Below are positions 1 through 64,000 of a stretch of 64,000 nt of DNA, in pieces. The stretch is taken from contig NZ_LN889764.1 of assembly GCF_900009145.1 (NCBI RefSeq), positions 112,528 through 176,527 on the forward strand, read 5' to 3'. The translations under genes were made by a program, and so were the position numbers. Under the pieces are notes generated by a model. It did no database searches, was not told the DNA's origin, and worked only from the letters and a program-made list of their open reading frames with translations. Position 1 is the stretch's first letter; each line of letters starts with the position of its first letter. Source of the DNA: Planktothrix tepida PCC 9214 (GTDB lineage: Bacteria > Cyanobacteriota > Cyanobacteriia > Cyanobacteriales > Microcoleaceae).

Positions 1-26
1 TGATAATTGTGCAAATGAATAAAAAA

Positions 27-110
27 GCGGAACTGGCGGAATTGGTAGACGCGCTAGATTCAGGTTCTAGTGTTCGCAAGGACTTCCGGGTTCAAGTCCC
101 GGGTTCCGCA
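27..110 (+). tRNA. tRNA-Leu (anticodon CAG)
   Basis: An 84-nt class II tRNA. The 7-bp acceptor stem GCGGAAC pairs with GTTCCGC and is followed by discriminator A, with no encoded CCA. The anticodon stem CTAGA/TCTAG encloses loop TTCAGGT, placing anticodon CAG at 61-63, which reads CUG. The long variable arm (around TGTTCGCAAGGACT) and the T-arm GGGTTCAAGTCCC are typical of tRNA-Leu. Confidence 0.96.
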
Positions 111-117
111 TCTGACA

Positions 118-150
118 GGTAGGGGCGTGGTTTCCGCGCCCTAATCTTAT
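118..150 (+). terminator. possible terminator or repeat hairpin after tRNA-Leu
   Basis: An imperfect inverted repeat (TAGGGGCG ... CGCGCCCTA) follows the tRNA by about 8 nt and leads into an AT-rich tract. It may terminate the tRNA transcript. It also resembles interspersed cyanobacterial repeat hairpins, so its function is uncertain. Confidence 0.35.
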
Positions 151-164
151 TTTACTCTTTTGGT

Positions 165-208
165 AAGCCACACCCGATTTAACAGGCAAGATGCCTGTTC
201 CACACTGA
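165..208. repeat. interspersed repeat-like palindrome
   Basis: AACAGGCAAGATGCCTGTTC is a short palindrome of the type scattered through filamentous cyanobacterial genomes. It lies directly upstream of the methyltransferase gene and generates a spurious in-frame TTG-initiated N-terminal extension, which is why the later ATG was chosen for that gene. Confidence 0.5.
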
Positions 209-210
209 TC

Positions 211-990
211 ATGTTAACGAGTCTGCAAAATCCATTAGTGAAGCAAATTCGCAAACTTCACCAAGCGAAGGGACGCAAAGAACAACAGTTATTTTTATTA
301 GAAGGAACCCACTTAGTTGAAGAAGCTTCTGCTGCGGGCTATCCCTTAACCACAATTTGTTATACTTCACTGTGGCAAGATCGTCACCAACCTTTATGGG
401 ATAGTTTACGCCAACAAACTCCCCGATTTGAATTGGTCAGTCCAGAGGTACTGGAAGCGATGGCGACAACGGTTCATCCCGATGGCGTAATTGCTTTAGC
501 ACCTCGCCTGGAGTTAAAACCCCAAGCACTTGAGGGTTTAGGAATTGCCTTAGAAACGTTACAAGATCCGGGTAACTTAGGAACCATTATTCGCACCGCA
601 ACCGCCACCGGAGTAGATGGGTTGTGGCTGAGTGCTGATAGTGTCGATTTAGATCACCCCAAAGTGTTAAGAGCTTCTGCGGGAGCTTGGTTTCGTTTAA
701 ATAAAACAGTAAGCCCTAATTTAGCCGACGATATTATCCGGTTTCAGCAACAAGGATTACAAATTGTAGCGACGGTTCCCCAAGCCTCCCTATCCTATTG
801 GCAATTAGATTTTACCCAACCCACGTTGATGGTTTTTGGGAATGAAGGGGGTGGACTTTCTCCTGAGCTTCAGGCTTTAGCGGATCATCAAGTTCAAATT
901 CCTTTACAGCGAGGGGTAGAGTCTCTGAATGTTGGCATTTGTGCAGCCCTCATGCTCTATGAAGCTCAACGCCAACGAACCGGGGTGTGA
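211..990 (+). CDS. TrmH/SpoU-family RNA 2'-O-methyltransferase
   Basis: A 259-aa SPOUT-class methyltransferase that would transfer a methyl group from SAM to a ribose 2'-OH of rRNA or tRNA. The N-terminal part (NPLVKQIRKLH, FLLEGTHLVEEA) is the substrate-binding domain seen in RlmB/TsnR-like proteins. The C-terminal knot carries the three SPOUT motifs: LQDPGNLGTIIRTA, MVFGNEGGGLSPE and PLQRGVESLNVGICAAL. The reading frame extends upstream to a TTG at 160, but those 17 residues come from repeat sequence, so the ATG at 211 is preferred. The exact RNA target cannot be read from sequence. Confidence 0.92.
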   Translation: MLTSLQNPLVKQIRKLHQAKGRKEQQLFLLEGTHLVEEASAAGYPLTTICYTSLWQDRHQPLWDSLRQQTPRFELVSPEVLEAMATTVHPDGVIALAPRLELKPQALEGLGIALETLQDPGNLGTIIRTATATGVDGLWLSADSVDLDHPKVLRASAGAWFRLNKTVSPNLADDIIRFQQQGLQIVATVPQASLSYWQLDFTQPTLMVFGNEGGGLSPELQALADHQVQIPLQRGVESLNVGICAALMLYEAQRQRTGV

Positions 991-1039
991 CGGTTGACAG
1001 GTAAAGCTTACTCTACTGCTCTGGCTAATACCCTTACCC

Positions 1040-1288
1040 TTATTTTTGTGTATGTCGATCTTTTAAATATTGTTCAATATCAGAAATCGCTTCTTCCAAA
1101 TCTGATAAGCTAATCCCTTCCGGGTGTTTGGAGGGACGAGGGGAAGATACCGATTTTTCTGGGGGTGCAGCTTGAGGAGGGGGAGTCACGGTATCTGGCT
1201 CTTGAAATGCACTTAATAATTCTTGATCAAAAGACTCAATGAATTTTTCGGCGGCACTACGACGAAGATCTTGCTGATTTTTATTCAT
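1040..1288 (-). CDS. small conserved cyanobacterial protein of unknown function
   Basis: An 82-aa acidic protein starting MNKNQQDLRRSAAEKF, with a proline-rich middle and a predicted C-terminal helix (LSDLEEAISDIEQYLKD). The frame is open 15 residues further upstream to 1333, but the ATG at 1288 gives the natural N-terminus. No enzymatic motif, signal peptide or membrane segment is visible. It lies convergent to the methyltransferase. Function not recognised. Confidence 0.6.
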   Translation of the reverse strand: MNKNQQDLRRSAAEKFIESFDQELLSAFQEPDTVTPPPQAAPPEKSVSSPRPSKHPEGISLSDLEEAISDIEQYLKDRHTQK

Positions 1289-1569
1289 GACGGGGTGACT
1301 CCTGAAACGGTAAATCTCTCTCGCTAAAAACAAATAAACCTGTTAAATTAGATTCCCAAAGCATAGAACGGTCGGAGAACTTCAAGCTCAAGGTAAAGAC
1401 ACGGAGGAAAGGTTAGACTAAACCTAACCTAACACGTTTACTAGGGCTGATTTGTTTTGAATTGTGTTTTAACACGAACAGAACCTCGTGGCTTGGCACG
1501 GAAGCATCCACAAGGTCTAGAATGTTGATCTAAACTACTCACATTCATTCTTGATGGAGCCGTTGATTC

Positions 1570-1968
1570 ATGGACGAGAAAACCCCCCCCGCTATTGTCA
1601 GACCCAAACCTGCTCTGGAAATTCAATTGACACCCGCAGGAAGTGAAAAATCCATTCGTCCTTCCCGTCCACATTCTGATTCTGATAGAAATAAACCCTC
1701 TTTTAGTAAACCCCGGCGAGTAGATCACACACCCCCTAAACCCTGGGTTGAACTCGAAGAAGCCCAAAATGCAACCGGGGATGTTTTTCATTTGGGGGAT
1801 CTGATCCAGGTGAGAGCACCTTGGGGAGAAATAGCGATCGCACAGATCGACCATTTCTATGAAGTGGCTCCAGGGAGTCTGTGGGCACAGTTTGTCCCCA
1901 CCGAGGAACGAGAGGAGTGGACGTGGAAAGGCGGCTCGATCCGGGCAGAATTATTAAAAAAAGCTTAG
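1570..1968 (+). CDS. conserved hypothetical cyanobacterial protein
   Basis: A 132-aa protein with a basic, Pro/Ser-rich disordered first half and a compact C-terminal half (FHLGDLIQVRAPWGEIAIAQIDHFYE ... WAQFVPTEEREEWTWKGGSIRAELL) that looks like a small beta-rich domain. The overlapping antisense frame is low-complexity and was judged a shadow. A HIP1 site lies inside the gene near 1834. It stands alone between a minus-strand gene and the large sensor gene. Function unknown. Confidence 0.7.
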   Translation: MDEKTPPAIVRPKPALEIQLTPAGSEKSIRPSRPHSDSDRNKPSFSKPRRVDHTPPKPWVELEEAQNATGDVFHLGDLIQVRAPWGEIAIAQIDHFYEVAPGSLWAQFVPTEEREEWTWKGGSIRAELLKKA

Positions 1969-2094
1969 GATCAGGAATTAGTCATCAGTTATCTGTTATC
2001 TAAAATGGGTTTTGAGTTAACCATGAACGGATAACAGACGACTGATGAGTGATGACGAATTACAGAGGGCTGGCTCAATCAGGATACTGGATGG

Positions 2095-5000
2095 ATGAAA
2101 GCTGAATATCAAGCTGTTAATATTTTAATCATTGATGATTCTCCGATCAACCTTAAATATTTAGGAAAACTCCTGAGTTTGCAAGGCTACCAAGTGCAAC
2201 TGGCTAATTCTGGGGAATTGGGATTAAAGGTTGCCTGGGGAACCCTTCCAGATGTCATCCTATTGGATATTATGATGCCCGGTTTGGATGGGTATGAAGT
2301 CTGTCAACGCCTGAAAGGCGATTTGAAAACGCAGCATATTCCGGTTATCTTTGTTAGCGTGATTGAAGAGGTTTCTGAAAAAGTAAAAGCGTTTCAAATT
2401 GGGGCGGCAGACTATCTGACTAAACCTTTACAAAAAGATGAAATTTTGGCTCGCATTCACCATCAACTAACGATCCAAAGTTTACATCGTCAATTAAAAG
2501 CCCAAAATCTGCAACTCCGGGCTGAAATTACAACCCGTCAACAACTCGAAGAAAAATTTACGAAAGCCTTTTTTAATAGTCCGAATCCTATAAGTTTAAT
2601 GACCTATGATGAAGGCTATTTTTTAGATGTTAATCCCAGTTTCCTCAAAACCTTTGGGTATGAAGAATTTGAAGTAATTGGTCAAACTGCGATTGCGTTA
2701 AACCTGTGGGTTAATCCTGAAGATGAATCTCAATTAAAACAATATCTGCAACAGGGAAATTCGATTCATAACCAAATGATTCAACAGCGAACCAAAGCGG
2801 GTCAAATCAAAACGTTGTTATTATCAGCAGAATTAATTGAATTAGAAGAAAAAACTTGTATTTTATCAATTATTAATGATATTACTGAGCAAGAATTAGC
2901 TCAACAAGATCGGCAGGAAGCTGAAGAAGCTTTAAGAAAAAGTGAAAAAAAATATCGCAATTTAGTTGAAACTTCTCAAGATATTATTTGGTCAGCTAAT
3001 TTAAAGGGTTGTTATACCTTTGTGAATCCAGCCGTTAAAACGATTCTGGAATACGAACCCGAAGAAGTTATGGGTCGTCTTTTTTCCCATTTTGTTCCTC
3101 TGGCTCAAGTTTCTTATGTTCAAAAAGTCTTTCAACCGGTTTTAGCTGGTCAAGCGTTGATGCGACACCACTTAATTAATGTTTCTAAATCAGGAAAATG
3201 GGTACATTTGTTAGTGAATGCGTTTCCGGTTTATAACGCTCAAGGAGAGGTGATTGGGATAACGGGAACCGCATCGGATATTACAGAACAAAAAACAACG
3301 GAACGCGCTTTACAAATGATTGTGGAAGGAACTGCTTCCAAAACAGGTCAAGAGTTTTTTCGTTCCTGCGTTTACTATTTAGCAGAAGTTTTACAAGTTC
3401 GTTATGTGGGGGTTTTTAAACTTTTAAAGACTGCTCCCCCTCAACTTGTCAATTTAGCTTTTTGGGATGGGGAAAAATGGAGCGATCGCTTGCTTTATAA
3501 CTTAATAGGAACCCCCTGTGAGCAGGTGATTAAAATGGCTCAGTCCTGTCATTTTAGCGAAAATGTACAGATTTTATTTCCTGATGATCGAGAATTGGCG
3601 GAATTACAAGCCCAAAGTTATTGGGGGATTCCTTTATTTGATTCTAATCATGATATTATTGGAATATTAATTGTTATAGATATTCAAAATAAACAACTGA
3701 ATGTTAGTCAAGAATCTATTCTGAAAATTTTTGCTGATCGAGCCGGGGCGGAACTGGAACGACAATTAGCAGAAGAATTATTGGAATATCGATCCCGAAT
3801 GGATCATCTCCTCAGCCATATTTCTCGGCTGTTTATTAATGAAACCCTAGAAAATACAATTCGTTCTACCCTACAAGAAGTTGCTCAATTTCTCCAGTGT
3901 GATTGGACATTTATTTTTAATTGTAATTCTCCCCATGCTCCCTGGAATATTACGGCTCAATGGTGGCTGAATGAACCCCAAAAAACCTATTCTAATCGGG
4001 TTTTATCGGTGCAAACGTTACCCTGGATTCATCAACAATTACAATCCAAACGAACCGAAATTTTAGCGATCGCCAATTTGGATGAATGTCCTGATTTATC
4101 CCCTCAAGATCTCAAAACCCTGCGTTGCATCGGTTGTCAATCCCTGATTTTTATTCCCTTAATTAAATCGGGAAAAACCAAAGGATTTATGGGAATTATT
4201 AATTTCCATTCCATAGAAAAGTGGACAATAGAAACCCAAAATTGGCTGAAACTGATTGGAGAATTAATTGCAATTCGTCAAACCACTCAAGAAACCCAAC
4301 AAGCCTTAGAAAAAAGTAAAACTCGCTATCAAAATTTAGCCGACAATATACCTGGGGCGATTTATCAATTTATGCTGCATCCCGATGGTTCTATGAGTTT
4401 ACCCTATATTAGTTCTGGGTGTTGGGATTTATATGGGATATCTCCGTCCCAAGCGATGATAGATGTACATCAATTATTTGCCAAAGTTCATCCTGAAGAT
4501 TTACAAGGAGTCCTTAATTCCATCTGTGATTCTGCTGAATATTTAAGCCCTTGGACTTATACCTGGCGAATTATCCCGGCTCCCGGTCAGATGAAATGGT
4601 TACAGGGAAATGCCCGTCCTGAACCTCAAGGCGATGGTAGCATTTTATGGGATGGTTTAATTATTGATATTACTCAAAATAAACAAGCCGAAACCGTACT
4701 ACGAGAAACAGCCCAACGTCAACAGACCCTAGCCCGAATGATTGGTCGAATGCGCCAAACGTTGGATGCAGATACGATTTTCAGCACCACCACTCAAGAA
4801 TTACGGTATGAATTAAACAGTGATCGAGTCGGAATTTATCAATTTAATACTGATGGTCGGGGTCAATTTGTAGCAGAATCTTTTGCATCCGGTTGTCAAT
4901 CTCTACTTTATCAATCGATTCATGATCCCGATTTTGATCCAACAATTTTGGAAACTGAAAATTGCGTTTTATTGAGTTTAAACCAAGAAGATCGGGTTCA

Positions 5001-6915
5001 AGATACTTATCTTCGAGATATTCAAGAGGGAGTGCATCGGGATGGTCTGAGCTATTTGTGTATTGATGATATTTATCAAGCTGGATTTCCCGATTGTTAT
5101 TTGCAATTGTTAGAACGAATGCAGGTCAAATCCTATTTAATTGTTCCGATTTTCTGCCAAACTGTATCAACAGCGACTTCCTCCTTGGTTTCCTCTCGGC
5201 TAAAATTGTGGGGACTGTTGGCGGTGTATCAACATTTTAATTCCCGTCAATGGCAAGAATCGGAAATTAATTTAGTCGTACAAATTGGTGCCCAATTAGG
5301 AGTGGCGTTACAACAAGTGGCGTTATTGACTCATACCCAACAACAGTCGGAAGAACTGTGTCAAGCCAAAGAGGCGGCGGATGCAGCCAACCGAGCTAAA
5401 AGTGAATTTTTAGCGAATATGAGTCATGAATTACGCACGCCTCTGAATGCAATTTTAGGCTTTACTCAACTGATGAACCGAGATTCTAGCCTGAGTTATG
5501 AGCAACAAGAACAGATCAAGATTATTCATCGAAGTGGAAAACATTTATTAGCCTTAATTAACGATATTCTGGAAATGTCGAAGTTAGAAGCTGACCGAAT
5601 TAGTCTGAATGCCACCCAGTTTAATTTATTTCAGGGGTTAGATTATGTCCAAGATTTACTGAGTACCAAAATTAAAGCGAAAGGCTTAAAATTTGAGGTG
5701 CAACGAGATCCAAATCTTCCCCAATGGATTATTGCCGATGAAAATAAATTGAGGCAAATTCTTTTAAATTGTTTAGGACATTTGATGACTTGGACAGAAG
5801 CGGGAACGTTATGCTTGCGCGTTAAAGCCCTATTGCCCAATTCGGAGATTCTCATGTCCCCTTCCCCATCGAATTCTCCGCCAGAAGCCATCAAACTTGA
5901 ATTTGAAATTGAAACCACCGTGTTGAATCAAAATTCCCTAGAAATTAAAGATTTATTTAAACCTTTTACCTCCGTTCAAAGGAGTCTAGCCTTTCCAGAA
6001 GCAGAACATTTGAGCTTACCCATGAGTCAACAATTTTTACATCTGATGGAAGGAACAATGGTGATGGAACGTTCCTCCAATCAAGGCGTAAAATTAACCT
6101 TAGTGATTCCTGTGCAACTTGGAGAAGTTCAATCTCAAGATCCGGTTTCTGCTTCGGGGAAAATTATCGGTTTATCCCCCAATCAACCCAACTATCGTTT
6201 GTTGGTCGTGGAAGATCAAATTGCTTGGCGTTGTCATCTAACTCAGTTTCTTGAACAAATGGGGTTTCAAGTCCGCGAAGCAGAAAATGGTCAGGAAGGT
6301 TTAATCCTTCAGCGTGTTTGGAAACCCCACTTAATTGTGATGAAGATGTGGATGCCGATTATGAGTGGTTATGAAGCCATTCAAAGAATTCGCCCGGAAG
6401 AATGTCCCCTTGACGATTCACCTGAGTTCAGAAACTCTGAAACCGAATTTGAGGAAGGACTTCCCCATCAAACGATTATTCTAGCCATGATCCCATCAGG
6501 ATCGGAGGAGGATAAACAGTTGGCTTTATCGGTGGGTTTTGATGATTTTTTGTGTATTCCGTTTCAAGAGGATGAACTTTTGGACAAAATAAGTGAATAT
6601 TTAAAGGTGGAATATCAATATGCGCCCGAATTTTTGTCTCAACGGCTAGGATCACTTTCCCTATCCCCCCCTACTCTTTCTTCACCTTTGGTTATTTCCC
6701 CTGCATTAGAGATTATGCCGCCAGAATGGGTCGAACAACTCTATTATGCGGCGGCTCAATGTAGTGATCGTTTGTTACTTCAGCTAATTGGTCAAATTCC
6801 ACCTGAACATGAAGCAATGGCTCAACATTTGAGTGATTTAGTGGATAACTTTCACTTTGATCAAGTCATGGAATGGGCGAAACAGCCTGAAGATTCAGTG
6901 CGGAAAAAACAATGA
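2095..6915 (+). CDS. giant hybrid sensor histidine kinase with degenerate ATPase domain (REC-PAS-PAS-GAF-GAF-PAS-GAF-HisKA-CA*-REC*)
   Basis: A 1606-aa cytoplasmic sensor with no membrane segment. An intact receiver domain (res. 9-125; D14, D15, phospho-acceptor D58) is followed by PAS domains near 150-265, 280-402 and 745-870, and GAF-like domains near 405-560, 575-735 and 885-1085. The dimerisation/phospho-acceptor domain has the H-box SHELRTP with H1111. The ATP-binding part looks broken: the N-box reads NCLGHLMTW (res. 1225-1233), the DxGxG box is replaced by ETTVLNQN, and the GTGLGL box by AEHLSL. The C-terminal receiver has K1417 where Asp is expected (VMKMWMP). The stop codon overlaps the start of the next gene (ATGA), so this protein probably passes a signal to, or scaffolds, the c-di-GMP enzyme. 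Family membership is certain; loss of kinase activity is inferred. Confidence 0.93.
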   Translation: MKAEYQAVNILIIDDSPINLKYLGKLLSLQGYQVQLANSGELGLKVAWGTLPDVILLDIMMPGLDGYEVCQRLKGDLKTQHIPVIFVSVIEEVSEKVKAFQIGAADYLTKPLQKDEILARIHHQLTIQSLHRQLKAQNLQLRAEITTRQQLEEKFTKAFFNSPNPISLMTYDEGYFLDVNPSFLKTFGYEEFEVIGQTAIALNLWVNPEDESQLKQYLQQGNSIHNQMIQQRTKAGQIKTLLLSAELIELEEKTCILSIINDITEQELAQQDRQEAEEALRKSEKKYRNLVETSQDIIWSANLKGCYTFVNPAVKTILEYEPEEVMGRLFSHFVPLAQVSYVQKVFQPVLAGQALMRHHLINVSKSGKWVHLLVNAFPVYNAQGEVIGITGTASDITEQKTTERALQMIVEGTASKTGQEFFRSCVYYLAEVLQVRYVGVFKLLKTAPPQLVNLAFWDGEKWSDRLLYNLIGTPCEQVIKMAQSCHFSENVQILFPDDRELAELQAQSYWGIPLFDSNHDIIGILIVIDIQNKQLNVSQESILKIFADRAGAELERQLAEELLEYRSRMDHLLSHISRLFINETLENTIRSTLQEVAQFLQCDWTFIFNCNSPHAPWNITAQWWLNEPQKTYSNRVLSVQTLPWIHQQLQSKRTEILAIANLDECPDLSPQDLKTLRCIGCQSLIFIPLIKSGKTKGFMGIINFHSIEKWTIETQNWLKLIGELIAIRQTTQETQQALEKSKTRYQNLADNIPGAIYQFMLHPDGSMSLPYISSGCWDLYGISPSQAMIDVHQLFAKVHPEDLQGVLNSICDSAEYLSPWTYTWRIIPAPGQMKWLQGNARPEPQGDGSILWDGLIIDITQNKQAETVLRETAQRQQTLARMIGRMRQTLDADTIFSTTTQELRYELNSDRVGIYQFNTDGRGQFVAESFASGCQSLLYQSIHDPDFDPTILETENCVLLSLNQEDRVQDTYLRDIQEGVHRDGLSYLCIDDIYQAGFPDCYLQLLERMQVKSYLIVPIFCQTVSTATSSLVSSRLKLWGLLAVYQHFNSRQWQESEINLVVQIGAQLGVALQQVALLTHTQQQSEELCQAKEAADAANRAKSEFLANMSHELRTPLNAILGFTQLMNRDSSLSYEQQEQIKIIHRSGKHLLALINDILEMSKLEADRISLNATQFNLFQGLDYVQDLLSTKIKAKGLKFEVQRDPNLPQWIIADENKLRQILLNCLGHLMTWTEAGTLCLRVKALLPNSEILMSPSPSNSPPEAIKLEFEIETTVLNQNSLEIKDLFKPFTSVQRSLAFPEAEHLSLPMSQQFLHLMEGTMVMERSSNQGVKLTLVIPVQLGEVQSQDPVSASGKIIGLSPNQPNYRLLVVEDQIAWRCHLTQFLEQMGFQVREAENGQEGLILQRVWKPHLIVMKMWMPIMSGYEAIQRIRPEECPLDDSPEFRNSETEFEEGLPHQTIILAMIPSGSEEDKQLALSVGFDDFLCIPFQEDELLDKISEYLKVEYQYAPEFLSQRLGSLSLSPPTLSSPLVISPALEIMPPEWVEQLYYAAAQCSDRLLLQLIGQIPPEHEAMAQHLSDLVDNFHFDQVMEWAKQPEDSVRKKQ

Positions 6916-8702
6916 TTCAGAAACAACCTGATATTTATAGCGGCAATATTCTTATCATTGATGATAATCCTGAAAACTTACGATTATTATCAAAGATGCT
7001 GATTCGGCGTGGGTATGACGTGCGCCAAGCTTTGAATGGCATCATCGCATTAAGAGCGATTGAAATTCAAGCGCCTGATTTAGTTTTATTAGATATTATG
7101 ATGCCTCAAATGGATGGGTATGAGGTTTGTAAGTCGATTAAAGCGAATCCTAAAACTACTGAAATTCCGGTGATCTTTTTAAGTGCTTTAGATGAAGTTC
7201 AAAATAAACTCAAAGGGTTTGCTGTTGGGGCGGCAGATTATATTACCAAACCCTTTCAATTTGATGAAGTTTTAGTGCGAGTCCAAAATCAACTGTCGTT
7301 ACAATTTGCTCGAAAAAAAATTGTAGAATTAAATACAGAATTAGAAAACCGGGTTAAGGAACGCACCCAACAACTGGAAGCGGTTCATGCTCAACTGCTC
7401 AAAAAAGCCTTGTATGATGAGTTGACGACCTTACCCAATCGAGTTTTATTTATTCAACGTTTAGAAGTCGCTCTGAATCAGTTACAAGCTGATCCGAATT
7501 GTCAATTTGCCGTTTTATTTTTAGATTGCGATCGCTTTAAAGTGATTAATGATTCTTTAGGGCATTCCGTTGGGGATCAATTATTAATTGCCATTGCCCA
7601 ACGATTAGAATCAGCCTTTCCCGATGCGGATATTTTAGCTCGATTTGGGGGAGATGAATTTGCCATTTTATTAACCCATTTAACTGACCCTGAAACCGCG
7701 ATTAAAATGGCAGAAACCATTATTGATATTTTAGCTCAACCGTTTTCTATTTTATCCTATCCTATTTATATTAATGCCAGTATTGGAGTTGCCTATAGTC
7801 AACCGGACTATACCCGACCAGAACAAATTTTACGCGATGTGGATACGGCCATGTATCGTGCAAAATACCGGGGAACTTCGTGTTATCAAGTCTTTGATCC
7901 TTCTATGTACCAAAATGCCTTATCTTTTTTACAGCTTGATACCGATTTACGCACGGCGATTAAAGAACAACAATTAGCCGTTAAGTATCAACCGATTATT
8001 GCCTTAAAAACAGGTAAAATTGTTGGATTTGAAGCCTTAGTTTGTTGGCATCATCCTCAACAAGGTTTAATTCCTCCGGCTAAGTTTCTTCCAGTGGCAG
8101 AAGAAACTGGTTTAATTATAGAAATTGGCAATTGGATTTTAAGACAAGCGACAGAACAAATCCATGATTTGCAACAACAATTTCAGGAAATTCCGTTAAC
8201 TATTAGTATTAATCTCACCCCGCGACAATTTACCCAAAGTAATTTAATTAGTCAACTGGATGAAATTCTTCAAGAAACTCGTCTGAATTCTCGATCTTTA
8301 AAATTAGAAATTAAAGAAAGTGCCATTATGGATAATTTGAAAACAGCACAGATTATTTTAAATCAGTTACGACAACGAGAAATTCAACTAAGTTTAGATG
8401 ATTTTGGAACCGGATATTCTTCCTTGAGTTACCTCCATTCTTTTCCTGTAGATACCTTAAAAATTGATCGATCCTTTATTCAAGGATTAGATGAAATCCC
8501 GCAAAAATTAGGCTTAGTTCCGGTGATTATTAATATTGCTCAAAAGATGGGAATGAATGTGATTGCGGAAGGTATCGAAACAGCCGAGCAATTAGCACAA
8601 TTAAGACAGTTAAATTGTGATTTTGGTCAAGGGTATTTTTTCTCAGAAGCGTTAACACCTGAACAAGCGGTTAATTTACTGCAATCTTCCCCGAAATGGT
8701 AG
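6912..8702 (+). CDS. response regulator with GGDEF and EAL domains (c-di-GMP turnover)
   Basis: A 596-aa protein: receiver (res. 12-130; D17, D18, D61), short coiled linker, GGDEF domain (GGDEF at 246-250) and EAL domain (EAL at 374-376; DDFGTGYSS, KIDRSF and AEGIET all present). The active sites for both c-di-GMP synthesis and hydrolysis look intact. The inhibitory RxxD site is absent (PDAD before ILARFGGDEF), and the usual EALxRW arginine is Cys (EALVCW). The ATG lies inside the preceding stop (ATGA, 4-bp overlap), indicating translational coupling to the giant sensor, its likely partner. Which activity dominates cannot be told from sequence. Confidence 0.95.
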   Translation: MIQKQPDIYSGNILIIDDNPENLRLLSKMLIRRGYDVRQALNGIIALRAIEIQAPDLVLLDIMMPQMDGYEVCKSIKANPKTTEIPVIFLSALDEVQNKLKGFAVGAADYITKPFQFDEVLVRVQNQLSLQFARKKIVELNTELENRVKERTQQLEAVHAQLLKKALYDELTTLPNRVLFIQRLEVALNQLQADPNCQFAVLFLDCDRFKVINDSLGHSVGDQLLIAIAQRLESAFPDADILARFGGDEFAILLTHLTDPETAIKMAETIIDILAQPFSILSYPIYINASIGVAYSQPDYTRPEQILRDVDTAMYRAKYRGTSCYQVFDPSMYQNALSFLQLDTDLRTAIKEQQLAVKYQPIIALKTGKIVGFEALVCWHHPQQGLIPPAKFLPVAEETGLIIEIGNWILRQATEQIHDLQQQFQEIPLTISINLTPRQFTQSNLISQLDEILQETRLNSRSLKLEIKESAIMDNLKTAQIILNQLRQREIQLSLDDFGTGYSSLSYLHSFPVDTLKIDRSFIQGLDEIPQKLGLVPVIINIAQKMGMNVIAEGIETAEQLAQLRQLNCDFGQGYFFSEALTPEQAVNLLQSSPKW

Positions 8703-8793
8703 TTAATCAGTTATCAAGTATCCGCATCATCAGTTATCAGTGGGTATGGTAAAATTAGAATTATTTTAACCCACAGGATAAGGACAGCAATCA

Positions 8794-9459
8794 ATGTCTG
8801 TGATCGCCGTTATTGACTACGATATGGGGAATTTGCACTCCGTTTGCAAAGGCTTGGAAAAAGCGGGTGCAAACCCCCACGTCACTGACTCAGCAACAGA
8901 AATTAAAAACGCAGATGCAGTTGTCTTACCCGGAGTGGGTTCCTTTGACCCCGCCATGCAACATTTGCGATCGCGTCAGTTAGTAGAACCGATTCAAGAT
9001 GTGATTGCTTCGGGTATTCCGTTTTTAGGGATTTGTTTAGGCTTACAAATTCTATTTGAATCTTCAGAAGAAGGTCAAGAACCAGGCTTGGGAATATTTT
9101 CTGGAACAGTGCGACGCTTCCAGTCAGAACCGGGATTAACCATTCCCCACATGGGTTGGAATCAACTGTGTTTAACTCAACCGAATTTACCGTTGTGGAA
9201 AACCATTGGTTCTGAACCTTGGGTTTATTTTGTACATTCTTATTATGTTGATCCCGCAAATCAAAATTTAACCGCCGCCACCATTCAACATGGGAGTCAA
9301 ATCGTTACGGCGGCTATTGCTCAAAATAACGTGATGGCGGTACAATTTCACCCGGAAAAATCCTCGACTGCGGGACTTAAAATTTTAGATAATTTTGTTG
9401 AATTAGTTCAAGGTAAAACTCAACCTTTAGTGGGGAGTTCTACAACCCTTAAAATTTAA
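8794..9459 (+). CDS. hisH: imidazole glycerol phosphate synthase glutaminase subunit HisH
   Basis: A 221-aa class I glutamine amidotransferase that supplies ammonia to HisF in histidine biosynthesis. It shows the N-terminal VIDYDMGNLHSV signature, the oxyanion and nucleophile segment PFLGICLGLQ (C81), and the C-terminal catalytic HPEKS. Length is standard. It is not linked to other his genes here, as is common in cyanobacteria. It converges on the next gene with a 2-bp gap. Confidence 0.97.
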   Translation: MSVIAVIDYDMGNLHSVCKGLEKAGANPHVTDSATEIKNADAVVLPGVGSFDPAMQHLRSRQLVEPIQDVIASGIPFLGICLGLQILFESSEEGQEPGLGIFSGTVRRFQSEPGLTIPHMGWNQLCLTQPNLPLWKTIGSEPWVYFVHSYYVDPANQNLTAATIQHGSQIVTAAIAQNNVMAVQFHPEKSSTAGLKILDNFVELVQGKTQPLVGSSTTLKI

Positions 9460-9461
9460 GT

Positions 9462-10208
9462 TTAAGGTTCTGGATCATCATACCTTTGCTGATAACGGTT
9501 CATCGGATCATAGCGTTCAATAGCGGAAGTTTTGGAGGAAGGAGGTGCTTTTTTCGGGGAACGACGGGACTGGAAACGGCGACTAATTTCTTGAAAAATA
9601 TCTCGACGGACATAAGGATAGTCACTCACCCAAAGATTTTGGCTGGGAATATAGATATCAGAAACTTCATTAATTTCGCTTAAATCATCTAAATAAGACA
9701 TGACAACCATTTGGGCAACTTGACCCCGACGCAACCGTTTGTGATTGCGATTTAAAGGCGCTTGAATTAAGGTTGTAAACCCGGATTCATCCCCGACTTC
9801 AACATTAATTCGGCGTTCTAAGTTTTCAATAATAATCAATTCTCCCCGTTTATTGACCGATTCCTGTTGTTCCGTCACGGCTTCACTAATATAAAAATCG
9901 AGAATTTCTCCCTGTAAAAATCCAGCATAGGGATATTTTCGATATTTAGCATTCCGCCAACTCGCTTCCCAAACAGGCATCCATAACCAAAATAAACAGG
10001 AGATAATTCCCGCAATGAACACTAAGATTTTCAGCGCATCACCTTCGACGGTATATTCCAGAAAAATCCAAACGGCTAAACAAACCGCAGAAACTAATAA
10101 TCGTTTCAGAAAATCTCTGGGTTTTCCCCAACAATATTTATACTGTTCACCCGTCGCAGCGGCTGGAATTAAGTCTTCAAAAGTTTGACGAGTTATGGGA
10201 ACAAGCAT
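9462..10208 (-). CDS. conserved cyanobacterial membrane protein
   Basis: A 248-aa protein with two adjacent membrane segments at about res. 36-80 (LLVSAVCLAVWIFLEYTV; ILVFIAGIISCLFWLWMPVW). A soluble domain follows, rich in beta prediction (GELIIIENLERRINVEVGDESGFTTLI), and the C-terminal tail is basic and Ser/Pro-rich. Similar proteins are widely conserved in cyanobacteria without known function. No transporter or enzyme motif is visible. It converges with hisH. Confidence 0.75.
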   Translation of the reverse strand: MLVPITRQTFEDLIPAAATGEQYKYCWGKPRDFLKRLLVSAVCLAVWIFLEYTVEGDALKILVFIAGIISCLFWLWMPVWEASWRNAKYRKYPYAGFLQGEILDFYISEAVTEQQESVNKRGELIIIENLERRINVEVGDESGFTTLIQAPLNRNHKRLRRGQVAQMVVMSYLDDLSEINEVSDIYIPSQNLWVSDYPYVRRDIFQEISRRFQSRRSPKKAPPSSKTSAIERYDPMNRYQQRYDDPEP

Positions 10209-10330
10209 TTTTCAGTGATGAGTAATTGGTGGTTAATTATTGGGGTATTCAATACACCCCTACCCATTAATTAAATATTATAGAGCAGCCTCAGAACAGG
10301 AATTGACTCCTAGGGATGCTCAAATTCTTT

Positions 10331-10395
10331 CTATTCCCTATTCCCTATTCCCTATTCCCTATTCCCTATTCCCTGTTCCCTGTTCCCTGTTCCCT
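10331..10395. repeat. heptanucleotide tandem repeat (CTATTCC/CTGTTCC)
   Basis: About nine head-to-tail copies of a 7-bp unit: six CTATTCC then three CTGTTCC. This is the STRR type common in filamentous cyanobacteria. It abuts the 3' end of dapB. Related units recur at 25939-25973, 30041-30065 and 30290-30330. Confidence 0.9.
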
Positions 10396-10396
10396 A

Positions 10397-11224
10397 CTAT
10401 AAAATTTTTTCTAGCCCATAAACAAAGGTTTTGAGTTCTACAACTTTGCGAATGGCTAAAAGAACTCCGGGCATATAACAAGAGCGATCGCTCGTATCAT
10501 GACGCAAGGTATAAATTTGACCTGCCGCCCCAAAAATCACTTCTTGATGAGCAATTAACCCCGGTAAACGCACACTATGAATCCGAATTCCTTCTCCGGC
10601 TTCGGCTCCTCTGGCTCCGGTTAATTTTTCCGTTTCTTTAACTAAGGGAGCGTTATAGGTTTTTCCTAATTCTGCTAATAATTGCGCCGTTTGTACTGCT
10701 GTTCCACTGGGCGCATCGGCTTTTTGGTTATGATGTAATTCAATAATTTCAACGTGATCAAAATAGCGAGACGCTGAGATTGCTGCCTGTTGTAACAATA
10801 CCATTCCAATAGAGAAATTGGGAATGAGTAAACAACCGGTACTGGCTTTATCGGCAAATTCCGCTAATTCCTGAATTTGGGTTGGACTTAACCCCGTTGT
10901 TCCCACAACCGGACGCACTCCATAGGCGATCGCAGCGCGAATATTGTCATACACTGAATCAGGATGGGTAAAATCAACCATGACCCCCAGTTGTTTTTCC
11001 TGGGCTGCCATGGCTAAGAGTCCTTCGCGATCATTCATAATCGGAACTTCCAAGGGATCAATCCCCGCTAAAGTTCCAGCATCTTGTTCAAGATAAGCAG
11101 GGTTATGATCAATCGCTCCCAACAAGGTCATATCAGGGGAAGCAGCCACCGCTTTAATCACCTCGCGGCCCATTTTTCCACCAGCACCATTAACAATTAC
11201 AGGAATCGGAAGTGAATTAGTCAT
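10397..11224 (-). CDS. dapB: 4-hydroxy-tetrahydrodipicolinate reductase DapB
   Basis: A 275-aa NAD(P)H-dependent reductase of the lysine/diaminopimelate pathway. The Rossmann motif [14 protein letters not shown] is at the N-terminus, followed by VDFTHPD, GTTGLSP, the substrate-binding [13 protein letters not shown] and the C-terminal RHDTSDR. The ATG at 11224 gives the usual family length; an upstream start at 11257 would add 11 atypical residues. A heptamer repeat begins within 2 bp of the stop. Confidence 0.97.
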
Positions 11225-11439
11225 ACCAGCACGGATTAGCCTTAAATACAACGACAAAATTGAGAAGTTGTTCCAAAGGAAATTAGAATAAGGGAATAAG
11301 GGTGTGAACTGTAAAAGATAAGCTTTGTTTAGAATACACCGAACCCAGAATTTCCAGTGATAGAAAAGATTTCCTGTAAATTATACCCAAAAGGGGAATT
11401 TACTTAAAATGGTTTCCTATTGTATTTTACCTTGAATTC

Positions 11440-14076
11440 ATGTTTTCTCGAAAGCTCAGTTTTCTCGAATCTTGGGTTAAGATGTGCCATCAGGTGTCTG
11501 GGATGCTTAGGGACAAAGGCAATATCTTACCAACCTCAGTGCGGTTATCCCCCGCTTTATTAACCAGTTTAATTGTCACCTTGTTTGTGGTCGGATGTCA
11601 AAAATTAGGAGGGTTAGAATCCTTTGAATTAAGGATGTTTGATGCCTTCGTTTGTTTACGGCCGATTCCCGATTCCGACCCTAATTTATTAATCGTTGCA
11701 ATTACGGAAGAGGATATTCAATCTCAAAAACAATGGCCACTGACAGATCGGATTTTAGCACAGGTTTTCGCCAAACTTCAGCAACATCAACCTAACGTTA
11801 TTGGGTTAGATTTATATCGGGATTTACCGCAGGAACCAGGGGGTAAAGAGTTATTAAAGCAGTTAAAAGCGGATAATATAATTGTGATTACGAAAATCGG
11901 AAATCCCAAAAATCCGAGTGTTCCACCTCCCCCAGGAATTGAGCGAGAACGAATTGGATTTAATGATTTAGTTTTAGATTCTGATGGGGTGGTTCGTCGG
12001 CAGTTATTATTTGCCAGTGGTCAAGATAAGCAAACGGTTTTTGCTTTTTCTTTACAGATGGCTTTAACTTACTTAAAAAATCAGGGAATTGAACCTAAAA
12101 ATAATAGCCGTTATCCTGAATATATGGAACTAGGAAAAACGACATTTTTTTCTTTGAAATCAGGAGATGGTGGTTATGGAAATATTGATGATCGAGGCTA
12201 TCAAATCCTGCTCAATTATCGGGCTCCAGAAGTTGCCCGTATTGTGAGTATCAGTGAAGTTTTATCAAATCAAGTTAACCCGGATTGGATTAAAAATAAA
12301 GTCATTTTAATTGGAACAACAGCCCCTAGTATTCCCGATGCTTTTTTAACGCCTTATAGTATTAAAGCTGCGGAGAATTTTAAAATGCCTGGGGTATTAA
12401 TTCATGGTCAAATGGTGAGCCAGATTATTAATGCTGCCTTGAATAATCCCTCTCAAAAAGCCCATTTAATTCTCGGTTCTCAAATTCTCGTTTTCCGTTC
12501 TAATTTATTTGTATTCTTACCTCAATATTTAGAAATAGTATGGATTGGAATTTGGGCAATGGTGGGAGGAATATCAATGTGGCGGATTCGTCATCCTCTC
12601 AATCAAGGATTAGCTTTAATGGGAGGAATTTTGAGTTTATTGGTAACCAGCTACGGACTGTTTTTATTAAATGCTTGGGTTCCTATTATTGCTCCTATTT
12701 TTTCCTTATTTTTAGCGGGAACTGGAATTATTGCCTATAAGCAAATTCACAATTCTTTGCATGATTCTTTAACGCAACTCCCCAACCGTACTTTATTTTT
12801 AGACCGAGTGGGATGGGCGATTTCAAAAACAAAACATTCTCAATCTCAATGTGCCGTTCTATTTTTAAATATTGATCGATTCAAGAGAATTAACGATAGT
12901 TTAGGATATGAAGCGGGAAATCAACTCTTAATTGAAATGGTGCAAAGGATGAAAACTTGTTTAAGAAATCAAGATATGATTGCTCGTTTAGGAGGAGATG
13001 AATTTGCCATTTTAATTGAACAGTTAAAACCCTATCAAAATGCAGTGTTTGTAGCCGAACGTATTCACAACGCCTTACTCTCTCCATTTCAATTAAATCA
13101 TCATGATATCTTTATGAGTTTAAGTATTGGCATTGCCTTAAGTGAAACGGCTGAAAATAGGGCAGATTATTTATTAAGAAATGCCCATACCGCCATGTAT
13201 CGTGCTAGAAGTTTAGGCAAAGGTATGATTCAAGTTTTTGAACAGACCATGCACGTTAATGGAATTGAACAGTTAAAATTAGAAACCAGTTTAAGATTAG
13301 CCTTAGAACGTCAAGAATTTGTTTTATATTATCAACCCGTTGTTTCATTAAATTTAGGGCAAATCGTTGGGTTTGAAGCTTTAATTCGTTGGCAACATCC
13401 CGAAGAAGGATTAATCACCCCAGAAGGGTTTATAGCGGTTGCAAAAGAGACAGGATTAATTGTCCCAATGGGGAAATGGGCAATTCAAGAAGCCTGTCAT
13501 CAATTAAAACTATGGCAAGATCAATTTCATGGTCAACCTGAATTAATTGTCGGAGTCAATTTATCGGCTAGACAGTTTGTTCAACAAGATTTAATCGAAC
13601 AAATTCAAGAGATTATTGAAATCTCAGAAATTAATCCCACTGGATTAAGATTAGAAATTACAGAAAGTGTGATTATGGATGATGTAGATGCTACCATTAA
13701 TCTATTAAAAAAATTAAAATCTTTAGGATTAAAATTGAGTATTGATGATTTTGGAACCGGGTTTTCTTCCTTAAGTTATTTACCTCGATTTCCCATTGAT
13801 ACGATTAAAATTGATCGCTCTTTTGTCGGACAAATGGAAACGGATGATGGCGGAGAAAATTTAGCGATTGTTCGCACGATTATTCGGTTAGCTCATGCGT
13901 TAAATAAAGATGTGGTAGCTGAAGGAGTAGAAACCGCTTCTCAACTGGCACAATTACGTTCCCTCGGTTGTGAATATGCTCAAGGGTATTTCTTTCTTAA
14001 ACCTGTTCCTGCCGATATTGTTACAGCTTTTGTAGAGTCTCATCCTCAATGGGATAGCAACCACCAAGACAGTTAG
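11440..14076 (+). CDS. CHASE2-domain GGDEF/EAL membrane protein (c-di-GMP turnover)
   Basis: An 878-aa membrane sensor. A first hydrophobic segment (res. 45-57) precedes a CHASE2 extracellular sensor domain (about 60-350; LLIVAITEEDI, NVIGLDLYRD, GTTAPSIPDAFLTPY). Hydrophobic segments near 360-430 follow, then GGDEF (518-522) and EAL (646-648) domains. The GGDEF domain keeps the inhibitory RxxD (RNQD five residues before GGDEF). The EAL domain has EALIRWQHP, DDFGTGFSS, KIDRSF and AEGVET. Both catalytic sets appear intact. This is the second c-di-GMP protein within 9 kb. The signal sensed is unknown. Confidence 0.94.
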   Translation: MFSRKLSFLESWVKMCHQVSGMLRDKGNILPTSVRLSPALLTSLIVTLFVVGCQKLGGLESFELRMFDAFVCLRPIPDSDPNLLIVAITEEDIQSQKQWPLTDRILAQVFAKLQQHQPNVIGLDLYRDLPQEPGGKELLKQLKADNIIVITKIGNPKNPSVPPPPGIERERIGFNDLVLDSDGVVRRQLLFASGQDKQTVFAFSLQMALTYLKNQGIEPKNNSRYPEYMELGKTTFFSLKSGDGGYGNIDDRGYQILLNYRAPEVARIVSISEVLSNQVNPDWIKNKVILIGTTAPSIPDAFLTPYSIKAAENFKMPGVLIHGQMVSQIINAALNNPSQKAHLILGSQILVFRSNLFVFLPQYLEIVWIGIWAMVGGISMWRIRHPLNQGLALMGGILSLLVTSYGLFLLNAWVPIIAPIFSLFLAGTGIIAYKQIHNSLHDSLTQLPNRTLFLDRVGWAISKTKHSQSQCAVLFLNIDRFKRINDSLGYEAGNQLLIEMVQRMKTCLRNQDMIARLGGDEFAILIEQLKPYQNAVFVAERIHNALLSPFQLNHHDIFMSLSIGIALSETAENRADYLLRNAHTAMYRARSLGKGMIQVFEQTMHVNGIEQLKLETSLRLALERQEFVLYYQPVVSLNLGQIVGFEALIRWQHPEEGLITPEGFIAVAKETGLIVPMGKWAIQEACHQLKLWQDQFHGQPELIVGVNLSARQFVQQDLIEQIQEIIEISEINPTGLRLEITESVIMDDVDATINLLKKLKSLGLKLSIDDFGTGFSSLSYLPRFPIDTIKIDRSFVGQMETDDGGENLAIVRTIIRLAHALNKDVVAEGVETASQLAQLRSLGCEYAQGYFFLKPVPADIVTAFVESHPQWDSNHQDS

Positions 14077-14118
14077 GACGCTAGACACGATCGCTCTATA
14101 ACAGTTACCAAAATATGA

Positions 14119-14715
14119 TCACATACTTTTTTGTGTTCTGATAATTTGGGTTTCTAATAACATTTTTATGCCTTGCATAAAAACCTGAAAACTTTTAGAT
14201 TTATTATCGGTTAGAGATAGATAACGAGCGATTTTTTTCGAGTGAGTAGCTGGATAATATTCTGGGACTAAATTTTTGAGTTCCTGTTTAGCAGAGTTAA
14301 GTTGATCAGGGTTACGGTATTTTCTGTTATTTTGATGTTTACTCAAAGTATTACGTTTAAGATTATAGGCTTTTTCTACCGCCTCCAAATTGCCTAAAAA
14401 CCATGATTCTAGTTCATGACAAATAATCCTAATTATTAGGTTATTTTGTCCAGCCGTTTGACAAATTTGTAATAATTCAGCCTTAAGTTTTTGGCAATCA
14501 TGAGAATCTTGGTCATGAACGATAATAAATTGAGTATGGGGGCTAATGTTATTGAAAGCTCTAATTTTAATAGGAATAGATTTAGCTAAGTCTTGTTTAC
14601 CTTGATGAGCAATACAAATAAAGGAAATTTGCTCAGGAATGATTTTTGGTAAGATTTCTTCTAAAACATTTTTCATCGAAGGTTCTTCTAATAAAAAAAT
14701 TAAGTCATAACTCAT
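14119..14715 (-). CDS. DUF4276-type Toprim-like protein, predicted effector partner of AAA ATPase
   Basis: A 198-aa protein with a conserved acidic residue pair near the N-terminus (FLLEEPSMKNVLEEIL; E10/E11), a DxD-type motif (VHDQDSHD; D68/D70) and the HELESWFLGN segment seen in DUF4276 proteins. The Glu and DxD arrangement fits a Toprim nuclease fold. Its start overlaps the stop of the upstream ATPase gene by 4 bp, so the two are co-translated. Toprim plus ABC-type ATPase is the architecture of OLD/PARIS-like antiviral systems. The family assignment is from recognition; nuclease activity and a defence role are inferred. Confidence 0.7.
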   Translation of the reverse strand: MSYDLIFLLEEPSMKNVLEEILPKIIPEQISFICIAHQGKQDLAKSIPIKIRAFNNISPHTQFIIVHDQDSHDCQKLKAELLQICQTAGQNNLIIRIICHELESWFLGNLEAVEKAYNLKRNTLSKHQNNRKYRNPDQLNSAKQELKNLVPEYYPATHSKKIARYLSLTDNKSKSFQVFMQGIKMLLETQIIRTQKSM

Positions 14716-15899
14716 GAAGGTGCAACTCCTTTAAACCAGCCTTGATTCCATAAATAGCCAGGTAAATCTCCTTCTGCCACTAATTTTCTGAGGATTTCGT
14801 CGTCTGAGGCTTTAGACATTTTAGTGATCCCTTTTTCTTTGATTAGCCAAAATATACTGTCTAAAGGAACCGCATTTAAAAAGTCAGGGGAATGGGTAGA
14901 AACAAAAACTTGTCCTCCTCTATTCGCATAACTCGCAAATTCTTCAGCAAGTTCGGTTAAAAGAGTTGGATATAATTGGTTTTCTGGTTCTTCAACGCAA
15001 AGTAAAGGGTGAGGTTTAGGATCAAAAAGTAAAATTAAATAGGCAAACATTTTCATTGTGCCATCAGATACATAACGATCAATAAATGGATCTTTAAATG
15101 CTTCATCTTGAAATTTTAAAATTAATCGCCCGTCTTCTGTATCTTTGGCTTCTACTGTAGAAATACCGGGGACTCTTTCTTTTATTCTAGTTAATATGGT
15201 TTGGAAAATCTCAGGATGTTCTCGATATAAATATTGTGCAACGATTGCTATATTATCCCCAGTAGGAGAAAGATGTTCAGCATAAAGTGCGTCTTTACTG
15301 CCCCATGATCTGCTAATATGAAAGTCGGAAACGTGCCAATTTTCGATCAGGGAACGAAAAGCACTAGCGGCTTGAAAACGTTGAAATTGCCCTAATCCTT
15401 TAATGGCTAAAATATCATTGGATTGTAGTTGTTGTTCTTCTCTTTGTAATTCTTCATCAGGTTGACTAAAATTTTCTTCATTGGTGATCGCATAACCTTT
15501 ACCTTTAGTAAAATCAAGGAAGTGATAGGGAGAGCCATATTCACCGCGTTTATAACGCAATATTTCTCTTTTGATGATAGGTTTTCGATCTTCTTGTCCA
15601 ATAATCAATAGATAAGTAACAAGTCGTTTTTTCCCTGAAAGCTCCATCTGAAATTGTAACTCTATTTCTATATCTTCTTTTTCTTTGCCTCTGGTAACAA
15701 CTTCTCTATAACCCCCTCGAATTTGCAGAGCTTGACGAATGTTATTTTTTAAAGCATCTCGCAAAAAACTAAAAATATCAAACAAAGTTGATTTCCCGGT
15801 ACCATTAGCACCGATTAACACACAAAAAGGGGGAATATTCTCTACTTCCAAATTCTCAAAAACTCGATAGTTTTTGATTTTGATACTGGTAATTTGCAT
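14712..15899 (-). CDS. AAA/ABC-type ATPase (AAA_21, OLD/RecF-like), predicted sensor of a two-gene defence module
   Basis: A 395-aa ATPase. Walker A is LIGANGTGKST near res. 29-38, directly after the RecF/SMC-like start MQITSIKIKNYRVFENLEV. A long insertion follows, then signature SDGTMKMFAYL, Walker B LLCVEEPENQLYP and the switch STHSPDFLNAV. This is the compact ATPase seen in OLD, PARIS and related conflict systems, without a fused nuclease. The DUF4276 gene overlaps it by 4 bp. A strong terminator at 16063-16104 separates it from the symporter operon, so it probably uses its own promoter in 15900-16060. Confidence 0.88.
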   Translation of the reverse strand: MQITSIKIKNYRVFENLEVENIPPFCVLIGANGTGKSTLFDIFSFLRDALKNNIRQALQIRGGYREVVTRGKEKEDIEIELQFQMELSGKKRLVTYLLIIGQEDRKPIIKREILRYKRGEYGSPYHFLDFTKGKGYAITNEENFSQPDEELQREEQQLQSNDILAIKGLGQFQRFQAASAFRSLIENWHVSDFHISRSWGSKDALYAEHLSPTGDNIAIVAQYLYREHPEIFQTILTRIKERVPGISTVEAKDTEDGRLILKFQDEAFKDPFIDRYVSDGTMKMFAYLILLFDPKPHPLLCVEEPENQLYPTLLTELAEEFASYANRGGQVFVSTHSPDFLNAVPLDSIFWLIKEKGITKMSKASDDEILRKLVAEGDLPGYLWNQGWFKGVAPS

Positions 15900-16062
15900 A
15901 ATTATATTTTACAAGTAACTTGACTCATAGTGATCTATTATATATTATTCCCCATTCCTGATCTTTACCAAATCGTTATCTGAGCGCTCTCATCCCGCCA
16001 CATCGGATTCCTTGTTTGAATGTCAAAGGGTAAGCTTGCTATATTTATACGAATTATCAAAA

Positions 16063-16104
16063 AGTAGTTGCCTTTTTATCAAGCTCTATAAAAAGGCAAT
16101 TACT
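16063..16104 (-). terminator. strong intrinsic terminator of the actP operon
   Basis: A 17-bp nearly perfect inverted repeat (left arm AGTAGTTGCCTTTTTAT, one G-U pair) with an 8-nt loop. On the minus strand it is followed by a T-rich stretch. It lies 24 bp downstream of the symporter stop codon and insulates the ATPase/DUF4276 pair. Confidence 0.8.
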
Positions 16105-16127
16105 AACTTTTTCTCAATCGTTGTTTT

Positions 16128-17705
16128 CTACAATTCTACATCGATATCCTGGGCGGGTAAGGTGGAGGGAAATTGTAAATCGCTAATATGAATCAATTGC
16201 TCAACTTCTGCAAATTTTGTAAAAGCTTGGCGATCGCTTTTTAGCAAAGAAACAATAATTCCTACGGCAAATGATAACGGAATGGTGATTAAACCGGGGT
16301 TTTTAAGCGGAAAAATGGCTTCTGTATGTTTGAGTAAATCGATTTGAATGGTGGGAGACAAATAAATCAAAAACAAAGAAGTCAGTGTTCCGGTAATCAT
16401 ACTCGCAACAGCACCATTTGTGGTAAATCGTCGCCATAAAATTGACATCAATAAAGCCGGGAAATTACCACTAGCTGCGATCGCAAAAGCTAAACCCACC
16501 ATATAGGCAACATTTTGTCCTTTAAAAACGATTCCCAAAATAATTGCTAAAGCCCCTAAAAACATTGTGGCGCCACGAGCAACTTTTAATTGTTCTGTTT
16601 CATCCGCAGAACCGCCCCGCACCACATTCACCCATAAATCATGGGATAAAGCTGCCGCACCAGAAAGGGTTAATCCCGCCACAACCGCTAAAATGGTTGC
16701 AAAAGAAACCGCCGCAATAAACCCTAATAAAACGTTTCCTCCTAAAACTTCTGCTAACATCGGGGCTGCCATATTTCCCCCTTTATCAATGCTTTGAATT
16801 TGCTCTCGACCTAATAAGGTCATCGCCCCAAAGCCAAGGATAAACGTCAGCAGATAAAAGAAGCCAATAAACCAAGTCGCATACATGACAGATTTGCGGG
16901 CGGCTCTGGCGTCGGGTACAGTATAAAAACGCATTAAAATATGCGGTAATCCTGCTGTCCCAAACATTAAAGACATCCCTAAAGAAATGGCATCTAAAGG
17001 ATTAGCAACTTGTTTCCCCGGAGCTAATACTTCCGGCCCATATTTTTGGGAAGCGGCGGCAAATAAATTAAGGGGATTAAAGCCAAATTTGGATAAGACC
17101 AAAATCGTTAATAATACCGCACCCCCTAATAACAAAAAAGCCTTGATAATTTGTACCCAGGTGGTTGCCATCATGCCCCCAAAAATGACATAGGCTAACA
17201 TCACACCACCGACAATCATCACGGCTAATTCATATTCCATGCCGAACAGTAATTTAATTAAATTACCTGCCCCCACCATTTGGGCAATTAAGTAAAAACT
17301 AACCACTGCTAAAGTACCAATTGCTGATGCAATTCTCACCGGAGTTTGACGCATCCGATAGGCAACTACATCTGCAAAAGTATAGGTTCCTAAATTTCGC
17401 AGGGGTTCGGCAATTAAAAACATGACAATCGGCCACCCCACTAAAAAGCCGATGGAGTAAATTAAGCCATCAAAACCATTAAGGGCGACTAAACCTGCTA
17501 TTCCTAAAAAACTCGCCGCACTCATAAAATCGCCAGCGAGAGCTAAACCATTTTGAAATCCACTAATTTGTCCGCCGGCAGTGTAAAACTGTGCTGCACT
17601 TTTGGTATGAGTAGAAGCCCAATAAGTAATCCCTAAAGAAGCAACAACAAACAGCAGGAAAAATGTAATAGCGACGGGGTTAAATTGTCCGAGAGTCGTT
17701 GACAT
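16128..17705 (-). CDS. actP: sodium:solute symporter, ActP (acetate/cation) type
   Basis: A 525-aa integral membrane protein of the SSS family with about 13 hydrophobic segments. N-terminal [18 protein letters not shown] and [20 protein letters not shown] are diagnostic of the ActP/YjcG branch. It likely imports acetate or another short monocarboxylate with Na+. The upstream DUF485 gene (4-bp spacing, same strand) is the standard partner (YjcH) in bacterial acetate permease operons. Substrate is inferred from family only. Confidence 0.9.
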
Positions 17706-17708
17706 GAC

Positions 17709-17984
17709 TTAATCCTTAACAATGTCTTCAATTTTGCGATCGTAATAGTTATTCGTCCAACGCACATACAGGTAAATTAATACCCAGGCTGAAATAATCA
17801 CTAAAGCACCTAACAAAATGCCCCAACTTAAACCGGGTATAATTAAAGAACCCATTAAGGACTTATTAAAGGCCACTAGCAAGATAAATCCAAAGTAAAT
17901 GAACATCATGGCTAATGTTAATGCCAAAGAAACTCGCCATCGTTCTTCAGCGAGTTGAGTTAATATTTTGTCTCTATCGTCCAT
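17709..17984 (-). CDS. DUF485 family membrane protein (YjcH-like)
   Basis: A 91-aa protein with two membrane segments (LALTLAMMFIYFGFILLVAF; LSWGILLGALVIISAWVLIY) and the family C-terminus YVRWTNNYYDRKIEDIV. It is the first gene of the symporter operon and is probably an accessory subunit of the permease. The start is taken at MDDRDKILTQLAEERW; an upstream ATG at 18002 adds six residues. Confidence 0.88.
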   Translation of the reverse strand: MDDRDKILTQLAEERWRVSLALTLAMMFIYFGFILLVAFNKSLMGSLIIPGLSWGILLGALVIISAWVLIYLYVRWTNNYYDRKIEDIVKD

Positions 17985-18290
17985 TTTTATGTCCCTGAAC
18001 ATGAGGGGAATTATATCGGAAGATGTACCTATTTTTGAATCAGGGATGAGAAAGAATTTGCTTTTCTTAATGAAGTTTTGTAAAATCCACTTTACATTTA
18101 TTGATATTTGGATGGAAACCCGATTAATTTATGAAGATTAAACGAGCACTTGACTCAGTTTTAAATCCGTTAGGGGTTCTATCTAATCAATAAATTCTAA
18201 ATACTGACGTTGAATGTTATCCAGAATGGTAAACTCAACTCCTAAACCTCTTAATTGTAAACTTTTACTATTCTAATCCTAATTACCCTC

Positions 18291-18932
18291 ATGAATATTT
18301 CCAACAACTCTCGCCAGTATGCTCCAGCAACAGAACGGAATCAACAACCTATTTTAGAGGTTTTAAAACAGGTACTTCCTCCCACAGGAACAATTTTAGA
18401 AATTGCCAGTGGAACAGGACAACACGCTGTATTTTTTGCGCCTCAGTTGCAACCCCGCAAATGGCTACCTTCAGAAGTTAACCCTATTTTGCGAGAAAGT
18501 ATTTTAGCTTGGCAAACTGATTGTCCTTCGGATAATTTATTCCCCCCTTTAGAATTAGATGTGCAGAAATCAACTTGGTTAGTTGAAGATCCCGATTTAA
18601 AATGCTTGGCAGAATTCCCCATTACTGCTATTGTTAATATTAATATGATTCATATTTCCCCTTGGTCGGCTTGCTTGGGATTAATGGCAGGTGCAAATCG
18701 AATTTTGCCATCCGGGGGAATTTTATATTTATATGGAGCTTATAAACAACAAGGAAAACACACTGCACCTAGTAACGAAGTCTTTGATACCTCGTTACGG
18801 TTATCTAACCCAGAATGGGGAGTGAGAGATTTAGAAGCGGTTATTGAAATAGCAACCTTAGAAAATTTACGGTTAGTAGGAATTATCTCCATGCCCGCTA
18901 ATAATTTATCGGTGATTTTTGAGAAAATTTAG
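18291..18932 (+). CDS. DUF938 family SAM-dependent methyltransferase-like protein
   Basis: A 213-aa class I methyltransferase fold. Motif I is ILEIASGTGQHAVFFAPQL, after the family N-terminus SRQYAPATERNQQPILEVL. NINMIHISPW and the LYGAYKQQGKHTAPSNEVFD segment are characteristic of DUF938. Substrate unknown. It stands alone, convergent with the RodZ-like gene. Confidence 0.88.
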   Translation: MNISNNSRQYAPATERNQQPILEVLKQVLPPTGTILEIASGTGQHAVFFAPQLQPRKWLPSEVNPILRESILAWQTDCPSDNLFPPLELDVQKSTWLVEDPDLKCLAEFPITAIVNINMIHISPWSACLGLMAGANRILPSGGILYLYGAYKQQGKHTAPSNEVFDTSLRLSNPEWGVRDLEAVIEIATLENLRLVGIISMPANNLSVIFEKI

Positions 18933-18949
18933 GGTAAAATTTAGAAGAA

Positions 18950-20068
18950 CTAAGCGATCGCACCACCCATCATTTCAGGAGGAGAAAAATCAAACCCAAT
19001 TTGAATCTGATTCTGGTCTGATTGCCTTCCTGGTATAGGAGTTGATGATTCTTGTCGATGGGATTGGGGCGATTTTTGTTCTAATAAATTCTGAATATCA
19101 GGGGGAAGGGTTACATCAGGAACACTTTGTTGAGATAACCAAGCAAAACCCCCCATAGAACCCGCTAAAATAGCAGCATAACCTAAATATAAATGCACTG
19201 AATTGAGATAAAATTCTGAATCAACATCGACTTTAGACCCATATTGTCCAACCTGTCCGCTAAATTCTAAACAGGGAAAAGACGCTGCTATTTTCCCACC
19301 TTCTAATCCTAAAGCATTCGCTACCCGACAAATAAACCCTCGAATATAAATATCTTCTGGTAAGCGCTCAAGTTCTCCCTGTTCCAAAGCTTCTAAATGA
19401 TGCAGGGGAACTAAAGTAAAATAGTGCATTTGTTGTAAACTCAGGTGATAGGATTCTCTCGCTTTTCGCAATTCTTCCCCAATTTCTTGTAAATAAATTT
19501 TTTGCTTTTGATGAATTTTCTGATTAATTTCAGCTTGAGTCGGAGGTTGACGTTTAGATTGGACTTGTGGGGTATTATCCCAGGAAGAAATATCAGATGA
19601 AGTCGAGGTTTCTTCTGAGGATTCAGAGGTTGTATTCTGGGGTTGATATCCAGCAATAAAACCGAGGGGAGAAACAACCGAAATCTGAACTTCGGGAGGA
19701 GTAAATTTTGTTTTTTTGGGACTTTGTTTTACCGATGATGGGGAGGAATAATCTGAGGAAATGGCTGTAACAGAAATAGACTCATTCACCGAAGGAGATT
19801 CTGTTGTACAGATAATTGCTGTTTCTTGTTTCGCAATTTGTTTTAAAGCGAGTTGAATAGCTTCTCGTCCCACCGCTTTAATGACAATTTCGGCTTTACT
19901 AGCCGCTTGTCCTAACATTTTTTGTAAGCTTTTTAAAGCAATATTATAAACTTCACTACAATATAGTTCTGCTTCAATTTGACGCACCAGAGAGCGTAAA
20001 CTGTCAGGAGACACCTCTGTTGTTGTCGGTGCTGTCACACCAAAACCTGTTACCGGATTTAGTTCCAT
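18950..20068 (-). CDS. RodZ-like helix-turn-helix membrane protein
   Basis: A 372-aa protein. A cyanobacterial N-terminal segment (res. 20-90, including LQKMLGQAASKAEIVIKA) and a Ser/Thr/Pro-rich linker precede a RodZ-type HTH_25 domain near 190-270 (GEELRKARESYHLSLQQM, LEALEQGELERLPEDIYIRG). A single membrane segment near 290-315 (LYLGYAAILAGSMGGFAWL) and a short tail follow. The HTH just before one transmembrane helix is typical of RodZ, the MreB-linked cell-shape factor, but the N-terminal extension and short periplasmic tail make orthology uncertain. Confidence 0.75.
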   Translation of the reverse strand: MELNPVTGFGVTAPTTTEVSPDSLRSLVRQIEAELYCSEVYNIALKSLQKMLGQAASKAEIVIKAVGREAIQLALKQIAKQETAIICTTESPSVNESISVTAISSDYSSPSSVKQSPKKTKFTPPEVQISVVSPLGFIAGYQPQNTTSESSEETSTSSDISSWDNTPQVQSKRQPPTQAEINQKIHQKQKIYLQEIGEELRKARESYHLSLQQMHYFTLVPLHHLEALEQGELERLPEDIYIRGFICRVANALGLEGGKIAASFPCLEFSGQVGQYGSKVDVDSEFYLNSVHLYLGYAAILAGSMGGFAWLSQQSVPDVTLPPDIQNLLEQKSPQSHRQESSTPIPGRQSDQNQIQIGFDFSPPEMMGGAIA

Positions 20069-20170
20069 ACTTTCTACTCCGCCTCAGTACCACCTATCTG
20101 AGTTCTTTCTTCTATAGTTTGATTCTGATTCCGGATGCGGAGGAGAAAGTGTCTTGAAGGAACCGGATTT

Positions 20171-21355
20171 CTATTGAAAAGAATGCAGATGACGATTCAT
20201 ATTCTTTAGGTCGGTTTCCAACTGTTGATAATCTGATGGTGATAATAAGGGGTCTTTACGAGTTTTTAACACCTGTTCAATCGGAAGGACACGAAACTGA
20301 TATTTTCCTCCTTGGCTATAGCGATGTACCCAAGTAGGTATCGCTTTAATCTCTTTAATTTCAGTGGTTTCATCAGGAAAATTTTTCAAAACCTTGACTT
20401 TACAAATTACCCCCAAATCTCGATATTTTTCCCGTTGATTAGAGATAAAATTTCCCATAGAATAAATAACAACTGCTTTTTTCGGTTTTTCTGATTTCCC
20501 AGTTTTTTCAATAATTTGATAAGGTTGAACAACATGAGGATGACTCCCTAAAATAATATCAGCACCTGCATTGACTAACTGTTTGACTAAGGCTTTTTGT
20601 TCACCATTAGGTTGACGCTGGTATTCTACGCCAAAATGTAAAATAACGGTAACAATATCAACCCCAGCTTGACGAGCTTTAGTAATATCTTGGGTGATTT
20701 TTTGAGGATTAATTAAAGAGACTAAATAATTCTTACCTTTGGGAATTGGAATACCATTTGTTCCATAGCTATAGCCTAAAATTGCCATAGAAATATTATT
20801 TTTTTCAACGATAGTGATTTTGGCTGATTCTTTCGCTGAGGTCGCTGTGCCGATGGGAATTAAACCCCGTTTTTTCACATTGTCTAAGGTTTTTAAAACT
20901 CCTTTTTCGCCTCGATCTAAGGAATGATTATTGATGGTAGAAATAATATTAAACCCAGCTTTTTTAATCGCATCAGCTAAGGGATCTGGAGCGTTAAATA
21001 ACGGATATCCCGTATACCCCGTTTCTGGGCCTGATAAAGTTGTTTCTAAGTTACCAATAACCCAATCTCCAGAGGATAAAATTCCTTTAACTTCGGTAAA
21101 AAAGTTATCATAATTATAGGTTTTTGTAGTCGGGTCATAACCCGATTTAATTTGAGCACCGTGCATCATAATATCACCCACAGCTACTAATTCTGCTTCT
21201 TTTGTATAGGGTTTAGGAGGTTGAGTAGCCGTGACTTCAGCGACGGCTTCCGATTGTTTTGTTTGGGTTGTATTGCGATCGCACCCCCCTATCAAAACAA
21301 AAAAGCTGCTCGTTAATAGGAAAGTAATTAAGCGTTTTTTTAAGTATAAATTCAT
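20171..21355 (-). CDS. CapA family (poly-gamma-glutamate biosynthesis-like) lipoprotein
   Basis: A 394-aa exported lipoprotein with signal peptide FLLTSSFFVLIGGC (lipobox LIGGC). The catalytic-type domain of the PGA_cap calcineurin-like superfamily follows: LVAVGDIMMHG, VIGNLETTL, INNHSLDRGEKG, HFGVEYQRQPNGEQ and ILGSHPHVVQPYQ, all with putative metal ligands. The ATG at 21355 has a GAGGA ribosome-binding site 7 nt upstream; a TTG one codon earlier is less likely. In many bacteria this fold is found outside polyglutamate synthesis, and no capB/capC genes are nearby. Confidence 0.87.
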   Translation of the reverse strand: MNLYLKKRLITFLLTSSFFVLIGGCDRNTTQTKQSEAVAEVTATQPPKPYTKEAELVAVGDIMMHGAQIKSGYDPTTKTYNYDNFFTEVKGILSSGDWVIGNLETTLSGPETGYTGYPLFNAPDPLADAIKKAGFNIISTINNHSLDRGEKGVLKTLDNVKKRGLIPIGTATSAKESAKITIVEKNNISMAILGYSYGTNGIPIPKGKNYLVSLINPQKITQDITKARQAGVDIVTVILHFGVEYQRQPNGEQKALVKQLVNAGADIILGSHPHVVQPYQIIEKTGKSEKPKKAVVIYSMGNFISNQREKYRDLGVICKVKVLKNFPDETTEIKEIKAIPTWVHRYSQGGKYQFRVLPIEQVLKTRKDPLLSPSDYQQLETDLKNMNRHLHSFQ

Positions 21356-21512
21356 CAATATATCCTCATTTTTTTATTAGAATTCAATAATAATTGAATT
21401 CTATTTTGATTTTCAATGAATCGCAATTTTAACCAGCACAGGGTTAAAAACTATCGTTTCCAGTAAAAATATCTTCTGGGATTTTACCATATTTTTAATG
21501 ACTAAGATGAAT

Positions 21513-22307
21513 TTATCCCAATAAAAGGGCATCATCTGTTAAAGACTCATGTTGCTGTTCTTCAAATAAATGCAGTAAATCGGTAACGGTTAAACCCTGA
21601 CGTTCTGAACCTGAAATATCAAAAATAATTTGACCTTCGTGTAACATTAATGTGCGATCGCCTAAATCCAAAGCTTGGCGCATACTATGAGTTACCATTA
21701 ATGTAGTTAATCGGTTCTCCGAAACAATTTCACGGGTTAATTGTAGAATATAATTCGCCGTTTTTGGATCAAGGGCGGCGGTATGTTCATCGAGGAGTAA
21801 AACTTGATGGGGAGCTAAAGTTGACATTAATAAACTTACCGCTTGACGTTGACCGCCTGATAGTAATCCCATAAGATCGCCTAAACGATTTTCTAACCCT
21901 AAATTTAACCGTGCTAAACGGCAGCGAAATTCCTCTCGTAAGCGATGATTTAAAGCAGAACGAAACCCCCTAAAACATCCCCGACGATAGGCTAACGCTA
22001 AATTTTCTTCAACGGTTAAATTCGCACAGGAACCTGCTAAGGGATTTTGAAAAACTCTTGCCACAAATTTTGCTCGTTTTGAGGATGACCAAGTGGTTAC
22101 TTCTTGATTATTAATCCAAACCTTACCCGCATTCGGAAGAATATCCCCTGTTAAAACATTCAATAAGGTTGATTTACCAGCCCCATTGCTCCCAATAACA
22201 GTAATAAACTGACCTTCAGGAATTATTAGATTAATATCCCTGAGTGCTTGTTTTTCTAAAGCCGTATTTCGATTAAAAGTAACATGAATAGATTGGGTTT
22301 TAATCAT
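21513..22307 (-). CDS. ABC transporter ATP-binding protein
   Basis: A 264-aa nucleotide-binding subunit: Walker A VIGSNGAGKSTLL, Q-loop FQNP, signature LLSGGQRQAVSLLMS, Walker B VLLLDEHTA and switch MVTHSMRQAL. It resembles the ATPases of amino-acid/TrpX-type uptake systems. No permease or binding protein is adjacent, so the partners must be elsewhere. It is separated from the CapA gene by about 150 bp of AT-rich DNA. Confidence 0.88.
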   Translation of the reverse strand: MIKTQSIHVTFNRNTALEKQALRDINLIIPEGQFITVIGSNGAGKSTLLNVLTGDILPNAGKVWINNQEVTTWSSSKRAKFVARVFQNPLAGSCANLTVEENLALAYRRGCFRGFRSALNHRLREEFRCRLARLNLGLENRLGDLMGLLSGGQRQAVSLLMSTLAPHQVLLLDEHTAALDPKTANYILQLTREIVSENRLTTLMVTHSMRQALDLGDRTLMLHEGQIIFDISGSERQGLTVTDLLHLFEEQQHESLTDDALLLG

Positions 22308-22753
22308 GGTTTATATTTAACAAAAGTTTTGATCTGCAATTTATCTATTATAATGAGGTAATGAACAGCTATTTTCGGCTGATAAGCGCAATGACTGTTG
22401 GTTTACCCGTTCTGGTTCCGCAGTTTAACATGACCTAGCCCTAGTAGCTAGATGACTGGATCGAGTCTGATGATCCCGTTAACAACACCGATTATTCCTT
22501 CCTAGCGGCTTTGCACCAAGCTCTCCGTTATCTTGCGATCATTTAAACCTCGCTGTGTTCAGGAATTGATTAGAATATTTATAGGTTAATTAATCTTGAA
22601 CTCAGAGAGATAGATTTTTTCATCAGATAACCAGACTCAAATTTTGTTAACGCTTATTCTGATGTTGAAGACCCTAGAAATGAGATAAAAATTAAATCTA
22701 ACCTTTGACAATAAAAGCCATCTATTCATATCATAAATGAGGTTTAAATTAAG
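22308..22753. other. gene-free intergenic region
   Basis: About 445 bp between two divergent genes. I see no credible ORF, tRNA or repeat array. It must hold the promoters of both flanking genes. Only short imperfect palindromes are visible (around CCTAGCCCTAGTAGCTAG near 22434-22452). Confidence 0.4.
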
Positions 22754-23920
22754 ATGACAGAGTTAGAGAGCAATATCTATCTATTACAAGCAGAAGGAAC
22801 AAAACGATTTAAAATTGAAAGATCTTTGCAGGTATTAACCCGGAATCAAATCCTTAATGATCAAATTCCCTATGCGTTAAAAGTAATCGAAATTTTTAGC
22901 ACTCCTGATCCTCAAAAAGATGAAACAAAATTACATGAAATTTTTGCCTATCGTCGCTTACAAAGTGATTGGTTTGAATTTGATTCTCCTGAATATGCAG
23001 CCCGGTTAATTCACGATTATTTTCGTCTACGTCAAGAAACCCATCACCAAATTAGTACCCTTTCCCAACAATTAAAATCGGCGACTCAAAAATTAAAAAA
23101 TACAGAAGAAAAATTAAATCACCTAGAACAAGACTATCAAAAATTACAACAGGAACGAGATCACCTGTTTCAATTTAAAGTTGCAATTCAAAGAGATATG
23201 ACCCGCATTTTATCTCGTTTAGAATCTCATGGATTAAATGGAAATAGTATTTATACTGAACAATCCTTAAGACATAGCGCCATGAGTCTAATTCGTTATC
23301 GCTTAGGAGTTGCCCAACAAAAACGTTGCTTACAGTTAGGTGATACTGTGATTATGGTGGGGTTTTCCTTGTTTGAATATGAAACTAAATTTGAGCAATT
23401 CAAAAGCTGTTTAGACAAATATTCTATTACCGCCGAGGATGAAAATACGGTAGATACCTCCTTATTAGAAGCAGGAGTTCCCTTGGGAATTTATTTTACA
23501 ACGGATAAACCCTATGCTCGTTTAGAAATTGAAATACCTCGACGATATTGGGCTTTACCAGGGATGGTTCCTGAACTGTTTAAAGAATTAAAAGAATTTG
23601 GGTTTGAAGCCCGTTATTGTCGATTAGTTCATATTGGAGAAGACGGAGATACAGGAGAATTAGGGTTTATTCCTTGTGATAGTTTAGATGAAATTTGGCA
23701 TCAAGTTTTAACTCAAATTAGACCATTAGGAACCCAAACCTTATTGCGTCAACAAGGAAGTTTAATTGAATTAAGCCCTGAAAGTACCCGTGTGGGTGTT
23801 ACCAGTCGAACCTTACTGAAAATGATTCAAGATAAAATTCCTCATCTGGAATCTGCTTTTGAAGAAATATTAGGAATTCGCTTTTGTGTCAATGTTGAAT
23901 TAATGAATGATTCTCCTTAA
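22754..23920 (+). CDS. GIY-YIG-like domain, coiled coil and DnaX-type C-terminal domain protein
   Basis: A 388-aa protein of three apparent parts. Res. 6-80 match the T5orf172/MUG113 branch of the GIY-YIG fold: NIYLLQAEG, FKIERS (usually KIGRS), a P-x-L-x-VI strand, and the diagnostic KLHEIFAYRRLQSDWFEF. Res. 92-145 form a heptad-rich coiled coil. The last ~65 residues (LLRQQGSLIEL, VGVTSRTLLKMIQDKIPHLE, SAFEEILG) resemble the C-terminal tail domain of cyanobacterial DNA polymerase III gamma/tau. The middle is unrecognised. A role in DNA processing is inferred. It stands alone. Confidence 0.7.
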   Translation: MTELESNIYLLQAEGTKRFKIERSLQVLTRNQILNDQIPYALKVIEIFSTPDPQKDETKLHEIFAYRRLQSDWFEFDSPEYAARLIHDYFRLRQETHHQISTLSQQLKSATQKLKNTEEKLNHLEQDYQKLQQERDHLFQFKVAIQRDMTRILSRLESHGLNGNSIYTEQSLRHSAMSLIRYRLGVAQQKRCLQLGDTVIMVGFSLFEYETKFEQFKSCLDKYSITAEDENTVDTSLLEAGVPLGIYFTTDKPYARLEIEIPRRYWALPGMVPELFKELKEFGFEARYCRLVHIGEDGDTGELGFIPCDSLDEIWHQVLTQIRPLGTQTLLRQQGSLIELSPESTRVGVTSRTLLKMIQDKIPHLESAFEEILGIRFCVNVELMNDSP

Positions 23921-24066
23921 ATTATATTCCCGGAAACCCTAATTAATTGAGAACTGTTGCGATCAAAAATAGGGAGTTATCTTATATTAGTAGGAATTAT
24001 AGGTTAAGTTGAGGTGGGATAAAATGTTGATAGTAATTTGTGTTAAAGAGGGCGATCGCTTATTTC

Positions 24067-25446
24067 TTAAAGCCCTGGCTTTTCCAGGGGAAGGATCTCC
24101 ACTAAGCTATTCTCTATTTCATTAACTTCAACCTCATTCACATTCAAAGTTGCAACTTCTTCAACATTAGGGACGGCAGAAATCGCCGGAGTCATAATTT
24201 TTAATCCTTTAGGAACACATTCTACTTCTATCGGTGTTGTGCCAATAATTTCCCCATCTAAAACTACTTTTTGAGGAGGATTAGTTGAAATTTTAAGGCG
24301 TTGAGTCCGAAAGGCAATCATATTATCTCGTTGAATTTCTGTTTTCAGTAAACCTGCCCCTAATAAACGCACCATCCCCGCCAAGGCTTGCATTTTATCG
24401 ACAGGAGAGGTATACATTAAAACTTCTAACAATCCATCATCAGGAATCACCTGTCCTAATCCTTGGGCTAAAACGGAAGTAGCAGGAGCAACATTGGCAA
24501 CTGTAATCGCGGCAGCTTCACATTGATTGATTTCACCATTAATTTCAATTTCCGTTTCAAAGTCTGTTTGTTCGTTTAATTGTTGCCATCCTGCCATAAT
24601 ATAAGCTAACGGCCCCCAGCGTTTTTTCGTTTCTCGATCTGCTTTACTCACCGTTTCGGCTTCAAACCCAATTCCAGCTAGTAAAATCATCGGTAAACCA
24701 TTACAATTTGCCACATCAATCGTGCGGATTAATCCGGCAATAATGACTTCACAAGCCCCCTGAATATTCGTCGGAATTCCCAACGCCACCGAAAAGGCAT
24801 TAGCCGTGCCTCTGGGGATAATTCCTAATGGAATATTGGTATTAATCACGGCTCCTGCTACAGCCGAAACCGTCCCATCTCCCCCCGATGCAATTACTAA
24901 GTCAACATTTTGTTCCACCGCTTCTTTTGCTAATTCCGTTGGATCAGTTTCAGGTGTTGTTAAGTGAACTTTTAAATGAAAATAGGGTTCTAATAATTGT
25001 CGAATTAATAATAAATCTTGATTAGCATTTCCCACCCCTGAAACGGGATTAAAAATTAAATACGCCGAACGAGTTCGGCGCAATTGAACAATAATTGCTT
25101 CTGCGGTTCCAATATTACTCGCAATCGGAATATTGTAGATATTGCAAACTCGGAGTAATGTTAAAAGCGGTAACTCAGAAAAAGTCGTTTGGGTGGGTTC
25201 TACTAAATAAATGACCGCAGCAATCTCTTCCCCTGCAATTATTTTTGAGGCGATGACCATATCCCCTCCTTGTCGCAGAGATAACATTGTCTCAATCCTT
25301 AACCATGTCCTCTGTTTTAAAGCACCTGCAAGATTGTCTAAACCCATGAGGCGGTAATGGGATAGGACATTCTCGTGTTGAGTTATAAAATTCACGAGCT
25401 TTTCTTGCTGAGTCTCATCAGCGAGTAGGGCAATGATCGCAGTCAT
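24067..25446 (-). CDS. fusion of methylglyoxal synthase-like domain and YegS/DAGK-type lipid kinase
   Basis: A 459-aa two-domain protein. Res. 1-125 follow methylglyoxal synthase (IIALLADETQQEKLVNF, LRQGGDMVIASKIIAGEE, LLRVCNIYNIPIASNIGTAEA). The aspartate of its FFWDP-type motif is Glu here (YLVEP), so synthase activity is doubtful. Res. 128-430 are a diacylglycerol-kinase catalytic domain: YLIFNPVSGVGN, the nucleotide loop ASGGDGTVSAV, GIIPRGTANAFS and VVLDGEIIGTTPIEVE. The lipid kinase half looks complete. The fusion is known in cyanobacteria; its substrate is not evident. Confidence 0.88.
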   Translation of the reverse strand: MTAIIALLADETQQEKLVNFITQHENVLSHYRLMGLDNLAGALKQRTWLRIETMLSLRQGGDMVIASKIIAGEEIAAVIYLVEPTQTTFSELPLLTLLRVCNIYNIPIASNIGTAEAIIVQLRRTRSAYLIFNPVSGVGNANQDLLLIRQLLEPYFHLKVHLTTPETDPTELAKEAVEQNVDLVIASGGDGTVSAVAGAVINTNIPLGIIPRGTANAFSVALGIPTNIQGACEVIIAGLIRTIDVANCNGLPMILLAGIGFEAETVSKADRETKKRWGPLAYIMAGWQQLNEQTDFETEIEINGEINQCEAAAITVANVAPATSVLAQGLGQVIPDDGLLEVLMYTSPVDKMQALAGMVRLLGAGLLKTEIQRDNMIAFRTQRLKISTNPPQKVVLDGEIIGTTPIEVECVPKGLKIMTPAISAVPNVEEVATLNVNEVEVNEIENSLVEILPLEKPGL

Positions 25447-25540
25447 AATTCAACTCTTATCTTAATTATGACTATGATATCGTGGATTGCCTTGAATCTG
25501 CCTCTACCCTGACAACTGTACAGCCTTAAAAAATTGTCCC

Positions 25541-25590
25541 CTAAAAAAGAAAAAAACTCCGTGAGTTCACAAAGGCGTGATTTCACGGAC
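25541..25590 (-). terminator. intrinsic terminator-like hairpin, minus strand, upstream of any annotated gene end
   Basis: The hairpin TCCGTGA ... TCACGGA (plus-strand arms 25558-25590) is followed on the minus strand by two T-runs. It sits between divergent genes where no coding transcript should end, so it may terminate a short unannotated minus-strand RNA starting in 25600-26270. Confidence 0.5.
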
Positions 25591-25938
25591 TTTTGTCCCC
25601 TGGTATAACAATCGGTGAATTTACTAATTATGTTTGCATATCCATCCGGGAAGAAGCGGAGTGATTCATCGATTTCATGGAATCTTTACAAAAAATCCCG
25701 CTTATTTGAATTTTTGATAAAATTAAAGTTCTCCGTTTAATCGTCTGAACCGATCCCATCACCTGAAAAAATCTTCAGCGTGTTTCGCTGTTGAGTCAAT
25801 TCAAGCTTGTATGGTTTTTGATCAAACTTTTAAGATCAACAGAGGTCGTTCGTCTCAATCCCTCTTAATGAGCTTTTAATTTTAACCGATTTAGAGTTGA
25901 TAGATTAAAAACTTAAGCAAAAATCTATAGCAATACTT

Positions 25939-25973
25939 GAACAGGGAACAGGGAACAGGGAACAGGGAACAGT
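25939..25973. repeat. heptanucleotide tandem repeat (GAACAGG x5)
   Basis: Five head-to-tail copies of GAACAGG, the last ending GAACAGT. Reverse complement of the CTGTTCC unit at 10376-10395, so the same STRR family. Confidence 0.9.
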
Positions 25974-26278
25974 AAGCAGTGAATCCTTTTCAGGATTTAG
26001 AAATGTCCTAACTGTAATGCGTAGCGTTATAGAATTAGTTCTGTTGTTCAAATAAATATACATTTCTTTAAAATTTAATATCAAAACCATAATCTGTATT
26101 GACAGAATTTAACCGTGCCGCAAACTCACCCCTTCAGCAGTTAGGATCAATATTGTATAACTTCAGATAGATGAAAATTGAGCTATTTAATTTCACGCTA
26201 TTGAATTAGGAATGTATTTCTAGTTTCAGCAAATCATAATTCCGGGTTAATGTTTAGCAAACTGATCAAAAGGTGATT

Positions 26279-26695
26279 ATGCAGCGTTTAATTTTGACCT
26301 TAAAGCAATTCAGTATAAAATGGGCGATCGCCGTTATTTTAGTGGGGTTGATATGGGTTGGGGCTGGAATTTTTAGCACTCCTGTTTTTGCTAAAGCACT
26401 CACTCCAGAAGCCGACTTTTATCATGTCAAAGGCGGAAATACTGAGAATTTAGATTTACCAAAAGCCTCTGATGCAGCTAAAGATGCGTCAGAAAAAGTA
26501 TTTGATCAACTTGATACTACTAAAAATTTAGTCGGTAAAACCGAAAAAAGGAAAGCAGCCATTGAAGATGCTAGAAAAATCGCTCATAAAAAGTTAAATG
26601 AGCAAGCAGACCGAGCTAAAGTAGCAGAAAATAATGATGCTTCTTTAGCACCCAATGACAAGCTATTTTATAAAGGATTACAAGGAGAATTGTAA
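26279..26695 (+). CDS. small exported protein of unknown function
   Basis: A 138-aa protein with a cleavable signal peptide (WAIAVILVGLIWVGAGIF, then STPVFAKA cleavage region). The mature part is Lys/Asp/Ala-rich and helical (ASDAAKDASEKVFDQLDTT, KAAIEDARKIAHKKLNEQ). The ATG at 26279 is preceded by AAAAGGTG at ribosome-binding distance; the GTG two codons earlier overlaps that site. Related small signal-peptide proteins occur in cyanobacteria, often thylakoid-lumenal or periplasmic, without a known role. Convergent with ruvB. Confidence 0.75.
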   Translation: MQRLILTLKQFSIKWAIAVILVGLIWVGAGIFSTPVFAKALTPEADFYHVKGGNTENLDLPKASDAAKDASEKVFDQLDTTKNLVGKTEKRKAAIEDARKIAHKKLNEQADRAKVAENNDASLAPNDKLFYKGLQGEL

Positions 26696-26704
26696 ACTTT
26701 AACT

Positions 26705-27838
26705 TTAACGATTTTCAGGATGATCAAATCCTAAATGTTTCCAAGCCGCAGGTGTCGCCACACGACCCCGGTTTGTGCGTTGAATAAACCCAATTTGCAT
26801 TAAATAAGGTTCATAAACTTCTTCAATGGTTTGGGTATCTTCCCCAGTAATTGCCGCCATTGTTTCTAATCCCACTGGCCCGCCTTTAAAGTTTTCAATC
26901 ATCGCACTTAACATATTGCGATCTGTCCAATCTAATCCCATGGGATCAACATTAAAAACTTCTAAGGCAATATTGGCAATTTCCGCATTAATTTCTCCTG
27001 TACTTTTGACTTGAACATAATCTCGAACTCGACGTAATAACCGATTTGCAATTCGAGGCGTTCCCCTAGCACGTTGAGCAATTTCGATCGCTCCTTCTGG
27101 GGTAATGGGAGTATTTAATAATTTGGCAGTGCGTTGTACAATTAAACTTAATTCATCAATTTCATAAAAGCGTAATCGTTGAATAATTCCGAAGCGATCG
27201 CGCAATGGAGCCGTTAAGGAACCCACCCGTGTTGTCGCACCCACAATGGTAAAGGGTTTGAGAGGAATACTGCGAGTTTTTGCCGCTCGCCCTTGACCAA
27301 TGGTAATATCTAATCGGCAATCTTCCATCGCCGGATATAAAATTTCTTCAGCAACTTTTGATAATCGATGAATTTCATCAATAAATAACACTTCTCCCGG
27401 CTTTAAACTCACTAATAATCCCGCAATATCACGGGGTTTTTCTAACGCTGGAGCCGTTGTAATTTTACACGTTACCCCCATTTCCGACGCTAAAATCAGC
27501 GACATGGTGGTTTTTCCCAACCCCGGAGGGCCATATAATAATAAATGATCTAACGGTTCCTGACGAGATTTGGCAGCCGCGATCGCAATGGATAAAACAT
27601 CTTTTAAATCTTTTTGTCCAATATAATCTTCTAACCGATGGGGACGAATTTTTTCATCCTGTTGACGATTAATTTCTTCCTGGGGTGTTGCTTCTGCTTC
27701 TAATAAATAATCCAACTCATCAATCGGCTCCTGGGTCTTAGATTTTCTGGATTTTTTAGCTGCTGGAGTCGCCAACCCAGAGAAATTATCCGAGGGTTCA
27801 GGTTCAGGGGACTGCTTTTTGGAAGAAATAATCGCCAT
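26705..27838 (-). CDS. ruvB: Holliday junction branch migration DNA helicase RuvB
   Basis: A 377-aa AAA+ motor of RuvABC recombination. Walker [14 protein letters not shown], Walker [11 protein letters not shown], sensor IVGATTRVG, arginine finger region APLRDRFGI and the C-terminal winged helix ([21 protein letters not shown]) are intact. The first ~55 residues are a polar low-complexity extension common in cyanobacterial RuvB. It is convergent with the small exported protein gene (9-bp gap). Confidence 0.97.
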
Positions 27839-27969
27839 AATAGACTTACGCTATATAAGGGCTATAGGTTACAGGTTAGCAGGTTTGGGGATGAATGAGT
27901 TTTGATCCTCTCCTATTCTTCCCTTTCATATTTAACCATCAATTGTGAATAGATTTGAGGAGTTCATTC

Positions 27970-28291
27970 ATGTCTTCCAATTACATCAGTGATCATGCTT
28001 TAGTCATGGGGAGGAGTATGGCCGGCTACCGAAGGGGGAAAGCCGAATGGGATAACAAAATTCTTGCACCAATATTTAGATCAGATTCTGACGTTAGGAG
28101 TCAAACATCCTAAAATTTATCAGTCTTTTGTAGAAGTCATGCACATGACAAAACCAGCCCATACATTATTTTATCCTGAATATATTTTAAGGGTATTAGG
28201 ACAATGGATTGTTTCACAGGAGGCTCAAGAGGTTGCTGTTGAAGACCAACCGATCCCAAAACTGTTATCTGAATCTCGCAGATCAAGATAA
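27970..28291 (+). pseudogene. small gene with apparent single-base frameshift
   Basis: An ATG at 27970 with a strong ribosome-binding site (TGAGGAG, 7 nt upstream) opens a 47-codon frame (MSSNYISDHALVMGRSMAGY...) that ends at 28113. The +1-shifted frame from about 28060 to 28291 encodes a more protein-like sequence (YLDQILTLGVKHPKIYQSF, FYPEYILRVLGQWIV) but lacks a start with a good ribosome-binding site. Deleting one A from the AAAA run at 28057-28060 would join them into about 106 residues (...EWDNKFLHQYLDQIL...). It could be a mutation, a sequencing error or programmed slippage. Function unknown. Confidence 0.55.
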
Positions 28292-28424
28292 AATCAAGAT
28301 TAATCTAATGATTAAAGTTGACGGTTAATCGTTAACCCCGAACAAAAACTCCAGTCTGTCCTCTTGTTGCCTTTTCTCCCTAACTCCCCTTTTTTTCCGG
28401 CTTTCTCTGGTCTTACCCAATTTA

Positions 28425-30029
28425 ATGACTAATTTCTACGATGTTGAAACACTGAAAAGACGGCTGCATCAGTTGAGTGATGAACAACTCAAACAAGACT
28501 ATTTGCGAGGGGCATTAACCTTTGATTTTCTTGCAAAAGTGTTGAAAGAAGTTGAATCCGAAGACTTGATGCTACAGGTGGTGAGTTTGGCTTTAAAATT
28601 AAATGTTATTCAAGGAACGTTGTTAACAAAAACCGTTAAACCTGAATTTCAAAACAAAGCCTTTTCTCTGGTCATTCAATTAAATCTTCCCCTGGCTTTT
28701 AAAATTCGTTTATTAGCCCAAACCCGTTCACCTCTATTACTTCCTTGGTTTTTTAAAGGATTACATCATCCCAATGAACTTGTTAATGCTTGGTCAGCTT
28801 GGGCAATTACTCAAATCGGTCAAGCCGCCGAACCTTTATTATTAAAAGCATTAAAAGATCCCTTACAAAAAACTCGCCTTTGGGCAACTTGGGGATTAGG
28901 ACAAATTGCCAGTGATCGAGCTATTCGGGGATTAATTGTTGCTCTTAATCATGAAGATAGCCAAGTTCGTTGGCGAGCAGCGACGGCATTAGGTAAAATA
29001 AAAAATCGTTTAGCGATAACAAAATTAAGAGAAATTTTAGCTTCCGATCCTGATCATTATGTTCGAGGTCGAGCCGCAACGGCTTTAGGATTTTTAGGAG
29101 GAGTATCGGCAATTACAGGGTTAAAAAATGCCCTTGATGATTCAGAATTTTATGTTTATACCAATGCCGTTTATGGATTGGAAATGATTAATGATTCCTT
29201 TGCTATTAAGGTACTTTTACAAGCCCTTAATCATAATAATGCCGATGTCAGAACTCGGGTTGTTGAAGTGTTGGGACGCATTGGCAATGAATTTGTAATT
29301 AATAAACTGCTCAAGAAAATTCATGATCCCGATCCTTTTGTGCGGGCAAAAGTGGTTGAAACTATTCAATCGATGAATACCCCTTCAACAATTAATGGAT
29401 TAAAAACTGCTTTAAATGATGCGGATGTTTATGTGCGATCTTGGGCAGAAACAGCTTTAGATAAATTAGATTCTTCAGAATCAAAAACATTTTTAACAAC
29501 CTTATTTAATCCTAATATTGTTTCGCCTTATTCCCATTTACCTAAACTTTGGATTTCCTCTAGAGCCGAAGCTAAAAACTATATTTTAGAACACTTTCAA
29601 GGAGCCAAAATTGGCTATTTAATTTCTATTGGTAGTCCCGGTAGTGAACTTCCTGAAGGGTTTGATCAAGTTCCGAGTCGATGGCGATTAGAATTTGATG
29701 ATATTGATACGCCTTATCATGATCCTGAATATATTTTACCGAGTCTTAAACATATTTTAGAAGCGCTGCATTTTATGAAATCGGTTCAAGCCAATCAAGG
29801 AGATTTATTAATTCATTGTCAAGCGGGAATTAGTCGTTCTACTGCGATCGCATTTATCCTTTATGCCTATCGTTTAGGGATAGGAAAAGAAGAAGAAGCC
29901 CTCCACTATATCCTAACAATTCAACCTCAAGCAATGCCCAATCAATGGATTGTAGAATTAGCTGATATTGCTCTGAAACGAGGCGGGCGATTAATTCAAG
30001 CACTACGCAACTATCGCCGTTCTTTTTGA
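28425..30029 (+). CDS. HEAT-repeat protein fused to a Cys-based (dual-specificity-like) phosphatase domain
   Basis: A 534-aa protein. Res. 90-360 are tandem HEAT/PBS-lyase-type repeats (WATWGLGQIASDRAIRGLIV, VRWRAATALGKI, VRGRAATALGFLG, VRTRVVEVLGRIG, VRAKVVETIQ, VRSWAETALDKL). Res. 380-534 form a protein phosphatase-like domain with the P-loop HCQAGISRS at 464-472 (nucleophile C465, Arg471) and upstream aspartates FDDIDTPYHD. HEAT repeats would bind a protein partner, for example a phycobiliprotein or a phosphoprotein. The fusion is unusual. Phosphatase activity is inferred from the intact signature. Confidence 0.85.
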   Translation: MTNFYDVETLKRRLHQLSDEQLKQDYLRGALTFDFLAKVLKEVESEDLMLQVVSLALKLNVIQGTLLTKTVKPEFQNKAFSLVIQLNLPLAFKIRLLAQTRSPLLLPWFFKGLHHPNELVNAWSAWAITQIGQAAEPLLLKALKDPLQKTRLWATWGLGQIASDRAIRGLIVALNHEDSQVRWRAATALGKIKNRLAITKLREILASDPDHYVRGRAATALGFLGGVSAITGLKNALDDSEFYVYTNAVYGLEMINDSFAIKVLLQALNHNNADVRTRVVEVLGRIGNEFVINKLLKKIHDPDPFVRAKVVETIQSMNTPSTINGLKTALNDADVYVRSWAETALDKLDSSESKTFLTTLFNPNIVSPYSHLPKLWISSRAEAKNYILEHFQGAKIGYLISIGSPGSELPEGFDQVPSRWRLEFDDIDTPYHDPEYILPSLKHILEALHFMKSVQANQGDLLIHCQAGISRSTAIAFILYAYRLGIGKEEEALHYILTIQPQAMPNQWIVELADIALKRGGRLIQALRNYRRSF

Positions 30030-30397
30030 AATTCTTGAGAGAACAGGGAACAGGGAATAGGGAATAAAACGAAAAACAATTTATCATCTAGGTTTGGGCT
30101 ATTAGGAATTAAAAATAAATAACTTGCACAATTAAACCCTAGAAACCTTGATCTACCGTAAACTATTGCTCAATTAGTCACCTTATTGGTTTTTCATTCC
30201 TTAGTTTCTAATATTTCATCCTTTAATATTTGCTACAAATAATTGCTAGGGTTGCTAATCACTTTTTTCTATCTCCTATTCCCTATTTTCTTTCCCCCCT
30301 GTTCCCAGTTCCCAGTTAAGCTGTTCCCTACTATAAAAAATCTGTGGAGACGCACACCGGGTACGTCTTCACAGACAGTTGAAACCCATGTTCAAAC
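30030..30397. other. intergenic region with degenerate heptamer repeats
   Basis: About 370 bp between convergent genes. It holds GAACAGG/GAATAGG units at 30041-30065, CTATTCC/CAGTTCC-like units at 30278-30330 and the apcD terminator. No gene seen. Confidence 0.6.
30335..30376 (-). terminator. intrinsic terminator of apcD
   Basis: On the minus strand a GC-rich hairpin (CTGTG-AAGACG ... TGCGTCTC-CACAG) is followed by ATTTTTTAT. It lies 22 bp beyond the apcD stop codon, as expected for a highly expressed phycobilisome gene. Confidence 0.88.
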
Positions 30398-30883
30398 TTA
30401 GGACATGGCTTGAATGATAAAGTCAAAGTAGGGGGCTGCTTCTTTAGCATCTTCGTCATCGAGTAACGCCAGAGACGCTTCTTTGAGACAAACAATGGCT
30501 TCTACCATTCCGGGCATGGGAACGCCTAAAGAGTTATACATTTCTTTGACCCCCACCAAACCAATGCTTTCAATGGGATCTTTGTCACCGGACAGAATCC
30601 CATAGGTAATTAAGCGCAGATACCAGCCATAATCCCGCAAGCATAAAGACCGTTCCCGTGAACCTGACGCATTACCACCGGGGGCAATAAAGTCAGGGCG
30701 TTTTTTCCACAGTTGGTTACTGGCACGATCTACAATCTTTTTTTCATTATCAGCCAGTGTGGAAGCAATCCGCACGCGCTGTTCACCCGTTTTCAAAAAG
30801 TCATTGATGCTTTTGAGTTCACCAACACTCGGATAACGGAGTTCATCATCAGCTTTGAGAATAACTTGGCTAACTACTGTCAT
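30398..30883 (-). CDS. apcD: allophycocyanin alpha-B subunit ApcD
   Basis: A 161-aa phycobiliprotein of the phycobilisome core. It acts as a terminal emitter that passes energy to the photosystems, notably photosystem I. The N-terminus [37 protein letters not shown] with chromophore-binding C81, and [20 protein letters not shown] fit ApcD better than ApcA (the main alpha subunit begins SIVTKSIVNADAEARY). It is monocistronic with its own terminator, as apcD usually is. Confidence 0.93.
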
Positions 30884-31048
30884 CTAAAACCTCAAGAGCT
30901 ATTAAAGTTTTTCAAGATACCATTAAGTAGTTTAGCGACTCAGGGGGATCTGGGGAAGCAGTTAATTGTAAATCGAGAGAATCGGCTTAAATCGGGATGA
31001 ACAATCCCCCCCAAATCGTTAACAATTCTTAATTTTTAATCCTTAATC

Positions 31049-32452
31049 ATGATGTGGCAGCAAGGACAACAAGTAGAAATTGAAATTACAGATTTAACCG
31101 ATGATGGCAATGGAGTGGGCCGTTACCAAGATCGAGTGGTATTTGTTCCAGATACGGTTCCGGGCGATCGCCTACGGGTGCGACTGGTGCGGGTCAAAAG
31201 TAAGTATGCTGAAGGGAAAGTGCAGCATATCTTAGAAGCATCTCCTGATCGGGTTTCCCCGCGATGTATTGTGGCGGATAAATGTGGGGGCTGTCAGTGG
31301 CAACATATTGATTATGAATTTCAATTACAAGCCAAACGGGATTTAGTCGTTAAAGCCTTAGAACGGATTGGGGGATTTACCCAGCCTCCGGTGGAGCCAG
31401 TATTAGCAGGAGAGTCGGCTTTAGGATATCGTAATAAAGTCACCTATCCCCTGGGACGTTCTGCAAGCGGTCAAGTCCAGGCGGGTTACTTTCAGAAACA
31501 CAGTCATCGTTTAGTTAACTTAAATCAATGTCCGGTACAGGATCAACGTCTAAATCCTTTACTGGCGAATATTAAGCAAGATATTCAAAAGCGAGGGTGG
31601 TCAATTTATGACGAACCCCAACACCGAGGAAAACTTCGCCATCTGTCCCTGAGAATTGGACAACGCACCGGGGAAATGTTGTTAACTTTAATTGCAACCC
31701 AGGGGAGTTTACCCGGACTGCAAGAACAAGCGGAAACTTGGTTAGAACAATATCCTTCCTTAAAGGGGGTTTGTTTAAATATCAATGTGGATCAAACAAA
31801 TGCTATTTTTGGTCAGGAAACACGCTGTTTAGTCGGTCAACCCTATTTAAAGGAAGAATTTGGGGGACTCCAGTTTTTGCTTAGACCCGATACGTTTTTT
31901 CAAATTAATACAGAAGTGGCAGAAGCGTTATTACAAATAATGCTACAAGAACTCAATTTACAAGGAACTGAACGGATTGTTGATGCCTATTGTGGAATTG
32001 GGACATTTACTTTACCTCTAGCAAAGGATTTACTGCAAAAACAAGCGGGTTCTAAGCAGTCGTTACAGTCCCCTCAAGTGATTGGTTTGGAAGTACAAGA
32101 AATGGCGATTGAGCAAGCTCGGCAGAATGCTATTTTAAATCAAATTGACACCGTTGAGTTTAAACTGGGAACAGTACAAAAGTTATTACCCCAGTTAGGG
32201 TATAAACCTGATATTGTTTTACTTGATCCGCCTCGAAAAGGATGCGATCGCAGGGTATTAGAAACCTTGCTAGATCTCCAACCTCAACAACTGATCTATA
32301 TCAGTTGTAAACCCGCAACCTTAGCACGGGATCTAAAAGTTTTATGTGAAATGGGAGTCTATGAATTAATACGGGTACAACCTGCGGATTTTTTCCCGCA
32401 AACGTCCCATGTTGAATGTGCTGCTTTTTTAAGTCGTTCATCCCAGCAATGA
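31049..32452 (+). CDS. rlmD: 23S rRNA (uracil-C5)-methyltransferase, RlmD/RumA family
   Basis: A 467-aa enzyme. An N-terminal TRAM RNA-binding domain (VEIEITDLTDDGNGVGRYQ) precedes a [4Fe-4S] cluster motif with C73, C79 and C82 (KCGGCQWQH) plus a fourth Cys downstream. The SAM domain shows VDAYCGIGTFTLPLA, LLDPPRKGCD and the catalytic SCKPATLARDL. It methylates a conserved uridine of 23S rRNA or possibly tRNA; RlmD, RlmC and TrmA-like members are hard to separate. ATG at 31049 or 31052. Confidence 0.92.
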   Translation: MMWQQGQQVEIEITDLTDDGNGVGRYQDRVVFVPDTVPGDRLRVRLVRVKSKYAEGKVQHILEASPDRVSPRCIVADKCGGCQWQHIDYEFQLQAKRDLVVKALERIGGFTQPPVEPVLAGESALGYRNKVTYPLGRSASGQVQAGYFQKHSHRLVNLNQCPVQDQRLNPLLANIKQDIQKRGWSIYDEPQHRGKLRHLSLRIGQRTGEMLLTLIATQGSLPGLQEQAETWLEQYPSLKGVCLNINVDQTNAIFGQETRCLVGQPYLKEEFGGLQFLLRPDTFFQINTEVAEALLQIMLQELNLQGTERIVDAYCGIGTFTLPLAKDLLQKQAGSKQSLQSPQVIGLEVQEMAIEQARQNAILNQIDTVEFKLGTVQKLLPQLGYKPDIVLLDPPRKGCDRRVLETLLDLQPQQLIYISCKPATLARDLKVLCEMGVYELIRVQPADFFPQTSHVECAAFLSRSSQQ

Positions 32453-32485
32453 CATCAAACCCTGGATTCATGACCCCTTAAGGAA

Positions 32486-32530
32486 ATTTCTGTTTCTATT
32501 TTTTGTGATCAAAATTTGTGAAACAGAAAT
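32486..32530. other. stem-loop downstream of rlmD
   Basis: Inverted repeat ATTTCTGTTTC / GAAACAGAAAT (11 bp) flanking a 23-nt loop, 34 bp beyond the rlmD stop. It lacks a T-tract after the right arm, so it may be an RNA-stabilising hairpin rather than a terminator. Confidence 0.4.
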
Positions 32531-32736
32531 CCCATTCATCTTATAATGGGTAAAACATTAACACTAAATTCTGGCTAAGGTCGTTCTCCTAGATCATTAA
32601 AAACTTCTTGGAATCAATTCCTAGGGAGTCATCTTTAAAAAACCGAACCAATTCCCCGGTTCTGTTGCTTGGATCTGTCCTTAGTCCCCCATGAGTGGTT
32701 TAACAATTGCCCCTTACAGATCAACATATAAAAGGT

Positions 32737-33222
32737 ATGTTTAAGAAAATTCTTGCGCCTTTGGATCTGTCTTCCAACAGTCAGGCTGTGTTTGAGCAAG
32801 CTTTAGAACTGGCAGTATGCAATCAAGCGAATTTGATGTTACTGCACGTTTTGTGTACGGACGAAGAAAGCAGTCCTGATTTTGGCATCTTAGTCGGGTT
32901 AAGCTACTATCCAACGGCAAATCAAGAATTGCTCTATACCTATCAGCAGCAATGGCAAGAGTTTACCCAAAAAAGTTTAGATGCCCTTAAATCTTGGCAC
33001 CAAATCGCAATAGATGCAGGGGTGGCGACGGAATATACACAAACCGTCGGTAAACCGGGTAAAACGATTTGTGAGGTTGCCAAACATTGGGAAGCGGATT
33101 TGATTTTGATGGGACGTCGGGGTTACTCGGCTTTAGGAGAATTGCTTTTAGGAAGTGTTAGTCAATATGTTGTTCATCATGGGCCTTGTTCGGTGTTAAT
33201 CGTACAATCCCATCCGTCTTAA
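32737..33222 (+). CDS. universal stress protein (UspA family)
   Basis: A 161-aa Usp domain: KKILAPLDLSSNSQAVFEQA at the N-terminus and the ATP-binding signature GRRGYSALGELLLGSVS at the C-terminus, so probably ATP-binding. An upstream TTG at 32707 would add ten residues; the ATG at 32737 has AAAAGGT just upstream. The lpxD gene begins 41 bp downstream on the same strand. Confidence 0.92.
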   Translation: MFKKILAPLDLSSNSQAVFEQALELAVCNQANLMLLHVLCTDEESSPDFGILVGLSYYPTANQELLYTYQQQWQEFTQKSLDALKSWHQIAIDAGVATEYTQTVGKPGKTICEVAKHWEADLILMGRRGYSALGELLLGSVSQYVVHHGPCSVLIVQSHPS

Positions 33223-33263
33223 ATTGATTTAAAATTTGCTACCCCTGCCATTTTTTCTGAAGA

Positions 33264-34310
33264 ATGAAGTTTAGTGAACTGGTTGAAAAACTTAACAGTG
33301 GAATTACGGGCCATAGTTTGACAGATAACCCCTCCCTCGATCCCGATATTCATGGGGTGGCGGCGGTGGATAAAGCGACCTCTGGAACTCTTAGCTATAT
33401 TGAAGGATTAAAATTTGCCTCCTTTGTGCAGCAGTCTGCTGCGAGTGCGCTGATTTTACCTGTAGATGAAGGGTTACAAACTCAAGCAACCGAACGGGGT
33501 TTAGCGTGGGTGGCGGGGGCAAATCCCAGGGCGATTTTTGCGGCGGCGATCGCATTATTTTATCAACCTTACCAACCCCAACCCTCGATTCATCCCAGTG
33601 CGGTGATTGATCCGAGTGCCCAAATTGGCTCAGAGGTTTATATTGGCCCCCATGTGGTGATTCAAGCGGGGGTGACGATTGGAAATCAGGTGTGTTTGCA
33701 TCCAAATGTGGTGATTTATCCCCAGGTCACGATTGGCGATCGCACTATCTTACACGCCAATTGCACGATTCATGAACGCGCCCAAATCGGTTGTGATTGT
33801 GTGATTCATAGTGGGGCTGTCATCGGGGCTGAAGGCTTTGGTTTTGTTCCCACCGCTTCGGGTTGGATGAAAATGGAACAATCGGGAATTACCGTATTAG
33901 AAGACGGGGTAGAAGTGGGATGTAATAGTACGATTGATCGCCCCGCCGTGGGAGAAACCCGCATCGGAAAAGCTACGAAATTAGACAATTTAGTGCATAT
34001 TGGTCACGGCTGTACCATCGGCGAGAATTGCGCCTTTGCCGCCCAAGTAGGATTAGCTGGGGGTGTCACCATTGGGAATGGGGTGTTATTAGCGGGTCAA
34101 GTTGGTATTTCCAATCAAGTCAAGGTGGGGGATGGGGTCATCGTTACGGCTCAATCTGGCGTTCATCATAATATTTCACGGGGAGAGATGGTCTCTGGTT
34201 CCCCGGCTCTTGCTAACAAGCTTTATTTAAAAACGGCGGCGGTTTATAGACGATTACCTGAACTGTACCAATCTTTAAAAGCGTTAGAACGTCGTTTTAG
34301 AGATTCTTAG
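33264..34310 (+). CDS. lpxD: UDP-3-O-acylglucosamine N-acyltransferase LpxD
   Basis: A 348-aa enzyme of lipid A synthesis that transfers a hydroxyacyl chain to UDP-3-O-acylglucosamine. An N-terminal uridine-binding domain (TSGTLSYIEGLKFASFVQQS) precedes many left-handed beta-helix hexapeptide repeats (VIDPSAQIGSEVYIGPHVVI, VTIGNQVCLHP) with the catalytic region LVHIGHGCTIGENC. The C-terminal helix AAVYRRLPELYQSLKALE is typical. Length matches the family. Confidence 0.95.
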   Translation: MKFSELVEKLNSGITGHSLTDNPSLDPDIHGVAAVDKATSGTLSYIEGLKFASFVQQSAASALILPVDEGLQTQATERGLAWVAGANPRAIFAAAIALFYQPYQPQPSIHPSAVIDPSAQIGSEVYIGPHVVIQAGVTIGNQVCLHPNVVIYPQVTIGDRTILHANCTIHERAQIGCDCVIHSGAVIGAEGFGFVPTASGWMKMEQSGITVLEDGVEVGCNSTIDRPAVGETRIGKATKLDNLVHIGHGCTIGENCAFAAQVGLAGGVTIGNGVLLAGQVGISNQVKVGDGVIVTAQSGVHHNISRGEMVSGSPALANKLYLKTAAVYRRLPELYQSLKALERRFRDS

Positions 34311-34429
34311 GGGTTGACGGTTGAGGGTTAACTCTGTTTCCTAATTCCTAATGGCTTTCTGGGTGGGAAAGGGTCGGGAATCGGAAAGACGAGGGTGGGA
34401 TTTTTTGAAGTCTAATCACGGATATATTG

Positions 34430-34456
34430 ATCTGTCTTAACGGCAGATTTTTTTTA
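34430..34456 (+). terminator. intrinsic terminator downstream of lpxD
   Basis: Stem ATCTGTC / GGCAGAT (one G-U pair), loop TTAAC, followed by eight T residues. It is the first terminator after lpxD. Confidence 0.85.
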
Positions 34457-34657
34457 ATGCCATGGCTCAAGGGAGTGGGATGATTTTTCTTCAGGGGAGA
34501 TGGCGGGCTGAAAAAATTGCGCTCCTGACTCTAGGGGCGTAAAATAGGGCGGCTATCCAATTTTCAAGACAGAGCTAAGGGATGAGTTCTAGTACCATCG
34601 AATAAGTCTATATTCCCCTGCTCAATCTCAACGGGATTTTGAAGTCCCGTTTTTTTG
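34457..34657 (+). ncRNA. candidate small RNA between two terminators
   Basis: About 200 bp with no ORF lie between the lpxD terminator and a second intrinsic terminator. The segment is GC-richer than the surrounding spacer and holds several purine-rich and complementary stretches (for example GCGCTCC and AGGGGCG). A second terminator here implies a transcript starting within the segment. Not matched to a known RNA family by eye. Confidence 0.35.
34630..34657 (+). terminator. second intrinsic terminator upstream of cyAbrB gene
   Basis: Stem ACGGGA / TCCCGT, loop TTTTGAAG, then seven T residues. No coding gene ends here, so it either ends a small RNA or acts as a leader attenuator for the regulator gene 160 bp downstream. 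Confidence 0.8.
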
Positions 34658-34819
34658 CTCAGGGTAGAGATGGTGATTCCTGTATGGAAAGATTTGTAAC
34701 TTAGAAAAAAAAATATTTGTCAAATTGATGAATTTAAGTATATATTATTTTTTATAACTCCAAAAAGTTGAATTGGATAAAAATTACCTACCTAGAGAAG
34801 TAAGGAGATTAAGAACAAC

Positions 34820-35221
34820 ATGAATAAACCTGCACCAACTCCCTTAACCGGAAAGGCTCTGCTTCAAAAAGTAAAAGAACTGTCTCATATGCCTCGGCGT
34901 GAAACAGCAAAGCTGTGCGGTTATTACAGCACGACAAAGGACAACCAAGTTCGCGTCAATCTCACAGATTTTTATGATGCAGTGCTGAAAGCACGGGGGA
35001 TTCCGCTTAGTCCCGATGGTACAAAAGATGGTCGGGGTCGGGAAGCAACTTATATGGTGAGCGTTCACAAAAACGGTCAAATTGTAATAGGCTCAACCTA
35101 TACCAAAGAAATGGGACTTAAACCGGGTGATGAGTTTGATATCAAGCTCGGATACAAGCATATTCACCTGATTCAAGTCGAAAATGGAAAAGATGCCAGC
35201 AGTGGCGATGAAGAAGAGTAA
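34820..35221 (+). CDS. cyanobacterial AbrB-like transcriptional regulator (cyAbrB), copy 1
   Basis: A 133-aa cyAbrB-family DNA-binding protein: conserved N-terminal LTGKALLQKVKELSHMPRRE, CGYYSTTKD, GTKDGRGREATYMVSV and the AbrB-like swapped-hairpin domain at the C-terminus (QIVIGSTYTKEMGLKPGDEF). In cyanobacteria the two cyAbrB paralogues modulate carbon and nitrogen metabolism genes. A second paralogue lies 2 kb downstream. The CPBP protease gene follows after 23 bp and is probably co-transcribed. Whether this is the CyAbrB1 or CyAbrB2 type cannot be settled here. Confidence 0.93.
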   Translation: MNKPAPTPLTGKALLQKVKELSHMPRRETAKLCGYYSTTKDNQVRVNLTDFYDAVLKARGIPLSPDGTKDGRGREATYMVSVHKNGQIVIGSTYTKEMGLKPGDEFDIKLGYKHIHLIQVENGKDASSGDEEE

Positions 35222-35244
35222 ATTCGCTCACCTGAGCCATTAGA

Positions 35245-36135
35245 ATGATATTTTCATGGCTTGCAAATGCGCCAACCCTGATTAAAATTGCTGTTTTTTT
35301 TGGGGTGTGGATGGGTTTATGGATGCCAATTGCTGTTGTCAGTGCATTCGCTCTCAATTGGCGTCCTTCTGAACCCCTAAATGAAACCCAAAAATTAACG
35401 TTGCTGGCGTCACTTTATGGAATTGCTCCCATAGTTTTGTGGAAAGTTAGCCAAGTTGAGGGTCGATCCTTCTTCGATTATGGTTTAGCTTGGAGATCGC
35501 AGTTTTTCATATCAATTGCCATTGGTTTCGGTCTGGCTGTTATCAGCCTGATCGCCTTATTTGGTTTTCAATTTATCCTGGGTTGGCTCAATTGGCGGCA
35601 ACAACACTGGGAAAATACAGGTGAACAGTCCTCTTCCCTAAATTTTTTGCTTCACCCTATAAAGGGATGGATTAAATTATGGAAAAAAATATTAGTTTTT
35701 GGGCCAATTTTTCTGATAGCCCTGTGGATTAGTAGTAACGAGGAGTTAATCTTTCGAGGATTTTTACAAAAACAATTACAGCAAGAGTATTCAGCCTTTA
35801 TCGCCGCCGTGATCGCCAGTGTGATTTTTGCCCTTTCCCATCTGTTGTGGGACGTTCGCAACACATTACCCCAATTACCCGGATTAGGATTAATGGGAAT
35901 GGTGTTGACTTTCGCCTGTTTGGGTCAGGGGGGGTCTTTAGGTCTAGCCATTGGACTACACGCGGGTTGGATTTGGGGGATAGCCAGTTTGGATACCCTG
36001 GGAGGAGTTGAGGCTACCCAGAAAGTTCCTGAATGGGTAACAGGGTTAGGGGGAAAACCCTTAGCCGGAGTATTGGGAATAGTAATGTTGTTGCTGGTCG
36101 CGGGTTTATTAGAAATCGTTTACCCTTTAAGCTAA
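35245..36135 (+). CDS. CPBP family intramembrane metalloprotease
   Basis: A 296-aa membrane protein with about seven hydrophobic segments. It contains the Abi/CAAX motifs EELIFRGFLQKQL (catalytic EE and R) and FALSHLLWD, plus IGLHAGWIWG (metal-binding His residues). Members process prenylated proteins or act in bacteriocin immunity, but many cyanobacterial copies have no known substrate. It follows the cyAbrB gene closely. Confidence 0.88.
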   Translation: MIFSWLANAPTLIKIAVFFGVWMGLWMPIAVVSAFALNWRPSEPLNETQKLTLLASLYGIAPIVLWKVSQVEGRSFFDYGLAWRSQFFISIAIGFGLAVISLIALFGFQFILGWLNWRQQHWENTGEQSSSLNFLLHPIKGWIKLWKKILVFGPIFLIALWISSNEELIFRGFLQKQLQQEYSAFIAAVIASVIFALSHLLWDVRNTLPQLPGLGLMGMVLTFACLGQGGSLGLAIGLHAGWIWGIASLDTLGGVEATQKVPEWVTGLGGKPLAGVLGIVMLLLVAGLLEIVYPLS

Positions 36136-36175
36136 ATCTTGATCTTGCGGTGGCATTTTGCTACCTTGAAAAATT

Positions 36176-36988
36176 ATGACAACCGCAACAGTTTCTACTC
36201 CAGAATTTACCCCGGTGTATGGCCCTGTGTGGTCGTGGCGCTATGGAAAATCCTTGGGAATTGATCCCATCGGTGAGATTTCCACCTGTTCTTTTAATTG
36301 TGTTTATTGTCAACTCGGAGAAATTAAACTTAAAACCCAACAACGTCAAATTTATGTTCCCACCGATCAAATTTTACAAGCCTTAGCTGAGTTTGCGCCT
36401 TGGGATGTGGATGTGATTACCTTAAGTGGAAGTGGAGAACCCACCTTAGCCGCAAATTTAGGGGAAATTTTAATCGGAATTAAAACCCTCACACAGCGTC
36501 CAACTTTGGTGTTAACCAACGGGACAACATTATCAGATTCTCAAGTTCGAGAACAATTAGCTTTAGCCGATCGGGTGTCTGTAAAACTCGATGGTATTTC
36601 AACCGCCCAACTTCAAAGAGTGAATCAACCCGTCAGGGAAATTGATTTAACACAGCTACTCATAGATCTGCAAGAATTTCGTCGCATCTTCCCTGGAGAA
36701 TTAGGAATCCAAACGATGATTTTATCGCCTTGGTCATTATCAGATCGCCAGGAATATCAACGTTGGATCAAAGCGATCGCACCGACCGAAATTCAACTGA
36801 ATACTCCCACTCGTCCCAAACCGTTAAAACATGAATTAGCCGGACGAGAAAATCATCCCTCCCCTGAAAATCTCCCCTATCAAGCTCGGAAACTCAAATC
36901 AGTTGAGCCTTCAGTCTTACAAGATTTTGCTCAAGAAATTCAAGCGCAAACCGGAATTTCTGTCCGCTATCCTCCCCTATCTCATTGA
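36176..36988 (+). CDS. radical SAM protein
   Basis: A 270-aa enzyme with the [4Fe-4S] motif CSFNCVYC (C38, C42, C45) and the SAM-binding GSGEPTL region. N-terminal YGPVWSWRYGKSLGIDPIG and the LNTPTRPKP segment are typical of a small widespread radical SAM family of unknown substrate. It starts 41 bp after the CPBP protease gene and may be in the same operon. Reaction unknown. Confidence 0.88.
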   Translation: MTTATVSTPEFTPVYGPVWSWRYGKSLGIDPIGEISTCSFNCVYCQLGEIKLKTQQRQIYVPTDQILQALAEFAPWDVDVITLSGSGEPTLAANLGEILIGIKTLTQRPTLVLTNGTTLSDSQVREQLALADRVSVKLDGISTAQLQRVNQPVREIDLTQLLIDLQEFRRIFPGELGIQTMILSPWSLSDRQEYQRWIKAIAPTEIQLNTPTRPKPLKHELAGRENHPSPENLPYQARKLKSVEPSVLQDFAQEIQAQTGISVRYPPLSH

Positions 36989-37208
36989 TCATCAAGTCCT
37001 AGTTGTTTTGGGAACAGCGAGCAGATTTTGATTAAAACTTCAATATATCAATTAATTTGATATGTCATGGAGATCAAAAAAGGCTTTTTTTTTAAATGAT
37101 TCTTCAGGTTCCTAAAATGTATTGAAATGTTAACAATACCGAAAATTTTATAGAAGAAAATAAAATAAATATGATAAAATAAAATTTAGTTACACTTGGA
37201 GAATATTT

Positions 37209-37622
37209 ATGGCAAAAACAATCACAGAAAAGCCTTCAACTACTCCCCTAACAGGTAAAGCCTTATTACAGAAAGTTAAAGCTTTGGGCAACTTACCTCG
37301 TCGGGAAGCGGCTCGCTTGTGTGGGTATTATACCCAGACAAAAGATAGCCAAACTCGCGCCAATATGACAGAATTTTACGATGCGTTACTGGCTGCAAAG
37401 GGCATCGCCTTAGACCCAGGACGCACGAAAGATGGACGGGGAAGGGAAGCAAGTTTTCGCGCTTGTGTTCATAAAAACGGTTCCCTGGTTATTGGTGCGA
37501 ACTATACTGAATCTATGGGATTAGAAGCTGGAGATCAATTTGAAATTCGCTTAGGTTCAAAACACATTCACTTGATTCAAGTTGGGGAGAAATCTGAAGA
37601 AGATGTCCTCGATGAAGAATAA
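37209..37622 (+). CDS. cyanobacterial AbrB-like transcriptional regulator (cyAbrB), copy 2
   Basis: A 137-aa paralogue of the regulator at 34820: LTGKALLQKVKALGNLPRRE, CGYYTQTKD, RTKDGRGREASFRACVHKNG and ESMGLEAGDQFEIRLGSKHI. A GGAG ribosome-binding site lies about 7 nt before the ATG. The upstream spacer (36989-37208) is very AT-rich. Two cyAbrB genes this close together is noteworthy because they are usually dispersed. Likely a global repressor or modulator. Confidence 0.93.
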   Translation: MAKTITEKPSTTPLTGKALLQKVKALGNLPRREAARLCGYYTQTKDSQTRANMTEFYDALLAAKGIALDPGRTKDGRGREASFRACVHKNGSLVIGANYTESMGLEAGDQFEIRLGSKHIHLIQVGEKSEEDVLDEE

Positions 37623-37644
37623 CTGCTTAACTCTGATTTAAGGG

Positions 37645-37751
37645 GTCAAGGTTAGCTTGTCTAATTTTAAAAAACCCGCATCCACAAGCTACTGTAATTC
37701 CACATTTAATTAAACATAAAACGTTTAATCGACCCACAAGCTAACCTTCTC
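37645..37751. repeat. long inverted repeat downstream of cyAbrB copy 2
   Basis: AAGGTTAGCTTGT (37648-37660) and its exact reverse complement ACAAGCTAACCTT (37736-37748) flank 75 bp, with extra pairing of GGG/CCC beyond. A third partial copy CACAAGCTA is at 37683-37691. It could be a small MITE-like element or an extended RNA hairpin between the regulator and yjbQ. Confidence 0.6.
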
Positions 37752-37793
37752 CCTTCAAGTCAGGAAAATCTTCTGTTTTTTTTAGGTTCATCT

Positions 37794-38231
37794 ATGTCTA
37801 TTATTTATCGTCTGATTGAAATTGAAACGGAAACCGGAATTGGAATCTATAATATTACGCCTCAGATTGTAGAACAGTTAAAATCAACAGAAATTCAAAA
37901 TGGGCAAGTGTTAGTCTTCTCCCGACATACCACAACCGCACTGGCGATTAATGAATATGAAGAACGTCTGTTAGAGGATATTAAAGTTCATTGGCAAAAA
38001 TTAGCTCCTGCTGATGCCAAATATCTTCATAATGACTTACATTTAAGAATTGTTCCTCCCGATGAACCCATGAATGCTCATTCCCATTTAATTGCGATGA
38101 TGTTAAGTACCAGTGAAGTGATTCCTATTGTAAATGGAGAGTTAGCGTTAGGAACTTGGCAATCGGTTTTATTTTTTGAATTAGACGGCCCTAGAACCCG
38201 CACCGTTGCGATTCAATTCAGTGGAGAATAG
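37794..38231 (+). CDS. YjbQ/UPF0047 family protein
   Basis: A 145-aa protein of the YjbQ (secondary thiamine-phosphate synthase) family. It has the HTTTALAINEYEERLLED motif, NDLHLRIVPPDEPMNAHSHL with conserved His residues, and the C-terminal GTWQSVLFFELDGPRTR. It is likely metal-binding. The DUF2358 gene follows after 5 bp in the same direction, suggesting co-transcription. Confidence 0.92.
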   Translation: MSIIYRLIEIETETGIGIYNITPQIVEQLKSTEIQNGQVLVFSRHTTTALAINEYEERLLEDIKVHWQKLAPADAKYLHNDLHLRIVPPDEPMNAHSHLIAMMLSTSEVIPIVNGELALGTWQSVLFFELDGPRTRTVAIQFSGE

Positions 38232-38236
38232 AGAGA

Positions 38237-38680
38237 ATGGAAACTTTTATCACACTCACTCCCGAAGAATATAACGCTCAAATTGAACGAGTGATTACGA
38301 CGTTGAATCAGGATTTACCGATGTTATTTGAACGAGATATTTCCTATGATATTTATACCTCGGATATAGAGTTTATTGACCCCGTAAATCGGTTTAAAGG
38401 TAAGTTTAGTTATCGGATTATTTTTTGGACATTACGGTTTCACGGTCGGTTATTTTTTACAGAATTGTATTTTGATTTACATGATGTTCAACAAACTCAA
38501 TCAGATATTATTACTGCTAACTGGACAGTGCGGGGAACTTTACGTTTACCCTGGAAACCTCAATTATTTTTTAATGGATATTCTACCTATAAGCTTACTT
38601 CTCAAGGCTTAATTTATTATCATCAAGATACTTGGGATAGACCACCTCAAGCTATTTTAAAACAATTCATAAGCTCGTAA
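38237..38680 (+). CDS. DUF2358 family protein
   Basis: A 147-aa protein with the SnoaL/NTF2-like outline of DUF2358: LNQDLPMLFERDISYDIYTS, FIDPVNRFKGKFSYRIIFW and the C-terminal YHQDTWDRPPQAILKQF. Found in cyanobacteria and chloroplasts, of unknown function. In tight tandem with yjbQ. Confidence 0.85.
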   Translation: METFITLTPEEYNAQIERVITTLNQDLPMLFERDISYDIYTSDIEFIDPVNRFKGKFSYRIIFWTLRFHGRLFFTELYFDLHDVQQTQSDIITANWTVRGTLRLPWKPQLFFNGYSTYKLTSQGLIYYHQDTWDRPPQAILKQFISS

Positions 38681-38808
38681 TTTTGATTAAGAGTCGAATA
38701 AGCCGTTCTCTAAGTTCGGTTTTACACACTATAACAAGTTGAAAAAGGTTAGTTACATTAAAAATAAGAACAGAAAGCAATAACAAGATTAAATTATTTG
38801 ATAAGACT

Positions 38809-39117
38809 ATGACAAACCCTGTATCTCATCGTCAACTCTCTGCAAATAATGTGTTGTGGCAATATGTTCAATCTATGGAACCCGAAACTATTGCCAAATT
38901 GTCTCAACCGGAACCCGAAGTTGCTCAAATTATGGAAAATAGCTTGATGCAAATGTTAGGTGGTTTACCCTCAGAGCATTTTGATGTTACGATTACCACA
39001 AACCGTGAGGATTTAGGCCGTCTTTTAGCATCAGCAATGATGAATGGTTATTTCCTCTACAATGCCAAACAACGCCTGGAGTTTGAAAAATCTTTATCTC
39101 CTTCTCAAGAGGCTTGA
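38809..39117 (+). CDS. DUF760 family protein
   Basis: A 102-aa small soluble protein: NNVLWQYVQSMEPETIAKLS, IMENSLMQMLGGLPSEHFDV and TTNREDLGRLLASAMMNGYF are characteristic of DUF760, which is restricted to cyanobacteria and plastids. Function unknown. It begins about 130 bp after the DUF2358 gene. Confidence 0.85.
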   Translation: MTNPVSHRQLSANNVLWQYVQSMEPETIAKLSQPEPEVAQIMENSLMQMLGGLPSEHFDVTITTNREDLGRLLASAMMNGYFLYNAKQRLEFEKSLSPSQEA

Positions 39118-39258
39118 TTTTCGCAGAAAAGTTGCTACAGTCAAAAATAGTTGCACTGCAACACATTGAACAATTCCAATGATTCGGCTTTATTCCTTCC
39201 ATACCGATTGGTGTGGGAGGAAACCTCTATTACAACTTAGTTTTATTTATATTTTACA

Positions 39259-40425
39259 GTGAACAATTCCACTCAATCTGAATCCCTAACGGTTTCAAGG
39301 GAACCTTCTCTCTCCCTGTGTCCTGAATTTGTTTTACCCATTCAGAAAAAACAGGCTTTTCAGCAAGTTTTAGAACGTCATTCGGGAGAACATCAATTAA
39401 TTATTATACAAGACTTTCCCGATCCTGATGCGTTATCTTCGGCTTGGGCTTATCAGTTAATTGCTAAACAATATAATATTGACTGTGATATTGTCTATGC
39501 TGGAACCCTCAGCCATCAAGAAAATATTGCCTTAGTGAAATTAACAGGATTACCTGTCCATCGCTGGCCATTAGAAATGGCAAAAACCAAAGATTTATCA
39601 ATTTATTCCGGTTGTGTTTTAATTGATAATCAAGGAACAACCAGTCAACTAACCCCTTTAATTCACTCGGCTAAACTGCCAATTACGGTATTAATTGATC
39701 ATCATAGTTTACAAAAGGATTTACATCCCGAATTTTGTGATATTCGTCCTCAAATTAAAGCGACGGCTACAATTTTAACTCAATATTTACAATCGGGATT
39801 TTTAGAACTCGATGATAGTGAAATTGATCATATTAATTGTACAACGGCGTTAATGCACGGGTTACGTTCGGATACGAATCAACTTCGACAAGCCACCCGT
39901 GAAGACTTCTTAGCCGCAGCTTATCTCAGTAATTATTATGATGCGAGTTTATTAGATTCTGTGTTGCGTTCTTCTCGGTCTAAACGGGTGATGGATGTCA
40001 TAGAACGAGGATTATCAAATCGTCAAGTTTTAGATAATGTCTCAATTTCAGGGGTCGGTTTTTTACGCGCTTCTGACCGAGATGCTATTCCGCAAGCGGC
40101 CGATTTTCTATTAACTGAAGAAAACGTTCATACGGCGGTGGTTTATGGATTAGTTCATGATGATTTTAATGAACTGGAGATTATTGTGGGTTCCTTGAGA
40201 ACGAATAAAATCACCCTTGACCCGGATGAATTTATTAAGGAAGCCTTTGGAACGGATGCTACGGGTAAGTTTTTTGGAGGGGGAAGAAGTCAAGCAGGAG
40301 GGTTTGAAATTCCGTTAGGGTTTCTATCGGGTTTTAATGAAAATAAAGATTATGCAGAGATGAAATGGAAGGTATTTGATGCTCAAGTGAAGCAAAAATT
40401 ATTGCGTTTAGTGAATCCTGATTAA
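39259..40425 (+). CDS. DHH-family phosphoesterase (NrnA-like)
   Basis: A 388-aa DHH/DHHA1 protein resembling bifunctional oligoribonuclease/PAP phosphatase. Motifs visible: IIIQDFPDPDALSSAWAYQL (DHH domain first Asp motif), CVLIDNQGT, VLIDHHS and the C-terminal DHHA1 loop GKFFGGGRSQAGGFEIPLG. The start is a GTG at 39259; the N-terminal ~25 residues are a polar extension. It probably degrades nano-RNAs, pAp or a cyclic dinucleotide. Confidence 0.88.
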   Translation: MNNSTQSESLTVSREPSLSLCPEFVLPIQKKQAFQQVLERHSGEHQLIIIQDFPDPDALSSAWAYQLIAKQYNIDCDIVYAGTLSHQENIALVKLTGLPVHRWPLEMAKTKDLSIYSGCVLIDNQGTTSQLTPLIHSAKLPITVLIDHHSLQKDLHPEFCDIRPQIKATATILTQYLQSGFLELDDSEIDHINCTTALMHGLRSDTNQLRQATREDFLAAAYLSNYYDASLLDSVLRSSRSKRVMDVIERGLSNRQVLDNVSISGVGFLRASDRDAIPQAADFLLTEENVHTAVVYGLVHDDFNELEIIVGSLRTNKITLDPDEFIKEAFGTDATGKFFGGGRSQAGGFEIPLGFLSGFNENKDYAEMKWKVFDAQVKQKLLRLVNPD

Positions 40426-40508
40426 AAGGTTTAATCTGTTTCAGGCTCTTCCTCAGCATTCAACTGAATGGATAATTTGATATTTTTTAAGACACTTAGG
40501 CTAAGGGG

Positions 40509-40547
40509 TTGACATTTCCTAAAATTCTATACTATAGTTAATATAGT
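40509..40547 (+). promoter_or_regulatory. promoter and candidate operator of hicBA
   Basis: TTGACA (40509-40514), an 18-bp spacer and TATAGT (40533-40538) form a near-consensus sigma-70 promoter. The inverted repeat ACTATA-gttaa-TATAGT (40531-40547) overlaps the -10 box and is well placed for autorepression by the antitoxin. The start of HicB is about 55 bp downstream. Confidence 0.65.
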
Positions 40548-40600
40548 GTGGCTTATCTTATAAAAAACAGGATTATTATTGATTGTCAAAAGGAACGCCA

Positions 40601-40915
40601 ATGAAAAACACATTATTAAGGTGTTTTCTAAAACAAGAAAATAATCAATGGGTCGCTGTTTGCATCGATCTAAATTTAGCATCTCAAGCAGATACCTGTA
40701 ACGAAGCTAAATTAAAATTAGAAGAGATGATCAATTCCTATGTTCAAGAAGCTTTGACAGTAGATAGTGACTATGCAGAGCAATTATTATCTCGTAAAGC
40801 TCCTTTCACTCTCATTTTAGAATACTATTTTGCAGTTTTGCTTGAAAACTTGCCTGCTTTTAACCCTGCTCATTTTCAGATTTTTTCTGGCGTTTCACAG
40901 TCTCAAGTGGTTTAG
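40601..40915 (+). CDS. hicB: HicB-type antitoxin
   Basis: A 104-aa protein with the partial RNase H-like HicB fold: RCFLKQENNQWVAVCIDLNL, ASQADTCNEAKLKLEEMINS. The ATG at 40601 has AAAGGA upstream; a start at 40583 is less likely. The C-terminus lacks an obvious ribbon-helix-helix or HTH DNA-binding domain, so operator binding may depend on another feature. The toxin gene follows 9 bp downstream. The order antitoxin-toxin is the reverse of E. coli hicAB, as in many HicBA loci. Confidence 0.82.
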   Translation: MKNTLLRCFLKQENNQWVAVCIDLNLASQADTCNEAKLKLEEMINSYVQEALTVDSDYAEQLLSRKAPFTLILEYYFAVLLENLPAFNPAHFQIFSGVSQSQVV

Positions 40916-40924
40916 GAGAAGATC

Positions 40925-41200
40925 TTGGGATTTTTTACAAAGTTTGCGCCGCCAACCTGTAAGCAAGTTAAAACAGCCCTTAAAAATATGGGTTTTGAAC
41001 CCCAGAAACAAGATGGAACTTCCCATGAACAGTGGAAAAAAATTGTTAATGGGAAATTATACAAAGTTACTGTTGACTGTCCCAAAGCTCCATTTAGCAA
41101 AACCCTAGTTAAGTCCATGGCCGCCCAGGCTGGAGTATCCAAAAAAGTCTTTCTTGAATACTGTTTTGATAAAAAATTAAAAGATGATCCTCATCAGTAA
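40925..41200 (+). CDS. hicA: HicA-type mRNA interferase toxin
   Basis: A 91-aa double-stranded-RNA-binding-fold toxin. It has the family outline KQVKTALKNMGFEPQKQDGTSHEQWKK with catalytic H34 (in GTSHEQW), KVTVDCPKAPFSKTLVKSMA and GVSKKVFLEYC. The TTG start at 40925 is preceded by AGGAGAAG. It forms an operon with hicB. The catalytic His is intact, so the toxin is probably active against mRNA when HicB is lost. Confidence 0.85.
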   Translation: MGFFTKFAPPTCKQVKTALKNMGFEPQKQDGTSHEQWKKIVNGKLYKVTVDCPKAPFSKTLVKSMAAQAGVSKKVFLEYCFDKKLKDDPHQ

Positions 41201-41225
41201 AAAACTATCTTTTGTCTTCTCTTTA

Positions 41226-41640
41226 TCCCAAAGGCAGTTGGGGAATTTTTTTTGAGAATTTTCCTGAACAGAATCATCGATAGAGGAATAAACAGGAGTA
41301 GATGCACCCTGATGGTTTTCCTTCAACTTCGGTTGAGGGATTTTTTTTGAGAATTTTCCTGAACAGAATCATAGATAGAGGAATAAACAGGAGTAGATGC
41401 ACCCTGATGGTTTTCCTTCAACTTCGGTTGAGGGATTTTTTTTGAGAATTTTCCTGAACAGAATCATAGATAGAGGAATAAACAGGAGTAGATGCACCCT
41501 GATAGTTCCCCCTCAACTTCGGTTGGGGGAATTTTTTTTTGAGAATTTTCCTGAATAGAATCATAGATAAAGGAATAAACAAATGTAGATGCACCCTGAT
41601 AGTTCCCCCTCAACTTCGGTTGGGGGGTTTTTGCTTGGGA
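41226..41640 (+). repeat. tandem ~95-bp repeat array, each unit ending in an intrinsic terminator
   Basis: Four direct copies start at 41254, 41349, 41444 and 41541 (periods 95, 95 and 97). Each begins GAGAATTTTCCTGAA and contains GAGGAATAAACAGGAGTAGA and TGCACCCTGAT. Each ends in a hairpin with a cUUCGg tetraloop (CCYTCAAC-TTCG-GTTGAGGG or the GGGGG variant), followed in every case by a T-tract. A fifth related hairpin (CCCAA...TTGGGG + T8) at 41228-41253 precedes the first unit and serves as the hicA terminator. The last copy lies 20 bp from the stop of the convergent RNase D gene. Confidence 0.92.
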
Positions 41641-41661
41641 AGGCTTCCTACGTCAGTTCTA

Positions 41662-42288
41662 TTAATGGTGTTCAAAAATACCTTGAAATTGTAATAAATC
41701 TAAAGTGACTATTACAGGTAAACAGGAAAAACATTGTTGGGCGAGTTCTAAACGGTCTTCTCGTTCTAACATCGACACTAACTTTTTCTGAACACTTAAT
41801 AAATAGCGAACATCATTAGCGGCATAGTTTAATTGCTCTTCGGACAGGTTACTCGCATTTCCCCAGTCAGAACTTTGGGAGGTTTTATCGAGTTCAACTT
41901 TTTCTAATTCTTGGACTAATTCTTTCAGTCCGTGTTTTCCGGTATAGGTTCGGACTAATTTACTGGCTATTTTAGTACAGAATATCGGGTTAACTTCTAT
42001 TCCTAAGTAATAGCGAATAGTGGCAATATCAAATCGAGCAAAATGGAAGACTTTGAGAATATGAGGTGCTTCTAAGAGTTGTTTTAAGTTCGGTGCTTCT
42101 GTTTGACCTTTGGCAATTCTAATGGCGGTGACTTGACCTTTGAGGTCGCAAATTTGAATTAAGCAAAGGCGGTCTCGCCAAGGTAATAACCCCATTGTTT
42201 CGGTATCAACGGCTAACGCATCGGCGGTTAGGTATTCAGATAATAACGTTTCAGAAATATCCCCATCACAAACTTGAAAATTAAACAT
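41662..42288 (-). CDS. RNase D-like 3'-5' exoribonuclease (DEDDy)
   Basis: A 208-aa protein consisting only of the DEDDy exonuclease domain: ALAVDTETMGL (first D and E), VFHFARFDIATI (second D) and LNYAANDVRYLL (Y and last D). It lacks the HRDC domains of full RNase D, as is usual for short cyanobacterial and alphaproteobacterial forms. The ATG at 42288 is chosen; the 21-residue upstream extension is translated from TTGACGG heptamer repeats. It trims RNA 3' ends. Confidence 0.9.
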   Translation of the reverse strand: MFNFQVCDGDISETLLSEYLTADALAVDTETMGLLPWRDRLCLIQICDLKGQVTAIRIAKGQTEAPNLKQLLEAPHILKVFHFARFDIATIRYYLGIEVNPIFCTKIASKLVRTYTGKHGLKELVQELEKVELDKTSQSSDWGNASNLSEEQLNYAANDVRYLLSVQKKLVSMLEREDRLELAQQCFSCLPVIVTLDLLQFQGIFEHH

Positions 42289-42296
42289 AGGATTAT

Positions 42297-42404
42297 TGAC
42301 GGTTGACGGTTGACTGTTAGCTTTGTTAGTTTTTAATAAAACTATTCCCAATTCGTAATTCGTAATTCGTAATTCGTAATTCGTAATTCGTAATTCGTAA
42401 TTCC
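42297..42404. repeat. two heptanucleotide repeat arrays (TTGACGG and AATTCGT)
   Basis: TTGACGG-type units occur at about 42297-42317 and seven perfect AATTCGT copies at 42350-42398, between the RNase D and CAP-protein genes. STRR-like, and unrelated in unit sequence to the CTATTCC family. Confidence 0.88.
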
Positions 42405-42415
42405 CTATTCTACAT

Positions 42416-42952
42416 TTAAAGCCATGCTTTTCTTACAAAAATCTGAGTAAAATAATACTCGCCTTTGGCATTTCTGACAATCCCAACTCCGGTTAATTCA
42501 TAATTTCCCACCATATTGCGTTGATGACCTGGACTTTCTATCCATCCTTTAACGGCTTGTTTTCCAGGGTCAACATAACCGGAATTAAAGGCAACATTTT
42601 CGGCAATTTCTTGCCAACGGACAAATTGACGAATTTTTTGAAATCGAGCTTTTGAACCGCTATGACCAAAGGGAACTTGACCATTAGCCATTAACTGACT
42701 ATGAATACGACATTGTTCACTAATTTGCGGGTCTAATTTCAAAGGAGGCAAATTTTTAGAAGCCCGATAATCATTGACTTGTTGATGTACGGATAATTCC
42801 AATTGCGCCAGATTAGAATTATTGGGGGTAACAATGGGTGTCACTTGCGGTAGAGGCTTTACAATCGAGTTGATTTCTGACAAAAATGTACACCCTCCCA
42901 ATAATAAGACTATTCCGATGAATGGTAATTTAAACATAGTTGATTTTAGCAA
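42416..42952 (-). CDS. CAP/SCP-domain lipoprotein
   Basis: A 178-aa exported protein with signal peptide LPFIGIVLLLGGC (lipobox). A CAP domain follows (QQVNDYRASKNLPPLKLDPQ, FGHSGSKARFQ, EIAENVAFNSGY, VKGWIESPGHQRNMVGNYEL, TGVGIVRNAKGEYYFTQIFV). The conserved cavity His and Glu residues are present. Bacterial CAP proteins are extracellular, of poorly known function. The start could also be the internal ATG at 42937. Confidence 0.9.
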   Translation of the reverse strand: MLKSTMFKLPFIGIVLLLGGCTFLSEINSIVKPLPQVTPIVTPNNSNLAQLELSVHQQVNDYRASKNLPPLKLDPQISEQCRIHSQLMANGQVPFGHSGSKARFQKIRQFVRWQEIAENVAFNSGYVDPGKQAVKGWIESPGHQRNMVGNYELTGVGIVRNAKGEYYFTQIFVRKAWL

Positions 42953-43728
42953 TAGTGTTGATGCGGTACAGTTGCGATAGGTTTGGGAAATTGCGATCGC
43001 TTTTTTTAGCTTACTGCATAAATTGTGATTTTTGTCAATACCCCTAGTTGTGGCTTACCGTTTTTGTCCAAAAATTCGTGTATCGTAAAGTCGTAAATTC
43101 GTTAAAAAACATTGATCTTATACGAAAGAATGAGGGTTTTAGCTGCCATTTTTGTCTTTAGACACAATAAACCCTTGAGCGGTGTTATCCTCAGTGTACC
43201 AGAACCTCTATAATCTCGTCAACTATTTGAGAACTATTTTCAATAAAATATCAAAACTTCCTGACAAACTTTTAAATAAAAAAATTATACGCTTATATAA
43301 ATTAGAAAAATTAATATTAACTCTGCAATTAGGACTGATAACCGTAGGGGGTAACATCTAAACTGAAACTAATAACTTTCTAGTACAGTATCGTCATTTA
43401 ATTCGAGAAAAGCTAAAGGAATTATAGGCTCAAATTTAGGCAAATAATAATCTTTGCTGAGAACCCTAATAAGCTTTTTAAGGAGTAAACTTGATTAAAA
43501 TTTTCGGTCGGTTCAATGCTTGAATTTCGGTACTGAACACGACCGAGATGAGAATGCTTCAAAAAATCTAAATCAAGTCGGGATAGGGCAATGCCACGAC
43601 TCTAAACGGACACTCCAGACAGAGTAAGACTACCCTCGGTAGCGTCGTCAGTTAGTGAACTGTCAAGAATCACCGCATCGTCACTGTTGCTGAGTATGTC
43701 AATACAGAATAGGTATTCTAGAAGGTGA
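42953..43728. other. long gene-poor region
   Basis: About 780 bp. It has a HIP1 site near 42995 and AT-rich stretches. On the minus strand at 43602-43740, a shifted frame continues past the stop of the orphan gene at 43729 with fairly protein-like sequence. No other feature is recognised. Confidence 0.4.
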
Positions 43729-44142
43729 TCAGTATGATCGCCATTCATAGTCACCACCACACCAGTCAGAAGTATCAACACCAGAAATAACTCTGTAGTT
43801 GTTTGTATACCACTCCAGTTCTCTGATGTTTGGAGTGTCCTTGGCATAAACGATGTGTCCATATTGCGGATACCTTTGCCCATCGGAATCTGGGACGAAA
43901 AAGAAATTCAGCATAGATCCCCAAGGTATACCACAGCGATTTTGGAACTCTTTTCTCGTGTTTAAGGCTGCATCATAAGAGTCATCAGCCGCATACCAAG
44001 TAGGCCATTTTTCCTTAATGATGATAGGCTTGTATCCTTTGCGGTCTACTCCTTGCTCATTGTAACCGTACTCATTAAATCCGTCTGCTCCGTAATTATC
44101 CCACGCTTTAGTCCCAACTTGATAGGCTGGATAACGGCTCAT
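43729..44142 (-). CDS. orphan Tyr/Trp/Gly-rich protein
   Basis: A 137-aa protein without recognised family. Res. 19-37 carry a period-5 G-[FYV]-[ND]-x-x motif (GFNEY-GYNEQ-GVDRK-GYK), a pattern seen in some phage and surface proteins. The rest is aromatic-rich (EKWPTWYAADDSYDAALN, CGIPWGSMLNFFFVPDSDG). No signal peptide or membrane segment. A -1/+1 shifted frame (43602-43883) continues for about 40 residues past its stop, so the 3' end may be frameshifted. It is downstream of another orphan gene on the same strand. Confidence 0.55.
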   Translation of the reverse strand: MSRYPAYQVGTKAWDNYGADGFNEYGYNEQGVDRKGYKPIIIKEKWPTWYAADDSYDAALNTRKEFQNRCGIPWGSMLNFFFVPDSDGQRYPQYGHIVYAKDTPNIRELEWYTNNYRVISGVDTSDWCGGDYEWRSY

Positions 44143-44255
44143 TTTTCCTCTCCAATTTAATACTGAATAAATACAACTTTGGGTGCATGAGTAATTTGTT
44201 AAAATTAAGACACAAATCCACTCACGATATCAACGTTGAACAACGATGTACTTGA

Positions 44256-44951
44256 TCAACCCTGACTGCTATCATCAGCTTGGTAGTTCAAAGCATGATT
44301 TGTGCAGTAATCTACAAATATTGCCTCTTCATCAAGTCCTTGAACCTTCTCCCAAATTTCTCTGATTTCATGAATCATCTCCTCCACTTCTATACCGTCA
44401 GCCTGCTCTAATACAAGGTGAATTAGTTCATCTAAGCTAATTTTAGTATGATTGACGAGCGACTTAGCAAACAGGCAACAAAAAACGTTTTTGTGATTTC
44501 CAATTACACCTTCTTCGCTGAAGCCATACTTCCAATATTTTGCATCAACCCTTACAATTGCACCGTTTTCTGGAATCACATAAAGGGCTTGCACCTGTTT
44601 TCCCCCAACTGACGCATCATCGAGAATGCTTTTCAGACTTTGAGTGATTAATCCTTGAAATACATTTTTAGCAGTGTCTGAAGCACCTGGGAAAAAATCA
44701 TTAATTACTTCATATATTTTATCATCGGTCTCTTCTGTGATATCTACCATGTACTCCGAATGATATCTGAGGACACGATTTCCAAGAATCTTAACTTTTC
44801 CGACTGCTTCTAGATCGTGAAGCATATCGTGAAGTTTCTCTTTATATAAACGTAGTCGAGTTGTTGCAGCACTTCTAAGAAACTCAAGCTGTTCTTTCTC
44901 CTTTGCTGATAAAGTGGCATCTTCAAGTCTTGCCATTAATTTTGTCATCAT
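44256..44951 (-). CDS. orphan soluble protein of unknown function
   Basis: A 231-aa acidic, mostly helical protein (MMTKLMARLEDATLSAKEKE; FLRSAATTRLRLYKEKLHDM; QALYVIPENGAIVRVDAKYW; IHEIREIWEKVQGLDEEAI). GAGGG lies about 6 nt before the ATG at 44951, supporting that start over 44999. No signal peptide, membrane segment or enzyme motif. Together with the downstream aromatic-rich gene (113-bp gap, same strand) it forms an isolated accessory pair between the CAP lipoprotein and trpB. Confidence 0.65.
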   Translation of the reverse strand: MMTKLMARLEDATLSAKEKEQLEFLRSAATTRLRLYKEKLHDMLHDLEAVGKVKILGNRVLRYHSEYMVDITEETDDKIYEVINDFFPGASDTAKNVFQGLITQSLKSILDDASVGGKQVQALYVIPENGAIVRVDAKYWKYGFSEEGVIGNHKNVFCCLFAKSLVNHTKISLDELIHLVLEQADGIEVEEMIHEIREIWEKVQGLDEEAIFVDYCTNHALNYQADDSSQG

Positions 44952-45074
44952 GAATCCCTCGGATTTTTTCATGAACGTATAATAAACTGAACTATGCAAG
45001 CAATTGATAATTGTTACATAATTTTAATCAACCATAACCAAACTTAATAAATGGTTTTGCTTTTAGTGCTGAAT

Positions 45075-46325
45075 TTAACTGTTAGGATGATTCAAGAATT
45101 TTTGTACCGTTTGTACATCTTTATCTCCCCGTCCTGAACAATTTAAAATAATCCGAGGACTGCCTTCTAATTGCGGACAAAGCATTTCTAAATAAGCGAT
45201 CGCATGGGCCGTTTCTAAAGCAGGAATAATTCCTTCTAAACGAGATAACTGTTGAAACGCATCCAACGCTTGTTGGTCAGTCACACTATAATATTCCGCC
45301 CGACCCAAATCTTTTAAATAGCTGTGTTCTGGCCCGACACCGGGATAATCTAACCCAGCACTAATGGAATGGGCTTCCATCACTTGACCATCATCATCTT
45401 GTAATAGATAACTCATCGCCCCGTGTAAAACGCCCACTTGACCATGAGTTAAGGTAGCGGCGTGTTTTCCGGTTTCTACCCCTGAACCTGCGGCTTCTAC
45501 CCCAATTAAACGCACAGAAGATTCATTCACAAACTCATTAAATAGCCCCATGGCGTTTGAACCGCCACCGACGCAAGCTAATAAAATATCCGGTAAACCG
45601 CCCCATTTTTCTAAACATTGGTTGCGAGTTTCGATACCAATTACATTATGAAAATCCCGTACAATCATCGGATAGGGATGGGGGCCAGCAACGGAACCGA
45701 GAATATAATGGGTCGTTTCCACGTTCGTTACCCAGTCGCGGATGGCTTCAGACGTCGCATCTTTTAACGTTCCAGTTCCCGCTTCCACTGGTCGAACTTC
45801 CGCCCCTAACAACCGCATTCTAAACACATTCAGGGCTTGACGTTCCATGTCGTGAATGCCCATATAAATTACACAGTCTAGGCCATAGCGGGCGCAAACC
45901 GTCGCCGTCGCCACCCCATGTTGACCCGCCCCGGTTTCTGCAATAATGCGTTGTTTCCCCATTTTTTTCGCTAACAACGCTTGGGCGAGAGCATTATTAA
46001 TTTTATGAGCCCCCGTATGGTTGAGGTCTTCCCGTTTCAGATAAATTTGCGGGCCTGTACCGTCGGGTTTAGCATAATATTGGGTGAGGCGTTCGGCGAA
46101 ATACAGAGGGCTAGGCCGTCCCACATAGTCTTTAAGCAGGCTTTGGAGTTCCGTTTGAAATTCAGGATCTTGACGATAATGGTGATAGGCCGTTTCCAGT
46201 TCAGCTAAGGCAGGCATTAAGGTTTCAGGAACGTATTTGCCGCCAAATTGTCCGAAGCGTCCCAGGGGGTCAGGGCGTTGTGTTGCGGTGAGTTGGGGGT
46301 TGGGAGGTAAGGGAGTGGTAGTCAC
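45075..46325 (-). CDS. trpB: tryptophan synthase beta subunit
   Basis: A 416-aa PLP enzyme joining indole and serine to give tryptophan. [20 protein letters not shown] opens the conserved core; the PLP lysine lies in [36 protein letters not shown]-type loop ([13 protein letters not shown]) and the C-terminal [10 protein letters not shown] are intact. Not clustered with trpA here, as is usual in cyanobacteria. Start ATG at 46325. Confidence 0.97.
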
Positions 46326-46451
46326 GGCGCAGGAAAATTATCAATATTGAACAATCTTTTTATTATATAGCGAGTCTCAATCAAAAGGTTAGGAATCTAA
46401 CCAACTCAGTTGTTGGGAGTTAGGGAACAGAAGCCGCTTTTTGGAAATGAA

Positions 46452-47555
46452 ATGACATTGATGGGGAAAAATGCTATGAATCAAAATTCTAATTCTTCGG
46501 TGGTTCCAGACGTAAATTTAAGCCAAAATCAATTGGATTTCCAAGCTCAAGGGTTCAATCAAAGATTAACACAAACATTAACGATTACTAATTCTGTTCC
46601 TAAAACACTGTTACAAGGAAAATGGAATATTATTCCCCATCCCAGTGATCCAATTATAGAGGATGGTAAACATCCTTGGATTGAGATTAAACCTCAAAGA
46701 TTTCAAAAAAATCAAGTGGTTTGTTCTATAACGGTAGAAACAAATTTATTAAAAGCGAATCAAGTCTATGAACGTCAACTGAATTTAAAGACAAATTCTA
46801 ATCCGCAAAATTATCAAATTCCTTTAACTGTTAAAACGGCGTTGCTTCCTGTTCTTCTTGGCAAAAAATTCTATATCCTGTTAGGGATAACTTTTTTAAT
46901 CTTGATAGTCGCTTTAACTCCGGCTTATACTTATTTAAGTTTTGCCACAACCTTCTCAACTCCCCAATTTCGACATCATCCGGGTTTTTCTCAAATTTTA
47001 GTCGATTTATTTTGGAAAGGATTAAGTTTATTAACGGCGATAATCTGGCTTTATCTAGGAATTAGAATTGGATTATCTCGTCGTGGCGGACTCTGGGTCA
47101 TTCCTTCAGCGTTCCTCTCTTATTTTCTGTTAATTTTGATGGTACAATTAATTGGGATGTTATCAGCAATAGTCATTCCTAGTGGTTCTGATTCAGCTTT
47201 AAATTTCTTGTTTCAAGATGGCGGGAAATGCGGACGAATTTTGAGTCGAATGTTAATTTCTGTTTTGGGTGGGGGAAGTGTTTTAAATATGGGGGTCGTT
47301 TGGGGATGGTTAACCCAACGGTATCAAAAAATTGGCTTTGAACCAAAAGAGTCTAATATTTTAGCGTTTCTGATAATTCTATCGAGTTTTAGTTGGGGAG
47401 TTGTATTTTTTATAAAATGGCTTTTACCCGTGATGATATTAACGGGAATTTTGAGCTTAGTCGGAATTTTTAAATTAATTCAAACTAGCGTTAAGAAACG
47501 CCAAACAGTAATTCAGGCTTATTTTAACTCAGAATCTCAAAGAATTTCTGAATAA
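46452..47555 (+). CDS. multi-pass membrane protein with N-terminal beta-sandwich-like domain
   Basis: A 367-aa protein. Res. 1-140 are soluble and beta-rich (LDFQAQGFNQRLTQTLTITN, WIEIKPQRFQKNQVVCSITV, LNLKTNSNPQNYQIPLTV), resembling the Ig-like regions attached to cyanobacterial signalling proteins. Five to six hydrophobic segments follow (FYILLGITFLILIVALTPAY, LWVIPSAFLSYFLLILMVQL and others). The start is uncertain: ATGs at 46452, 46461 and 46476 are all possible, and the frame is open from a TTG at 46410. Function not recognised. Confidence 0.65.
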   Translation: MTLMGKNAMNQNSNSSVVPDVNLSQNQLDFQAQGFNQRLTQTLTITNSVPKTLLQGKWNIIPHPSDPIIEDGKHPWIEIKPQRFQKNQVVCSITVETNLLKANQVYERQLNLKTNSNPQNYQIPLTVKTALLPVLLGKKFYILLGITFLILIVALTPAYTYLSFATTFSTPQFRHHPGFSQILVDLFWKGLSLLTAIIWLYLGIRIGLSRRGGLWVIPSAFLSYFLLILMVQLIGMLSAIVIPSGSDSALNFLFQDGGKCGRILSRMLISVLGGGSVLNMGVVWGWLTQRYQKIGFEPKESNILAFLIILSSFSWGVVFFIKWLLPVMILTGILSLVGIFKLIQTSVKKRQTVIQAYFNSESQRISE

Positions 47556-47599
47556 GCAATTGAGTATTAAGGTATTATAATTGTACTAATTAAGATTTT

Positions 47600-47989
47600 T
47601 TACGGGGACATAGGTTGAATATAACGTTGATTCGCCCGAACATAACAAGGGTTATTTTCAGGATATCTCCGAACAGGCATCCAAGGTAATTGTTGACTAT
47701 CTTTGGCATTGATTAAGACTTCATCAGAACCGCCTCGATAGACTTTTGCTTGTAAAATATCTCCTTGTTTAAATTGTTGAATAATGGGAGAATTAATGTT
47801 CGGTGTTTGACGACAATTTAATGTTGTTGTAACAACTTTCCATAGGGAACCTGCCATCAAACGGGGAGAAGCTTGACCTTTAACTGGTGCTTCATTAGAG
47901 TAATAATTTCCCTGACTATCGGGGATAGGAATAGGCAGTTGACTCAATAAAACCATTGTAAGGTTTAAAGCTGCTAATGGTATTTTCAT
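47600..47989 (-). CDS. small exported SH3-like protein
   Basis: A 129-aa protein with an N-terminal hydrophobic signal (IPLAALNLTMVLLSQLPIPI) and a C-terminal SH3b-like domain (LWKVVTTTLNCRQTPNINSP, IQQFKQGDILQAKVYRGG, PCYVRANQRYIQP). Such domains bind peptidoglycan or proteins outside the membrane. The ATG at 47989 is chosen over an upstream TTG. Confidence 0.75.
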   Translation of the reverse strand: MKIPLAALNLTMVLLSQLPIPIPDSQGNYYSNEAPVKGQASPRLMAGSLWKVVTTTLNCRQTPNINSPIIQQFKQGDILQAKVYRGGSDEVLINAKDSQQLPWMPVRRYPENNPCYVRANQRYIQPMSP

Positions 47990-48090
47990 AAATATCAATA
48001 ATAGTAAGCTTTTCTAAATGAGGAAATCGGTGTAATTGTGATAATATAGAATTAACTCTTATTCTACCTCAATCACACCAGTCCTGAACC

Positions 48091-49476
48091 ATGAGTCAAT
48101 GCCTTAACCCAGATTGCCTCCAACCCAACTCTAAAACCACAAATTTTTGTCAAAAGTGTGGCTCAAAATTGCTATTAACAGATCGATATCGAGCTTTAAA
48201 AATATTAGGACAAGGAGGATTTGGTCGAACATTTCTAGCGGTTGATGAGCATAAACCGTCTCAACCCTATTGTGTGATTAAACAATTTTTACCCCAAGCT
48301 CAAGGTACGAATAATCAACAAAAAGCCGAGGAACTATTTAAACAGGAAGCGATACAATTAGAACAGTTAGGCAAACATCAACAAATTCCTGAATTATTCG
48401 CCTATTTTATCCAAGATCACCGTCAATACCTTGTTCAAGAATATATTGTAGGAGAAAACTTAGCTCAAGAATTAGCTCAAAGTGGAGCTTTTTCAGAAAC
48501 TAAAATTGTTAATTTGTTAGGAGATTTATTACCTGTTTTAGTGTTTATTCACCAAAAGCCATTAATTCACCGAGATATTAAACCAGAAAATATTATTAGA
48601 AGAAAGAGCGATAATAAATTTGTTTTAGTGGATTTTGGAGCAGCCAAAGCAGCCACGAGAACGGCGTTAGCAGTTACAGGAACAGTGATTGGTTCTGCTG
48701 GATATGTCGCACCAGAACAAGCGTTAGGAAAACCGACTTTTGCCAGTGATTTATATAGTTTAGGGGTGACTTGTATTCATTTATTAACGAATAAGGAACC
48801 CTTTGATTTATTTGATGTTAGTGAAGGAGACTGGGTTTGGCGAGATTATTTAACAGTTAAAATTAATAATACTTTGGGTCAAGTCTTAGATAAACTCTTA
48901 CAACAGGGAACAAAAAAACGTTTTCAAACGGCTCAAGAAGTATTAGAAGCATTACAATTAACGGCAAAACCGATATCACCACCAACACCCCAACCTGATA
49001 TAGAATTAAAGTCAGCTAAAGGTGTTGATTATCATCAATTAGAACAACTTTTGAAAGATGGAAACTGGAAAGAAGCTAATGAAGAAACGGCAAAAAAAAT
49101 GTTAGAAGTAGCCGGAAGAACAAAGGAGGGATGGTTAAGGACTGAAGATATTGATAATTTTCCCTGTGAGGATTTACGAACGATTGACGAACTTTGGGTA
49201 AAATATAGCAATGGACGCTTCGGCTTTTCGGTACAGAAGCGCATCTATCAAAGTTTGGGAGGAACCCAGAGTTATAATCAGAAAGTCTGGAAAGCGTTTG
49301 GTGATCAGGTGGGTTGGCGTGTTGGAGGTAGCTGGTTGGAATACGAAGATCTAAAATTCAATCAGACATCAAAAGAAGGCCACCTCCCTCTAACCGTTGG
49401 TCGTCTAAGGTGGCGTTTCCTACGTGGGGGCTTCTTAGGAGGTTGGCGATCTCTTCTCTCGCGTCCAGACTTGTAG
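48091..49476 (+). CDS. Ser/Thr protein kinase fused to a C-terminal GUN4 domain
   Basis: A 461-aa protein. An N-terminal zinc ribbon (CLNPDCLQ ... FCQKCGSKL) precedes an intact Hanks-type kinase domain at about res. 32-290 (GQGGFGRTFLAV, VIKQF, HRDIKPENII, DFGAAK, APEQ). The C-terminal ~150 residues are a GUN4 domain (VDYHQLEQLLKDGNWKEANE, WLRTEDIDNFPCEDLRTIDE, GRFGFSVQKRIYQSLGG, WLEYEDLKF). GUN4 binds porphyrins and stimulates Mg-chelatase, so this kinase may couple tetrapyrrole status to protein phosphorylation; that link is inferred. A paralogous but degenerate kinase is at 54084. Confidence 0.93.
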   Translation: MSQCLNPDCLQPNSKTTNFCQKCGSKLLLTDRYRALKILGQGGFGRTFLAVDEHKPSQPYCVIKQFLPQAQGTNNQQKAEELFKQEAIQLEQLGKHQQIPELFAYFIQDHRQYLVQEYIVGENLAQELAQSGAFSETKIVNLLGDLLPVLVFIHQKPLIHRDIKPENIIRRKSDNKFVLVDFGAAKAATRTALAVTGTVIGSAGYVAPEQALGKPTFASDLYSLGVTCIHLLTNKEPFDLFDVSEGDWVWRDYLTVKINNTLGQVLDKLLQQGTKKRFQTAQEVLEALQLTAKPISPPTPQPDIELKSAKGVDYHQLEQLLKDGNWKEANEETAKKMLEVAGRTKEGWLRTEDIDNFPCEDLRTIDELWVKYSNGRFGFSVQKRIYQSLGGTQSYNQKVWKAFGDQVGWRVGGSWLEYEDLKFNQTSKEGHLPLTVGRLRWRFLRGGFLGGWRSLLSRPDL

Positions 49477-49563
49477 ACTGTAACAGATAAGGCTCACAGA
49501 TTTTCGTAAATTTATGACATCAACATTTTCCTCGAAGTCATGAGGGTTGCGGGTTTCCGATAG

Positions 49564-49730
49564 GGTCAGAAACCGGGTTTCTTAATTGAGCTTTTTGTTA
49601 GTAGCAAAAGTTAAGGCAGAAACCCGGTTTCTTGGAGGTGTGGGTGGGGGTCAGAAACCGGGTTTCTTAATTGAGCTTTTTGTTAATAGCAAAGGTTAAG
49701 GTAGAAACCCGGTTTCTTGAAGGTGTCGGA
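49564..49730. repeat. tandem 85-bp duplication carrying AGAAACCGGGTTTCT palindromes
   Basis: Two copies, at 49564 and 49649. Each contains the palindrome CAGAAACCGGGTTTCT, the segment TTAATTGAGCTTTTTGTTA and a second inverted half AGAAACCCGGTTTCTT. The second copy runs into the 3' end of the minus-strand regulator gene and supplies its last codons. A related copy occurs at 54032-54075. Confidence 0.88.
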
Positions 49731-50922
49731 GCCATTGAGTGACATCAAAGGTCGTTCCTGTTAACTTAATGATCTGGCCAGAATGATCAAAAACAGGGCC
49801 GCCTCGGGCGTTGATGTAGCGAATTTCTCCATCATTAGCGCGAATGATGCGTAAGTTGGCTTCAAACGCCTCCCTTCTGAGTGCCCGATACTGAATGGCT
49901 TCCTGATGAAGTTGGCGATCATCAGGGTGAATTAAAGCTAAAATTTCTTCAGCAGAAGGAGCAGGCTGATTCGGGTCAAGACCATGAATGAGAAAAAGCT
50001 CCTCCGTCCAATAAATTTCACGAGTTATGACATCGAACTCCCAACACCCGACTTGAGCCACTCGTTGGGCATTTCGCAACATCATTTCTGAGCGTCGTAG
50101 TTGGGCTTCAATGTGTTTGCGCTGCTCAATTTCCTCGTGTAGACGGGCATTCGCCGCCATCAATTCTTGCCAGATATTGGCGGTAATTGAATCAACTATC
50201 CCTTCTAGGAGATAAGGATCTCGGTTAAGCGACTGATTTTCCTTGTTATAAACCGGATCGAGACAGTACCCCAGACCATAGTGGGTTTGAATAAAATCTT
50301 GAAGACCCGCCTGTTCAAGCTTGCGGCGAATACTGCGAATATGGCTCTTGAGGGTGGCATCGCTGGGTAACTCATCGTCCAATGTCCACAGGCGATCGCC
50401 TATCTCGCTGCGAGAAAACATTTGTCGGGGATAAGTAAGAAATAGCTTCAGAATTTGGTATTCCTTGCGGTTGACCTTCAAAATTTGACCGTGACAGGTG
50501 ATTTGCTGGGCGGTAGGATTGAGAGACAATGGCCCCCAGGTGAGCAGAGGGCTGGCCCGACGAAGGCCCCGCCGCGCCAAAGCACGCAGTTGAGCCAGGA
50601 GTTCAGGAAACTGAATCGGTTTCACTAAACAGGCATCCGCCCCACTATCTAAGCCATCGACACAAGTGTTGGCATCCGCAGGCTCCAGCATCAGCAAAAT
50701 CAAGACGGGGTTGCCAACCTCGCGCAAGCGACAACACAAAGTCACTCCATCCATATCAGGCAATACCGCCTCCAGCAAAACCCCATCGTACATGAACGCC
50801 TGAAGCAATTCCCAGGCTTCCTCGCCATTGGTTGCAATATCAACAATAAAGCTATGGCGCGATAAAACCTGATGTATGACCCTACACAATGTTGGGTCTG
50901 GGGAAACCAGCAGAATTCTCAT
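49696..50922 (-). CDS. atypical OmpR-family response regulator with C-terminal PAS domain
   Basis: A 408-aa regulator: receiver domain (res. 1-118), OmpR/PhoB winged helix (about 125-225; GPLSLNPTAQQI, VNRKEYQILKLFLTYPRQMF, SHIRSIRRKLEQAG, THYGLGYCL), short coiled coil and PAS fold (about 280-395). The phospho-acceptor Asp is E51 (GVLLEAVLPDMDG) and the acidic pocket reads VSPD, so control by phosphorylation is unlikely and E51 may mimic the active state. The last residues (QETGFLP) are encoded by the interspersed palindrome repeat. It is divergent from the membrane protein and dehydrogenase genes, the probable targets. Confidence 0.88.
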   Translation of the reverse strand: MRILLVSPDPTLCRVIHQVLSRHSFIVDIATNGEEAWELLQAFMYDGVLLEAVLPDMDGVTLCCRLREVGNPVLILLMLEPADANTCVDGLDSGADACLVKPIQFPELLAQLRALARRGLRRASPLLTWGPLSLNPTAQQITCHGQILKVNRKEYQILKLFLTYPRQMFSRSEIGDRLWTLDDELPSDATLKSHIRSIRRKLEQAGLQDFIQTHYGLGYCLDPVYNKENQSLNRDPYLLEGIVDSITANIWQELMAANARLHEEIEQRKHIEAQLRRSEMMLRNAQRVAQVGCWEFDVITREIYWTEELFLIHGLDPNQPAPSAEEILALIHPDDRQLHQEAIQYRALRREAFEANLRIIRANDGEIRYINARGGPVFDHSGQIIKLTGTTFDVTQWLRHLQETGFLP

Positions 50923-51044
50923 GGTTTAGCGGTTCAGCTTTCACAAGGGCTATCCCTCCAGAATTACACAAACTTTTCACCTTTTTCTGTCATACTTTCT
51001 CCAAGTTTTTTAGTCCAGACCAAATTCTGAAAGGGTTGCTCTAT

Positions 51045-51539
51045 ATGGTTCCCGCCTCCCATCACGTCTATGATTTCATTCAAAAGAATGCCTTGATCAG
51101 TGGTGTGATCAATGGTGTCATCAACGGTGTGATTGGCTGGTTTATGTTTCGCGCAAAAGAGGCTCTACCCCTTACCGTTGATACCATATCAGCCCATGAA
51201 AAAACGGTTTTCTCAACGGGGGTGATGACGGCGTTTATGCTGTCGCTGATCTTGGGGACAATCGCCTTTTTTACCTTCAGCAAAAAAGCCAAAACTTTCC
51301 CCGTGCCATTTCCAGAGCTTTTGGATCGGCCTTTTTTCTTTTTTGGGGTGAGAACAATTCTGTTTTATTCTCTGTTTGCCTTTGGTACAGCGGCATTGGT
51401 TGCCCTATTTTTGCAAAAGTTTTTAGGAACAATTCTAGTCACGCCTTTGATCGGTGCAATTCTTTTAGGGATAATCGCCGGGATAGCGTCCTGGTTTATT
51501 AATGCGGCGGTCATGAAAGCGATGTTGCGACCTGAGTAA
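51045..51539 (+). CDS. small membrane protein of unknown function
   Basis: A 164-aa protein with about four hydrophobic stretches (NALISGVINGVINGVIGWFM; FSTGVMTAFMLSLILGTIAF; RTILFYSLFAFGTAALVALF; GAILLGIIAGIASWFI). The longer frame back to 50889 would overlap the divergent regulator gene, so the ATG at 51045 is used. It is the first gene of a putative operon with the two dehydrogenases (92 bp and 45 bp apart). Function not recognised. Confidence 0.7.
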   Translation: MVPASHHVYDFIQKNALISGVINGVINGVIGWFMFRAKEALPLTVDTISAHEKTVFSTGVMTAFMLSLILGTIAFFTFSKKAKTFPVPFPELLDRPFFFFGVRTILFYSLFAFGTAALVALFLQKFLGTILVTPLIGAILLGIIAGIASWFINAAVMKAMLRPE

Positions 51540-51630
51540 GTTTTTGAGTGATGGCGTTTGATTTGGACTTTGTTGAGAACTCCGATAACAAAGGGTTCTA
51601 AGTCTTTAACATTATGGAGATTATGTCGAT

Positions 51631-52398
51631 ATGACCGTTTTGGACGCATTCAAGCTCGATGGCCAGGTCGCCATTGTGACCGGAGGTGGGGCAGGCATTG
51701 GCCGGGGCATTGCTGAATTGTTTGCCCAGGCTGGGGCTGCTGTAGTTGTCAGTGACTTGAAGGAAGACACTGCTGCTGCGGTCGTTAAGGGCATTCAGGA
51801 AAAGGGAGGTAAAGCCCTTGCTGTAGCCTGCGATGTCACCAATGACCAGGCTCTTGAAAATCTCGTCAACGCGACCTTGGAGGTCTTTGGCAAAATCACC
51901 CTCTTGATCAACAACGCTGGGGGCGGTGGGCCAAAACCCTTTGATATGCCGATGGACACCTTTATTTGGGCCTACAAACTCAATGTATTTTCAGTGTTTC
52001 ATCTGTGCCAACTGTGTGCTCCCCATATCGAGGCAGCCGGGGGGGGAGCCATTTTGAATATTTCCTCAATGTCGGCAGAGAATAAAAACGTCAAGATGGC
52101 GTCTTATAGCTCCTCCAAGGCTGCGGTTAGCCACCTGACTCGGAATATTGCCTTTGATTTGGGGCCAAAGGGCATTCGGGTAAATGCGATCGCTCCGGGT
52201 GCAATTAAAACCGATGCCTTAGCGACGGTGCTGACGCCCGAAGTTGAAAAAGTCATGCTTAAGCATACCCCCCTAGCTCGGTTGGGAGAACCCAGTGATA
52301 TTGCCTATGCTGCCTTATTCCTGTGTTCTCCGGCCGCCAGTTGGGTGAGTGGACAGGTGCTCACCGTCAGTGGGGGCGGTGTGCAGGAATTAGATTAA
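51631..52398 (+). CDS. short-chain dehydrogenase closely resembling 7-alpha-hydroxysteroid dehydrogenase (HdhA)
   Basis: A 255-aa SDR with cofactor motif TGGGAGIGRG, NAGGGGPKPFDMPMDTF, catalytic SSMSAENKNVKMASYSSSK (Ser, Tyr, Lys), GIRVNAIAPGAIKTDAL and C-terminal SPAASWVSGQVLTVSGGGV. Several segments (GGGGPKPFDMPM, AENKN, LFLCSPAASWVSGQ) match my recollection of E. coli HdhA nearly word for word. Asp after the second strand (VVSDLKE) indicates NAD(H) preference. The natural substrate in a cyanobacterium is unknown. Codon use is GC-richer than flanking genes, suggesting transfer. Confidence 0.85.
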   Translation: MTVLDAFKLDGQVAIVTGGGAGIGRGIAELFAQAGAAVVVSDLKEDTAAAVVKGIQEKGGKALAVACDVTNDQALENLVNATLEVFGKITLLINNAGGGGPKPFDMPMDTFIWAYKLNVFSVFHLCQLCAPHIEAAGGGAILNISSMSAENKNVKMASYSSSKAAVSHLTRNIAFDLGPKGIRVNAIAPGAIKTDALATVLTPEVEKVMLKHTPLARLGEPSDIAYAALFLCSPAASWVSGQVLTVSGGGVQELD

Positions 52399-52443
52399 GT
52401 GTCCATAAGTCTTTCACCGTATTCAACCTTAAAGGAAACCACT

Positions 52444-53241
52444 ATGAGCAACTTTGATGCCTTTGCTGACTTTCGGATGGATGGTCATGTGGCCATCGTT
52501 ACGGGCGGCGCCCAAAATATCGGGGAAGCCATTGCTAAAACCTTTTCGGGCGCAGGAGCCAAGGTAATGATTGCTGACCTCAATGGGGAGAAGGCCCAGG
52601 CAACGGCGGCAGCGCTCCAGGCTGAAACGGGTAATGAAGTGTTGGGGATTGGCTGCAACGTCACCATTGAAGAAGATATTCAACAATGTGTCGCCAAAAC
52701 TGTCGAAGCCTTTGGCGGTATTTCAACTTTAGTTAATAACGTTGGCTGGGGCAAATCCTACGACGACCCCCTGGATGTTCCTTTGGAAGAGATGATCGAG
52801 AGTTATAAGCTGAATACCCTATCGGCTATGCGAATGACGGCCGCTTGTCGTCCCTATTTACTCGAAGCTGAAAATGCCACCATTACTAACTCCGGTTCTC
52901 TGGTGGGGGTGTTACCTGCTTTTGACTTCATCGCCTACTCGGCCGCCAAGGCAGCCCTTAACCACATGATGCTGGGTCTAGCTCACTATTTTGCCAAGCA
53001 AGTTCGCATCAATACCGTGTTGATTGGTACGGTGATTACCGAGGGCTATGCCGCAGCAGGTTTGGATGAAAAAGCCCAGTATGCCTTAGCCCACCCGGAC
53101 AATTTGACCGGACGTGCTGGAAAACCGCAAGATATTGCTAATGCCTTCCTCTGGCTTGCATCTCCGGCTGGGTCTTGGGTCAGTGGTCAAACCTTGCAAG
53201 TCTCTGGTGGGGGCAAGCGTGTGCGCCTCAAACCCGAATAA
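52444..53241 (+). CDS. short-chain dehydrogenase/reductase, second of tandem pair
   Basis: A 265-aa SDR: AIVTGGAQNIGEAIAKTF cofactor loop, IADLNGEKAQ (NAD-type Asp), LVNNVGWGKSYDDPLD, catalytic SGSLVGVLPAFDFIAYSAAK, and SPAGSWVSGQTLQVSGGGK. The ATG at 52444 has AAAGGA at proper spacing, 45 bp after the first SDR. The two proteins share the C-terminal SWVSGQ.L.VSGGG pattern and are probably successive or paired enzymes acting on one substrate class. Substrate unknown. GC-rich codon use as in its neighbour. Confidence 0.88.
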   Translation: MSNFDAFADFRMDGHVAIVTGGAQNIGEAIAKTFSGAGAKVMIADLNGEKAQATAAALQAETGNEVLGIGCNVTIEEDIQQCVAKTVEAFGGISTLVNNVGWGKSYDDPLDVPLEEMIESYKLNTLSAMRMTAACRPYLLEAENATITNSGSLVGVLPAFDFIAYSAAKAALNHMMLGLAHYFAKQVRINTVLIGTVITEGYAAAGLDEKAQYALAHPDNLTGRAGKPQDIANAFLWLASPAGSWVSGQTLQVSGGGKRVRLKPE

Positions 53242-53440
53242 ATCCCGCGCAAGGGAACACCGAACACCGAACAGGGAAGGATCTCTACTGCGTTATCGAG
53301 AAAAGTAGAGATTCTTCACGGAGTTTACCCTCGAAGGAAGTGAAAGGTTCAGAATGACGAATGATTTTCAATTATTATTAAAATCCTCAAAATCCTTTTT
53401 TGTTATAATAACATTAGACCCCATTAGAGGCTAGAAACTC

Positions 53441-54013
53441 ATGATGGTGCAAACTGCTCCTAAAACCTATAGTTTTGACGATTATCTTAATTATAGAGAT
53501 GATAGCGATTTTAAATATGAACTGTTTAATGGAAAATTAATTCAGATGCCTCCTGCTAGTGGTTTACACGCTGAGATTTTACGTTTAATTTATGATATTT
53601 TAAAAGCCGAAATTCAACGATTACAATTAGATAGGGTTGTACAACCGGGAACAGTTGGAGTGAGAACTGGAATCAGAAAATCCCGAATTCCTGATATTTT
53701 AGTTATGACAGAAACTCAGCGTCAACTGTTGAGGACATTACCTTCAGCTATTTTAGAAGAACCACCTGTATTAGTGGTAGAAATTGTTAGTCCGAATAAT
53801 CCAGAAGATGATTATCGTTATAAACGTTCAGAATATGCTGCATTAGGAATTCCTGAATATTGGATTATTGATACGCAAGAATTGAAAATCTCGATTTTAA
53901 CGTTAGCTTCTGGATTTTATGATATCGTAGAATATAGAGGAGAAGATATAATTAATTCTGCCAGTTTTCCCGAACTTCAATTGACAGCCGAACAAATTTT
54001 AAATGCTTTATAA
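53441..54013 (+). CDS. Uma2 family (DUF820) putative PD-(D/E)XK endonuclease
   Basis: A 190-aa protein of the very large cyanobacterial Uma2/DUF820 family: YSFDDYLNYRDDSDFKYELF, SRIPDILVM, VLVVEIVSPNNPEDDYRYKR (E and K of the nuclease core), YAALGIPEYWIIDTQE. Start ATG at 53441 or 53444. The family has a nuclease-like fold and high copy number; its role is unknown and may be linked to mobile DNA. A palindrome repeat lies directly downstream. Confidence 0.92.
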   Translation: MMVQTAPKTYSFDDYLNYRDDSDFKYELFNGKLIQMPPASGLHAEILRLIYDILKAEIQRLQLDRVVQPGTVGVRTGIRKSRIPDILVMTETQRQLLRTLPSAILEEPPVLVVEIVSPNNPEDDYRYKRSEYAALGIPEYWIIDTQELKISILTLASGFYDIVEYRGEDIINSASFPELQLTAEQILNAL

Positions 54014-54017
54014 ATTC

Positions 54018-54080
54018 AAGGTAAAACCTGGAGAAACCGGGTTTCTAATGGGTGTTGAAAAACCCGGTTTTGGGAACGTT
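54018..54080. repeat. AGAAACCGGGTTTCT interspersed repeat
   Basis: The palindrome GAGAAACCGGGTTTCTAA is followed by AAAACCCGGTTTTGGG between the Uma2 gene and the WD40 gene. Same family as the duplication at 49564-49730. Confidence 0.8.
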
Positions 54081-54083
54081 GAA

Positions 54084-56075
54084 TCAGTTTGGGGGTAATA
54101 ACGGCCAAACCTTTAACGTATCATCAAAACTCCCCGTAATTAACGTATGATTTTGAGGGTTAAATACCACATTGACCCAAGCTTGATGTCCTTTAAAGGT
54201 TCCGACGAGTCCTCCATTTTCCACATTCCAAAGTTTAACCCCTCCCCCAAAATCACCACTGGCTAAGGTTTGACCATCGGGGCTAAATGCCACCGATTGA
54301 ACCTTTTCTTGATGACCGAGAAGAATGTGCTCTGGAGTATTATTAAAATATTGAGATTCTAATTGTTGTAAATCCCACAATTTAACGGCATGATCCCAAC
54401 TTCCCGTTGCTAACCGTTGACCATCGGGACTTATTGCTACTGACCAAATCGCCTCAGTATGAGCTTTAAACGTTCTTAATAATTCTCCGGTATGCCAATT
54501 CCAAATATCAACAATTCCGTTATTTCCCCCACTCACTAAGGTTTGATTATCCCCACTAAAAGCGAGAGATTGTACCTCAATTCCATATCCGTTTAACGTC
54601 CTTAACGTTCGTCCGGTGTAAATATCCCACAGACGAATGGTTTGGTCACGGCTAACACTCGCTACCGTTTCCCCATCGGGACTAATCGCCACCGCATAAA
54701 CCCATCCTTGATGACCGTAGAGCATTTTTTTCTGACGACCACTCCACAAATCCCAAACTAAAATGGTTTGGTCACCGCTTCCACTTACTAACGTCCGGCC
54801 ATCCCGACTCATCGCCAAGGTTCCCACAGGTTGGGAATGTCCTAACAAGGTGTTAATTAATCCTCCGGTATTGGCATCAATGATATTAATTGACCCATCC
54901 GTATTGCCATAAACTACAAATTGACCATCGGGACTCACCGCCACCGACCACACTGGGCCCGTATTTTTGGATAAAGTTCGGACTGTCCCAGGGTTTTGAA
55001 GAATGGGGGGGGCAAAATTCTCAATTTGGGGTACAGGAATTTGGATATCAGGAACTTGATAAATGGGTTCTGGAGGTTGGGAAGAAATTTGAGGGACAAT
55101 AGAGGGTAGGCGAGAACTCATGAATAAGGAAAATAACGCTAAAGCTGCACCCCCCCAAGCCGTTAAAATCCATTTACGTTGGACAACTTTTGTTAAGTGA
55201 ACCGGAATGGGCCCTGATTTTAAATCCTGCATCACCGCCGTCGCTGAGGGATAACGTTTGCTAGGGTTGCGTTCAATTAATTGAGTTAAAATTCGGGTTA
55301 AACGCTGACTAATGGGTCTTTTCAAATAATCCCGCCAAACCCAAGTATTCGTTTTAATGTTAAATAAATCAAAGGGAGACATCTGGGTTAACAGATGTAG
55401 ACAAGTTATCCCTAAACTATAGAGATCGGTTTTAGCATTAATTTCCCCTTGAAGTTGTTCCGGTGCGGCATATTCTGGGGAACCTTGAAGGGTTGTTGGA
55501 AAATTTTGTTGCGGATAAATTCCAGCAAAATCAACTAAAATTAACGGTTTTGTAGGAGGAATAAAAGCTGAACGACGGATAATATTTTCAGGTTTAATAT
55601 CCCCATGTATCATTCCCTTTTCATGAATGAATTGAAGCAAGGGTAGAATTTCACTGAGGATATACCAAATTTGCAATTCCTGAAACACGCCTTCTTGTTT
55701 AACTTCTTCAGCTAAATTTCGCCCTGAGATATAGTCTTGTACAATATAACCACAATCTTTTTCTTCGAAGGACGCTAACAAGTCTGGGAGGGCGGGATGT
55801 TGGCTGATGGGGTCTAATTTTCGGGTATAAACACGGAACTCGACACGGGCGTCTGGTTGGGATGGCGGATAAAGACACTGCTTAATGACGCATCGAGGTT
55901 GAGACGGTTTATCTTCATCAACGGCTAAAAACGTTCGGTTCCATTGACTTTGACCTAAAATTCGGATAGCACGATAGCGGTCTTTGAGGCGCAATTGCGA
56001 GCCACAACTCTGACACAAAAGGGCGTGAGTCGGGTTTTGAGGCTTCTGACATTGGGGGTTGATGCAGTAACTCAT
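54084..56075 (-). CDS. degenerate Ser/Thr kinase (probable pseudokinase) with seven WD40 repeats
   Basis: A 663-aa protein. N-terminal zinc ribbon (CINPQCQK ... LCQSCGSQL), kinase-like domain about res. 33-300, one membrane segment near 300-320 (WILTAWGGAALALFSLFM), and seven WD40 blades (about 370-660). Key kinase residues are altered: the glycine loop is GQSQWN (41-46), HRD is HGD (157-159) and DFG is DFA (182-184), whereas K65 and the PEN asparagine N164 remain. It is paralogous to the intact kinase at 48091. It may bind partners through the propeller without phosphorylating them. Confidence 0.9.
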   Translation of the reverse strand: MSYCINPQCQKPQNPTHALLCQSCGSQLRLKDRYRAIRILGQSQWNRTFLAVDEDKPSQPRCVIKQCLYPPSQPDARVEFRVYTRKLDPISQHPALPDLLASFEEKDCGYIVQDYISGRNLAEEVKQEGVFQELQIWYILSEILPLLQFIHEKGMIHGDIKPENIIRRSAFIPPTKPLILVDFAGIYPQQNFPTTLQGSPEYAAPEQLQGEINAKTDLYSLGITCLHLLTQMSPFDLFNIKTNTWVWRDYLKRPISQRLTRILTQLIERNPSKRYPSATAVMQDLKSGPIPVHLTKVVQRKWILTAWGGAALALFSLFMSSRLPSIVPQISSQPPEPIYQVPDIQIPVPQIENFAPPILQNPGTVRTLSKNTGPVWSVAVSPDGQFVVYGNTDGSINIIDANTGGLINTLLGHSQPVGTLAMSRDGRTLVSGSGDQTILVWDLWSGRQKKMLYGHQGWVYAVAISPDGETVASVSRDQTIRLWDIYTGRTLRTLNGYGIEVQSLAFSGDNQTLVSGGNNGIVDIWNWHTGELLRTFKAHTEAIWSVAISPDGQRLATGSWDHAVKLWDLQQLESQYFNNTPEHILLGHQEKVQSVAFSPDGQTLASGDFGGGVKLWNVENGGLVGTFKGHQAWVNVVFNPQNHTLITGSFDDTLKVWPLLPPN

Positions 56076-56420
56076 AACCAGAATTTTTTAGTATATTTTT
56101 TCTATGATACGTCTTTCCTAAACTTTAGTCTGATTCAGGGAAGGCGATCACTAATTCTTAAATAAACGCAACATCTTTGAGGGAATTTTCTATCATTGGG
56201 GGGATGACGACATCAAATGTTAAACTGTTTAGCATTTAAACGTCACGATAGTTTTGTGACATTCGGTATGGGGAACAGACCTCTGACCTCTTAACCGAGA
56301 TGGGAGAAAAAGATCACCCAAATCTCAACGCCTGAAATTCAGATTATCCGTTCAAATCCGTGATTTTTTCTGGATTTTTTTTCTAAAATTAACTGAATTA
56401 ATCCTAACCGATTTTAACCT
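56076..56420. other. intergenic region upstream of msrP
   Basis: About 345 bp between divergent genes, with short imperfect palindromes (GTTAAACTGTTTAGC near 56219). No ORF or RNA gene recognised; it must hold both promoters. Confidence 0.4.
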
Positions 56421-57401
56421 ATGGCTTTCATTCGTATTGTTCCCAGTTGGCAACTCTCTGAACATCAAATTACACCAGAGTCCGTATTTCTCAATCGTCG
56501 TCGCTTTATGAAAAGCTTAATTGGGGCGGGATTAACAGCAACTATTTTACCGTTAACCGGATGTCAATCTTCCTCGACGGGTAAAAATCAGGATAATTTT
56601 TCAACCCAAGTGATCTCAAATTTTACCCCAAATCCGAATTTTGCTGATGTCAATCGTCCGGTTACGGCTGAAGATTTAGCCACAAAATATAATAACTTTT
56701 ATGAGTATGGCGGTTCCAAATCGATTTGGCAAGCAGCCCAAGCATTACCGTTAGAAGATTGGAAAATAGAGGTTTCAGGATTAGTCAAAAATCCAACTAC
56801 ATACACTTTAGATGATCTTCAGAAAAAATTCCCCTTGGAAGAACGAATTTATCGCTTTCGCTGTGTAGAAGCTTGGGCGATGGTAGTTCCTTGGTTAGGG
56901 TTTCCCATGAACAAATTAATGGCGGCGGTTGAACCCACTTCTGAGGCAAAATTTGTGCGGTTTACGTCTTTTTATGATCCTAAAATTACCACTGGCCCCG
57001 GATTTTGGGCAAATGGTTATCCTTGGCCCTATACCGAAGGATTAAGAATTGAAGAAATGGCAAATGAATTAGCGTTTTTTGCCATTGGAATGTATGGAAA
57101 AACCCTACCGAAACAAAATGGTGCACCGTTACGGATGGTGACTCCTTGGAAATATGGATTTAAGGGAGCCAAATCGATTGTTAAAATTGAATTTGTCAAG
57201 GAAAAACCTGCCACATTTTGGAATACCTTAGTTCCTGATGAATATGGTTTTGAAGCCAATGTGAACCCGACCAAACCCCATCCTCGATGGTCACAAGCTA
57301 CAGAACGAATTGTAAGTAATAGCCCTAGTTTTTCTTGGGAGAAACAGCCAACTTTACTGTATAATGGGTATGAGGAATATGTTGGTAATCTTTATTCTTA
57401 A
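56421..57401 (+). CDS. msrP: protein-methionine-sulfoxide reductase catalytic subunit MsrP (YedY)
   Basis: A 326-aa periplasmic molybdoenzyme. A twin-arginine signal (RRRFMKSLIGAGLTATILP, R26-K31) directs Tat export. The sulfite oxidase-type fold carries the molybdenum-ligand C148 in YRFRCVEAWAMVVPW, then GFPMNKLM, TPWKYGFKGAKSIVKIEFV and PRWSQATERI. It repairs oxidised methionines of envelope proteins. The haem membrane partner MsrQ is not adjacent. The first 24 residues before the RR motif form a longer n-region than usual; a later start is possible. Confidence 0.95.
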   Translation: MAFIRIVPSWQLSEHQITPESVFLNRRRFMKSLIGAGLTATILPLTGCQSSSTGKNQDNFSTQVISNFTPNPNFADVNRPVTAEDLATKYNNFYEYGGSKSIWQAAQALPLEDWKIEVSGLVKNPTTYTLDDLQKKFPLEERIYRFRCVEAWAMVVPWLGFPMNKLMAAVEPTSEAKFVRFTSFYDPKITTGPGFWANGYPWPYTEGLRIEEMANELAFFAIGMYGKTLPKQNGAPLRMVTPWKYGFKGAKSIVKIEFVKEKPATFWNTLVPDEYGFEANVNPTKPHPRWSQATERIVSNSPSFSWEKQPTLLYNGYEEYVGNLYS

Positions 57402-57518
57402 ATTCACGGTTTGAGGGTATCTACAGGATAAACAAGTAGGGTGTTGGGTTTTAAGGTTCTCCATTTTAACTTAATATTGTAGATTGCCCCAAATGTAGCT
57501 TTAAAAAGTGAATCTACT

Positions 57519-57770
57519 ATGAATAATATCACGATTCAAAACTTTGACGATGACCTGAAAAATCGCCTGCAAAAGCGAGCCGAATATTATGGACGCTCTC
57601 TGGAAGAAGAAGCTAAAGAAATTCTCCGCGCTGTCTTAACAGAAAACACTCTCGAACCCTTAAATCTTGCCTTTGTTATCGAGCGACGTTTTGCCCATTT
57701 TGGCGATTTTGAACTTCCGACTATCCCTAGAGAACCTTTACGAGAACCCCCTAATTTTGAAGATTTATAA
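57519..57770 (+). CDS. FitA/VapB-like ribbon-helix-helix antitoxin
   Basis: An 83-aa protein with an N-terminal RHH DNA-binding motif (ITIQNFDDDLKNRLQKRAEY, GRSLEEEAKEILRAVL) and a C-terminal toxin-binding tail ending in LREPPNFEDL. Its stop codon overlaps the ATG of a PIN-toxin remnant (TAATG), the normal arrangement for fitAB/vapBC. Because the toxin is destroyed, this antitoxin is now an orphan. Confidence 0.88.
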   Translation: MNNITIQNFDDDLKNRLQKRAEYYGRSLEEEAKEILRAVLTENTLEPLNLAFVIERRFAHFGDFELPTIPREPLREPPNFEDL

Positions 57771-57925
57771 TGATTGTACTTGATACCAACAGTGCTATGC
57801 ACTATAGGGAGCGAGGACGCTCCCACTATCAGAATGTCACGATTTCCCATTATCTATTGAGATGCGCGGGCAGCTTAGTTTCTCGTTGGCGTTACAGCCC
57901 AACAATATCACAAGCTAAAAGTTGA
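57770..57925 (+). pseudogene. truncated PIN-domain toxin (FitB/VapC) disrupted by repeat
   Basis: The ATG overlapping the antitoxin stop starts MIVLDTN, the hallmark N-terminus of PIN ribonuclease toxins (first catalytic Asp). After Asn7 the frame enters an interspersed repeat (palindrome GGGAGCGAGGACGCTCCC at 57806-57823) and ends after 51 codons with no further PIN motif. The rest of the toxin is missing. Confidence 0.75.
57795..57850. repeat. interspersed repeat in the toxin remnant
   Basis: Contains the palindrome GGGAGCGAGGACGCTCCC, typical of dispersed repeats in filamentous cyanobacteria. It follows seven codons of PIN toxin sequence, so its arrival or the associated deletion probably inactivated the toxin. 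Confidence 0.65.
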
Positions 57926-57932
57926 GAAATTC

Positions 57933-58328
57933 TTAATTTTGTTTTAAATGTCCGCAATATTGTTTTAAACAGCTTTGTAACAATTGAGCATCAAAAATAA
58001 TCGGTAGAAAGTGAATACTTTTGACTTCTCGAAAATAAAATAAAATCGGTACAGGAGTCCAAAAAATTTCCCAGTTAGTCCAATCTTGATAGGGAAACCG
58101 ACGGATAAGTTTACCCGAACGATAAACATCTAAATCCGTTGGGGTAAATTGTAGACGAATGAGGGCGGTTTGAATAAAAAGAAATAGGGCAAAAAAAGCA
58201 AGTGCTAAACTTCCCCATCTTTGAATTAAAAATAGGGGAAATGCAGTAATCATCAGCACGATGGGAATAATATAATTAGGAGGTAATTCAACAATATTAG
58301 AGCTTTGGGTGGTGGGTGTTGTGGTCAT
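57933..58328 (-). CDS. DUF3119 family membrane protein
   Basis: A 131-aa protein with two hydrophobic segments (YIIPIVLMITAFPLFLIQ; SLALAFFALFLFIQTALI) and a PH-like C-terminal part (LDVYRSGKLIRRFPYQDWTN, PILFYFREVKSIHFLPIIFD). It matches DUF3119, often next to MlaE-type permease genes in cyanobacteria, as here (145 bp downstream of the permease on the same strand). Likely linked to envelope lipid transport. Confidence 0.85.
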   Translation of the reverse strand: MTTTPTTQSSNIVELPPNYIIPIVLMITAFPLFLIQRWGSLALAFFALFLFIQTALIRLQFTPTDLDVYRSGKLIRRFPYQDWTNWEIFWTPVPILFYFREVKSIHFLPIIFDAQLLQSCLKQYCGHLKQN

Positions 58329-58441
58329 GGGGTAAACCTAATTTAGAAAACTTTAAATTAATATTACCAAACTTATACCAGGAAAGAGGGAATTGGGGTT
58401 GATACAATCATCCATATTCTTTCCCATTGCCCATTCCGCCC

Positions 58442-58469
58442 TGATAACTGATAACTGATAACTGATAAC
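58442..58469. repeat. heptanucleotide tandem repeat (TGATAAC x4)
   Basis: Four perfect TGATAAC units directly after the stop codon of the MlaE permease gene. STRR-like. Confidence 0.88.
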
Positions 58470-58473
58470 TGAA

Positions 58474-59295
58474 TTAACCGATAACGGCACTTCCCATGCC
58501 TTGAAACATAATCCAAGACAGGAAAAAATCAAGGATAAATATAGATAATAAAGCCGTAACAACGGCCGTTGTGGTGGATTGACCGACTCCTTTTGCTCCC
58601 CCGGTTGTGGTTAATCCCCAACTCGTCCCAATCACAGCAATAGTCGCCCCAAACACTAACCCTTTGACTAACCCACTACAAACATCCCAAACTTGAATAA
58701 AATTTCGGACTGAATCTAAAAAAGCCGTTGGAGAAATATTGTACATACTATTAGCAATTAATAACCCTCCTGCTAATCCCGTAATTAAGCAAATAATGGT
58801 TAAAATCGGTAACATTGAACAACAAGCAATCACACGGGGAATGACTAAATAATCTACCGGGTCAGTTTTCAACATATAGAGCGCATCAATTTGTTCTGTA
58901 ACCCGCATCGTGCCAATTTCTGCTGCAAAAGCTGAACAAACCCGTCCCGCAACAATCACGGCCGTTAACACAGGGCTGAGTTCCCGCGCTAAGGACAGAG
59001 CTAGAACTCCCCCGACAATATTAACAGCACCTAACGCGACGAATTCTCGCGCAACTTGAATGGTGAACACCATCCCCACAAAACTCGCTGTTAACAGGGC
59101 AATCATTAAAGATTCTGGGCCAACAGCGACCATTTGTTCCAAAGTGTTACGACGGTGAATTTTACCCTGAAGTAAATGCACCACCACTTGTCCGGCCAAT
59201 AACAGGGCGGAAATAAATCGTTGTAGCCAAAGTTCAAAGCTGGAACGAGTGTTAGAATTGCTCAAGGGAATAACAACTGTATAAAGTTCAATCAA
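58474..59295 (-). CDS. MlaE-family phospholipid ABC transporter permease
   Basis: A 273-aa permease of the MlaE/DUF140 family. It carries the signature ALLTASFVGMVFTIQVARE, LARELSPVLTAVIVAGRVCS, IGTMRVTEQIDALYMLKTDP and VPRVIA-type loop (VIPRVIACC), with about five membrane segments. It works with an MlaF ATPase and MCE-domain protein in retrograde lipid trafficking; those partners are not in the window. The DUF3119 gene follows. Confidence 0.93.
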   Translation of the reverse strand: MIELYTVVIPLSNSNTRSSFELWLQRFISALLLAGQVVVHLLQGKIHRRNTLEQMVAVGPESLMIALLTASFVGMVFTIQVAREFVALGAVNIVGGVLALSLARELSPVLTAVIVAGRVCSAFAAEIGTMRVTEQIDALYMLKTDPVDYLVIPRVIACCSMLPILTIICLITGLAGGLLIANSMYNISPTAFLDSVRNFIQVWDVCSGLVKGLVFGATIAVIGTSWGLTTTGGAKGVGQSTTTAVVTALLSIFILDFFLSWIMFQGMGSAVIG

Positions 59296-59512
59296 TAACT
59301 AAAAATATACAAATCTTCAACAAGATTTATAAAGCAGAAAGTTTAATTTTTTTGACTTTATATTTAAGATTTCTCACAGATTAGATTAAAACGAGCGATC
59401 GCTCCTATCGTAGAAATTAGCAAGTTAGATTGACAGTGATACCCAATCCAACAAAGGTCAATGACACTAGCATCCCAATATAAAGATAGAAAATCCTCCT
59501 AAAGATAGATTT

Positions 59513-59800
59513 ATGAGTATTTTGCCTCATTTGATTCGTTCTTTGCTACTGGCGATCACCTTTAGTTTCATTACTCCCTTATTATTGATCGCTATGGGAT
59601 TAATCACGTTTGCCCTTATGAGTCACCTGCCTTTGATTCAAAGCTCAGGGGAGTTTGGCTGTAACCAAATACTCAAATTTCTTGCCACCTTTGGAAATGG
59701 ACATCCTTTGCAAGGGTGTTTAGTCATTGCCTTAACCTGTAGTTTGGTCGGCGGGTTATTTGATACTTATGCTTGTTGCCAAAACTTACGGAGCAATTAA
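59513..59800 (+). CDS. small conserved membrane protein
   Basis: A 95-aa protein with two hydrophobic segments (LLLAITFSFITPLLLIAMGL; LQGCLVIALTCSLVGGLFDT) and a Cys-rich C-terminus (YACCQNLRSN). It resembles short uncharacterised cyanobacterial proteins. It is divergent from the MlaE permease. No function assigned. Confidence 0.6.
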   Translation: MSILPHLIRSLLLAITFSFITPLLLIAMGLITFALMSHLPLIQSSGEFGCNQILKFLATFGNGHPLQGCLVIALTCSLVGGLFDTYACCQNLRSN

Positions 59801-59944
59801 ATTATAAGCTTATAATCAATCAAGGTCAGCCACTAAAATTAAAATGCTTGAGAAGGGAACATCAGGGATTGATTCTGAATCATTCAATCAATAATTAAGA
59901 GATGTAACTTATTTTTACAATTTGCTGTAAAAAGGAGTTTTTTT

Positions 59945-60456
59945 ATGTTAAACGAGCAAGATTTAACCCTGATTTCACCTGGGAAAGCCGAACTGGTTAA
60001 AGATATTTTTCCAGACTCACCCGGCTTTTATACTTATCAGTTAATGAATTTTAATATACTCTTTATGATGACCAATTCAAATCCATTAATAACACCCTTT
60101 ATTTTCCATTAACTGATCCAAATTATGGCACAGAATTATGGATGAGTAATGGTACAGAAACAGGTACAATCATGGTAGCTGATATTAACCCTGGAAAAAG
60201 AAGCTCTAATCCTTCCCTTCCGTTTGATGTTAATGGAACCCTTTATTTAGCTGCTAATGATGGCATCCATGGAAAGGAATTATGGAAATTAACCCCTACT
60301 GGGAGTAACTCAATTTCACAAGAGGGATTAAGAAATAATGCTAAGGCGTTGGCGATGAGTCATCTGAAGTCAATGTCTGAATTAATCAGCAGTGCTTATC
60401 CAGTCACAACTTTTTCTAATGTTTTTGAAACCCCCTCTAACTTAGGGTTGATTTAA
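59945..60456 (+). pseudogene. frameshifted ELWxxDGT-repeat protein gene
   Basis: A strong ribosome-binding site (AAAAAGGAG) precedes an ATG at 59945 encoding MLNEQDLTLISPGKAELVKD and IFPDSPGFYTYQLMNFN. That frame then fails. The +2/-1 frame from about 60055 continues with SINNTLYFPLTDPNYGTELW, MSNGTETGTIMVADINPG and NGTLYLAANDGIHGKELWKL to the stop at 60456. Together they form two ELWxxDGT-type repeats, as in large secreted cyanobacterial proteins. One shift near 60055 would restore about 170 residues; even then it is short for the family, so it is probably a decaying remnant. Confidence 0.7.
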
Positions 60457-60552
60457 ACAGACTTGTTCATGGCAATTCGTTCTCATTCTGTTCAAAATTC
60501 GTTTACTATTTTGAGAGGAACTTTTGTTTTTAATTTAGGTTAAATTTGTTCA

Positions 60553-60954
60553 ATGGCAGATATTGTTGATATTGCTGTAGGCGCTGGTTCATTTACAACC
60601 TTAGTGGCTGCTGTTCAAGCCGCAGGTTTAGTGGAAGCCTTAAAAAGTCCTGGCCCATTTACGGTTTTTGCGCCCAATGATGACGCCTTTGCTAAACTTC
60701 CCCCAGGAACGGTACAAACCTTAGTTCAAAATCCCCCCCAGTTAGCCCGAATTTTAAAATTTCACGTCGTTTCGGGTAAACTGGCGAAAGCTGATTTAGA
60801 AAAATTGGGTTCTGTAACATCTTTAGAAGGTTCACCCATTCCCATTAACTGTTCCGATGGGTTTGAAGTGAAAAATGCAACGGTTCTCGCCCCCGATATT
60901 GAAGCCGATAATGGCATTATTCACGTTATTGATACGGTGATTTTAATGGGTTAA
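60553..60954 (+). CDS. fasciclin (FAS1) domain protein
   Basis: A 133-aa single FAS1 domain: [53 protein letters not shown] and the C-terminal [10 protein letters not shown]. There is no signal peptide, as in several cyanobacterial FAS1 proteins. The family mediates adhesion or protein-protein contacts; role here unknown. Confidence 0.93.
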
Positions 60955-61068
60955 TTTTCTGTTCTAATTAGCCAATCAATAACCCGTAAGGGTGGGGTTT
61001 TCCCACCCATCCTAGAAGTATCAACTCAATTACCGAGACTATTAATAATAGCTCAAGGAGAACAACAT

Positions 61069-61850
61069 TTGAGTCGGTTTAAAAAACAAACAGCGATTGA
61101 ATTATTTGCTGGAATTGGTGGTTTTCGTTTAGGGTTAGAAGCCAGTGGAATTCAAACGATTTGGGCGAATGATATCAATGAATTGTGTTGTCAAGTTTAT
61201 CAAAGCAACTTTGGTCAAAATTCTATTGTATTAGGAGATATCCAAAGTATCAATTTAGCGGATATTCCTGACCATGATTTATTAACCGCAGGATTTCCCT
61301 GTCAACCCTTTAGTGCGGCGGGCAAAAAATTAGGAATTCGAGATCAATTTCGCGGAACCCTATTTGAAAAAATTGTAGAAATTATAGATACTAAAAAACC
61401 TCACTATTTTTTGTTGGAGAATGTTAAACGTATTTTAACAATGGAACAGGGACACCATTTTAAAGTGATTTTAAATGCTTTAGCGTCTCTCAATTATTTG
61501 ATTGAATGGCGCATTATTAGCCCTATTAATTTTGGGATTCCTCAAAACCGTGAGCGTATTTTTATTTTTGGATCTCGCTGTAAATCGGATTTTAACCCTA
61601 TAAATTTAGAAGATCATTTAATTTTTTTAAATCAAAGCGAGACTGAATACTTAAATTTTGATTTCGAGAATTTTGAAAAATATTTATATCCTATTTTAGA
61701 TTCCCCGATTAAAAATTATCCTTGGGGAATTGCTTATCAAAATAAAATGTATAGTCAATCTCTCCCCTCATTTCCTGATATCTATCCCCCTACGCGATTA
61801 AAAAATATTCTTCAATCTGAATCAGAAGTTGAGCCTCAATTTGATTTTAC
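61069..61850 (+). pseudogene. DNA (cytosine-5-)-methyltransferase, N-terminal part, interrupted by IS element
   Basis: A TTG start with AAGGAG eight bases upstream opens a C5-methyltransferase: motif I AIELFAGIGGFRLGLE, motif IV GFPCQPFSAAGKK (nucleophile C78), motif VI FLLENVKRI, motif VIII PQNRERIFIFG. The native frame runs to ...PQFDFT at 61850; the annotated frame continues artefactually into the element to 61941. The C-terminal part is at 63603-63996. Joined, they give 391 residues in one frame. No restriction enzyme gene is visible. Split as it is, the enzyme lacks motifs IX and X and should be inactive. Confidence 0.92.
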
Positions 61851-61867
61851 AATAACCGTATTCAAAG

Positions 61868-61888
61868 CCCACGTCTTTCAAGCGTGGG
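61868..61888. repeat. left-end hairpin of IS element
   Basis: CCCACG and CGTGGG separated by nine bases, 17 bp inside the left end. A second small hairpin (CCGCC-TTTA-GGCGG) follows at 61900-61913. These are probable TnpA recognition structures on single-stranded DNA. Confidence 0.8.
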
Positions 61889-61921
61889 ATGTAGAATACC
61901 CGCCTTTAGGCGGAGTGAAGG

Positions 61922-62320
61922 CTAGTGAGAGTTTTGGTTAGCAATATACTTTTTGATAGTTTCACTAGAAACAGAACCAGCCGTCCCACAATAATAGCTT
62001 CGACTCCACAAAGAAGGTAGTTTAAGTAAATGAGGAAATTCTTTTCTTAATATTCTTGATGATGCCCCTTTGATTCTGAACATAATTTGATGTGGAGCAA
62101 TCAAAGGGTGACAACTAATAAATAAATGCACATGATCAGGCATTATCTCCAGAGCTAGGACATCACATTCTAGCTCTTTTGCTTTTTGGTAGATAATTTC
62201 CTCTAATCTTCTGCTCACTCCGTTAACCAACACCCTTTTCCTCCTTTTTGGGCAAAAGACAAAATGATAGTTGATCAGACTAACTGATGTGTTTTTTCTT
62301 CTATATTGATTTTCTGTCAT
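61922..62320 (-). CDS. tnpA: IS200/IS605-family transposase TnpA (Y1 HUH)
   Basis: A 132-aa single-strand transposase with the HUH motif HVH (res. 63-65 in MPDHVHLFI) and the catalytic tyrosine Y125 (SSETIKKYIAN). N-terminal VSLINYHFVFCPKRRKRVL and the middle MFRIKGASSRILRKEFP are characteristic. All catalytic residues are intact, so the element is potentially active. Its start lies 36 bp from the divergent tnpB start, implying a shared promoter region. Confidence 0.96.
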   Translation of the reverse strand: MTENQYRRKNTSVSLINYHFVFCPKRRKRVLVNGVSRRLEEIIYQKAKELECDVLALEIMPDHVHLFISCHPLIAPHQIMFRIKGASSRILRKEFPHLLKLPSLWSRSYYCGTAGSVSSETIKKYIANQNSH

Positions 62321-62355
62321 TGTCGATACACACGATTCATCAACCTTATGTTATC

Positions 62356-63582
62356 ATGGATGACATGACAAAAATAACTCGGACGATTAAATTGAAATTC
62401 GTGGATCTCAACCGTTGTAAAGCTCAGGTGTTTGAGCAAATGACGGCAGAAAACACACGGGTTGCCAACAAGCTGTTGTCATTGCCGATTAAAGAACGGC
62501 GTAAAATGACAACAGCTAAAATTATGTCCGAGTTAAAATCTGCCCTTGTTAACCAAGTAATCCGACATACCACATCACCCACAGGTCGTAAAACCAAACA
62601 ATATAAAGTTCTTCCTGTGGAAGTTAACAACCAAAACTGGAAGTTAACCCTAAAAGGGAATACTTATTCAATTAGTTTTCCAACCCTTAAAGGTGAAAAA
62701 AGAATTCCCATTGAAGTTGCATCTCCCCATTGGCAACCTGTTTTAGACGGATTGTTAGAGGGAACAATTCAAGGGGGTTCTTTTAAATTAATTAAACATC
62801 GAAATAAGTGGTATGCCTATCTGTCAATTACTGAGGATGTTCCAGAAGTTAAGACGGAGAAAAGATTAGGATGTGACCGAGGACAGAATAATTTAGCGGT
62901 AGTTGCACCTAAACAGGGTTTTGGTAAGTTCTTTAATGGTCAAAGCGTTAAGCATCGGAGACGTTATTTTCAACAACGAAGAAAACAACTTCAAGAAGCT
63001 AAAAAGTTTCGAGCATTAAAGAAATGGGACAAAAAAGAACGACGATGGATGGATGCAATCAATCATACAATCAGCCGTCGAATTGTTCGTTTTGCCGAAT
63101 ACCATAATGCTGATGTTGTTATTGAGGATTTAGAAGGATGTCGAAGCACAATGAAACAGAGCCAAAAATCTCGTTCTGATTCCGGTGAATCTCGACATAA
63201 TTGGTCTTATTATTCTTTGGAACAGAAACTTAATTATAAGTTGGCTCTTAAAGGATTGAAATTAATTAAAAGACCTGCGCCATACACTTCCAAATCCTGT
63301 TCAACCTGTGGTTTTATTGGTAAAAGAAATCGACATGATTTCAATTGCCCTAATGGTCACTACCATAACTCTGATTTGAATGCTGCGAAAAACCTAGCTC
63401 AATGGGACGGTTTTTCTTGTCAGTTAGACCTACAGAGAGATGCTTCTGTAATGGATTCATCCGGTTTAACTGATGGGGTGCTTGGCACACCCCTGAACTC
63501 GGTGAATACAGTCAAACAAGAGTATATTCAACTGTCTCTGCTTGACTGGACTAGATACGAGAATCCCACCCCTTTAGCGTAG
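62356..63582 (+). CDS. tnpB: IS605-family TnpB (RNA-guided nuclease, Fanzor/Cas12 ancestor)
   Basis: A 408-aa TnpB: N-terminal wedge/REC region (ITRTIKLKFVDLNRCKAQVF), RuvC residues D174 (LGCDRGQNNLAVV), E257 (VVIEDLEG) and D340 (HNSDLNAAKNL), and a zinc motif CSTCGF...FNCPNGH in which the fourth ligand appears to be His, not Cys. The start is taken at MDDMTKITRT; ATG at 62365 is also possible. The stop lies inside the right-end hairpin, where the guide (omega) RNA is expected to end. Appears catalytically intact. Confidence 0.94.
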   Translation: MDDMTKITRTIKLKFVDLNRCKAQVFEQMTAENTRVANKLLSLPIKERRKMTTAKIMSELKSALVNQVIRHTTSPTGRKTKQYKVLPVEVNNQNWKLTLKGNTYSISFPTLKGEKRIPIEVASPHWQPVLDGLLEGTIQGGSFKLIKHRNKWYAYLSITEDVPEVKTEKRLGCDRGQNNLAVVAPKQGFGKFFNGQSVKHRRRYFQQRRKQLQEAKKFRALKKWDKKERRWMDAINHTISRRIVRFAEYHNADVVIEDLEGCRSTMKQSQKSRSDSGESRHNWSYYSLEQKLNYKLALKGLKLIKRPAPYTSKSCSTCGFIGKRNRHDFNCPNGHYHNSDLNAAKNLAQWDGFSCQLDLQRDASVMDSSGLTDGVLGTPLNSVNTVKQEYIQLSLLDWTRYENPTPLA

Positions 63583-63622
63583 CGCAGGGGTGGGAGTGTC
63601 AACACAGATACTTTAGAACGGA
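63450..63622 (+). ncRNA. predicted omega RNA (TnpB guide RNA) spanning tnpB 3' end and right end
   Basis: In characterised IS200/IS605 elements the guide RNA scaffold comes from the 3' end of tnpB plus the right-end hairpin, and the guide is the flanking host DNA. By position the scaffold here ends at TCAA (63602) and the guide begins CACAGATACTTTAGAA at 63603. The 5' limit is a guess. Inferred from family knowledge, not seen directly. Confidence 0.5.
63565..63594. repeat. right-end hairpin of IS element
   Basis: A perfect 8-bp stem CCCACCCC/GGGGTGGG with a 14-nt loop, four bases before the terminal TCAA. The right-end TnpA-binding structure and probable end of the guide RNA scaffold. Confidence 0.88.
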
Positions 63623-63996
63623 TTAAAAACAGTAAAGCAGTTAATCGCTATTGTAATGGTGTGGAAATTTTATATAACCAAGATGGGGGTGCAAGGTTAG
63701 GGTATACTATTTTTGGTGTTAATGGAGTTGCTTCTACTTTGACCGCATCCACTTCCAGACATTATGAACGATATCAAATTGGGAATAAATTTAGACGATT
63801 AACGCCGATAGAATATGCACGTTTAATGGGTTTTCCTGACAATTGGTGTCGAGTTGCTAAAATTTACGATCAATATGCTTTATTTGGTAATGCTGTTGTT
63901 ACCATTTGTATTGAATGGATTTGTCAAAGAATTGGGCAAAAAAATATAATAATCACACCTAAAAAATATCAACAACTCAGTTTATTTACTAGCTAA
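63603..63996 (+). pseudogene. DNA (cytosine-5-)-methyltransferase, C-terminal part
   Basis: The continuation of the gene begun at 61069. From the junction codon it reads T-D-T-L-E-R-I-K, then the end of the target recognition region, motif IX/X sequence (YQIGNKFRRLTPIEYARLMG, FPDNW, QYALFGNAVVTICIEWICQR) and stop at 63994-63996. It lacks its own start and catalytic motifs. It is in frame with the N-terminal part once 61851-63602 is removed. Confidence 0.92.
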
Positions 63997-64000
63997 ACCC

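Follow-up and report, generated by a model that had tools for sequence, protein, structure and literature searches.

The closest described relative of the element analysed here is IS608, for which the left and right guides are AAAG and GAAT, the cleavage sites are TTAC and TCAA, and C is favoured as the base after TTAC (accessible text of PMC5934647). For ISDra2, TnpB is described to cut the donor joint under guidance of the flank beside the right end, and restoration of the element by homology-directed repair has been proposed (PMC8612924, accessible part), while according to a preprint, also available in part, IS200/605 TnpB behaves as a gene drive in plasmids (PMC11870625). Within the genus Planktothrix, IS200/IS605 is the top IS family with 30% of the IS element copies, and the accessible part of the survey that reports this does not mention an insertion in a methylase gene (PMC9366434). 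Here we analysed a 64,000-nucleotide stretch of the genome of Planktothrix tepida PCC 9214 (the window), near the end of which such an element splits a C5-cytosine methylase gene. The most informative new fact about this locus concerns the putative methylase, the surviving member of a type II restriction-modification pair that has been dismantled; the element itself is ordinary.

Table 1. Features of the interrupted methylase locus in window coordinates.
Feature	Position	Strand	Basis
C5-cytosine methylase, 5' part (codons 1-260 and two bases of 261)	61069..61850	+	Pfam, joined frame
TTAC target and left cleavage site (host DNA, left flank)	61847..61850	+	16/16 copies; TTAC of IS608 (PMC5934647, accessible part)
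IS608-like IS200/IS605-family element, complete, 1,752 bp	61851..63602	+	16/16 full-length copies identical, ends alike
Left end: guide AAAG (61864-61867) directly 5' of hairpin CCCACG...CGTGGG (61868-61888)	61864..61888	+	sequence, fold
tnpA, Y1 HUH transposase, 132 aa	61922..62320	-	Y1_Tnp, NF033573, 2a6m
tnpB, RNA-guided nuclease	62365..63582	+	NF040570, homologues
Right end: guide GAAT (63561-63564), hairpin (63565-63594), TCAA (63599-63602)	63561..63602	+	sequence, fold
C5-cytosine methylase, 3' part (last base of codon 261 to codon 391 and stop; motif IX/X blocks)	63603..63996	+	Pfam, joined frame
Endonuclease gene relic (37-codon 3' piece, first two bases in window)	63999..64000	+	similarity to G009 enzyme

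The initial annotation had placed the element exactly between TTAC and TCAA at the coordinates of Table 1; these coordinates check, and the boundaries are independently fixed because the 16 full-length copies in the same genome (6.78 Mb in 191 contigs) are 100% identical and share the same ends, the other eight of the 24 matches being partial. All 16 have TTAC on the left and a terminal TCAA, followed at this locus by CACAGATACT outside the element, and their flanks differ from copy to copy; the identity of the copies could partly be a product of repeat assembly. Insertion occurred 3' of TTAC without target duplication, as observed for all 16 copies and for the uninterrupted site of G002, the nearest congener by methylase gene, which is collinear over the joint. 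The first base 3' of TTAC is C in eight copies, T in five, G in two and A in one. When folded as single-stranded DNA, both ends of the element are more stable than 200 out of 200 shuffles (z of -4.76 for 61847-61920 and -3.88 for 63540-63602). The guides, hairpins and cleavage sites agree with those of IS608 (PMC5934647, accessible part), and the IS608-like identity given in the initial annotation, that is, membership of this group of the IS200/IS605 family, is well supported by these sequence features; precise excisability, claimed there as well, would be expected by analogy with the mechanism published in the same source. The TTAC of the left flank is the expected TAM of TnpB, the right end (63561-63602) presumably corresponds to the 3' part of an omega-RNA scaffold, and about 16 bases from 63603 onwards would serve as the TnpB guide; an Rfam scan around the locus gave no omega-RNA or other family above the gathering score.

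In G002, we identified at least one full-length copy of the element (92%) at another site and at least one 56-bp fragment, both counts being lower bounds with eight candidates scored per genome. Given the 16 identical copies and this diverged copy elsewhere in a genome with an uninterrupted methylase, the spread of the element and the present insertion look recent, and the element is apparently mobile. Other matches are shorter. The best matches at one further locus of the same genome (L017) and in five congeners (L096-L100, from G007, G008, G003, G001, and G004, respectively) start at approximately position 485-514 and consist of tnpB and the right end, to which a short left end is added in some; most of tnpA is absent, and tnpB-only derivatives thus seem to be frequent in the genus. 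Fragments of 26-89 bp from single element ends at L018, L019, L020, L023, and L024 of the own genome are possible remnants or non-autonomous derivatives. The plasmid collection yielded no match spanning 80% of the element.

The tnpA product is a single-domain Y1 HUH transposase matched by Pfam Y1_Tnp (E 1.1e-39), NF033573, and the ISHp608 transposase 2a6m (E 2.5e-27), and the HVH motif and tyrosine Y125 named in the initial annotation are found at residues 63-65 and at the C-terminal position 125. The start of tnpB was taken from homologues; the longest open reading frame begins at 62287. Its product scores 140.1 bits against NF040570 (guided_TnpB, cut-off 100), and its RuvC segments LGCDRG and NSDLNAA align with those of 8j3r (MGIDLG and NADYNAA), while the glutamate within VIEDL was assigned by eye. 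The zinc ribbon (CPNGH/CPHGH) is without the usual fourth cysteine, which we considered as a sign of a broken TnpB and rejected, as the same feature is common to all ten related loci with a match covering the ribbon; the most distant of them is a 68% relative in G037, where it reads CPHGH, and the ribbon is thus a lineage-wide variant. Comparison with the G002 copy gave dN/dS values of 0.081 for tnpA and 0.125 for tnpB, and these low values together with the identical copies point to recent mobility.

The frame of the 5' part of the methylase gene continues within the element, ending at 61941. Removal of the element in a script gave a single 391-codon frame from a TTG start at 61069 to 63996, reading FDFT-TDTLER over the joint, as the initial annotation had described; the restored frame adds no weight, since every clean insertion, once removed exactly, leaves its target frame whole. 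The methylase is of the dcm type (TIGR00675), with Pfam DNA_methylase hits in each of the two parts (E 1.4e-62 and 9.9e-11), the blocks of the 5' part running from LFAGIGGF at residue 12 through NFGIPQNRERIF at 154-165. The claim that the rejoined enzyme has all C5-methylase motifs needs a reservation for motif X, in which residue 361 is T, as against P in all 25 aligned orthologue rows (23 distinct, since contigs G020/L059 and G021/L060, judged by their length, were each entered twice). This alignment comprised full-length genes only; L073, L075, L084, and L085, which are partial methylase matches, some of them perhaps at contig ends, were left out. The effect of P361T is uncertain, because the residue aligned in M.HhaI is I; as to a second inactivating change, the joined gene has this substitution and neither a stop nor a frameshift. 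Changes polarised by four congeners number six nonsynonymous and 11 synonymous on the own branch and six and nine on the G002 branch (seven sites unresolved, first five codons excluded), and dN/dS is 0.14-0.21 across the six computed pairs. An open joined gene with own-branch changes resembling those of the G002 branch is as expected for a recent break, and the insertion is the only visible sign of decay in the methylase, again in line with a recent event. The 3' part lies in the frame of tnpB, a one-in-three coincidence, and is open from just after the tnpB stop (63580-63582), with 21 bases from that stop to the first methylase codon at 63604.

Uninterrupted methylase orthologues occur in five of the nine other genomes of the genus (G001, G002, G005, G006, and G009), at 87-98% protein identity to the 5' part in the window, and the insertion is absent from all five. 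At the DNA level, the G002 gene is 96.1% identical, and its alignment runs gap-free across the joint. The empty site sought in relatives therefore exists and is best read as never inserted, although a scarless excision would look alike. As for the remaining congeners, G003 carries a deleted remnant of the gene, and G004 (73% complete), G007, and G008 have distant methylase paralogues only. Close named relatives of the methylase are those of Planktothrix rubescens PCC7821 (87%) and of uncultured Oscillatoriales (91% and 87%); the phage and plasmid collections gave methylase relatives only, all below 60% identity. In Hydrocoleum sp. CS-953 (L074:1613-3223), segments of the methylase gene are repeated and frame-shifted.

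Two bases past the methylase stop, we identified the relic of an endonuclease gene (L086:5027-5137, corresponding to window 63999-64109), which retains 37 of 218 codons and matches residues 182-218 of the G009 enzyme with 94.6% identity (E 1.2e-17); in a second search it was recovered with E 4.1e-16 over 39 codons as aligned. The own genome has no match to the full endonuclease gene other than this relic. A methylase with an adjacent cognate endonuclease, which defines a type II restriction-modification system, is thus found in G009 and not in the own genome. An endonuclease homologue with a length of about 220 aa is encoded directly 3' of the methylase in eight (L058, L059, L061, L064, L065, L066, L067, and L089, the latter from G009) of 13 loci examined, a subset of those retrieved. 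All three proteins scanned were above the cut-off of NCBIfam NF052465 (type II endonuclease) and were recognised by PADLOC as REase_II; a Pfam scan of the endonuclease protein matched no model. The ORF at L063, one of nine first aligned, proved to be an unrelated protein (21% identity), and the second endonuclease alignment was made without it. The methylase had been regarded as a plain solitary gene, an interpretation dropped after the conserved ORF downstream had turned out to encode its partner endonuclease.

Among the nine congeners, the endonuclease gene is whole in G009 only, and it is whole in other genera too. G003 retains 33 codons, G001 and G002 retain 10 and nine terminal codons (E 1.9 and 5.8, meaningless alone), and G001, G002, G005, and G006 show DNA matches of 55-71 bp to the gene end and further. 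The own relic is longer and cannot stem from these shorter ones, thus the endonuclease was presumably lost more than once, or its end was exchanged by recombination. In other genera, endonuclease homologues with in-frame stops occur at L110 (G015, three stops), L109 (G023, one), and L111 (G018, one), which shows that this restriction system has decayed repeatedly. Since G001, G002, G005, and G006 hold an intact methylase gene without the nuclease, the enzyme may serve some independent function, and losing it here would not necessarily be neutral.

We propose that, with high probability, the locus reflects the recent insertion of an active IS608-like element into the leftover methylase of a decayed restriction-modification system, with the interrupted state favoured. 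By parsimony, the endonuclease would have been lost first and the methylase hit later, and deletion of the nuclease would explain why a methylase knock-out is tolerated. The active element would have entered the gene by single-strand peel-and-paste insertion 3' of its TTAC, apparently recently, and most likely inactivated the methylase. TnpA, if active, could in principle remove the element precisely and so repair the methylase frame; an active TnpB with its guide taken from the flank 3' of the right end would then be expected to cut the empty site, and the element would be copied back from the sister chromosome, which would favour the interrupted state. The locus would thus illustrate, in readable form, how a restriction-modification system decays step by step: the nuclease is gone, and the methylase is kept in several congeners and is then interrupted here by a mobile element.

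A more passive interpretation, in which a plain dead pseudogene holds an immobile element, would be in line with the several relatives that have a partial or broken methylase or nuclease, but it is unlikely in view of the identical copies and the low dN/dS of tnpA and tnpB. Conversely, the two methylase pieces might still function together, assembling into a split but active enzyme like the naturally two-part M.AquI. The break at codon 261 falls between the conserved blocks at 154-165 and 325-339, which we take to be motifs VIII and IX. The same inter-block region gave the best fragment complementation of M.SssI and contains the split point of M.AquI, and M.SssI fragments complement despite short foreign tails and the loss of a few residues (PMC3404938, accessible part). 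However, the earliest in-frame ATG, GTG, or TTG of the 3' part is the GTG at 63661 (codon 281), which leaves 19 codons missing, while the M.SssI pair 1-239 and 246-386, six residues short, was already ineffective (same source). Promoter-like sites at the locus are at chance level (10 found, 9.4 expected), and terminator-like sites are likewise not above chance. Lacking a canonical start before codon 281, the split methylase is unlikely to be active, and we regard this arrangement as highly improbable.

The initial annotation had interpreted the locus as a possible reversible epigenetic switch, in which excision in some cells would turn the methylase on and give a mixed methylation state. Spelled out in full, excision would act in some cells or chromosome copies, reinsertion or TnpB-driven copying would turn the methylase off, and the resulting mixture would be used. 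The exact ends, the intact-looking tnpA and the restorable frame speak for it, as do donor-joint formation and excision during normal growth, described for an ISDra2 derivative whose tnpA was driven by an inducible promoter (PMC2806898, accessible part). "Precisely excisable", however, is to be expected of any clean IS200/IS605 insertion and by itself makes no switch. Only the inserted state is present in the assembly, in which the excised joint has no match at up to two mismatches, albeit an assembly is blind to minority states. TnpA targets any TTAC, about 53,000 of which are estimated per genome by scaling window counts on both strands, and therefore has no way of choosing the methylase site and provides no programmed return. 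A TnpB above its family cut-off with a dN/dS of 0.125 suggests that excised alleles should be selected against, in keeping with their expected elimination by this nuclease (PMC8612924, accessible part). Moreover, the rejoined enzyme carries P361T, none of the five congeners with the gene has the insertion, and the partner nuclease is gone. Nor does the methylase look special as a target, since eight of the 16 copies, i.e., this one and seven others, lie in frames that stay open for 81 codons or more on both sides (next-best frame pairs at the 16 sites sum to 11-79 codons). In a Pfam scan of ten pieces from ten other copies, seven matched families of diverse function and three none; separately, another copy adjoins an open frame of 390 codons at L015:331-1500 that encodes a caspase domain (Peptidase_C14). 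We therefore consider the switch very unlikely and do not adopt it as the main explanation; excision would be a rare reversion rather than a demonstrated toggle. In a related scenario that we find scarcely credible, TnpA excision in a multi-copy cell would yield active methylase alleles that TnpB with the matching guide resets by cutting and copying; if true, this would produce transient methylation pulses limited by an RNA-guided nuclease targeting the methylase gene. Should excised alleles prove frequent, the locus would offer a simple test bed for TnpB retention in a chromosomal gene with a 5mC readout.

Among the matches listed in our literature search, which covered few subscription papers, we recognised no account of an insertion-element methylase switch or of this locus; the locus can be compared with three known systems. 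With IS608 of Helicobacter pylori, the element shares a Y1 HUH TnpA encoded with tnpB, TTAC/TCAA sites, AAAG/GAAT guides, end hairpins, and C as the most frequent base following TTAC; the host and the sequence differ, and here the element is present in 16 identical copies, one of them within a methylase gene. Phasevarions resemble the locus in that a methylase could conceivably be on or off, but they typically rely on repeat slippage or site-specific recombinases (PMC12707154, accessible part), whereas no programmed reversal is visible here. With the type II pair of a TIGR00675 dcm-type methylase and an NF052465 endonuclease, the locus shares an orthologous methylase and the endonuclease remnant directly downstream, whereas it differs in that the endonuclease is cut to 37 codons and the methylase is interrupted.
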